A stretch of 64,000 nucleotides of DNA, taken from contig NC_135560.1 of NCBI RefSeq assembly GCF_964340395.1, forward strand, positions 17,843,098 through 17,907,097, in the 5' to 3' direction. Under the pieces are notes generated by a model. The model was not told the DNA's origin, ran no database searches, and saw only the letters and a program-made list of their open reading frames with translations. The DNA comes from Glandiceps talaboti (Eukaryota > Hemichordata > Enteropneusta > Spengelidae). A program made the translations under genes and the position numbers. This document shows, in pieces, positions 1 through 64,000 of the stretch. Position 1 is the stretch's first letter; each line of letters begins with the position of its first letter.

Positions 1-960
1 AGTTTGTAGAACACAGCAATATCTTGTCTAACAGGAAAAAAAAGTTGTTTGAAATTACAGTTTGTAGAATGCTGTAATATCTTGACTGACGAGATTAACA
101 AAGTTGTCTGAAATTGGAGTTTGTAGAATGCTGTAATATCTTGACTAATGAGAGCTTAACAGTTTAGTCTGATGAGAAGATTCCTGTTTGAAAAGTTTGT
201 AGAATGCTGTAATATCTTGTCTGAGATTAACACAGACCTCTGAAACTGCAGTTTGTAGAATGCTGTAAAATATCTTGTCTGAGAAGATTAACACAGTTGT
301 TTGAAATTACAGTTTGTAGAACAGAGCAACATCTTGTCTAACAAGAGGAAAAGTTGTTTGAAATTACAGTTTGTAGAATGCTGTAATATCTTGTCTGATC
401 GACGAGAAGATTAACAGTACTTTGAAATTAATGGTACCATATAGTGTTTGTAGAAAGCTGTAATATCTTGTCTAACGAGAAGTTTAACAGTTTAGTCTGA
501 TGAGAAGATTAACACCTGTTTGAAAAGTTTGTAGAATGCTGTAATATCTTGTCTGAGAAGATTAACACAGATCTCTGAAAAATGCAGTTTGTAAAATGCT
601 GCAATATCTTGTCTGAGATTAACAGTTGTTTGAAATTACAGCTTGTAGAATGCTGTAAAATATCGTCTGAGAAGATTAACACAGTTCTTTGCAATTATGT
701 GTAGAACACAGCAATATCTTGTCTAATGAGGAAAAGTTGTTTGAAATTCCAGTTTGTAGAATGCTGTAATATCTTGTCTGACGAGAAGATTAACAGTTGT
801 TTGAAATTAATGGTACCATATAGTGTTTGCAGAGTGCGTTAAGTGTAATATCTTGTCTATTATTGAGAAGTTTAACACAGTTGTCTGAAATAATCTTGTC
901 TGATGAGTGTTTAAGTTGTTTGAAATTAATGGCACAATACAGAGTTTGTAGAGTGTTGTC
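1..960. repeat. Tandem satellite, unit about 60 bp
   Basis: About fifteen diverged units built on TTTGTAGAATGCTGTAATAT, followed by CTTGTCTGA, an AAGATTAACA segment and a TTGTTTGAAATTA segment. Some units carry insertions such as ATGGTACCATATAGTG, which suggests a higher-order period. Spacing varies between units and there are no unique spacers. The array is cut by the left edge of the window, so its full size is unknown. No open frame here looks like a protein. Confidence 0.85.
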
Positions 961-1309
961 AGTAATAAATAGTGTTCGAAATGTTGAAATTAAAGAAAAT
1001 GGATAATGGATAAAAACTACGAGCAACATACAGCGAAAAAGAATTGGACAAACAACACACCAAACCAGATTGAAAAGAGTTAAAATGCTGTGGCACACTG
1101 TATTTTCGATATAGAAGTAGCAGCAGTACGAACCGTAGTGACTAAAGTCACTCGCGTCCAAGGGCTGGTCCTGCTTGCAGACGATGGTGGACGCGTTTCG
1201 AGAAGGAAGGGATGACTTACTCATACTCCGTACGCAAGCAGGACTCGACTAACCGAGATCAAGAGCAAGACGTTTGACAAGGTAAGTTGGTACAGTGGAG
1301 TCTGGCTTA

Positions 1310-2871
1310 GGGACCGGACAGAATTTACGGCAGGGGGGGGGCCTGGGGAGAAATTATCTCTGACTTGTTTTTTTTCCTGGCCCCCCCATCCACTGTGACC
1401 AAAATTTCACAGCCCCCCCTTTCAAAAGTATAAAAATTTCATGGCCCCCCCCCCAAAAAAAAAAAGAAAAGAAAAAAGTGCACAATATCCTGCCCCCTAC
1501 AATAACTAAAAAGAGTACAATTTTTTTTGTTACTGTAGCACAACTGTAATATTTCTTTTGGTACTACTATTATGTTACTATTTCAGCCCAAACAACTTAG
1601 TAGTTGTAGAGGAAGTTTTTTAGAAAACAAAACAAAATAAAACATTTTGACCATACATGTAATCATACACATGTGGTATAATCTTGTGTATTTCCCAACT
1701 AGACACCATAAGTAGTCATCACTAATAAATACCAAGGCATTTGATGTGGTGGTTTTAACTGTCATTCACTGATACATACACAGAAACACAGACACAGAGT
1801 TAAACACACATTCACATGCGTGATTTGTGAAAAACTGTAGTGGGGACATTTGTGGGGAGTATAAAGAACATCACATCACCTACATAGTGTATTCAAATAT
1901 CTATTTATACTCATAACACAATAACTATCTAATGTCAGACATTTGTGATGTCATGAAGTGCTAGCAAACTAAGGATTTTATGCAGCTTTCAGTTTCCTAC
2001 ACCAAATGCATTACCAATACACCTGTAAATGTAAGACATTTGTGACTTCATGTCACTGATGAAAAAACACTTAACACCACGCAGACATCTAAATGCTTTA
2101 CAATATTTAGTACAGATAGATGCATTTGATGATGCTGAGGAGGGAAATAGTTTAATTTCACTGGTTTTAGATAGAAAGAAAGACAAGTCTTGCCTCATAT
2201 CTTCAGACTCTAGTGAGTCTGAGAGTGAAACTCAAGAATAGTGTCAAGGAAAGAAATAAAACACCTATCTAAATTAATCTGGCCAGACGTTTTTGTATTT
2301 ACATTTTTCACCAAAAGGTCACTTTTTAAACACATAAATTACAGGAACTATGCTAGAATATTACCGTATATATATATATTAGGACCTGTAATGTATCCTT
2401 GATGGTAATTACACACTGAACCTGTTTCCACAGTGCTAAAATGTATGTATGTATGTATGTATGTATGTATGTATGTATGTATGTATGTATGTATGTATGT
2501 ATGTATGTATACATATGTGTGTGTGTGTGTGTGTGTGTGTGAACAACTTGGAGTATATAAGAGTAATTAAGGGTGTATCAAATTAATCTTGAGTAGTGTG
2601 TTTATGCGTCACTAAATACAAACGTACACACTTCCATTTTAATACATAAATGAAAGTGTAGACATTCAATATTAAAGGCGATATCAAGTGCTATCTCATG
2701 CAATGCTAAATTTTCTAACATATTAAATTTTTTCAATGACAAAATATTTCGCGGCCCCCCCTTTCAAACCATGAGAATTTTCATGGCCCCCCCTTCAAGC
2801 CTCCCATTTTTTTCATGGCCCCCCCAATTTCTCCCCAGGCCCCCCCTCTGCCGTAAATTCTGTCCGGTCCC
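1310..2871. mobile_element. Inverted-repeat DNA element with TTA target duplication (PIF/Harbinger-like, non-autonomous)
   Basis: The ends are inverted repeats of about 45 bp starting GGGACCGGACAGAATTTACG on the left, with the matching complement ending at 2871. The trinucleotide TTA flanks both sides (1307-1309 and 2872-2874), the target duplication typical of PIF/Harbinger elements. Just inside each end are repeated C-runs of the form CATGGCCCCCCC, possibly transposase-binding subterminal repeats. The interior holds an (ATGT)n run followed by (GT)n at about 2441-2540. No transposase or Myb-like frame is visible; the largest frames are 60-70 codons. Superfamily assignment rests only on duplication length and sequence. 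Confidence 0.75.
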
Positions 2872-2874
2872 TTA

Positions 2875-5257
2875 GTCTATCAGCTAGCCCTCAGATGTTC
2901 TTCCGATAAAATACGACACACAGCCGAACAACGCTATCGAGGATGGAACATCCTAGGTCTAGCGAATGTCATCAGGATATAAATAACTGCCAATCAGAGA
3001 ACCGTATTAGCGACAAGCACAAACAGAGGACAATAGCTAAATTTTCATGCATATTCATCTTAAGGAGGGGCTTGTAAAAATAACCACCAATGCGTTAACT
3101 AAAATGTGTGAATGACAACGTCTACACACTCATCAAACACAATTACCATAAACTGATAAGACATAGTAATGACATAAATGTGTTTGTCAACACCTGCATG
3201 CAGAGATTGAAGATATTAAAGTATATATATGCATATATGGCCAAACCCACCGCTTATCGTAATCTCAATGGAATGTCCGGTCTGAAAAGATATTCGCTAG
3301 ACTGTTCGGGCAAGCCCTCACATGCGAACTTCGTTCGCTTATTGTTATAGCATCGAAAGAAAGCCCGAACGTCTAGCAGCAAGACTAAGTCTGGCTAGGC
3401 GTGGTGGAAAATACAGACAGGTCGATACGGTTTTTAATGCCGCCGTAGGCAATAAAAACAGAGAACGACAAGAAGAAGAAAAACGACCTGCACACAAACA
3501 AGAATGTCTTCACTGGAATATGGGGACGTATTCTTGAGTTGAGCAGAATAGAACGCACCTTTCAAAACCAGTAGAAAAGAAGCACACGATACACAGACTA
3601 GTCGGAAGTTCTTCTTCAGAAAACGCGTGTTCTCGTTTTTGGCTGGTTACAAACAAACAGCACTGCACAGCACAGCCCAGTACAACACAAAAAGAACTGC
3701 AAACGAAAAGCACCAGCAAAATATAATACTGGCAACAGGTTCAGTACAATTCGGGAAACAGGTAACGCAAAATACCGGATAAAAAAGGTTAGTCGTGGAG
3801 GTCAGCAGAGCTCAGAAAAAAAACCCCACACGTCCCACACGTTGTGTTGTCAACACTCGTCTCGGTTACGCGCGCCACCTCGATGCGCATGCATGCAAAA
3901 GTTATTGGCTCAAAAGTGAACGTTTTGCCCCAGCCTAAATATAAGGTCAACTGTAGATGGCAGTACATCACCATCATCATCATCATCATCATCATCATCC
4001 AAATTTAGTCATCCAGACTATTGCCGTTGAGGGCTTCAACCCCTTCCGAATCTGAACGCGTTAACAATAGTTTGCATAGTTTTTAAACTGTTTATACATG
4101 TACACCCCTGGTTGAATACATGAAGGCCAAATCACAGTCACTTGTGAGCTAAGTAATACAATATTCAAGGAGCTAATATTCTATTCAAGGATGGTCATAA
4201 TATGAAATAATATGTATTTTAATACGAGTATTGGAAAACATGTGTTTTAGTAAAAAGAACGTAGATTTGACCAAGGCAAACTTGGATTTGAACAACAAAA
4301 ATGTACGTTTTACAGAAAGAAAATAGGTCTATGGAACATGAATGGAAGTTATACAACAAGAAAATAGTTTTTTAAAAGAATATTGCAACTATGGTCACTT
4401 TGTCTTCATTTTTACCTTTTTTATACCTCATCAAACGCTCACGAAGTAATGTGACCAACTCTTATCTTGGGGTTGAAGTAATTTAAAAAAATCTACAGTA
4501 AAAATAAAATTCTGACCTACCTACCCTATTTTCTGATGTCAGAATCCGACATTTTTTTTTTCATTTTGCCTCATGTTTCATAGAACTGCTCACACCATAT
4601 TGACTGTATTGATGTTGGAGAGTGCCCTCAGTGTTGATTTTGCAGTGTTATTTTGTTTGTGTTAGAAAAGCAAAAAAGTCGACCTTTTCGCCAAAACTGT
4701 GGGTACAAGTTTGCTTTATCTTTACCTGTCACTATCCAAAATCACACTGACATACAAAAACAAAAACAACAAGCGACCTATCGGTCAGAATAGCTCCGCT
4801 GTTTTTTTTTAAATTTAATTTTTTATTTTGGTGACATGTAGAAGTGGTTCAGGTCTTCACTATGCAGTTTTGTTTTAGCGATGCAATAAAGTGGTTAGTG
4901 GTTTCATATGATGTCTCACTATAAAACACATTTTACACAGAAGTTGGTAATGTATTGTACTTTTATACCATAGTCACCATTTTATAACAAAAATCTACTG
5001 TTATGAAAAATTGCACAAAATCTCAGAAAAAAATGACTGGGAAATGCACACAAGAAAAAGAAAAAAAGAGGATTTTGAGGTTGGCTATAAATAATTCCAG
5101 TGTCTTACAGCTGTAACCCTGGAAAATTTTAATGATGAATGAAATAAACTAGGGATCTAAAATAATTTTGAGGCAATTTGAATTTCAATTTTCTAACAAA
5201 TTTACAAAGTCAACAACATTCAACTTGTACTAGTTGTGGTAGATATATATAGGGAAG
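2875..5257. other. Intergenic stretch without a supported gene
   Basis: Mostly AT-rich sequence with a slightly more CpG-containing patch near 2,880-3,950. Short frames here (up to about 80 codons) show no recognisable motif. An (ATC)n run lies at 3970-4000. Together with 961-1306 this is the least AT-rich part of the left flank; a donor-like AAG|GTAAGT sits at 1281/1282. A non-coding first exon or promoter is possible but not shown. Confidence 0.5.
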
Positions 5258-5258
5258 A

Positions 5259-5812
5259 AATGTATTAATCACCATCTTAGTTTCCGTACGGCGACAATCT
5301 CAAGTACCCGGAAGAGAGTCATTCTCAGCCATACGTTACAGTGGTAACACTCGTTCATGTTCGGTTACCTTTCACAAAGAAAACACAACGAAATGGTTGA
5401 AATGATCTCTTTTTTTATTTCTTTTCATCACAACAACAAAATCTGCGTGATTGATCAAAAGTGTTGTAAACTAAACCAGAAATAGAATTATCGGACTGGC
5501 TAAACTTCCCGATGAACTGGAGTAAGGTCCTACTACTTCCAAGTAAGCCTCGACAGTACTATAGTACGTGAGAAAATCGTCTCAAACTAGCGATACAACT
5601 TTCAAAATATAACTTGACATGTCTTCATTTGTTAGAGTTATACAATTCAAGACGGGTTTTCACTCGAAAACAACAATTCTGTGAATAATGACACTCTGAA
5701 CGCAGCGATTTCTCGGACGATGTTACCACTGTAACGTATGGCTGACAACGACTTGCTTCCGGGTTAGTCCCTCGTGCATACGGGTGGATTGTCGGCGATT
5801 AATACATACATC
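5259..5812. mobile_element. Inverted-repeat element (MITE or foldback), about 550 bp
   Basis: Two imperfect inverted arms of about 100 bp face each other. The left arm runs from TGTATTAATC through CCCGGAAG to GCCATACGTTACAGTGGTAA near 5350. The right arm, about 5715-5812, is its reverse complement with indels. The best-conserved block is the innermost GCCATACGTTACAGTGGTAA, identical in both arms. The interior (about 5360-5715) has no coding frame. I could not fix a target duplication, so the superfamily is open. Confidence 0.65.
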
Positions 5813-5844
5813 GTCTGATATTTTAATTCACAGTGTTTCTTGTG

Positions 5845-5875
5845 ACCGGCGCCTGTCAGCAGACTCTGCCATTTT
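5845..5875. mobile_element. Relict fragment of the long-TIR element family
   Basis: About 30 bases around CGGCGCCTGTCAGCAGACTC, followed by a T-run in the opposite sense, match a distinctive subterminal block in both large elements at 52,952-57,569. No further similarity to that family is visible on either side, so this is either a degraded remnant or a captured fragment. Confidence 0.45.
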
Positions 5876-7082
5876 TTTCATCATTCCATTGTATTTAAAC
5901 CTTGTACTTGACATTTCGCAATATTTATAATTCTCAACAAAATACCTCAACATGCCTCACTTCGCTCGTACTCAAAGCAGCCCCGCGCGGTATGATCACT
6001 GACACTGATGACATGATGAGAGAGAACCTTTTCGGATTTACATGTAAAACGGGGAAAGATACGCAAAACATAATGCAAAGTCTGAAGCCAAATTAAAGTT
6101 GTAATTATTTTAATTATTTTTACTTGCCAAATATTTGCATTTTGGAAAGGCAAGACACGTTCATGTCGTTTAACTTTACATGTGAACTGTCGGCCATAAC
6201 TTCAACCGCATGTCTGCCATGCCCTTCCTTACGCAAGTTGTCTGAATTCTGGTTCACTGTCATTCCAAATTGCACGACAATATAGAATTAACCACAAGTT
6301 ACATGTTATCTGAAAACATCACACTTTTATAGTGGGTCTGAAGTGTGATTTTAGTGAGTACCAAGAACGTCCTGTGTTGATACTCAAGATACTTGCTGTG
6401 GAAAATCGCTCGGTCAAATGAGGTCACCTTCAGCTTCTGGTCGAATCAGGATAGAGTATGCAAATGAGGATGTTGCGGACTGATTTGGAGTTTACAACCC
6501 TGTTTCGAACAAACGCTTGTCATTTGGGCGCCCAATGCGTAGAATTATGACTATAGCACATATTACATTGCTTGTTTGACGTCAATAGTGTCTTTTGAAA
6601 AGTGGCAGTTTACTTAAAGTCTCGTCGACTGATTTCCAATATGGCGTCGGTCATTATGCTCATTAACATATTCATTTTTTTTTCAAATTACAAAAAAAAA
6701 ATCATAAAAAATAAAAATGAGGATGTGCTGACTTGAAATTAACAAATCTGAGTAAGCTACCCCCTGCGCATCAACACGCCAGATATCAAAGCAATCTAAT
6801 AAGAGGTTTTCAAGGAGTTGATGAAAATGACATTTTATGAAAAAAAATCATAAAAAATTGAAAATGGCACAGATCAACTTGGCATGAACAAATCTGAATA
6901 GCCTCCCCCCAGGGAACATGCACACCAAATATCGAAGAATTCCGACTGTCACTTCCGGAGTAGATAGTAAAAATATAAAAGTTTGACGGACACCTATGAT
7001 TCACTCTACTCTCTATACCTCAATACCCACCTATACCTAAAGCTACGCTTTCAGCTTTCGCTGACAGCGGAGCTAAAAATGC

Positions 7083-7141
<59 letters not shown>

Positions 7142-8108
7142 CACATACAAGCACAGACACAATTCTATTTCTCTGATTTTTATTGTTTTGTACATGGAAA
7201 TGCCAATTGCAGAGACATATTATTCATGCATATTTTGTGACAGCTGCTTATATGTGATTCTTGGTAATATTTTTTGCAAAATTGTTATCATAATATAAAA
7301 TAACTAATAATATATCACCAATGACAGTACAGGGCATGGTAATAAACTGTACAAACAATTGCTTTGTGTAATTCTATTACACCACACACCTTAAAGATGT
7401 GTACCACTGTTATTCAATTATTTGCTGCCATTACTCTGTCCAAAATTACAAAAAAACAGCATACTGTTAATGTACACAAATCATAGATATGAAACATTTC
7501 ATTTTTCAAAAATAAGTTGAAAGATAATATTTTGATCAATAGAATGACTTGTCAGATACAAAAAGATAAACCACTGAAGTCCAGATATTGCAGAGTTTGC
7601 TCAGACTTAAATACTAGTATGTGCACTCTGCCCTTTGGTCAGACTAGGGAGATGTGATCAGGGTGTGGGGTAGTCTAGATGTGGTAGTTATTTAGCTTAG
7701 GAAAGATAACCAGATGTACTGACATATAAAAAGCAAAAACTCTTGTTTACACCAAATTCTGTTGAATGGTATATCAAAATTTAGTCTCACCCCTCAGGAT
7801 GGCTCTCCCCAAACACTGTACACTTGTTCACCAACAACCTTGGCCACCAAATCCACACCTCGGCAGTATATAAGAATTGAAAGCCAATGTCAGATTTGGA
7901 TCAAAATTTGGGTATAGAAAAACAGTTGTCTGACAGAGATATAGAAAAAAAGTTAGTTCTGAAGTAAAGAATGATTGTATGGCTCCACTGATCAAATTGC
8001 TAATAACTCAAGACCATATGGGATTCATAATGGTGTTTATAAACCTAAAAATAGGAAATGTTAGTAGAGCAAAAGATCTTTACAATGGATAACACTGAAG
8101 TAAACCAG
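5876..8108. other. Intergenic sequence with duplication and microsatellite
   Basis: No gene is supported. A roughly 150-bp segment is tandemly duplicated with divergence at about 6690-6835 and 6838-6990; each copy has a run of A residues around ATCATAAAAAAT, then AACAAATCTGA and a C-rich block. A (CATATA)n microsatellite lies at about 7081-7148. The sequence ATGGCGTCGG near 6642 resembles a translation start context but opens only a short low-complexity frame. Confidence 0.5.
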
Positions 8109-8290
8109 TTTCTCTATGTGCTACACTCACTCATAGCATTCATATCAAGTGTAAAAGTATACTGTTTCAATTGGTTCATTTACAAGCCTAGCATGTGGCC
8201 TTTCTAATGTGATCAATTAGCAAATGAAACAGTGTACTTTTACACTTGATATGGATGCTATAAACAATTGTGGTGCATACAGAAAATGTC
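8109..8290. mobile_element. Short palindromic element (MITE-like)
   Basis: Inverted arms of about 75-80 bp with several mismatches, strongest at ATATCAAGTGTAAAAGTA on the left (about 8149) and its complement ACTTTTACACTTGATAT on the right. About 25 unpaired bases separate the arms. There is no coding content and no clear target duplication. Confidence 0.55.
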
Positions 8291-8998
8291 TTATTTGGGT
8301 GTTACGGGTTGTAGATGCTCTGCTAAACATTTTCCCCCATATGTTCTTTTAGCCTATCTTATTATGTAAACTAACAGGAATACACTATCATGAACTGGAC
8401 AACTCTAACTTTTTGTTTTCATCAATGATGCTTTCTGGTCCTTAAAAATTTACAAGTTCAGTTAATTGCTACACCTTGCATGGAATATTTATGCCAACAT
8501 GAAAACAGTTCTGTGAATGTAAACTCCATTACTATAAACTCAAAATGAGAACGCTTCATTAAATAAGTCATTTAATACATTTACTTTTATGGAGAAAAAT
8601 AGAAAATAAATCCTGAGCTGAAATAAAATTAGGGAAAATATACTAGTGTGAAAGTCTAAACTTTGACTGTTCAACTACTAATGGCAGTCGCTCTAGCCAG
8701 ATGGGCTCTACCAAAAAATACATGGGTCCACAATGGAATATGATATAGGTCTACAGTAGGGTGTGTGGTTTGTCACACAGGGAAGATTAAATGGTTTATC
8801 ATTGGTTCTACACTCATACCATTATAAATGACAGTTTTTAGTGGAGTGGCCATAATAATGAATCTTTCACTGGAAATACATCAAAAGCCTGCAGCTTGCT
8901 CTTTTCAGCAGAGCTTTCACGATGTAATTGTACAGCACCTCTGAACTTTACTTAGTATTGGATACTGGCGCTTTATAAATGACTTGGTTGACTGATTA

Positions 8999-9032
<34 letters not shown>

Positions 9033-10065
9033 CTTTCAAGCCTAGGCACACCCTTACCCAGGTTCACCATACATACCCCCCTCCCCCCTCTCGGCTAGAC
9101 ACTGCTACTTAACACTGCAATGTACATGTTTTAATAGTTAACTAGCATACAAAATCTTCCCGTCACACCAAACTTACACCTACATAGGTGCCAGAGAAAT
9201 TTGTAGTATCTGGCACCACATCATGAAATCATAAGTTGTTAAAAACTCAGGACACACTGAACATTGATCATTGGTCTGACAAATAACACCACTTTCATAA
9301 ATTCAAGTTAGAAACATGTCTAACATAATATTGCCCTTGGTTGAAGTTTCACCTTACATAATTCTCTGTTTGATATTCCCAGTGAATAACTTGTTTCTAG
9401 TCTACAGTATTATGTACTTTGAAATAGTTGTCACAGAGAGTAAAATCTCTGTAAATTCTTCGGAATCATGCTGAAGAGAAAATTTGCCATTTGGTATTTA
9501 TACAAGTGTAGTGTGATAATCATAGCACATTTCAGATTGGAAGGTGTGTGTATGTCTTGTACTTGACATGCAACATAACTATCTATCTATACTTTTACAT
9601 GTAATGGTTCAGATTTTGTAGTCCTGTGGGTGATACTGTAACAGGAGTCCTGTGATGCACAAGTACCGGTGTGGCGTATTTGTGGTTGCCATGTTCTTGG
9701 CAGAAAATGCAGTAGAAAACATACACTCCACACGAATGCAAAGACCGTGACCCAACCTGGCACTAAACTGTTATGAGGTTCTACTATTATTACATATTCA
9801 AAGCAGAAAATTTCATGAAAATGTATACATGTTTACATATTTCGGGGGCTAATAAATGTTACAGAATTGACACAGAAAAGGCACTGTTTAAATAAATAAG
9901 AGTGTGATATGCAACAATATCAGTGCCAGACTCTTGAGCAGATCTGTGAAGTTCAAATGGTGCTCTTGAGGGTGCATTTACCTGCTCTCACATCTGAGAA
10001 GCAGTTAGGAACCCAAGTAACAGAACAGCAGTACTTATTACTACTAATATTAGCTCATACAGTAA
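8291..10065. other. Intergenic sequence, no gene recognised
   Basis: AT-rich sequence containing a (TTGA)n run at about 8993-9032. No frame with recognisable protein motifs was found on either strand. Confidence 0.5.
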
Positions 10066-10068
10066 TTA

Positions 10069-10394
10069 GGGGAGAACCATTTGAGTTCGGGGGAGAAGGA
10101 AGTGGGTATGGCAGCAAATTTTCCCCCCATCACTGTGACAGCAATTTTTTTTTTCTATTGTCAATCCTGCATCAAATTATTTTTTCCATATGCAGGAGCA
10201 ATGCAATTTTTTTTTCTTGGTTACCAATTTTGTAGCACATTGCAAGAAATATTTTTTTACTTTTGTCTGTTGAAACACTTTTTTTTTTTCTCAAGCCAGT
10301 ACGGGATCAAATTATTTTTTTTCCTTCATCTGCCAACAAATTTTTTCCCCCAAAAGCCTCCTCCTCTCAAAGAAAAAATCAAATGGTTCTCCCC
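10069..10394. mobile_element. 326-bp MITE with TTA target duplication
   Basis: Terminal inverted repeats GGGGAGAACCATTTGA and TCAAATGGTTCTCCCC are flanked by TTA at 10066-10068 and 10395-10397. The interior is a chain of long T runs and C runs on the plus strand with no real coding potential; the ~100-codon frames across it are low-complexity artefacts. TTA plus GGG ends resemble the larger element at 1310, but the TIR sequences differ otherwise. A PIF/Harbinger-type MITE is the simplest reading. Confidence 0.75.
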
Positions 10395-11709
10395 TTAGAG
10401 GGTGTAAGTTCATTCCATTGCAATGACAGACAATGACTGGAATGGGTATATATGCATATTTACATTATTATGTTTTAACTGATTCCTTATAAGTTATAAT
10501 GAGCTTTAATACTATAATAGCTGTAACTGGAAAATTTTCCCTTCACTGTTTTGTTACACAAACACACACATGCATCAGAAATGTTTAGCATTTAGAGAGC
10601 TTGATACACAGAACTGACCATTCAGAGGTAAACTGAAAGATCTTCTCACCCCTTTCCACAAACAACTTACAGGGGAACTGTGTGATTACTGTTTTGCAAC
10701 AAAATAATGTTGCATCCAATCATATCACACCTTTCAGATTATTGACAGTTACACATCCTGCATGTTCACACCCACACTGGACATGGTGTGCATTATCAAA
10801 TTCAGATAGGGCAGATAGCTCTCAGACATGTGTGAATATTTATATTTGGCCCCAAACATAGAATATGTAACATATATCAGTAACAAGTTTACATATATCA
10901 GACATCTGTTGGCAACAGTAAAGATTCTTTTGCTTTGATTCCCCCCCCCCCCCTCCCCCCAAGCTATCCTACAGCGTGTCTATAGTCATAAGTGGAGGGA
11001 TGATAAGGATGCTCCCTGCTATGTGTTTTACAGTCTACATCAAAGGGTGTATAAACAGTGCATGTACAGAATGGGTAGACTTGATGAAAATCAGTATATG
11101 ATTTCTTTGAACAACATGTAGTTATTTGTCAATATCATGATGACAACTGGCACGCAATGTCTTACTTAGAAATACATGGAACTATTATTTTCAAATTTCA
11201 AGATATATCTGGGTTATTTGTCTTCATTTTGAAGTAGTATTCAGAGCCAACAAATGTAACTTTTCAGAGTAGTTTCCAGTATATTTCAACCACAGATTTG
11301 TTGACTTGTCAGACACTGGAAATTTTCTACATCTTATGGCTGGTTATTTAATAAATTTCACTTCCAGGAATTTCAAGGAGTAATTTTTTTTACAGACTTT
11401 CTAGGCATGGTTTGAAATTACACAAACTTTCCAAGCATGTGTAACCCCTGGGATTATGCTGTACTTATAATATTAGTTACCATGATTAAACAGTGCAATA
11501 CAATTGTTGAGGGTGCTCTAAGCAGTCGAAGTCTGCCATGCAGATTGAGTGGAGCACTGCCAGCAACTGTATTCTATGGTCTCTGTTCTGTTTTTTGAGT
11601 TTAGTTGCTGTATGATGCAAGTTATAGTTTTTCTTGTTATCTTAGTATCCAACAAAGTATATAACAAAACCTGTTTGGAAAAATTGGTGGTTTAATTTAA
11701 ATATGTACA

Positions 11710-11835
11710 TCCAAATACTAGTATGGCCTTTGTACACCCATGTCCACATATAGTTTTTGTACACCCAAATATGGAACTCGCATACCCAAAAATGGAATTT
11801 GCATGCCCAAATATGGACATTGTAAATCCAATCAT
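11710..11835. repeat. Short tandem repeat, unit about 27 bp
   Basis: Four to five diverged units contain variants of CACCCAAATATGGA. Because the unit is a multiple of three, several frames stay open and give repetitive peptides; I take these as a by-product of the repeat, not a gene. The surrounding 10,398-12,260 stretch shows no gene. Confidence 0.6.
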
Positions 11836-12267
11836 GGTCTGTGAGTACACTTTTGTTGTAGAGCTCCTGTGCCCTCCAAAGATCAATCACATATGCTGTA
11901 CAAACATACTTCACAAGATCCTTATTCTAGCATTAACAATAAAGACAAAACAATAAAGAATAATTAAAACTGTTTGGAACAATTTCAAAAATGTACACAG
12001 ACATACACATACTGACAATGCATCCCTTTATTGCCTCATATTAATATAAGCTAAGAAAAACTTTTAAAATTCCCCACATTTTCTCTGATGATATCTACCT
12101 CCTTACCAAACTACAATGGTTTCTGACTCTACAGGCCTATATCAGTTAGTTACTATATACCATGGACTGTTTCTACCTCTATTTCAATATTACATTGTCT
12201 TAAATTATAAAGTGTTTCTTAATCTCATAACCTCCACTGGCAAACCCTTGAATCAATTCCCAACCTG

Positions 12268-12495
12268 TTCATGTATGTAGCATGCCATCATATGATTGGT
12301 GGCAATTGATACTGTATTGCCCAATAGAGTGATTCATAACATAGGCTTGGATAAAACACCACCACTTGACTAATATGATTGGTGGTAATTGACACTGTAT
12401 TGCCCAATAGGGTGATTTGTAACTTAAGGCTTTGGTAACACACCACCACATAGCTGCAACATGATTAGTGGCAATTGACATTGCATGGCCAAATA
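12268..12495. repeat. Tandem repeat, three units of about 95 bp
   Basis: Three diverged units each carry ATGATTGGTGGCAATTGA (or a close variant), then TGTATTGCCCAATAG and ACACCACCAC. The units are direct and contiguous. No coding function is indicated. Confidence 0.7.
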
Positions 12496-12685
12496 GGGTT
12501 ACATGAGAATAGGTTCATAAATGGGTAGTTCCATTTATTGATATGCAAAACTACAACTTCTCCAAATGGCAGTGTCATTGGCTAGTAAGTTGTACGGTGT
12601 TGATAAATTATATCCAAATGAAACAGGCTTAAAGGGACCTTTCTGAATGGTCATGAAAATGAAGGATGTTGGCAATTTCTGGCCT

Positions 12686-12697
12686 TGGTGTGTGTGT

Positions 12698-12776
<79 letters not shown>
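12686..12776. repeat. (TG)n microsatellite
   Basis: An almost pure TG run of about 90 bases, with one GAG interruption near the left end. Confidence 0.95.
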
Positions 12777-13301
12777 GTGCAATACACAACAAAACAGAGG
12801 ACTGATCCAAGGCTTTACCAATGGAGGTAATGTATCAAAAATGCTTGATAATTTAATGTTACATACTAAATGACTTTTCTGAAAAGTCCCAATACAACAC
12901 TACTTCTAATGTGAACTCTAGCTACATTTACACAAATTACATTTTGTATTTTCACTTTTTTTTCTGTAAATAAAAAGTATAAATCAACCTCAGCAACACT
13001 TGAGTTTAGCTGAGTGTTCTCCTCTGTTCTTATTTTCCAAAAAAACCATGATGTTTCTGACACAGACTGGACTTCTTGGCATGGAACAGTTGTGATAAAA
13101 AAATCAAGAAATGCCAAATTGCAGGTTTACGTATGAAGTTGATAAAAGCTTACATTCATATAGCCAGTGCTTGTGGTCATGATATGTCCTACGATTACTT
13201 TGTGTAACTGCAACAACGTCACTGTACTTGTACAACACTGTTACAGCAATCATAGGAAATAGATGGTATTTGTCTAATTCTAAATGTGTTCATTCTTGTC
13301 G

Positions 13302-19618
<6,317 letters not shown>

Positions 19619-20224
19619 TTTGGTAGACTTGTTTGTAGCGTGACGTCACTCCCTGCTGGAACCCTGGGAAAGCAGGAAAGTGTTTCCCCAAGAAATTCAG
19701 TGATGTCTGTTTTGATATAAAATATCTGACTCCGATTTTTATTGACTTATTCACGATTTTCAAGATATAGAAAATGTATTTGGGCTTTTAAAATCTTTTC
19801 ACTATCACACTTTGAGCTCACTCACAAAGGCTGCCATAGACTTGATAAATCTTGTGACTTGAGGGTGACAGTTTCGAAAATCCGACGAAGTTACAACAAC
19901 TTCTCACAGCAGAGAAAAACGATTCGGGTCTTACATGGACAAGCGGGAGCTGTCACGCTGTATACTTTAAAAGCTGTCATAAATTTTCTAGCTCACTTCG
20001 ACAGAAGTATGACTATCGGTTGAAATATCACAGGAGAACGCACTCGGGGCGTACTACTACGTACGTACGTGGAATCATAACCCGGAAGTATTGTAATACA
20101 CCTGAAGTGATTGAGTTGAACTGTAAATTTATTTGGGGGAAATTTACATCTACTTTACACCTGACGGATCAGAACAATAATAATTAACTCTCAAGAAGAC
20201 TAACACGTGGTTTGTATTTCAAAA
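19619..20224. promoter_or_regulatory. Divergent DDA1/SPG21 upstream region
   Basis: 606 bases separate the two start codons, which point away from each other. The region has a perfect palindromic CRE, TGACGTCA, at 19641-19648, only 23 bases upstream of the DDA1 ATG. An ETS-type site CCGGAAGT lies at 20092-20099 and an E-box CACGTG near 20205, upstream of SPG21. CpG density is higher here than in the flanking introns. A shared promoter is inferred from geometry and motifs; transcription start sites are not visible. Confidence 0.65.
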
Positions 20225-25538
<5,314 letters not shown>

Positions 25539-28500
25539 ACTGACTGTAAAATGATTTATTGTTTTATGGTAATCTAACAATTTGTCATATTCATGTGTCA
25601 GAAATTTGAATATTCGTGGCACACTTTGATAAATATTCACAACATAATTTGATAAATATTCATGAAATGGTATCCTGATGTTAACAATTGTATTTAAGTA
25701 TTATTTCATCACACCACCTATGAATATTCATGACTATTTGAATAAATTACAATGTATTTATATAAATTTATGTATACCACATTTTAGTAAATATCATGGT
25801 ATGGTGATGACTTTGTTCATTTTCACTTTCAGTTATCGCAAACACAAAGCAAAGACTAGAAATTACCAAATCTATCCATAGACCCTCCGTTAGTGGAGGG
25901 TCTATGATCTGTCATATGTCCTGCGAAAGTGAACTATGTGAAGCATATTGACTTGAATTGTGGATATCAATTCAAATCTTCAGTGATCGTTTTGACATTG
26001 CGATGAGCCATGACCAGGATCTTCCTAACCTAGGAACAACCTGGTTCAAAGAAATATTAAAGGGAATGATACCCAGTCAGTTGAAGTTGTTTAATAAAAA
26101 CTTGGATGAGATAAAATGCCATTGTTTTATTCACTTTTTATCAAGCGGTATTGAGTTGGCATTGATCTGAAGTTTTATAGGTGGAAGTGACAAACTAGTA
26201 TGAGATATTCTAGACTACTTCAGCTAAATGTATTGTCAACTGCCTCTATTGTTAATGCTATTGTAATTGCATGGGCTGTTAAAGTTGTCAATGCAACAGA
26301 AGTTACTAAGCAAGTCTCATGTGTCACTTCTGCCTAAGTTCCTTGTACATTGTAGTCTTCAATTGCACAATTGGTCCACCAGGGACTATAACTGGAAGGT
26401 TCTGATGAGAGTATAGATGGAGTGGGATGAAAGTCTTGCAAGATTGAATGTTCAGATTGATACCAATGATACTGATTAGTGAAAGTGCATTTTATCTCAA
26501 TTTAATATCCAAGTTTTTATTAAACATCGTTAAAAGACAAGGCATCCTGCCCCTTTCAGAAGAACTGAGTTATTCATATCAAAATTATGAAATCAAAATG
26601 CAATGTAGTTAAAAAAACAACAAGAAAGCACTTATGTTTTAATGCCTCTGCTTCTTACATTTAGAACTGAAAATCAGGAATTTTGTATGTGTTGAATACT
26701 GTCTAAAGAAGAAGGGAAAGACAAAATGATGTCATTTGTTTTGCTTAGGTAAATACAGTAATTATCAAATGTAGAGTTGACATTTTTGAAATCATTGACA
26801 CTTTTGTCATTTCTTTTGACAATGCCAACACAATGCAAGATGTCATGAATTTACAGTTTTAATAATGTTAATGATAATGAAAATTATAATGCATGCACTT
26901 TTCCTCCTGAGACCTCAAGGTTCTGACAGTTACCCCGGGCACGAGTCAATGGTAGCACAACTGCCCTTTATACTTCCTCAACTCCCTGGGGAGCATACAA
27001 TCCATTGCAGCTTCATACACAATGAGATAGCTGCTTTTGGGCATATGTTGTACCATAGTCTATGGTTGTACTTGAATTTCAGAAACAGTTGCATGGCAGA
27101 TCTATATAAAAAGTTGTCAAAAGAATGATCCTTTTTAAATCCACAAGGCTCCAGTGATAAGATAACAATAATTTGAGAACCTGGGATTGAGTCATGGGCC
27201 TTTAAGAAATGAATGATCGTATTTAATCGCTATGGCTCCACTGACAAATGCAAAACCGTCAGATTCAAACATGAGAGTTTAAGATATTTGCCTATAATCT
27301 GAAATTTTCTACACACTTTCAGTCAGTGAAAAGATTTATGTAGTTTTTAAGTGGATTTGTCAAAAAAAAAAAAGAATTTCTCAGTCACACAAAGATTTGA
27401 TAACTTAACATTTATAGTGTCTAGTAGTTGTGTGCACAACAGAACACTGAGAGGTAGTTCAGTAGTGCTATAGGCATGGCAAAATGTCTGTCTGTCTGTA
27501 TGTATGTATGTATGTCTTTGTGTGTGCAGATGTGTTGTAAAGATAACAGATGGGAGGTTAAATAGTTTAGGGGTAGTAACACAAGTTGATAAATATTCAA
27601 AAAACAGACATGGTCACCCAGCAACTGAGAAACTAAACATATCAAAAGTAACACGGTGTGTGTATATTGCATAGGTAACAGCAATGATGGATTGGCATGT
27701 TGATAAACATTTTACAAATAAAGTATGCAGTTGTGCTACACCATTGGCACTATTTTTAAAAACACTACCATACTATAAAAACTATAACAATGCATATACC
27801 AGTATAACATGACGTAGTCATACAGTATTAAAGTTGTTTCACTTACATTTTGGAATTTTCTCACATCAAATTACTTTGATCCCATAATACCTCCAGAAAT
27901 TTTTTTAAAAAAGCTGTCTTTTTCAGTGAAAAAATACTCATAAACTTTGACATTTTGTGATTTGTAGTATGGTTATTTTTTTTTAATTAAAAATAATACA
28001 AAGTACCTAGGACAAGTCAGCCCTAACAAAGTTTATAAATTTTATGACAGTCTACCAATTTCAAATTACCCCCACCTGTACCCCCCCCCCCTAAATTTTA
28101 AGACTGAGGAAGGTAGAATTTGGAATATCAGTACTTTGCAGATCCAATTCACTTCTTTACTTTCCCTGTTTTGCAACAAGTTCCACTTGTATAGTCTAAC
28201 CTTTTCTTTTGTGAATGTAATCACATCAACATCCATCACCATGCTAACGGTAATCTTAGTTTATTTCTGTCTCAGTATGTTGAAAGTGATCTTCCCACAG
28301 TAATACCCTTTACTTTAAAAATACAAGGAGAGGGGGATATTTGTTTTCTTATTCAAAATATAGCATAATTATTCATCAGTAGTTCATATGTTGTTTTACG
28401 AGCCCAAGGCTTTTGATATATATATGCTTTTTGTAATTTTTATCGTCATGGAAACGTGCATGCATTTTGTTTTTGTTGAAGTATTCTTTGTACACATGGT

Positions 28501-31112
28501 AGGTTACTAAAGAACTAAAATTATTTGTCTAGTATTTGTGTATAATTTCTAGAATGTATAACTATATTAAATAGAGTGGAATTGGTATATCAATAATGAA
28601 TTTACATTTTTTTTTTTACATCAAAGATGACCATGGGGAGTTGAAAAAGTTGGACAAAATTTTGTCCAGTTTTCTTCATCAGAGATTTATTTTGAAATGG
28701 ATGGAATGTATTAATATTGTGATTCACAACTTTCCTAATTTACAATCATTAGTTTGTTTTTCAGTACTGGACATTGTGAGGTCTTCTTTTATTTTTAGTA
28801 CATACAATGCAAATGTGAACAAAAGCTGTGCCAGGCAGACTACCAGGGAAGCCCAGCTGGCTTTCATGCTGTATTTTAACAATACTGTACTGCATTGTTG
28901 GTAGAACATAGGTTTCTTTTTAGTGATATGTGAGAATTTTTTTATCATTTTGTGTTGAATCCATGAGTAGGACCAAGGACAGAGAAATAATTGAAAGATG
29001 GAGTATATTTTTCCTAAGATTCATAAGCGTCATTACCCAGATTCTCCACCGAGGGCTCACTCATTCCAGCCACCCCGGCAATCTTGGATAATGCTTGGCA
29101 AGTGGTTAGAACTGTAGGCGTGACTGTAACCGGACTAGGACAGTTTCTTATTTCGATGAAAATGATTTCTGATTTTGTTTTTCAGCAACTCTGAATATAT
29201 TTCACAGATAAACCATGCAATGAAGTCCTTGCAAATCGTCTTTGTCAGAAGGTTAACTAAAATTTACTCTCAACAAAAGTTGCTATCCTGTGATTTCACA
29301 TAGGGGTCACATAATCACATCAGTGGTCAGCCTGTCCATGTATCTACACTACTTTTGTTTCAGTAACTTACACAGCATTTTCCCAAAACTTTGCGTGGAT
29401 GGTCGGAAGGAGTACCAGAAGTCACTAGCACTGAATCTGGACAACAGACTAAACATTGATAAAATTCTTGAATAGGGACATTTTCTAAAAGCCAGAATTT
29501 TGTAATGGGATTGTCTTTGGTACTTTCTTATAGTAACTGTTTCTAAAGTTCTCATTTTCTTTTGCTATTATGTGAAATCATGTGGTGTTCAGAACAGAGG
29601 CCATGATGTACTACCATCAAGTGTCAGCTTGTTTATATCACAAAGCATTACCTATTAAAATGCCATTTGTTGCATTCACACTTTCTTTGTATTGTAATTA
29701 TGAAATATGATTTGGTACCCAGTACTTACAAGATGACTAATGAATAAAAGACAAGTTTTGCTAAAAGATACATTTTGTGGCCTTTATGTTGAAATGATGA
29801 ACAGAATTTGACTGGTTTTGGCTTATAACTGTCAAAAACTGCATTCCTAAATACATCATGTTCCAGTTATCGAAATTCCAGCCACAGGCAAGCATTGCAT
29901 GAAGGCACCCCAGATTTAGTAAAGTAAGGCATTCGATCGCATGGTAATGCATGAATCCGTGAATGGAATATGTGGGAGAGAGCTAAAGCAGTATCAGGGA
30001 AATGAGTTGGAACTTTGTATCTCATCGTTATGCTGCACAATGCAACTATTCTTGTCCTTGCTTCCAGCCCATGAATGGCTTGCCAAAAGCAATCCAGGTG
30101 ACCATTAAAGACAATAAAGACTATTGTTGGAATATGTAGATATTTGAAATGCATGTCATGAACTTATTGAGAAACCTCGATATCCAATGAAATAACCAGT
30201 ATTTTTTTTATTTAAAATTTTCATGACCAAAAGAACTAAAATGGCTTTCACACTTTGAAAATGACAAGAATGGTGCATTCAGCGAGGTACATGTATAGGT
30301 AGGTAGGACGACAGTTGTCTTGTTTAACATGCATCATGGTAACATAATAAGCACACTTTACCAGGTAATACAAATAAAACATTTATTCAAAACTGGTCAT
30401 ATATTATGACATATTTACAAGTCTGCAAATAATTTAACAAATCTGACCTGACAACAAAGTATAACTCGACAGCCATCTTTTCAGAGTTATAAGGAGAAAT
30501 TCCTCTCTGGTACAGATACATCTGCCTTGTTATACTGGTATTGTGCAGTAATGCAGTCTTTCAAATTTGTTCAGGAATTTCTATTATCAAAAGACAACTT
30601 ATTTGAGTACTTCAGTCACTAACACTTCTCATGGGCATGGTTAAAAGCAACACAAAATTGTTATACATTTCACCGAGCTCTTGGTTTATCTCAGCAATAC
30701 TAAGCAAACACAAGTCACTGAATTATCAATTTTCACTAGGATTGGATCTCATGCAAAACTACATTCTTTAGTCTGGACTATAAATCTGTTATCATATTGA
30801 AATAGTTTGTCTTTTTACACTTCACTTTAATTTTTATTTCCTTTCTAATCAAATAATGAATCTCGTAATTCTTGACATGTGTTGGTGCATTTACAGTTGA
30901 TGTATGGACTCTATCACAAATATAGCACAGGTGTATGACAAGTCAGTGTTCCCCAACAGTTTAGCTAGCATACGCAAATCAACACTACAAACTGAGTTTG
31001 TTGTAAGGGGGGTCAAACGTAACTTCTTAGCCAAGTTACAAAGTGTATTAAATGTCCAGTCAATCCATTTCTTCCACATGCTTGCCTGAATAGTTCCCAA
31101 TTTCTCCCACAA
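25539..31112. other. SPG21 3' flank and intergenic region up to MRPL34
   Basis: Within the first ~600 bases lie two AATAAA hexamers (25741-25746 and 26093-26098) that could end SPG21 transcripts. On the minus strand AATAAA at 30838-30833 is a candidate poly(A) signal for MRPL34, about 275 bases after its stop. Otherwise the stretch is AT-rich. The longest frames (28596-28904 plus, 102 codons; 29867-30154 minus, 95 codons) show no recognisable domain, splice-linked partner or repetitive origin, and I do not call them genes. Confidence 0.5.
25876..25906. repeat. Short perfect hairpin
   Basis: CCATAGACCCTCC and GGAGGGTCTATG pair across a six-base loop, about 340 bases after the SPG21 stop, so it may lie in the 3' UTR. 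A related hairpin with CCATAGATCT arms is at 63,091-63,128 and partial matches are near 23,910 and 55,726. Confidence 0.7.
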
Positions 31113-32165
31113 TCATGATAAATGAGTCAGCAACTTCCTTCCCTTCAGTTTCCGCCTCAGAATACATTTGATGCCACCCTTGGTTTTCACCCTTGTCTTC
31201 CAACCATGCTTTTTCAACCTTTTCCTTACGTTTGGTTGATACTCAATACCTCTAATGTTTGTACGACAAGGTTGGATTGAAGCTCCTGGGTGGTGACCGA
31301 GATTGCCAAATATGGAAGAACTGTTACCAAATACGGTAAATCTTGGTAGCCATGGAAGCGATGAGAAGTATTTACACTGCTGCAAATTTTGGCTCCCTGG
31401 AAGCCTACAAAGGAAAAGTAAAACATCAGCACCTGACTATTATATATGTAGAACTTTTATAGTAAATTCTTTGCACAAGTATTAAACTCAGTTACAAATT
31501 CACACATCAATGCACATACATAGATCCAAAACAGTTGAACATTCCTAATTTGTATGTTTACCATCATTCTCCACAAAAGATTTAGAGAGATGCAGGTCTT
31601 TCTTTTCAATTTGAACTTGAACCATATTCTAATATAGTAATAAGCCTTCTGAAAATGGCTCAAAGTTGCACCATAGTGTTGCAAGGTTATAAGCACACAT
31701 CTTAATTGTAAACATGTTCTTTGCACTACTTGCTTATACTGGTATAAACTAGTTAAATTAAAGCAGTACAAAGTATTCATTCTAGCCTTGTTGGAGGAAG
31801 ATGTTCTTTATCATATTGAAATGATATCATCATGTGACGATCAAGGCAAATTCTGTAACCACACAACACAATTCTACATGATGCTACAAGCTCCACTCTG
31901 TTGATCTCAATGTGACATGTTTCGCTATATTGGTAGCAAAATCTGTAATGGTATTATCCATCCACAAAGATAAGATTTAATACGAGCCCGTGTTCCCACG
32001 TGGTCTCCAATTCACCCCTCGCCATTTTGTATCGTTGGCACTTCTCATTCCCCGAACGTTTGATAAAAATTCAATGTAATGTGCCCGTTTCAGAATATGC
32101 AATTACCTTGAAAGTAGTGAAGGTTGTATTCTGGACAACCCTGTGGCAAGATTTCTCCAAAACAT
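31113..32165 (-). CDS. MRPL34: Mitochondrial ribosomal protein bL34m (116 aa, 2 coding exons)
   Basis: Structural protein of the mitochondrial large ribosomal subunit. Coding exons: 32165-32107 and 31404-31113, stop TGA; donor AAG|GTAATT and acceptor TAG|G join in frame (AG + G = Arg). The first 20 residues, starting MFWRNLATGLSRIQPSLLS, have basic and hydroxyl residues and no acidic ones, as expected for a mitochondrial import signal. The C-terminal 45 residues are the bL34 domain: IEYQPNVRKRLKKHGWKTR, then a KGGIK turn and ILRRKLKGRKLLTH. Human MRPL34 is 92 aa with EYQPSNIKRKNKHGW and ILRRMLKGRKSLSH, so the extra length here is in the presequence and linker. It diverges from ABHD8. A CCAAT box on the minus strand lies about 115 bases upstream of the ATG. 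Confidence 0.95.
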
Positions 32166-34825
32166 CCTTCAAAACGCTCGCAAAGGAGGTCCTTTGCTCG
32201 TCCACGAGGTTGTGGGCTGCTAGCTGTGGTTGTCCAACGTCGACAAGTGTATCTCGTTCTCGCACTTCACGAGATTACATTGGAACCTCTAGGTTAGTGG
32301 AGATGTGTTCACCGATACGGTACAAAACAAAATATCTCCCTCTATAATATTAACATCAATCTGTTTGAATATAATAGACTGTTTTTCAATTTTCTTTGTC
32401 AAAATTACTGTGGCTTGTAATATTTACATGACAACGACATTACACTGAGAAATCTGAAAACGTTTACATGCATCGAAACCCGGGAGATTACATAATTTCA
32501 AAGAAGAATATTCTCCACAAACCTAAATGGTCTCGAAGAAATATTTCCTGGTGATGGACTGTTGTTTTCCTGGGGCCAGGTATTCTTGCCCAACGGGTGT
32601 GATCAACATTTGCCTCTGAATGTCCTCATTAGATTTTAAAACCCGACCGTGGAATATTGAGAATAGGTAAGTTATCTGGATTGCAACGTTCATCATACTA
32701 TGATACTGTCACCCTCACAGTATCAACTATCAGTGAGTGTATGGATCCCGGGGTATGGATGCACACGAATGATGTTAACCAAACCAATCAATTGGTAACG
32801 TTGCATTGTTATTGTTTGAACGAGTCGTGGTCGAAGTAGAGAGCGGTGTCACATAAACAACAAAGTTACATTTATCACCAGTGCTGTTAGGCGCATCTCT
32901 CTGATCATCCAAGAAATCAGAGTGTGTTTGTGTTGTTGTGGTGGTACAAAACTTCAAAAGTGATGTTTTGTTATGGAAACATCTATTTTACATGTAAAAA
33001 TATCACAACATGGAGATAGACATGTATATCATGTATACACCTCCAGTATTAAACCATACTAACTGTACAGAGCTAATAGAGGGTAAAACACATTAGTCTA
33101 GAGACTTGATCATCATTGGTTTTCAAATCATTTGACAAGTATCTGGGCTATTCACATAGAAGATCTATATACAAAGAAAAAAATACATCAGATGTATTTC
33201 ACTTTTGAATTTGTCAATGAGTAGACCCCCTCCCACCCCACCCCATACCTCTGTGCCCCCAATCCCTCAAGTTGACATTTTACCCTTTTTCAGAGTGACT
33301 GCTACCGATATTTTGACATTGATATTCCATTTTATTTTGTAGTTTCATTTATATTGTTATTTGTGACATAGTTGTGTAGATTGTAGGTCAATAAATATAT
33401 TGGTAACTTTTTTTGTGTGTTTCAGCAACTGCAAAAACAACAATCATTTTGGGCACCGATTATTGAACATTTTTTTTAAGCTGGTATTTCCATTTTTAAC
33501 ATTTTTACTGTATCTTGTGATCAGTATGTTTAGCTTTCACAATCTGATTAAAAACTGATGTAGTGAATGTGGCTCAATTTCTTTTATTTAGTCCTGTCTG
33601 TTTTCAATTTTGTTGTACTGGGAGTGAGTGCCTTGGGTATTAGCCTGACAATGCCATAGTTGTTTCCACTAATGTAACATGCTCCAACTTGGAGTAATGA
33701 TTGGTTACATAAACAGACCAACAACTGGTATCTTTCAGACTACTTGGGTATTCACCTCATCAGATTTTATTCAGATTGGCTCTCCGAACATGTTAGTATT
33801 GTACCAGGCTGGTAATGTCAACTGAAGTCTAAGCTATGTAAACAGTAAACTATACACATCAACAAATTGAAATGCTTTGTCAGGTATACATTGATCTGTT
33901 AAGTGACCTCAAGGAGTGTTTGCTCATTCACACAGTACAGTCTAGGAGTTGGTGAAGATGTTTGATTTGGGGGTTCTACTTTCTGTCAAATAGATTAGTG
34001 GATGCAATTGCATGCTTTCTTCTTTACATCGATCCCTGTCTGACTCAGCGGCCCAAAGATAATTACATAAATGCCAGATCATATGACATGTTATACTACA
34101 TGCATACATGTTGTATGTATGTTTACAAAGTCACTACACAATGTTTTTTGTATCTTCCAGTATGACTTTTGTTGTAATGACTTGCACAAGCAAACTTTCT
34201 AAACTGTAGTTTGTGTAAATCATTACAAGTCATGCAGAAGACTCAAATACATTTTATGGCCGAATTGAGTTTTGACACCTGGACCAACTGTAATTTCATA
34301 GGTATAGTTGGATGTATTTAGTGATCTCAGTAACACCTCCAAATTGTTGGGTTAGGTGAAGGTTAATCTAATTAGGGAAACTTCATCATGACAGCAGCAG
34401 TACAAGACAACAGACTGAAGGCAATGATATAAAATACAAACTATCTGACAATTCATTTTCCGCTTGAATACAATCTTTTGGTAATATCTCATAGTGATAC
34501 AATCTTTTGGTAATATTTCATAGTGAACTGTTTTGGAGTAATTTTTTTCTGTCAGTTATAAATTTAAGTTAAATTAGTATGATAAGTTATAATAATGTAG
34601 CCACAATGATATTTATGAAGTCGTGTTCTTCCCAAAAAATCCCAAGAAGGAAACATTGATTTCAATATTTCATTTTAGATATCAGTAACTCTGTTGATCT
34701 CACAGCTTTTTTTTTTTTTTTTGCTTTTTTTTTTTTAAATTCAAATTACAGGATGAAAATGATGTGCTAAATCTTTTTGGATATACATATGATTGCTGAG
34801 GTTAGCAGCCAAGAATTGTCTGAAG
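32166..34825. promoter_or_regulatory. Region between MRPL34 and ABHD8 start codons
   Basis: The part nearest MRPL34 (32,166-32,830) is richer in CpG and contains the palindromic stretch TCTCGTTCTCGCACTTCACG with AGA following. A donor-like AATAG|GTAAGT at 32666/32667 and an acceptor-like ATTACAG|G at 34750/34751 would fit a non-coding first exon of ABHD8, with a ~2.1-kb intron in the 5' UTR. That is inference only. From 32,840 to 34,740 I see only AT-rich sequence, including a short direct duplication around ATACAATCTTTTGGTAATAT at 34,466-34,525. Confidence 0.45.
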
Positions 34826-34911
34826 ATGAGTCGGAACAGCCGAGGAGACACCTCCTGTGGATGTGTTGGAGGGAGAACACACCGTGTTGCTCCACAGCCA
34901 GGAAAATATGA
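34789..34911 (+). other. Upstream ORF overlapping the ABHD8 start
   Basis: A 40-codon frame begins at ATG 34789, 37 bases before the chosen ABHD8 ATG, in another frame, and ends inside ABHD8 exon 1. If the transcript includes it, it would reduce initiation at ABHD8. No conserved peptide is recognised; it may be chance. Confidence 0.3.
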
Positions 34912-37900
34912 CAGTTATGAAATCCTAGAAATCCGTCCAAAACGTAGGATACGTGTACAACATATCAAACCTAGAACTTCTCAAAAACCTGCATCTTCAG
35001 CTGAAAATGATCCAGCAAGGCCAGTAGAAATCCAAAATGGCTCAAGTGCAAAATCAAATGAAATAAAAACAAACGCAGTCAATTCTACACAAAGAAGAGA
35101 AGACACAGCAAGTAATTCAGGGTCAACAAGTAATGAAAATCGTATTGAATACCAACGAGAGAAAACACCAATGAGTATCAGAGAGATCAAAATTTCAGAA
35201 GAAATAAAAAACAGAGTAAACAATAACAATACTGTGATATTTTTCTTTCATGGAGTCGGGGGCTCAGCAGATGTATGGAAGGCACAATTGAGATATTTTT
35301 CTAACCACGGTTATGAAGTGGTTGCTCCAGACCTGCTGGGTCATGGTTTTAGTAGCACACCCAGGAAAGAATCTGCCTACTCATTCTTTGAACTATACAG
35401 GGACCAACTTGCTGTGTTTGATAAGTACTGTACAGAGAAGAATATTCTAGTCGGCCATTCATATGGGTAAGTTACAAGTAAAATATCATTAAATTGCTAA
35501 AAATTTGAAAATTGGGAGAAATTCTTATAACAGTATTAATACTGTATATAGACATGTTATATTTAGACTAGATTGGACTAGTTCTTTTAAGTTTTGATAT
35601 AGTTGTTTCCCAAGAAATCCAGTGAAGACTGACCCTCATGAGTTAAGTGTTAATACAGGAGGAAATTAGAATACAAGGGAAAACCTGTATTGTTCAGTAG
35701 AGTCAAACTGAATAACTTTAATACACCATAGCAAGCCCAGATTAGGGCTCAAACCCACCACAGGGGACGAGGCCAGTAATGTAATTTACCAATGTGCCAC
35801 TGACAACCCTAATAAGACATTGTACCTCACTGCAAACACTTTATCAACATCACTTTCTATCAAAATAAGATCAAACAAGCAAGTTCAAATGTTACCAAAT
35901 TGATTCACAGTGAGGTACAATGTTTTAATGTACATGCTTGTGAGTATGAACCTGTGTGGGTGTACATATGCATCAGTACATTTTGTATGCCCTCTAAGGC
36001 CACTTTGACATATCAATAATCACTGACAGTATACAGGAATGTGACACACCAGAATTCAGTGTTCCCCTATCATTATTCCTCACTATGTGATGACTCAAGA
36101 AAGCCCAGTTTTTATCATTTTGACCTAAAATGAAAACTGTGTTTCATTCAGGCACACTGATTTGTTTGTTTGGTTTCTACCAGTGTTTAGAATCCGATTA
36201 TGTAAGTCATTACAACTGTTTTTGTGGGAGACACAAAAAGTATTGTGTAGCCAGGCTAATTAATGATCTTGTGGTATTAAACCTTTTGATGCATAACTTA
36301 CAGCCTGTTTTATATTCGTGTTCATTGGCTCTGATACAGCCACACAGAAACCAATAATAAACTGGACATTCTACACTTTGAAGATAGCAAGTTCGTAATT
36401 TCTTAAATTTTTTTCCAACTGAAATAAACTGCAACTAGATTCAGGTATGCAGACACCAATGTTTTGACATCTGCACAGTGGCATGTTAGCTCATTTCATT
36501 TAGACAAATGTTGCAAGAAACTATTCATCCAATGTTGCTATCTTAAAGTGTAGCCTCTGCAGTTTCTGTGTGGTTGTACCAAACAGAACCAGTGACCACT
36601 AACATGAAATGGACTGTAAATTAAATATCATGCTTGCAAATGCAGACTTATTAGTAAATGTGTGTATGGTTTTGAAAACAATTTATAATACCCAACATTT
36701 ATCAACCCTGATTAAAATGAACTACACATGAATAATAAATGTATGCTACCAGACTGCAATGGCTACCTTTCATCTGTATTGTTCATGACACAAGCCGCCA
36801 ATAATTACTTAGAATTTGATAGAATTATGTACAATACGTTGTATGATAAAAATGCATGTATGCACACTCCTTTTCAGAACTACATTTAATGACATCTACT
36901 CAATTAAGTATTTTATTTTGGGTCCTTTCATTAATTTCTACAAGATGTGTACACTTTACAATGAATTCTGCATGTACGTTTACATTGCTGGTATTTGATA
37001 ATTAGAAGGATTTTACATATTCATTCAAGAATGGTTACTTGATTGGCAAGGACTGAACAAACATGAATACTGCAGAGTCAGTTTTCAGGCTGTTAAAACT
37101 GTAGTTGAATTTTCACAGTGCTCAGGCAATACCACAATTATTATTTTCTGCCCCTGGGCTAACACTTCAGAAAATTTTGTTAAGGAGACATTTCCTGTCA
37201 ACAGGACAGTTTTTACACAGTGAAACTGTCCACAAACGCGTTAACCATCAATGAAACTGTCCTCTATTTTGTTAACCATTTCAATGACACTGTCTGCAAT
37301 CTTGTTAACTGTTACAATGCCATTGTCAGTCAACTCATAAGAACACATGCTGCCACACCTACCACTTTTGTTTTCACTTGTGCACTTGTTCTCCAGTGAA
37401 GAGTGCATAAAAAAAATTGTCTATACAATGTACCTTGCCCAGGTAAAAGACTTTTACCCCAAAAGCGTTCTGTTCAATCCGCTAAATAGACCGTCCATAT
37501 AACTTTTAGTTATACATTACACTCTCTCTCTATATATATATACAGGGCATCCTTTTGTACCAGGCTAGCTACAGAAAGAAGAACCAGTATAAAGAAACTT
37601 GTATTGATAAGTGGAGGTGCCCCTTTACCTTTGAAGCCAACTACTTGCCAAGTATTTTGTCTGCCAGCAGCAATACTCAAATGTTGTCATCCGTGTTTGG
37701 ATTATTATTTTCATCGGTAAGTTATTTTGTGTAAACAAAAGCAATGGGCCCTTGCATGTAAGAGGGTGCTAAAGCAGCTCAGTAGAGTACATATTTACAG
37801 TAACTTGCAAAAAGTGAACTGTTTATACTTGTCCCTTTTCTACAGCATATTTTTTTACTTTTTAAAAATTTGTGATAGTACTCATAAGTTTATATAGCAT

Positions 37901-39742
37901 CATAATCAATCAGTCTGTCCATTTAAAGTTTTGTAACTGTTTACAGCAAGAGTTGGTGACTTTGTAATTTTCTTATTCCTGTGTAGGCAAGCCTTCCACA
38001 GTTCAGATCCTACACAAGAAGATAAGTCTAAGTCATTTGATGTACCAACATATGTTTTAAGGTATGTATTTAATAAACATCTCAAAACTCAGTATTTACT
38101 AGCAATCTTGAATACATATGAATTAAATGTTGTCTGCAACTCAAGAGCGTAATACTGAAGACTTTGCTACCACTGTACCACTGTGTTCCCACTCTGTTCA
38201 ACATGCAGACTCAGCCATCACTAAAAACTACAACAAAAAGTTTGTTTAAATGCTACAGCTATCAACTTACCAAATTTCATGATTAATTGAAGGCATATAC
38301 TTTTTCTTGCAACCTTGCATAATCTCAAATAGTAATGCATAACTTACTCTGTACTTTCGATAGTGGTATTCTTCACAATGATTGGCCTATGGAGGTCAAC
38401 AAATCACAGGTCACAGGTGTCTGTGGTCTGTTCACTACTTATTGTTACAACATTAATTTCTATATTGTATTCCTATAGAGGAACAATACAAGGTCAGATG
38501 TGGCCAGAAGGTGACGAGGAATACCACAGTCTCCTCACTCCAAAAACTTTACTGATTTACGGAAGTAAAGATGGCTTAGTCTCAAAGCATGAAGAGGAAT
38601 GGATGCAGGAAGTAAGTAGTCTCCTAGTAACAATTGTGCACAGAGGAGTCTCCAAGCAACAGATATCTACAGAGGACTTATAAGTCACGATTCACTAGCA
38701 GAGATTATTGTTTGCAAATGAGTTGTGTATGGTTTTATTAATCTAGACACTTCTGCATGTACAGCCTATGGATTGAGCCACACAAAACACAACAACAGAT
38801 AAACTAACTAAATTCATAGATAAATTCTAAAAAATGAAAAAATAAAGAAAGAGAGTATCTTTCCCAGCCAAGTAGATGTTTCATCTTGTCAAGTCTAATA
38901 ACAATCTATTGGTGAAATGTACTAAAATGTTGATGAAATGTACTAAATATGCTAGTGAAATAAATTAGTGAAATGTATTAACAAAACATCAGTGAGCTGT
39001 ACTAAAAAGTTGATGAAACAAATTTAAAAGTAGGTGAAATGTACAATCTGATTAAAATCCGATGTAGATGTTGGCTAATCGTGCATTGCTATCTTACCAT
39101 CGTTATTTAGCTTGAATTGACCTTCATAGTACATGTTTACGTTTTTAGCCTGATCGCCTCCTCTATGGCGATCAGGCTAAAAACGTAAACATGTACTACG
39201 AAGGTCAATTCAAGCTAAATAACGATGGTAAGATAGCAATGCACGATTAGCCAACATCTACATCGGATTTTAATCAGATTGGTGAAATGTACTAAAATAC
39301 TAGTGAAATAAATTAATAATTTGGTGAACTTCAACAAAATGTTGGTGAAATTTGCACAAATGTTAATTTCCCGTACAATTCAAATGTACAGAAAATTGAT
39401 GTTTGTGCAAAATAGAACCCCTGCTGGAAACATATGGGTCTGGATACCTGGCTAAAAAATGTTATAAAAAGATAGTGAATAAGTAGCACACAGACACACA
39501 GTTGTGGATAGTTTATCTTTCACAAGCTTAACATTCTTATTTCTCATTTGCAGACAATTTATGGTTCTGAACTGGAAGAAGTAGAAAATGCAGGTCACAT
39601 GGTGATGATAGAACATCCAGATATTGTTAATACATTAATCCATAAGTTTATCAGCAAGGACCAAGGTGTGAAACAAACACACAGACCAATCACTGCAAGG
39701 TCATCTACCAATGTGAGGAGAGAAACAAAAGTTGTACTTTGA
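34826..39742 (+). CDS. ABHD8: ABHD8, alpha/beta hydrolase domain protein 8 (402 aa, 5 coding exons)
   Basis: Predicted serine hydrolase of the alpha/beta-hydrolase fold; its physiological substrate is not established from sequence. Coding exons: 34826-35466, 37546-37716, 37987-38061, 38479-38611 and 39554-39742, stop TGA; all are GT-AG and in frame. The start ATG is the first in this frame after an upstream stop. The N-terminal ~125 residues are basic and low-complexity, except for YDSYEILEIRPKRRIRVQH, which matches the conserved N-terminal segment of human ABHD8. The hydrolase core follows: oxyanion region FFHGVGGSADVWKAQL, PDLLGHG, nucleophile elbow GHSYG (Ser 212), QMWPEGDEEYH, an acid candidate in GSKDGLVS, and the catalytic His in NAGHMVMIEHP. 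Human ABHD8 is about 439 aa. Candidate AATAAA signals are at 41125 and 42724. It is adjacent to MRPL34 and ANKLE1, as in human. Confidence 0.96.
35985..36130. mobile_element. Degraded hAT-like MITE copy in ABHD8 intron 1
   Basis: Begins TATGCCCTCTAAGG and shares blocks such as GTGTTCCCCTATC and TCACTATGTGATGACTCA with the intact copies at 42,946 and 46,294. The right terminal repeat is not recognisable. Confidence 0.6.
38900..39365. repeat. Degenerate tandem repeat around a hairpin
   Basis: Short direct repeats of GGTGAAATGTACTAAAATGT-like units, with a period of about 17-22 bases, lie in ABHD8 intron 4. The array is interrupted at 39,045-39,280 by the long palindrome listed separately. Confidence 0.65.
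39045..39280. mobile_element. 236-bp near-perfect palindrome (snap-back element)
   Basis: The left arm 39045-39158 and right arm 39167-39280, 114 bases each, are reverse complements with one mismatch (CCTTCATAGTAC against CCTTCGTAGTAC). The loop is TCCTCTAT (39159-39166). The ends are AATCTGATTAAAATCC and its complement. GGTGAAATGTAC stands immediately on both sides. It may be a 12-bp target duplication, but the host is a tandem repeat of that same sequence, so the boundary is ambiguous. Confidence 0.9.
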
Positions 39743-41269
39743 TACCCAAAATACACTGGTAATCTTGAAATGTCAAGGTTTTATGATTCCATCCAGTTGT
39801 CAATGATAGAGTGGTCAGCCCATACCCTCTTACCACTGCAGGGTGTGAACCCATCCAGTGTTGGCTGGGTTAATTAAAAATTAACAAGGTCTGTATACAA
39901 GAAGGGTGATGCTCAGTTTGACCCTATCGCCTATCAAACAACACAGGACCTGGTTTCCATCTGCTTTACCTCTAGGGAACTCAACAATTCAACAAACTTT
40001 CAAATTTACATTCTAATTTACAGTAAAGATTATTATTAAAAGGGATTATTATGACAACATAATCTTGTTGACATTATGATTATGGGCTTGTTATGCAAGT
40101 ATATATTTTGAAGTTTACTGAGTAATTCTATCCACACCCACACACAGGCTGGAATGATCATTGTGTAGTGCACCCTCACAGGGCTAATCTGATTGATGGC
40201 AGTAAACAATATATTTCTAATGTTGTTGTTTGTCACCCTTGCAAAGATGGCCACACATTTTGTATGTGAAACTGTGACTTCTCCAATGTGACTGGCGTGA
40301 ACGGAACCCTTCTGATCAGCCTTAATGACATTCTTTGGCCGTGTGAGGGTGTGCTACATACATGAAATTCATACCAGTGTCTTCAAGGGCCTCTTATATT
40401 TTAAGATGTATACTGGGTATAATAAGGCATTTTCTCTCTGGTAAACTGCCAGTCATCATGACACTTAGCAGAGTTAGGAGAAAAAATTGTACAGTAAACT
40501 GAAGGTAGCATGAAATTATTCTGTGCTAATTCACATTGTTCAGTGTAATAATGCACTCGTGTATGTAGAATGGAAAAGAAATGTCATTTGAATCAAAATT
40601 GATGGAAGATTTTGCTTGAACAAAATACATTTCAAAGGAACATAGTTTCAATCTAATTTATCACATGAAATTATCACTAATTCTTTGAGTGATCATAATA
40701 TCTATATGATCTTTTTACCGTCATACACATACTCTAAAAGGTGGAAGTTCACAAAATATGACATGCACATTAGACTTTGGTCTGCTTGTTGTCAAATTGA
40801 TCATATTGTCTTTGTGGGTTGTTGATGGTTGAGTGGCTAGCTTGTGTGCCTCTTACTACTGCATTCAGGTTTTGAACCTGCTGTAACATTGACTGGGTTT
40901 GATTTTAGAAACATAACAGGTCTATATGTATGAAAATGATGCTCAGATTCACTTTAATGAACAATGTAGATTCTCCAGCTTCCTCCTGCTTTAACACAAG
41001 GGCACCAGGGTGCTGCACAAGTGATCACTCTATCTCAATTTCCAAACTCAACAAAGTACATTATCATTCGCATTGTCAGATTTACAGTTTTTGCCAAGGT
41101 GCAATTAATGGAAGTCTTTCCAGAAATAAAGATTTATGTCCGCATACCTCAGTAAGGCAATAACTTTTAGTGTAGTACTTAACAGTTTACTAAGAAAACA
41201 AGTGCTGAATATTAATTCTCAAGGCAAATAGTTACATATAAATGTCAGAAATTCACATTGCATTGTTTT

Positions 41270-41396
<127 letters not shown>

Positions 41397-42945
41397 TTTT
41401 TTTAATTTTATTTATTTATTTATTTATTTATTGGTAATTCATTTTAAAGAGTTTGTCATCCAGAAAACTTAATTCATAATTATCAGCATTACCATTAATT
41501 TTCTCTCATTTTTTGCTGTAAATACTTTACTTTTGTATTTCATGTAACATTCAGGTTCAAAAAATGATAAAAACGGCTCAGGAATATAGGTAGAATTTTC
41601 AGCCCTATTCAGTCCTCTCTTTACTGACGGATAGGTTTGCCATGGCATGTTGTATCTGACAGGCTAGAATGTATACTACCAAAGAGAATTATTTAATTAT
41701 GGTTCATTCATCGTCAGCCATTATACAAATGTAAAAACTTGATTTCCTGTTTTAGCCCCCAGTGTGGCATAGGGACCATTTAGTCTGCAAGATATGATAT
41801 GACATGCAGCCCAATCATCTATCACTTCATGGTGAGGGGTGGCTGATAGGGTTGCATGATGTGTTGTATCTTACAAACTACTAAGGCTAGATTGTAATAT
41901 GAAAGATTTTTTTTTGGCTTTTATCTACACATCATTAGGGAGGAAAGATTTTGCCTGTAGCCTACAGTAATCGTAGTACACATGTAACATAGAATGCCAT
42001 ACTATTGTGTAGTCGACAGTGAAGGATATGGAGCCGTGCAAGACTTTTCACTATCACAACATATTATACAAACATTAGGTTTCTATGATGAGGAGAAACA
42101 CTGCTAGACAGTTCAACTATGAACATTGAATAACAAACCATGTACAACATGTTGCATAAAATATTTTCACTATTAGTATTAGACACAGGGTTTAATATTT
42201 AAACTATTTTAAAAGTATATTTGGAAAGTCGTTTATACATTGATATCATATGGATTTCATGATTTATTTACTATTCCTCAATAATTTTTCAAAAGAAAAA
42301 TGTTGGAGAATAGTATGAGTGTACCTGTTCGAGCATAATACTGTGAGTTAATTAGTGACAATTCTACATGTTTTGAATTGTATTTCAAGTACCGGGTAAT
42401 GCAGAACCAATGACACAGATTCACGTTGTTGCAATGTAAGACAACCAGGGTATAGATTCCATATTTTCTGTTTGAATGTGTACAATTTAGCTTGGGAATG
42501 GTGTAATGTCTTTTTATTGTTTGTCCGTCCCTGAAATATATCAATATTTGCAATAGAGTAATTTCTACCTCCTCTTTCATATTATTAAACCTTACAATGG
42601 TAACAAATATTTGTTGTTTTATTAAATTCATATAAATATATGTAAAGTATATACATGTATTGAAGTTATTATCTTTCCATACATGTTTTTAACAATGTAT
42701 TTTGGACATAGATGTGCTTTGGAAATAAAGTTTGTGGTCATCTGTCCCCCGTTGCCTTTCTTGTCTTATATGAAGCCACGGAAGCTGTAGCCTCTACAGG
42801 AGTCTTGATGGTTTACTCAAGGTAAACAGTCTCTCCACACATTGTAGGCTAACATTGCATCACTCTCAGAGACAAGGTTGAAAAACACAGACTTGACTCT
42901 CAGTAAGTAGTTTGAAGTCATTGTTTTAATTCAAAAGCTTCTAAC

Positions 42946-43116
42946 CAGTGTGCCCTCGAAGCCAATTTGATGTGCCACTGATGCACGCAATTTCTAGTTA
43001 TGCACCAAAATTTGGTGTTCTCCTATCTCTTACTATGTGGTGACTCACAAGAAATGCCAGTTTTTCTCATTTTGACTCACAACAACAAAATTTGGCTATC
43101 ATTAGAGGGCACACTG
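42946..43116. mobile_element. hAT-like MITE, 171 bp, perfect 8-bp target duplication
   Basis: Terminal repeats CAGTGTGCCCTC and GAGGGCACACTG are flanked by CTTCTAAC on both sides (42938-42945 and 43117-43124). The CAG...CTG ends with an 8-bp duplication are the hAT signature. The interior is about 85-90% like the copy at 46,294 and contains a short palindrome CACCAAAATTTGGTG. Confidence 0.88.
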
Positions 43117-45278
43117 CTTCTAACCCTGGTGTCTACATAACATGATATATTCTTATTGCCTTGTCAGTTGAAGTAAAATCTGAGTACTGACAAACAGAAA
43201 ATGTTGAACAAATAAACATTTGAAAATAGATTATTACAGCTGTTATATAATATACTATTACTTGTACTCCATTATAGCAGAAAAAGACAACTTACAAAAT
43301 GTGAAATATGACTGGAAATTAACAAGATATGTATGTTTCTATATTACTGATCAATAGCAAATCGAATGGTAGCACTATGCTAACACAGCATATGAATGTG
43401 TGCTGTGTGAATAAGTCAAAATATTCAGAAACTAGAAATTTGACATCAGAAGTAAACAACTGTTTACCCCAGTAACCCTGTATGCATTTTAGGATAAACA
43501 AAGATTAGAATGGTAACACAATCAGTGTGAAACAACATGGGTCAAGTCCTTGTTTGTAACTCAAATTGCAAAAGAATATGACAGCGTACAGAACCCCATA
43601 ATGTGTGAGTGCAAGTGTGGCATACACAGGGTATTTGCACAAGTGCTTGCTCTGTGTGCCCATACTTTCACGAGCATAGTGATAGAAAGTGCAGCAGAAA
43701 ACACTGCAAGCATGAGTGTAAATATCCCAGTGTACCCACACTGGAACTCATGTGGCAAGGGGTTGTTATTATTACATCTGTTTATCTAAAACGGCAAATT
43801 GCCATAAAAATCATACAACGATCATGCGACCATGTCATTTGCATATCATTTGCATGCAGGTATGCAATAATGTTTTCAGTATTGCACTAAAGTGAAAATA
43901 CAACTAGTATGCCCACACATCAGTGCAAGTTATCCCTGGTAACATATGTAATAATGATCATTATTATAAGTACAGTAACAAACGTCTTTTTTACACACTG
44001 TTTTAGCTTTTTGCAATGTACTGAGTTACAAATACAGACTCTGTCAATGTTGTTTAACATTGATTTTTCAAGTTTGAAGCCATGATAAAATTGTTTTATA
44101 AATTTAAAATCCAAAATAAGTACCCAATCCTCATCTGCATGGCCACTTTATGGCACAACAATCTTCATCCTTACTATTATTAAAACTTCTACTGTAGACT
44201 AGGCATTCTACAATGTCAAACAGCAGTGCACCATCTGAGCAGCAACTCCACTTCAAAATCTTGAAGTGATAAAAACAACAAATAAAGCAAATATTTTGCA
44301 CTGGTAGCAATGTCCAATGTTTAATTTGGAACAAAAACTTAAAACTCATTGCACTAAAAATATAGCAGCTTCCAGTGATCCAAGATGTTCTTTTTTATAG
44401 TTCATAACCTCAAACTTTGTTTAACCTTTGTAATTTAATTACATGTACTGCCATCACACAATAGTCTTTAACTAAAGGCAGGTAGGTAGGCCACAATAAA
44501 CTGTCATAAACCAATTTGCACTTATAAAATGTACAATGACCACCTCTCTCTCAACACTATGGGTCACTAACTTCAAGTTGAAAGATTGCATTTCATGTGA
44601 GGTTAACCCAGGGTAAGTGACTTACATGTACTAGGATATTACATAATTAGGGAGCATTTTATTATGACAAGTGGATTTCTTAGACAGGGAGTATACTTGG
44701 TGGGTTTCCTGTTGTTACAGACTTGAAAAAAATCAATCATCTACTTGTCCCAACACATCGTCAGGATATACATTATTAATCTTGCAGCCTCAATGTTTTA
44801 TCCAAAAAACATATAGTTGTAAATAAGTAGATCAGTACATGACCATCATATACTGGTGTGGCTAGCTAACATTTCTTAACCTTCATTTGGGGCTATTAGT
44901 TTGTGTACTACATGTACACATTAGTGTAACACATCATTTATTCTTTCATTATTGAGGAATATTGATGTTGGAAAATCATTGTTGGTTTCCCTGATCTTCC
45001 AGCTTCCTGATATTTCCAGTTTTATCTTTGTCCTTCCACAAGGACTATTTCAAATGCTTTCTTCAAATAGGTAGACATCTATATACTCAGTGTACCCACA
45101 TCAAAAATGCAGAACAGTTCTCTTCCATTGAAGTAAGTATTTACTCTAATGAAAATTTCTACTCACAGAGTCAAAACATTTCTTGGAAGTGAATCCCAAA
45201 TCTTTGCCGATGTCTCATCACCATCGTCACAGGTATAATACAATGGGCTAAAAGAGACACATGACATGAGGTTGAGTT

Positions 45279-45330
45279 TTTATTGTTTCCTGATATCAGG
45301 TCTTATCTCTTCCAATGAAGAAAGTGTTTA
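45279..45330 (-). terminator. Duplicated ANKLE1 stop/poly(A) region
   Basis: Downstream of the ANKLE1 stop, about 24 bases ending the coding sequence (GATATCAGGAAACAATAA) recur at about 45,280-45,302. AATAAA occurs twice on the minus strand: once overlapping the stop codon itself (CAATAAAC) and once in the duplicate (45284-45279). Which one directs cleavage cannot be told from sequence. Confidence 0.5.
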
Positions 45331-48300
45331 TTGTTTCCTGATATCAGCAGGTCTTATTTGTCTTTCTCCTTCTACTAAGAATATCTTGAATGCTTTATTC
45401 AAGATATGTACACCCATTTTTCTCTTCTTTGATGCCGTCCATGTTGCGGCTATACCATAATAGTCTCCTTTCTTAGCATTGGTAAGTCTGGACAGACCTG
45501 TGAAAAGTCAAAACAATAACAGTGTTTGTAGTCATAAAGATCACCCTTTTCTGCTTCTTATTATGACATCATGAAAAAAATTGTTTCGTTGATCAGTTAA
45601 AACAAGGAAAAAGAAAAAAATGTATAACTTTGTGTGTACATGTTGATATCGCTTTCAGTTCATAATCATTCTTTATTGACAATTTGGATGATTAAAAGCC
45701 AATTAAAGTTCCAAAATGAACCTTTTGATTTTATCAAAAATCTTTACTTGTGGTTTTGCCATCTTTAATCCTGCCACAGAGGGTATTATTTCTGTTTAAT
45801 TTGTAGCCACTTTCCATAAATATCGAGTTGGTTGGGTCATTAGACACATAGAAATGAATAGAGCCACCCTAACAGTGCTTCTACCCAATCATGAGCCAAG
45901 CAAAATAGTATGACATGCAGCAACGGTTACAGGTAACTTCCATATACAAAACAGACCATAACTAAGTCTAATACATGTACAGTACATATAAAATAATTAT
46001 TAAGATAAACAAAAGGTGAAACAGTAATTTGAAAACAGGGGAAAAGAGTAACTGAAAAGGCTTACCTAATGTTTCCACCATACAGGCTTCCCTTGTGTAT
46101 GCTTCTACTGGGATAACACTTTGAAAACAATGCAAGGACACAACTCCTAGATCAAGATTCCAAATATCCAGAATGTGTTGAACTTTTTTACTCGGCTGGA
46201 TGGACAAAGATATCAACAAATAATAACAACTTCAATGAGTAAACTTTGTAGAGATTGGGATGTTTATTCATAAAGGAGACACTCACTATCGACCAATGTG
46301 CCCTCTAAGAAAATTTGACGCGCCACTGACACACACAATTTCTAGTGACGCACCAAAATTTGGTGTTCCCCTATCTCTTACTATGTGGTGACTCACAAGA
46401 AATGCCAGTTTGTCTCATTTTGACTCACAACGACAAAATTTGGCTATCATTAGATTTAGAGGGCACACTGCTAGCGACCTTCAGTTGCCTTTACAGTTAG
46501 CAGAATAGCCTGAGGGGTCTAGCAGTAAGCCTACTCATTACCGTAGTATTCTCTCTTGGCTGGATATTATCATACACAGAGGCTAATTTGCATACAATTT
46601 ACATATATATTTTGTATTTTGCATAATTATACTATGTTAAAATGGCCTGGGGAGATCACTGTTACCCCTTGTATGCTATGGTATGTGCAATACAGGAAGA
46701 ATTGACACAATACTAGAATCAATGGCCTTGTCAGTAGGATTGTCCAAACCAAACCTTTCACTCATAGTGGCAAAAGCCTCACGTTATGAGAATTCTTTGA
46801 ATGAACAAAGAAAAATATAAGATATCAAAATATAATCATCCTTGCACAAGCTTAATGTAAGAAAAATAATGGGGGGGGGGGATAATAGTGGTCACTGAAT
46901 GTTTTAACTCATATTTCTAGCACCATAGAATCAATGACATAGACACACGTTGTCATCAAATGACCAGAGTACATATGTCCTGTTTTTCTGTTCAAATACA
47001 ACTTGACATACATTTCTTATAAAGAGCATTCAAATTTTCTCATTTATGTATAGTGAAATACTTACCCTTAATCTGGGATTATGAATCTGTTCCAAACCCT
47101 CATAGAAATGGGCATAGGGTCTAGCTCTCTTCCCTTTCCCCACATAGAAGATAGCCGAGACGAACACCTTGAATGCATCCATGTCATTCATTCCATGGTG
47201 ATGTCTGACAGGAAGATTTCTTGTCACTCTTGGATCCAGAAGCAAATAATTAAATGAAGATTTCAGTGTTCCTTCTCTCCACTTTCTCTGTGGATCTGGC
47301 TGGTCAAATTGAGCTGCTATTTTCATCTCTTCCTCTTGCATATCAAGTGTTAAGTTTTGACACAGGTATTGGTGTAGCTCGTATGTAAAACCTAGGTAAG
47401 GATTATAGAGGAAGAGACACCAAATTTACTTACAAAATTAAAATTTTCTATCATACAAGAACCAACAAATGTTTCAAATTCTCTGATTAATGATGTGATG
47501 GCTTGAAATTAATCTCATTTTTTTCTCACACATTCTGCAGAATTATCAACACAGCAAACACATATATCATTTTAGGACTGACAAGACTTATTGCTGTATT
47601 CATATATTGTTTGTGGATGACAGCAGAAAACAGTTTTAAATATTTTAAATTACTGGTTTCAGACTTGTATGGGTTTTTTTTGAATTCATGATAAATTTTA
47701 GTATGTTATGAGTTATACAACATTTAAACATTCTGCAGAAAAAAATCTTGCATGTAACTACAAGCATGCCTTACAGCTTTTGACTTAGGCCCCCCAAAAA
47801 ATATATCTGGTTCTGGTCAGCGCGCGCGTGCCCTGAATACCCTTGCGTCGATCCTTTTTTTCCGATAATTTTTGCTTTCCCGTTCCTTATTTATTCCTGG
47901 TACATTTGTATCAGGAGAACAAGCAGCTGAAATCTACCCTACATGCCAAGATTGCTTAAATACAAAGCCTAAACTGCTTTGAAGAAAAAGAAGTTTTTCG
48001 AGAGATAAATATGATAGAACGGAGTATGTAAAGTGTCAAAAAAAATATTTACTAATTTGCAAAAAAAAAAAAAAAAAAAATATTAGAAAAAAAAAAAATC
48101 TGCGTCGTCGCACCACTTTAGAAAGTTTACCCTGACCAGAACCAGATATATATTTTTTTGGCCTTATGAGGTTTATTATTTCATTGATATTTCTTGTGGA
48201 TGACTGAAGAAAACATTGTGATGTGTCTACAGGTGTGAGAATAGTACATGATTTCTTCATTCTTACCATTTTTACAATACACAGACTCACAACTCACCTG

Positions 48301-51300
48301 ATTTCGCATCATCAGCATCTGTAGTTAGTTTTGGTATACTTGGGTCTTTCTTCAGTTTATTCAGTCTATCAAGATACACTTTTCTTGTAGTATTTGTGAC
48401 TGGACCCGGTGACTCACCAAGACTATTCAACTCACTTTGTATCTCCTTGTTAGACATAGTGTTAACCACATCAGGCACAGATTCTGTGTCTGCATCCTCA
48501 CATGCACTATCATCAGTTTGACACTGTTTCCAGTCATATATAATTGTCTCATCACTACCCGTACTATGATTCAGTGAGGAGTTGGCAGATCCACCGGATA
48601 CACTACTATTACAAGACGATGACGGACATCGCCTCTCAATCAGTGCAGCTCCTACATCGGTGTCGGTGTATATATACTCCACTGTTTGTGAGCTGTCATA
48701 GCTGTCAGGTGTCTGAGTGTCAGAACTTGGATTGGATTCACTTCTAACTGGGACTGTCAGCTCTGCAAACCTATCATTGTTTTCAGACAAAGACTCAGTA
48801 CTTGTGTTATCAGATGTAAGGAAGTCAGAAACATGATGTAGATTGCTATATCTCTTTCTCCTCTTACTAGTTGCCAATCTTGTGGAATACCTATGGAGTG
48901 GTGGTTTTCTATCATGACATATATTAAGAGTTTCATCACTGTTGTCCAAAAGAAATGTATCTGGAAGAGTATTTACTCCTGTGTCTTTCACAAAATGTTG
49001 AGATTCTTGTAGATTTGAAGACTGTGTTTGATTCTCTTCAAGTATAAGTGTATCTTGGCAACCTGTATTTTCAGTATGAATATGATTTTGTTGCTTGTTC
49101 TCTGTACCAGTGAGGGATTCACTCTGGTTGTCGTCTAATATCAATGTATCTGGACAAGATGGATTCTCAATGAGAACATGGTTCTGTGGCTTGTTCTGTG
49201 AACAAGTGAGGGATTCGCTCTGGTTCTCGTCTAAAACCAGTGTATCTGGACAAGCTGTCTTATGACTAAACCTACATGACTGTACAGTTTGACTATCTCT
49301 ATCCATGTCAGCATCCAGACAAAACCTATCTAAAGATTCACCATCTGATAAAATCAAAGTGTCATCTAGTTGATGTACTTTATGCTCTGTACTCAATTCT
49401 TCTGCAGCTGAATAAAACTCTTCACTTTTACTACTATCAGAATTATTAAACTTAGAAGACACAGTGACATCATCACCACAACTAGCCACACTTTCAACTG
49501 TTACTACATTTTTCATCTGTACCTCATCATCCTCAAATGCTTCATCTTCATCTTCTTCTTCAGTGATTGATCCACAGAACAACACTGTTTTATCCAGTAA
49601 CCTACTGTCGTCATCTTCACTAGAACTTGTAGATGATTTCACATAAAGACATGGATGATCAGGTGATGTCACATCCAAACCTTGACTAAAATCACCCGAT
49701 AACGTCCTTGCATACATACCTACCGACATGTTCATGCCAGTATCCCCAATCTCTTGATTGAGACTATGTGAAGATGAATCATGTAAATTTGAACCATTGT
49801 TTTCATTGGCACAACTGGTACTACCACTTTCACACAATGAATGAATCTCTAAGTTCTCATCATTAGAATGAGACAGTTCATTTGATGGATTGTCAACTAT
49901 ATCTTTAAGACTGTTATCTGAAATATTTCCTAAATCAAAATCAATTTCATGATCAGAATTACAGTGATCAAGTTCACTGGTAATTTTATATCCCATGTCA
50001 CTGTACCTTCTCTGTAAGCCATTGTCTCTACTATCCATGCTGACATGACCTATTGATGACCTGTCACTCAAGTCAGAGCTTAGCCTTGGTACTCCAGGTC
50101 TGGGACTACCTCTACCAACAATGTATGTGGCTGTCGAAATGTTCAGATTTCCATCACTGCTCTGTTGACTGTTGCACATTCCCAAATCTAGTTCACTATC
50201 TGTGAAATCACTACCCTGTGTTCCATTTGAAAATCGCTTTGTGAGTGAACTAGATAACAGACTGAGTCTTTTTGTAAAGTTAAACGCAATCTCTTCATCA
50301 ATATCAGCATAGTCACTCCATTGGTTGGTAAATGAGCTTGCATTGGTGGACACTGTTCCAAGTGAACATGATGATAAAGGTCTCTGATTGGTGGCCGAGT
50401 CCATGGAACATGAAGATGGAGGTCTGTGACTGGTGGTTGAGTCCATGGAACATGAAGATGGAGGTCTCTGATTGGTTGGAGAGTAACTGTATTCCAACAT
50501 CATTGGACTGTTGTGATTTGACGATAACGTATTGGGTGGTGGATGAGTATCCCAAGTTAGGTTTCTCAACAGTCGACTATCACTTTCAGGAGATTCCTGA
50601 GAGTTATAGCTAGAAACTATGGAAAAACAAGAAACAATAACGTTAATGAAGCAAGGTATAGTCATTCAATTTCACAAGACTTCAAAGATAGTGAACATGT
50701 AGTAGGTAATCAAATTTACAGATGAAGTTTATGGGTGTTGGTGATTTTGTTAACTTTCATAGTTGAGGTACTGTAGATATCAAAACAGGAAAGACAAAGC
50801 AGTCATTCATGTGTCATGAAACGGATCACAGGAGTTACAAACATACATTTATACTGTGTGATGTCTCTAACAAACACATGTACACATACAAAACATACTC
50901 ATTCAGGCATGCCACAGACTCATGTATGCACAGACATACACACATGCATGCATGCATGCGTGTGTGTACGTGCACAAACACACACACAGACCGATACACA
51001 CAGACCGATACACACACAACACATACCAGGTACTAGATATAAACATTCTTAATACTTTCAAAATAATACTGGATTATTACTCCAGTTACAGCTGGGCAAG
51101 GTTTAAAACTGACAAACTGCTATCCTTTCACAGGAATCTGGTGCTCAGTTTGAAGAAAACAGGATAATATGGTTCACTTACCAGGTAGAAGGGAATATCT
51201 TGGTGTTAGACTTTCCTGTGAGTCTATATCAGTATCCCATTCTTTGTATTCCATTAACAAATCAATGCAGTCTTTATCGCCATATTCTTCGGCTAACTTG

Positions 51301-54300
51301 TACGCATTGTTGCCATCTTCATCCCTGATGAATGGGTCCCCACCATTGTATAGGAGAAGTTGTAGTGCATCATATTTACCCCACATTGCAGCTACTTGTA
51401 GTGGAGTCAAACCCTCACAAGACCTTGGGAAAGATGTAGAATTAAATAGATTAAGTATACATTCAGGTGCCTTACATTTTGTGTTTAAGGCCAAGGTTTC
51501 AATCTCATGTTCTTTAGTGTTATCTTATCAGTTAAGCCATAGGGATCGAATTTTTCAATAGCTCTGCCAGACAACTCAGTTTTCACACCTCATGACCTCA
51601 CTTCTACCTCAGGACTGAGGTTGTGCAAATATGCAACAGCGAACCAACTGACAATAGGCATGAAACTGTATTCAAGCTAGGGAGTTATAGAGTCAGAAAT
51701 AGGAATAGGTTGGATGCCCCTATATAAAGTTGATTTGTATCATCTACCACAAAAAACCACAATGACTTTTGCATCAAGATAGGTTGTGATGTAACATTTG
51801 CATGTAGGACTATCAAAAGATAGGGAGTCAATAATCAATTGATTGCCAGGAAATGAGCTTGTTAGGTATGTCTATTTTTTTATCTGTTTATGTTACATGT
51901 ATTAAAGTTTGGTATAGAGTTGAGCATGTACAGTAAGACATTGACAGTGTTTTGTTGTTGTTCTGTTCTTTCACTACAGCACATTCTTATTTATTGACTT
52001 TTTACATTGTTTTTTGGCAGACCTGTAATATTTCCCGCCAAGATAAATAAAATATTTCATACTCGTATATTTGCATCATATGTAGATTCAGAACAAAAGT
52101 TATGTACCTGGTCCTATCTGCATGTCAAAATGGGTTGAAGACACAGTTTGCTTTACATAGATTTATAGACTGTCTGGAGCTCTCCTGAAAAAAGGGGTGC
52201 TGTTATACATAAATTTGGATAAACTCTTCCTTACCTGACATTTGGATTGCCATTGTACTGTAGCATCAACTTGACATACTCCACGGAATCAGCTCCAACT
52301 GCTATATGGAATGGACTTACACCATCTGGAAGTGGGGTGTTGGGACTCGCACCTTGTGATACCAATAACTGACTGAGACTATAACAAATAGAATCACAAC
52401 ATATCAGTGTTTCTGTTGAGGCAGGTTAAGCAAAATCTACCTGATTTTCTCTCTCTATCAATGGTTTAAACTTTCCTACTTGGATTTTAGTCCTAATCTT
52501 AATCTTATTCATTATTTCTTATAATGCACATTACGTTAAAAATAATCACAATGCGCTGTACAACTGACAGGAACAAAAAAACATAAAAGACAACAAAACA
52601 ACCTCAAGGTATAAGGTTTTAAGGGCAGTAAGTAGGTAAAATTTACCCACACAAGATTCCCTACCAGTGTTTTTAAGGGTGGCAGTAAATAAATGCCAAA
52701 AAACTATCATTATTTCACATACTTAACATCATACAACTGAAATGGCATGAGTTTACGTACATATCGAAATTATAACAGGTCATGATGAGAGTCCTCAAAT
52801 CAACTCTTGTTTCTATGACTTACATTCAAAGAATCACTTGTGTAATGTCATTATCATGATGCTAAAAAAATACAAGAAGGTAAGATCTTGGATCTACTTT
52901 TCTATAAAAATGGTCTGAACGAAACAAAAAGTTAAATTCTCAGCTGTATGGTATGGGAAGCCGTTCAGGCCAAAAATATTTTTTTATTTTAGCTGTAGTG
53001 TTTTATATTTTTCGTACTTACAAACTAATTTTAACCGTTTATGTACTTTTATTCCATGTTCACATTATTTTATTTGAAATAAGTTTGCATTTATTTGAGA
53101 ATATTGTTCTATTTTTCGTCAAACCAGAATTATTTTAAGGATTATATATAATTGAAAGTCAAAATATATTTTTTGTTAAAAGTTTTTTTTTTTTTTTTTT
53201 TAATTTGAAAAAAAAAATTTCAACTTTTTTTTTTTTTTTCTTCCCAACTTTTTTTTTTTGGCCGAGTCTGCTGACAGGCGCCGGTGCAGAGCACGTCGTG
53301 CTCGTACCCGGCGCCTGTCACGAGTACGAGGCGTGACCTTTGACATCCATTACGACGTGTTCCGGCGACGAATGTGAAGCTACCATCATATTCATATTCA
53401 TCTTCACGTTCAAAAGTTGACCTCTACGCTCAATGTGAATATGATGATAGCTTCACACGTTCATCATCAGATTCGAAGTCTCCCAAATGGGTACGAACAT
53501 GCATTCTGCAAATCACATATTCTTCATTGACAGGTTGAAATCATGTGATTGTAATTAATTTTCATTTGACTTGCGTGGATTTGCATGCTCTCTTTTTATT
53601 TTTGCCAGAGTATCCAATTTGCACCATGAACTATTGTTGTCATGGACCATATTTTGTTTACAATCAATTGTGTTGCCCCTCCCCTATCAAGGGAACTATA
53701 TACATTGTGATAATTGTGGTCTTGACAACACTATTATGACAATTTGTGTAAATTTCACCAGTGTAAGTGTTAAGTAGGGTTTCAAAGATAGTGGCACTGC
53801 GGGAAATCAAAACAATCCATGACACTAAGTGGCCAAGTGATATCACCTTGTCACTTGATGTCACAGATTCAAAACACACCCATCCAGGCCGTATTTTATT
53901 ACATTACTAATATAGGTGTTTTGTACACCCATATGATATACTGATATTTAATTTTCAAAGATATGGGAAAGGCATACTAAACATCCAAATTAGTTTTTTA
54001 TCTGACAACAATACTTTGATACTCTGGCAAAAATAAAAATAGAGCATGAAAATCCACGCAAATCAGGGGAAAGTAATTACAATCACATGATTTCAACATG
54101 TCAATTAAGGATATGTGATTTGCCGAACGCGTGTTCGTACCCATTCGGAAGACTTCGAATCTTACTGATGATGAACGTGTGAAGCTATCGTCATATATTC
54201 ACATTGAGCGTGGAGGTCAACTTTTGAAAGTGAAGATGAATATGAATATGATGATAGCTTCACACTCGTGTTTTGGCGTCAAATACACGTTCTTATTACC

Positions 54301-54594
54301 TTCGAAATTGATCGCTCAAACATTATATCAGATCTCAAAACTGTTAATTTACGTGTGATAGTATCTATTTTTTCCAACAACCGCGACTTCAGCCGCGTAC
54401 GATCCATGTGCAACGGGTAAAGGTATTTCCAAACGGTCAGTCAGGTACTTCTAGTACGAGCGCATATGTTGACGTCGACCTACTGTATTACATATGTAGA
54501 CGTGTTGTTCTCAACTTTTCATGATATATGCATGTGTACTCAGAACACCAAGAGAATGTATACTACAATGTACGATGAAGTAAACTGAATCTTT

Positions 54595-54667
<73 letters not shown>

Positions 54668-56852
54668 TGATGATGATGATGATGATAACAAGGCGATAAA
54701 AGCTGGTTTAGGTTGATATGTAATACAGCAGGTCGACGTCAACATGTGCACTCGCACAAGAAGTAGTACCTGACTGACCCATTGGAAATACGCGTTCGTT
54801 TTCCTCGCATTTTTGTTCCTAAAGCTGTTTTGCTGACGCTCACATTATAGTGTACCATCTTATTTCAATTCTGGTCAGTTTCACAATATGAATGTAATTG
54901 TTATTGATGCAACAAACTTTAGTTGTAAGTTTTAGATTAACTACCATTACCCTTTGCACATGGATCGTGTCCTACGTACGTAATACATCATACATGCGGT
55001 CATAACCTTAACGTGACGGTGTACACATGTATGTATGCTGAAGTCGCGGTTGTTGGAAAAAACAGATACTATCACACGTAAATTAACAGTTTTGAGATCT
55101 AATATAATGTTTGAGCGACCAATTTCGAAGGTAATGAGAAGGTGTATTTGACGCCGAAACACGTCCTAATGGATGTCGAAGGACATGCCTGTCACGAGCA
55201 CGACGTACTCGTGACAGGCGCTGGTCATCAGACTCGGCCAAAAAAAAAAAGTTGGGAAGGAAAAAAAAAAAAGTTGAAATTTTTTTTTTTAAATTAAAAA
55301 AATAAAATAAAAAACTTTAACAAAAAATATATTTTGACTTTCAATTATATATAATCCTTAAAATAATTCTGGTTTGACGAAAAATAAAACAATATTCTCA
55401 AATAAATGCAAACTTATTTCAATTAAAATAATGTGAACATGGAATAAAAGTACATAAACTGTTAAAATTAGTTTGTAAGTACGAAAAATATAAAATACTA
55501 TAGCAAAAATAAAAAAATACTTTTGGCCTGAACGGCTTCCCATAGTATGGGGGGGGGGGGGGGGAGTGTGAGGTTTTATAATAAATATGTTGATTTTTTA
55601 AAACATGATTTCATGTTTTCATATCATGGCACAATGAGAGTAAAAAACGTTACTAAGTTACTGGTGGTCTCAGACCACTACAGGGTTTTTTCTTTTAGTG
55701 GTCTGAGTGGTGGTGCAACCATCGTGTAGGGTCTATGGTGCAACATAATACAGTAGCCCTTTGTGAGCACCATTTTACATGTAAATTGTAATCCAATTAT
55801 ACCTGTAGACAATAGTCAAATATTTGCATCTGATTTGACAATTCAATTTGTTGACTTCAGTAATTTAAAGTATACAAACATCCCAGCCACACTACATTAC
55901 CAGATTCATCATTCACACAAGAACACCATGCACCATAAATTCGTATAGGTCTCCTTGAGCACAGAAGTATATGGGAAGCCGTTCAGGCCAAAAATATTTT
56001 TTTATTTTAGCTATAGTATTTTATATTTTTCGTACTTACAAACTAATTTTAACCGTTTATGTACTTTTATTCTATGGTTACATTATTTTAATTGAAATAA
56101 GTTTGCATTTATTTGAGAATATTGTTTTACTTTTCGTCAAACCAGAATTTTTTTAAGGATTATATATAATTGAAAGTCAAAATATATTTTTGGTTAAAGT
56201 TTTTTATTTTATTTTTTAAATTATTAAAAAAAAATTTTCAACTTTTTTTTTTTCCTTCCCAACTTTTTTTTTTTTGGCCGAGTCTGCTGACAGGCGCCGG
56301 TGCAGAGCACGTTATGCTCGTACCAGGCGCCTGTCACGAGTACGAGGCGTGACCTTTGACATCGCGTTCTTATTACCTTCGAAATTGATCGCTCAAACAT
56401 TATATCAGATCTCAAAACTGTTAATTGACGTGTGATAGTATCTGTTTTTTCCAACAACCGCGACTTCAGCTAGCCGCGTACGATCCATGTGTACACCGTC
56501 ACGTTAAGGTTATCGACCGCATGTATGATGTATTACATGATGTAGTACGTAGGACACGATCCATGTGCAAAGGGTAAAGGTAGTTAATCTAAAACAACTA
56601 AAGTTTGTTGCATCAATAACAATTACATTCATTATTGTGAAACTGACCAGAATTGAAATAAGACGGTACACTATACTGTGAGCGTGAGCAAAACAGCTTT
56701 AGGAACAAAAACTTGAGGAAAAGCGAACGCGTATTTCCAATGGGTCAGTCAGGTACTACTTCTTGTACGAGCGCACATATTGACATCGACCTGCTGTATT
56801 ACATATCAACCTAAACCAGCTTTTATCGCCTTGTTATCATCATCATCATCAT

Positions 56853-56903
<51 letters not shown>

Positions 56904-58446
56904 AAAGATTCAGTTTACTTCATCGTACATTGTAGTATACATATTCTCTCGGTGTTCTGAGTACACATGCATATATCATGAAAAGTTGAGAACAACACGT
57001 CTACATATGTAATACAGCAGGTCGACGTCAACATGTGCGCTCGTACTAGAAGTACCTGACTGTCCCATTGGAAATACCTTTACCCGTTGCACATGGATCG
57101 TACGCGGCTGAAGTCGCGGTTGTTGGAAAAAACAGATACTATCACACGTCAATTAACAGTTTTGAGATCTGATATAATGTTTGAGCGATCAATTTCGAAG
57201 GTAATAAGAACGCGATGTCAAAGGTCACGCCTCGTACTCGTGACAGGCGCCTGGTACGAGCATGACGTGCTCTGCACCGGCGCCTGTCAGCAGACTCGGC
57301 CAAAAAAAAAAAAAGTTGGGAAGGAAAAAAAAGTTGAAACTTTAACAAAAAATATATTTTGACTTTCAATTATATATAATCCTTAAAAAAATTCTGGTTT
57401 GACGAAAAGTAAAACAATATTCTCAAATAAATGCAAACTTATTTCAATTAAAATAATGTAACCATGGAATAAAAGTACATAAACGGTTAAAATTAGTTTG
57501 TAAGTACGAAAAATATAAAATACTATAGCTAAAATAAAAAAATATTTTTGGCCTGAACGGCTTCCCATAGAAGTACATATAATATAACTTACATTACATT
57601 ACATTACTACTTTTTAGACACATATTTGAAACAAATGTGTTTGTTTGTGGGATTTTATGGTAGTTGTTCCAGATTAGATTAGATTGCATTGCTGTACAGC
57701 TTATCTTTTCGTTTATTTGGTTGTAATCTTTTTGTAACGTCCCTTTTTGGTAATTCCCATGGGATAGTGCATGGCAGTATCACTATCACTTCCACATGTG
57801 CCACCATACACATGATACACCCCGATACAAGTCATGTAAAAGTAATTACAAATTACGTGGCTGTGCACTGTAAACAAACACAGCCACGGAACAACATTAC
57901 ATGTAAAATGTAACTCTACACTCGAGTTTAATATAAGTACCATAACTGTTTTCACGACTACCATGGTACATGTGGTCAGGGTAATACTCTCCCAGACTCG
58001 ACTCATTGACACCTCATTCATCAACCATGTCTGGGTGAGGAGAGAGAGTTATTGGTCCAATGGAAATGTCATGACAAGACTAATAATTGTCTGTGACGGT
58101 TAAAATGGGCTTTTGAATGTATGTCAAGCTAAATAGTTCATATATGCTATATCTACGTGATAGGAGGGGATACGGTAACGCATGGTTCTACTCAGAAGTC
58201 TCTCTACTATTACTAGTATTAGTGAAAAGTTAGATGGATTAAAAGTCGTTGCTTTCAGACTCTGGACGTACGTGAGACCATGGAAGTATAATGGGTGTAC
58301 TTCCATGGTGAGACCGACGCGACGACGAAGAACTTCAAGAAGTCACTGCACTGCAGAGACTGTCGACTAAAATATGTTTACACCTACCTATAATCGTCCC
58401 TCTGAATTGATTTACACAATTCTCTAGCGAGAGCTAATCGAGACAT
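45328..58446 (-). CDS. ANKLE1: ANKLE1, ankyrin/LEM/GIY-YIG endonuclease (1129 aa, 7 coding exons)
   Basis: Structure-specific nuclease of the LEM-3/ANKLE1 family, which cleaves branched or bridging DNA (family knowledge). Coding exons: 58446-58388, 52378-52235, 51423-51182, 50616-48298, 47391-47066, 46195-46066 and 45497-45328, stop TAA; all are GT-AG and in frame. Residues 1-20 start MSRLALARELCKSIQRDDY. Ankyrin repeats follow at about 21-140 (DGVSPFHIAVGADS, GLTPLQVAAMWGKYDALQ). A Ser/Asp/Glu-rich region at about 150-865 is coded almost wholly by one 2.3-kb exon. The LEM domain lies at about 871-905 (LGESPGPVTNTTRKVYLDRL). The GIY-YIG domain spans about 965-1075: SSFNYLLLDPR, IFYVGKGKRARPYAH with Tyr 1004 and Arg 1010/1012, and EAYTREACM, which carries the likely metal-binding Glu. 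The tail is GVHILNKAFKIFL. Human ANKLE1 is about 615 aa; the excess is the central region. Intron 1 (6 kb) is filled by transposons. It is divergent from GBA. Confidence 0.95.
46294..46470. mobile_element. hAT-like MITE, 177 bp, 8-bp target duplication
   Basis: The ends CAATGTGCCCTC and GAGGGCACACTG are flanked by CTATCGAC (46286-46293) and CTAGCGAC (46471-46478), a 7/8 match. It belongs to the same family as 42,946-43,116 and lies in ANKLE1 intron 6, just upstream of exon 6. Confidence 0.85.
47788..48163. mobile_element. 376-bp MITE with TTA target duplication
   Basis: Inverted ends of about 33 bp: GGCCCCCCAAAAAATATATC continuing TGGTTCTGGTCAG on the left, and the complement with indels on the right, ending GGCC. 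TTA flanks both sides (47785-47787 and 48164-48166). The interior includes an alternating GCGCGCGCG run and A-rich tracts. It lies in ANKLE1 intron 4. Confidence 0.72.
52952..55544. mobile_element. Long-TIR DNA transposon, copy A (2593 bp, 6-bp target duplication)
   Basis: The ends begin TATGGGAAGCCGTTCAGGCC, with arms of several hundred bases that are near-perfect inverted repeats. The arms include a CGTACTTACAAACTAATTTT segment, T- and A-runs and a GACAGGCGCCGG block. GTATGG flanks both sides (52946-52951 and 55545-55550). The core has a composite trinucleotide run (CAA)n(CGA)n(TGA)n at about 54,596-54,688. Without the nested insertion at 53,368-54,269 the element would be about 1.68 kb, close to copy B. 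The 61-codon frame at each end comes from the TIR itself and no transposase is seen. A 6-bp duplication is reported for Polinton, IS3EU and Dada types among others; I do not assign it. Confidence 0.88.
53368..54269. mobile_element. Nested 902-bp element with long TIRs (MULE-like)
   Basis: Inserted in the left arm of copy A. TIRs of about 245 bp begin ACGAATGTGAAGCT on the left and mirror that sequence on the right; the left arm ends about 53,612 and the right begins about 54,021. Each TIR holds its own smaller inverted repeat around AAGCTATCATCATATTCA. Flanks are GTTCCGGCG (53359-53367) and GTTTTGGCG (54270-54278), a ~9-bp duplication with two differences. The uninterrupted site GTTTCGGCG is seen in the opposite arm of copy A. 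Nine bases with long TIRs resembles Mutator-like elements. No coding frame is seen. Confidence 0.75.
55970..57569. mobile_element. Long-TIR DNA transposon, copy B (1600 bp, 6-bp target duplication)
   Basis: Same ends and arms as copy A. GAAGTA flanks both sides exactly (55964-55969 and 57570-57575). The core with the trinucleotide runs ((ATC)n then (TTG)n at about 56,836-56,903) lies in the opposite orientation to the core of copy A relative to the flanks. Non-coding, inside ANKLE1 intron 1. The 419 bases between the two copies (55,551-55,969) are unique and start with a G-run. Confidence 0.9.
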
Positions 58447-58803
58447 TGCAAAACAACTCACAAACCGCCAACCTTCGTCTGCGTGATATATGCAAATTAC
58501 TATTTTGATTTTGCCGCGACCATTCCGCGATTACAATTTGTGTCACTGATGCTGATTGGTTGAAATGGAGGTAATTGCCTATTTACATATTTAATATCAC
58601 GCGGAAACTTAAATTCCTTAAAAAAATAACTGACAATTTTTAGTTTCTGCTGTCTTTCAAAGTGATAAACTATGCAACAAAATCCAGGAAGTTTGGAAAA
58701 TTTCACCAAGGACACATTTATCGAGAAATATGCTTGATAAACATCAGACCAATCATAAAAGTTCTCTCATTTACTCAATACTGATAACCTTTGACCCTTG
58801 AAG
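58447..58803. promoter_or_regulatory. Divergent ANKLE1/GBA promoter region
   Basis: Only 357 bases separate the two start codons. CCAAT boxes occur in both directions: ATTGG in CTGATTGGTTGA near 58,555 and CCAAT in AGACCAATCAT near 58,748. The GBA start sits in AAGATGGCTG, which matches the YY1-type element often found around start sites of TATA-less genes. Bidirectional use is inferred from the layout. Confidence 0.65.
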
Positions 58804-59129
58804 ATGGCTGGCAGAAACATAAACACGTATGTGTGTTGTATGTTTGTGAGTGTTTTCTCACTACTTAATCATGTAAATGGTAAGGAATTATTTCTGTTTA
58901 TACGATGTATTGATATGCAACGAACGCATGTGGTTAATTGTTGTACACTCCTCAGCAACGAGAACAAAGTCCACAGCTTCAACTGAAGCTGCTCGACCTC
59001 GTACTGTGTGTACTATACACCGGGTACTATAGTACACCCACTGCACTGCATGTACGTACCACAAGTTACGCCCACAAGATTTCATATGGTACATATGTAA
59101 TAATGCTAGCTATGGCAAAACATTTCTGT

Positions 59130-59176
<47 letters not shown>

Positions 59177-62100
59177 TTCATTTATTCATTTATATATTTA
59201 TTTATATTTATTTATTTATTTATGCCTTGTAAATCATTTTTAAATACAATAATTTTACTTGTTAATTACATATTATAATTTAGTCTTCATGGCCTTGAAA
59301 TCCAAGTCATTTTTGCTCAAAGAGAATTTCAAAGGATACATTGGTACCAAATTGCATATCCGTGTTCTTCCTAGGGTGTAATAACTTTACATAACAAGTA
59401 ATTTACATTGTGATTTTCATAATGATTTGCATAATGATAAGCCTATAATATGCATGTCTTCAACATTGAAAATACTGTGACATGTTAATAACACATACGC
59501 CCATGGACATTCGGCTCAGCCAATTGAGGCTCAAGAAAAAATATTATTGTCATTCAATTTCAAAGATGACTAAAACTCAAGGATGGTAGAACACGTTTGA
59601 AGCATGGCAGAAACCTGCCAAGCATGGCAACCTGGGTGGCAAGGACGGTATAGCATTGTTTTCTCTATAGGGGGAGAACACTGCATATAGTTAATATTTA
59701 AAGCCCTATGTTTGAATCCTATGTTTTCACTTACATGTTATCTTGTCTAAGAATTATGTAGGATCATACTTTTATTACAACAAGCTTTTTATAGCTCTGC
59801 CAGACAACTTTCTCTTATCGAAATTTTTATCCTGATTTTGAACTTTGAGGTAATTGAGTCCCCAGTTCAAAGTATCACTACCAGTAATTCATTACTGTCA
59901 GCATAATTACACCTCTGCAGTACTCTTAGGTGCAAACCATTCAAAGAAAATGACATGGGGAGGTTTCAAATGTCTTGACTCTTCTTTTGGTTTTACAGTC
60001 CTAGAGGTGAAAGCTACAGAATGTCAAAATCAAGACTTTGGGGACACATCATTTGTATGTGTATGTTCATCCACACTATGTGACACAGTGGACCCTGTAA
60101 AGTTGGCCAAAGGTCAATTTTCTGTGTATACAAGCACTCAAGGGGGCGACAGACTAACACAGAGAGTGTATCAAATTGAAAACAAACCCAATATTACAGG
60201 TAAGTATCATAACTGTGATGTTGTGTGCTGGTAATATTTTATCATTAGCTAGAAAGTAGTGAGTTCCACCTGATCATTTATTGAGAAAAGTAAATGGTTA
60301 TATGATATAAATAATAAATTCTTTTGAAATATGAATTTCTGGTAATTTTTTATGAACTGGTGAGAAATAATTTTTTTTTATTCTGGTCTGTCATGATATA
60401 AATGGAATGACTGGCAGTCTTATCATTTGTTCAAAAACATCATCTAAATTCAGTACGTTCTTAGTGTAATTTCTCATTTTGAGATACTCACACTGTACAA
60501 TGGTTTACAAACAGTGAATTCAAAATTTTATTTGTCTGCTGAAATTTGGCAAAGGTATCATATTTGGCAGTAAAAATCTCAAAATAATGAAGTATGCCAT
60601 TTACTGTTTATCTTGTTTGCAGTGAAAAGATTCTGTTTACTGTGTTAATTTCAGATGCAGAAAGTGTTAAATTTACAGTGAATAAAACGCAGACATTTCA
60701 GCAGATGTTAGGATTTGGTGGTGCTTTCACAGATGCTGCAGGGATGAATATCATGAATGTAACTAAAGATGTACAGGATAAACTGTTGAGTTCTTACTTT
60801 TCTAAAGATGGTATGTATATGTCTAACATAATTTGTTGATAGTCAAATGGATAAATTTAGTGCATAATCCTTGCAAACTACACATACACTTCTCCACTGG
60901 CATGCAGTTCTAAATGATTCAATGAAATTTCAGCCCTTTTTTGTTAACATCTTGGCTTCATGAATCAATGTAATTTCACTTATCCAGGGCCTCCTTGTGG
61001 ACATAAAATTTCAAACAAGTGTCACATAAGGTTCAATTTGTATAATTCCTTACTTCCAACACTAGATGGCGCTGTTCTATATATGAACAGAGTATCATGA
61101 GAAATGTTTACAAATATTTGTACCACACTAGCTCTAATATTTATTGATTTGGGTTATACCAGTATATCAATGATACATTAACAAATTCCTTCACATCTTT
61201 TGCTATATTTTTTAGTTTACATGGACACATCCAAATTTGGGTATCCAAATTCAACATAATCCAAATTTCAAATACTAATACTCTGAAATATAATGGTTTT
61301 CTGTGGATAATAATTTTGTCTGTCTATTTAGTCATATGGCAACTTTTCTGTCGGTTCAAATAAAAATTACAGGGTGACGTGATAAACTCTTGGCTATTCA
61401 AGCAATATGTCTAAAAACAAAAGAATAATCTTCTAAATAACAACTTTTGTGTTACCCCCTTTATAAAGCTGCACAAGCTTCAATGGGAACCTTTTTTTTA
61501 AAACTGTTTTGTTAGATATAATGAAGTATTGTAATATTGTACACCCAGCACAGTACTGAATCACCTGTTTCTAGTCATATCGATGTAGCAGTACACATGT
61601 GATATGATATGTTGCAATATATCCATTCAAATTGCTTTGTGGGGCCGTACCCAAAAATCAACAACCCCTGAATCACAATTTCAGCTTATAACTATACTAT
61701 ATTACAGGTAAAATAGACCTCCAAGTGACATGTACAGTGGTTAATTATTGGTATTTTAATAAATTTCATATATTGTTACAGCCAGTGCAGCTTTAAAGCT
61801 TAGCTCATTTCTTCTTAATTCATCCGTTTCTAGGTATAGAGTATAGCTTTGGACGTATCCCAATGGCAAGTTGTGATTTTTCCACACATCCGTACTCTTA
61901 TGATGATGTAGTGGGTGATTTGGGATTGGAACAATTTGCCCTCACAAAGGAAGATACACAATATAAGGTAGAATGACCTCTTGACCTTTTGATCAGATGT
62001 TAATTGACACCATGTAAGGTATGATGACCTCTTGACCTTTTGATCTTGCATCAGCTGATGCCATACAAGATACCTTCAGTAAATGAACTAATATTTATAA

Positions 62101-62521
62101 GTCCTTGATTATTAAGAAAAACTGCTGAACAGCAAAAATATTAAAAAGGATTTCCTGCCAATCTTTATGTAATATAATCATATCACAGATAACAAGTTGA
62201 TTTTGAAATTATAATTTTATGATTTCCAGACCATCTCTATTTTTGATGACTTCAGCTGTTTGTGAAGTCAATGTACTGTCTGCTGTACTGTCACTCAACT
62301 CAAAAAGAAGTTAAATATGAATTATATCATTAATAGGCAAGGTTGTGATAACCTTTCAACTCAGCACTCCAAAAGGCTTCACTCCCATCCGCTACATGAA
62401 AAATGTCAATACATACCATCAGGTCACCATCTGTGAAATCCTAAATCTTTATCTTCATTTTTGAATTCATGTATTTTAATATTATGTGTTGCCAGGTGCC
62501 AAAGATGAATTTCTATATCAG

Positions 62522-62561
<40 letters not shown>

Positions 62562-63492
62562 CCAATCAACCAACCAATCAATCAATCAATCAATCAATTA
62601 ATCAATCAGTCAGTCAATCAGTCAATCAATCAAATGATTACACAATGACATATGCCAGACTAGAAAACAACCTAATCAACATTAAATGCAAATTAAGTTA
62701 TGTAATAATGTGCAAATTGAGATTAAATTCATAAAAAAATAATGACCATATAACAACAACAAATCAACTAATGTGTGTGATTGTTTCAGATTAGGCAATG
62801 TTTAGTATGGAATATTAATTTTTCAAAATGTGCAATATTGTAACCAAGGCAAATATCTACATATATGATTGACAGATTCCACTTATACAAAGAGCAGTCA
62901 ATATGAGTGAAAGGACAATCTCCTTATATGGAAGTCCCTGGTCTGCACCTTACTGGATGAAGACCAATCAGAATGAGACTGGAAAAGGTGCTCTGATTGG
63001 ACAGCCAGGAGGGAAGTATTATAAGGCTTGGGCTCTGTATTTTGCAAGGTATTGTGGGATGTTATTTTACTTGTGTTGTAGTGAGTGCCACCATAGATCT
63101 GGAGGGGAGTCCCCTCCAAGATCTATGGTTCCATCCCATGATTTCACCTAATAATCATGGGTTTTCTCAGATTATCACAGAGTAATATCATAATTGTATC
63201 CTGATCTTGTGGCGATCACTGACTGACCTGTAATCACGATGATTTTATCCACAGATTTGTTGAAGAATATGAGAAGCATGACATCAAGTTATGGGGATTG
63301 ACAGCTCAAAATGAACCCACAGATGGTGGCATTGCCAAATTTTCATTCCAAGCTATGTATTTCAATGACACTTTACAAAGAGACTTCATCAAGATGGACT
63401 TAGGACCCACACTAAAGGAAAGAGGACATGGAGACGTGAAGCTGATGATCCTAGATGACAATAGGTTAATGTTACCACATTGGGCAGACACT
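58804..63492 (+). CDS. GBA1: Lysosomal glucosylceramidase, GH30 (partial: first 326 aa, 6 exons)
   Basis: Hydrolyses glucosylceramide to glucose and ceramide in the lysosome. Coding exons: 58804-58879, 59999-60199, 60655-60810, 61834-61967, 62876-63048 and 63255-63492, all in frame with GT-AG ends; the last ends at a GTAAGC donor and the gene leaves the window. Exon 1 codes a signal peptide, hydrophobic from about residue 9 to 22. Next comes the Cys-rich start of the mature enzyme (ECQNQDFGDTSFVCVCSSTLCD), given here as positions about 33-54. Then FGGAFTDAAGMNIM, RIPMASCDFSTHPYSYDD, LYGSPWSAPYWMKTN and LTAQNEPTDGG follow; Glu 267 in QNEP is the acid/base residue. DLGPTLKERGHG and MILDDNRLMLPHWAD end the visible part. 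The nucleophile Glu and the end of the barrel are outside. Paralogues exist in many invertebrates, so orthology to a single human gene is only to family level. Confidence 0.95.
59125..59225. repeat. (TTTA)n microsatellite
   Basis: About 100 bases of TTTA with minor interruptions, in GBA intron 1. Confidence 0.95.
61059..61073. promoter_or_regulatory. CTCF-like motif
   Basis: ACACTAGATGGCGCT fits 14 of 15 positions of the bilaterian CTCF core CCASYAGRKGGCRSY as I know it. It lies in GBA intron 3. One motif in 64 kb may be chance. Confidence 0.35.
61958..62055. repeat. Duplication of the GBA exon 4 donor region
   Basis: Two direct copies about 60 bases apart: TATAAGGTAGAATGACCTCT at the real donor (exon ends 61967), and TGTAAGGTATGATGACCTCT at about 62,011. 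Each is followed by TGACCTTTTGATC. The second copy preserves an AAG|GTATG donor-like sequence. Confidence 0.7.
62518..62632. repeat. (AATC)n microsatellite
   Basis: About 115 bases of AATC units with some AACC and AGTC variants, in GBA intron 4. Confidence 0.95.
63091..63128. repeat. Short hairpin in GBA intron 5
   Basis: CCATAGATCTGGAGGGGA pairs with the complementary strand ending AGATCTATGG, with a few unpaired bases in the centre. It begins 43 bases after the exon 5 donor. Confidence 0.65.
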
Positions 63493-64000
63493 GTAAGCTG
63501 ATTCTGTTCTCATCTGTCTGCCATCATTACAGCGTTCTCATCTGTTTACTCAGGATTAATAGCGCAATCCACATAGTATGCCCTCTAAGCTAATTTGACA
63601 CATCACCGATGCACAAAAATTTTTGGTGACCCATCAAAATTCTGTTCCCTGTGTTCCCTTATTCCTTACTATGGGGCAAATTCTACAAGGAACTCCTATC
63701 TGTTTTTTTAATCACAACTCACCAAAAATGTCTTTTAATAGAGGGCATACTCTATACTTTATGTGTTATACTTCAAATTTGACAATGAGATTACCAATTT
63801 AAAAGCTACCATACCAGTCCAAATACATGCACTTCTGCCCATTTAGAAGCCCTCTTTTCACTCATGTTCATTGAAAATTATATTTTGCCAGAAAACATAT
63901 TTGTTCAACATTTGGGATATCAGCTTTCATGTTTGATACATGGCTAGATTTTGAAAACTTTCTAGGAAGTCAACTACTCTAGATAATTTGACATAATGAT
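63493..64000 (+). other. GBA intron 6 (partial) with a diverged hAT-like MITE
   Basis: Intronic sequence up to the window edge. Positions about 63,574-63,752 hold a diverged member of the hAT-like MITE family: AGTATGCCCTCTAAGC at the left and TAGAGGGCATACT at the right, with TTCCTTACTATGG inside. No clear 8-bp duplication could be read. Nothing further is seen after 63,752. Confidence 0.65.

Follow-up and report, generated by a model that had tools for sequence, protein, structure and literature searches.

Two near-palindromic foldback transposons with opposed cores in Glandiceps talaboti: probable opposite insertion and a rewritten arm in a family provisionally assigned to IS3EU

The window, the 64,000-nucleotide stretch of Glandiceps talaboti DNA analyzed here, contains two copies of a transposable element, E1 and E2, that share a 20-bp end, TATGGGAAGCCGTTCAGGCC. 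The window has exactly four copies of this end, two on each strand, forming two inverted pairs; no further match was found in the window at up to 3 mismatches, nor in 100 shuffled sequences. E1 (2,593 bp, 52952–55544) has its core on the minus strand relative to E2 and is flanked by the 6-bp target duplication GTATGG (52946–52951 and 55545–55550). E2 (1,600 bp, 55970–57569; core on the plus strand) is flanked by GAAGTA (55964–55969 and 57570–57575). Both copies terminate in TATGGG..CCCATA and, with exact ends and identical 6-bp flanks, their boundaries are as certain as the sequence-only reading of this DNA had stated. Each copy is near-palindromic, with inverted arms of about 400–520 bp around a core with trinucleotide runs. 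The arms, whose inverted-repeat identity with gaps is about 88% in E1 and 91% in E2, can be told apart by an inner GC-rich block and are referred to as types A and B. E1 carries an A-type arm on the left and a B-type arm on the right, while both arms of E2 are A-type. The E2 left arm, which flanks the core on its B side, spans 55970–56491 (plus strand; its end was set by the inverted-repeat limit). The E2 core with its (ATC)n(GTT)n run spans 56492–57089 (plus strand; self-comparison and core matches elsewhere in the genome), and the right arm, an inverted copy of the left, spans 57090–57569 (minus strand). No reading frame of at least 150 aa was found in E1 or E2. Foldback elements are marked by long inverted arms that flank a non-coding middle, and we conclude that E1 and E2 are copies of one non-autonomous foldback-type DNA transposon family of an ordinary kind.

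E1 is longer than E2 mainly because of a 902-bp inverted-repeat insertion (53368–54269) in its A arm. The insertion has arms of its own of about 250 bp and ends in ACGARTG. It lies between the 9-bp duplications GTTCCGGCG (53359–53367) and GTTTTGGCG (54270–54278), which differ at two positions; the B arm retains the uninterrupted insertion site, GTTTCGGCG. The same junctions are present in seven other fetched copies (L032, L037, L044, L045, L058, where the interior is shortened, L059, and L076), and in L032 and L045 the duplication has 1 mismatch only. By similarity, the nested segment is also contained in L034, whose shortened arm fell outside the search range of the junction test, and in L038, which was not part of that test; L039 contains a rearranged part. 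The common junctions suggest a single insertion, probably carried along by later copies. Mutator elements typically make target duplications of 9–10 bp, and the long inverted arms together with the 9-bp duplication, here imperfect, provide a lead toward Mutator-like elements.

As the sequence-only reading had noted, the direction of the core on the plus strand is reversed between E1 and E2. When reverse-complemented, E1 can be aligned with E2 over the full length of the element, with 96.4% ungapped identity (1,486 matches, 56 mismatches, and 1,109 gap columns, mainly the nested insertion). Forward E1 against E2 gave 1,126 matches, 62 mismatches, and 1,817 gap columns; a near-palindrome is expected to have arms that match both ways round. 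A sister of E1, L044, was found on the opposite strand (99.3% ungapped identity, 18 mismatches in 2,628 columns). The same alignment bears on the idea that the two cores are unrelated insertions within similar arms, which had been named as an outcome that would overturn the original interpretation. The nested 902-bp element in E1 is indeed one such unrelated insertion, but the E2 core aligns throughout with the reverse-complemented E1 core, and a 287-base piece of the core has 40 nearly full matches genome-wide (40 of 296 candidates scored). We therefore give unrelated cores practically no weight.

The whole genome (590 Mb, 47 contigs, with the window on contig C13) contains 394 matches to the 20-bp end at up to 2 mismatches, 207 forward and 187 reverse; the backwards control gave 0. 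Copies were fetched in two batches, 29 paired-end stretches (L031–L059, among 32) drawn from the first contigs and 14 stretches around core matches (L076–L089). Identical 6-bp flanks were found in 33 of the 40 copies with both ends, E1 and E2 included. These exact duplications comprise 32 different sequences, and, with both strands pooled, A or T accounts for 83% at positions 2 and 5 of the target site. The seven copies that lack an exact duplication are L033 and L051, with 1 mismatch each, and L046, L059, L084, L043, and L050. The ends and duplications seen in the window thus recur across a multi-copy family, which bears out the genome check suggested from the two window copies.

We typed the arms of 35 core-bearing copies, a non-random sample taken from the first contigs and then from the best core matches. 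One A and one B arm were present in 28, every one of them with a core that reads from B to A (17 core-plus copies are BA, 11 core-minus copies are AB). Two arms of the same type were seen in four copies (E2, AA; L033, L046, and L079, BB), and L034, L039, and L078 could not be fully typed. Left out of the count were 5 of the 31 first-round elements, in which no core was recognized (L038, L043, L047, L050, and L052), the partial copies L060–L062, and 5 of the 14 second-round copies, one or both ends of which were absent from the fetched stretch (L082, L085, L086, L088, and L089). A cruder typing of this last group gave BA, core-plus, for L082, AB, core-minus, for L086 (by 1 bit), and B on both sides for L085, L088, and L089. 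It also called L076, L078, and L079 BB; with the short final marker L076 became AB, L078 was not determined, and L079 was still BB. Typing with longer markers gave AB or BA in 20 of 25 core-bearing copies with L051 as the reference and in 19 of 25 with each of L049, L042, and L055; contradictory copies numbered zero, and the typing was ambiguous for copies that contain the nested insertion. A 55-base marker match was discarded as useless, having called the marker at both sides of most copies. The element is thus asymmetric, with one A arm, one B arm, and a core that reads from B to A, and this polarity is fixed in the copies typed.

It had been proposed that recombination between the arms flips the core within inserted elements. 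In an invertible element the direction of the core would be independent of arm identity, and flipped cores would break the B-to-A polarity. Since the direction of the core matches the identity of the arms in all 28 A+B copies (35 typed), the opposite cores point to opposite insertion of the whole element, and the proposed flip finds no support. The accompanying suggestion, a count of core orientations, was carried out: 25 plus and 15 minus among the 40 core matches scored (of 296 candidates). This ratio is uninformative, because random orientation of insertion gives the same near 1:1 proportion as flipping. In favor of flipping, the arms are long and similar, and E2 alone, with its two A arms, could represent a flip followed by conversion, but this takes two events where one is enough, and no flipped core was seen in the 28 copies with distinguishable arms, which puts the flipped share below roughly 10% of such copies. 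We consider core inversion highly improbable. The arm and core comparisons argue strongly that E1 and E2 are the same whole element inserted in opposite directions, with a fixed arm-core polarity. A transposase, presumably supplied elsewhere, would cut at the TATGGG..CCCATA ends, and the element would be inserted at a 6-bp staggered cut in either orientation, which would leave the cores of E1 and E2 opposed. In near-palindromic transposons, the arms should hence be told apart before opposite cores are taken as inversion.

E1 is a normal copy, and E2 is not. In a junction alignment of 12 copies, the left arm of E2, on the B side of its plus-strand core, has A-type sequence as far as GATCCATGTG (about 56491), where it gives way to B-side core. 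With its B-side arm overwritten by A sequence, E2 has a left arm that matches the left arm of E1 although the two cores are opposed; hence the apparent flip. Differences between the left and right arm number 9 in 356 aligned positions in E2 and 33 in 373 in E1. A comparison of all four arms yielded 10 sites that divide them two against two (9 outer, 1 inner). Nine of these group the arms within each element, one is flip-like, and none pairs the E1 left arm with the E2 right arm, as plain opposite insertion would; 4 of the 10 fall in T/C-rich runs of uncertain alignment, and the single site in favor of core flipping is in such a run. Rewriting of the E2 arm is needed to account for the lack of sites for plain opposite insertion. 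Opposite insertion is thus not visible in the arms of E1 and E2 alone; it is revealed by the remaining copies together with the conversion boundary. Copying in the reverse direction, B onto the A side, was found in L033 and L046, which may represent one event, given their common core deletion.

Recombination between the arms, as originally suggested, was therefore correct insofar as sequence exchange did happen (E2; L033 and L046); it took the form of one-way copying, with no inversion. The rewriting of the B-side arm of E2 by its A arm probably occurred in place, by arm-to-arm gene conversion. A less probable but serious alternative is hairpin or template-switch copying during transposition or repair, in which one arm is rebuilt from the other. 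The altered stretch of E2 is the whole arm and stops at CATGTG, a short match common to both sides, as such copying might leave; nothing distinguishes it from conversion, however, and in L033 and L046 the copying ran the opposite way. Whether conversion in place or template switching was responsible, E2 is a modest case of one arm being copied onto the other with no inversion.

In the outer 225 bp, types A and B are barely separated. The mean difference is 0.036 for the same side between copies, 0.041 between sides, and 0.040 for the left and right arms within a copy. Of 53 arms, 51 were compared, leaving out the poorly aligning right arm of L034 and one arm from a copy lacking a core; the side difference was reached by 1 of 500 label swaps. 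The weak separation is compatible with repeated exchange or with constraint at the ends.

We also looked for a transposase-bearing relative; for IS3EU this would be an autonomous member that has the same ends and encodes a DDD/E transposase related to IS3/IS481. An rve_3 profile search of the genome returned 34 matches, and none of the 12 fetched contains the 20-bp end at up to 5 mismatches; by eye, the printed ends of their frames resemble Ty3/Gypsy pol. On the inner sides of 30 end-centered loci (4 of which contain N), the longest of the frames above 90 aa was 219 aa, and no transposase-like frame was seen in the three loci read closely (L008, L010, and L029). N stretches occur in 7 of the 62 fetched loci, two long copies among them. 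The coding relative that was expected to fix the superfamily was accordingly not found among the 12 of 34 rve_3 matches or in the three end-centered loci read closely. Beside an end, L010 contains a reverse-transcriptase frame, and L008 has repetitive frames only.

With no transposase found, it is the ends and the duplications from which a placement has to be drawn. Dada is a superfamily with 6-bp duplications, and, as no transposase was recovered, the orientation history set out above could also have involved a mobilizing enzyme from Dada, from another superfamily with such duplications, or from an undescribed one. We consider this unlikely, since the combination of TATGGG..CCCATA ends with 6-bp duplications is the one reported for IS3EU in the available portions of two papers (PMC10045372, PMC12730594). 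There, IS3EU elements have 6-bp target duplications and TA..TA ends, and in a fungal set TAYGG..CCRTA ends with inverted repeats longer than 30 bp. The present family resembles IS3EU (with GingerRoot), as far as those portions describe it, in its 6-bp duplications, exact in the 33 copies counted above, in TATGGG..CCCATA, which fits both TA..TA and TAYGG..CCRTA, and in terminal inverted repeats well above 30 bp. It differs in that the arms are extended to about 400–520 bp and no transposase gene was seen. On this resemblance the family is likely to belong to the IS3EU superfamily, a provisional home for a family with 394 ends in the genome. Of the earlier description, non-autonomous and impossible to place, the first part stands and the second can be replaced by this provisional assignment. 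The parts of the literature available on IS3EU in sea stars and other echinoderms, on foldback elements with 6-bp duplications, and on GingerRoot held nothing specific to the E1/E2 family.

Foldback elements are said, in the accessible part of one report, to come from different lineages, mostly Mutator, with exceptions (PMC4079207). An IS3EU foldback would thus have a less usual affiliation, yet would be no new kind of element. More tentatively, and with the balance of probability against it, the family may represent a foldback type outside Mutator, of IS3EU type, in which the arms are rewritten both ways and the core does not invert. If so, recombination between arms would be resolved almost only as non-crossover, or inverted copies would be lost, and arm identity would serve as a natural recorder of hairpin-driven conversion. 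A close parallel in the same part of that report is Tetris of Drosophila virilis (PMC4079207). Like the E1/E2 family, it has long modular inverted arms, a variable non-coding middle, and no transposase; it differs in its 8–10 bp duplications and Mutator affiliation, compared with 6 bp and IS3EU-like ends here. Tetris, too, is described there as showing hints of arm homogenization within a single element (PMC4079207).

The first of the two foldback copies in the window, E1 (52952-55544), carries a nested inverted-repeat insertion of 902 bp within its A arm (window 53368-54269), bordered by an imperfect 9-bp duplication. Among the copies compared, seven others contain the insertion at the identical position, and it is probably now part of a mobile subfamily. 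Two short copies without a core were found, one of 229 bp (L047) and one of 760 bp (L052), each with a perfect 6-bp duplication. They are miniature derivatives that apparently remained mobile.

At four loci of the same genome (L041, L048, L053, and L056), copies adjoin other arm fragments or one another. The spacing to the neighboring copy or fragment is tens of bases in L053 and L056, and E1 and E2 (55970-57569) are separated by 425 bp; the clustered copies look as if elements insert close to, or inside, existing ones.

Another locus with element ends, L050 (1-7249), is in its entirety a large palindrome. It is bordered by 83-bp pieces of the element ends, and its 6-bp flanks (CTGGTC and GACCAG) are mutual reverse complements. 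The palindrome encodes a reverse transcriptase (Pfam RVT_1 match); a Dam-methylase match scores under the Pfam cut-off, and a frame without a Pfam match resembles, by eye, a tyrosine recombinase.

Elsewhere in the window, frames with an alpha/beta-hydrolase fold (34793-35470, plus strand) and a LEM domain (48290-50665, minus strand) are reminiscent of the vertebrate ABHD8-ANKLE1 neighborhood.
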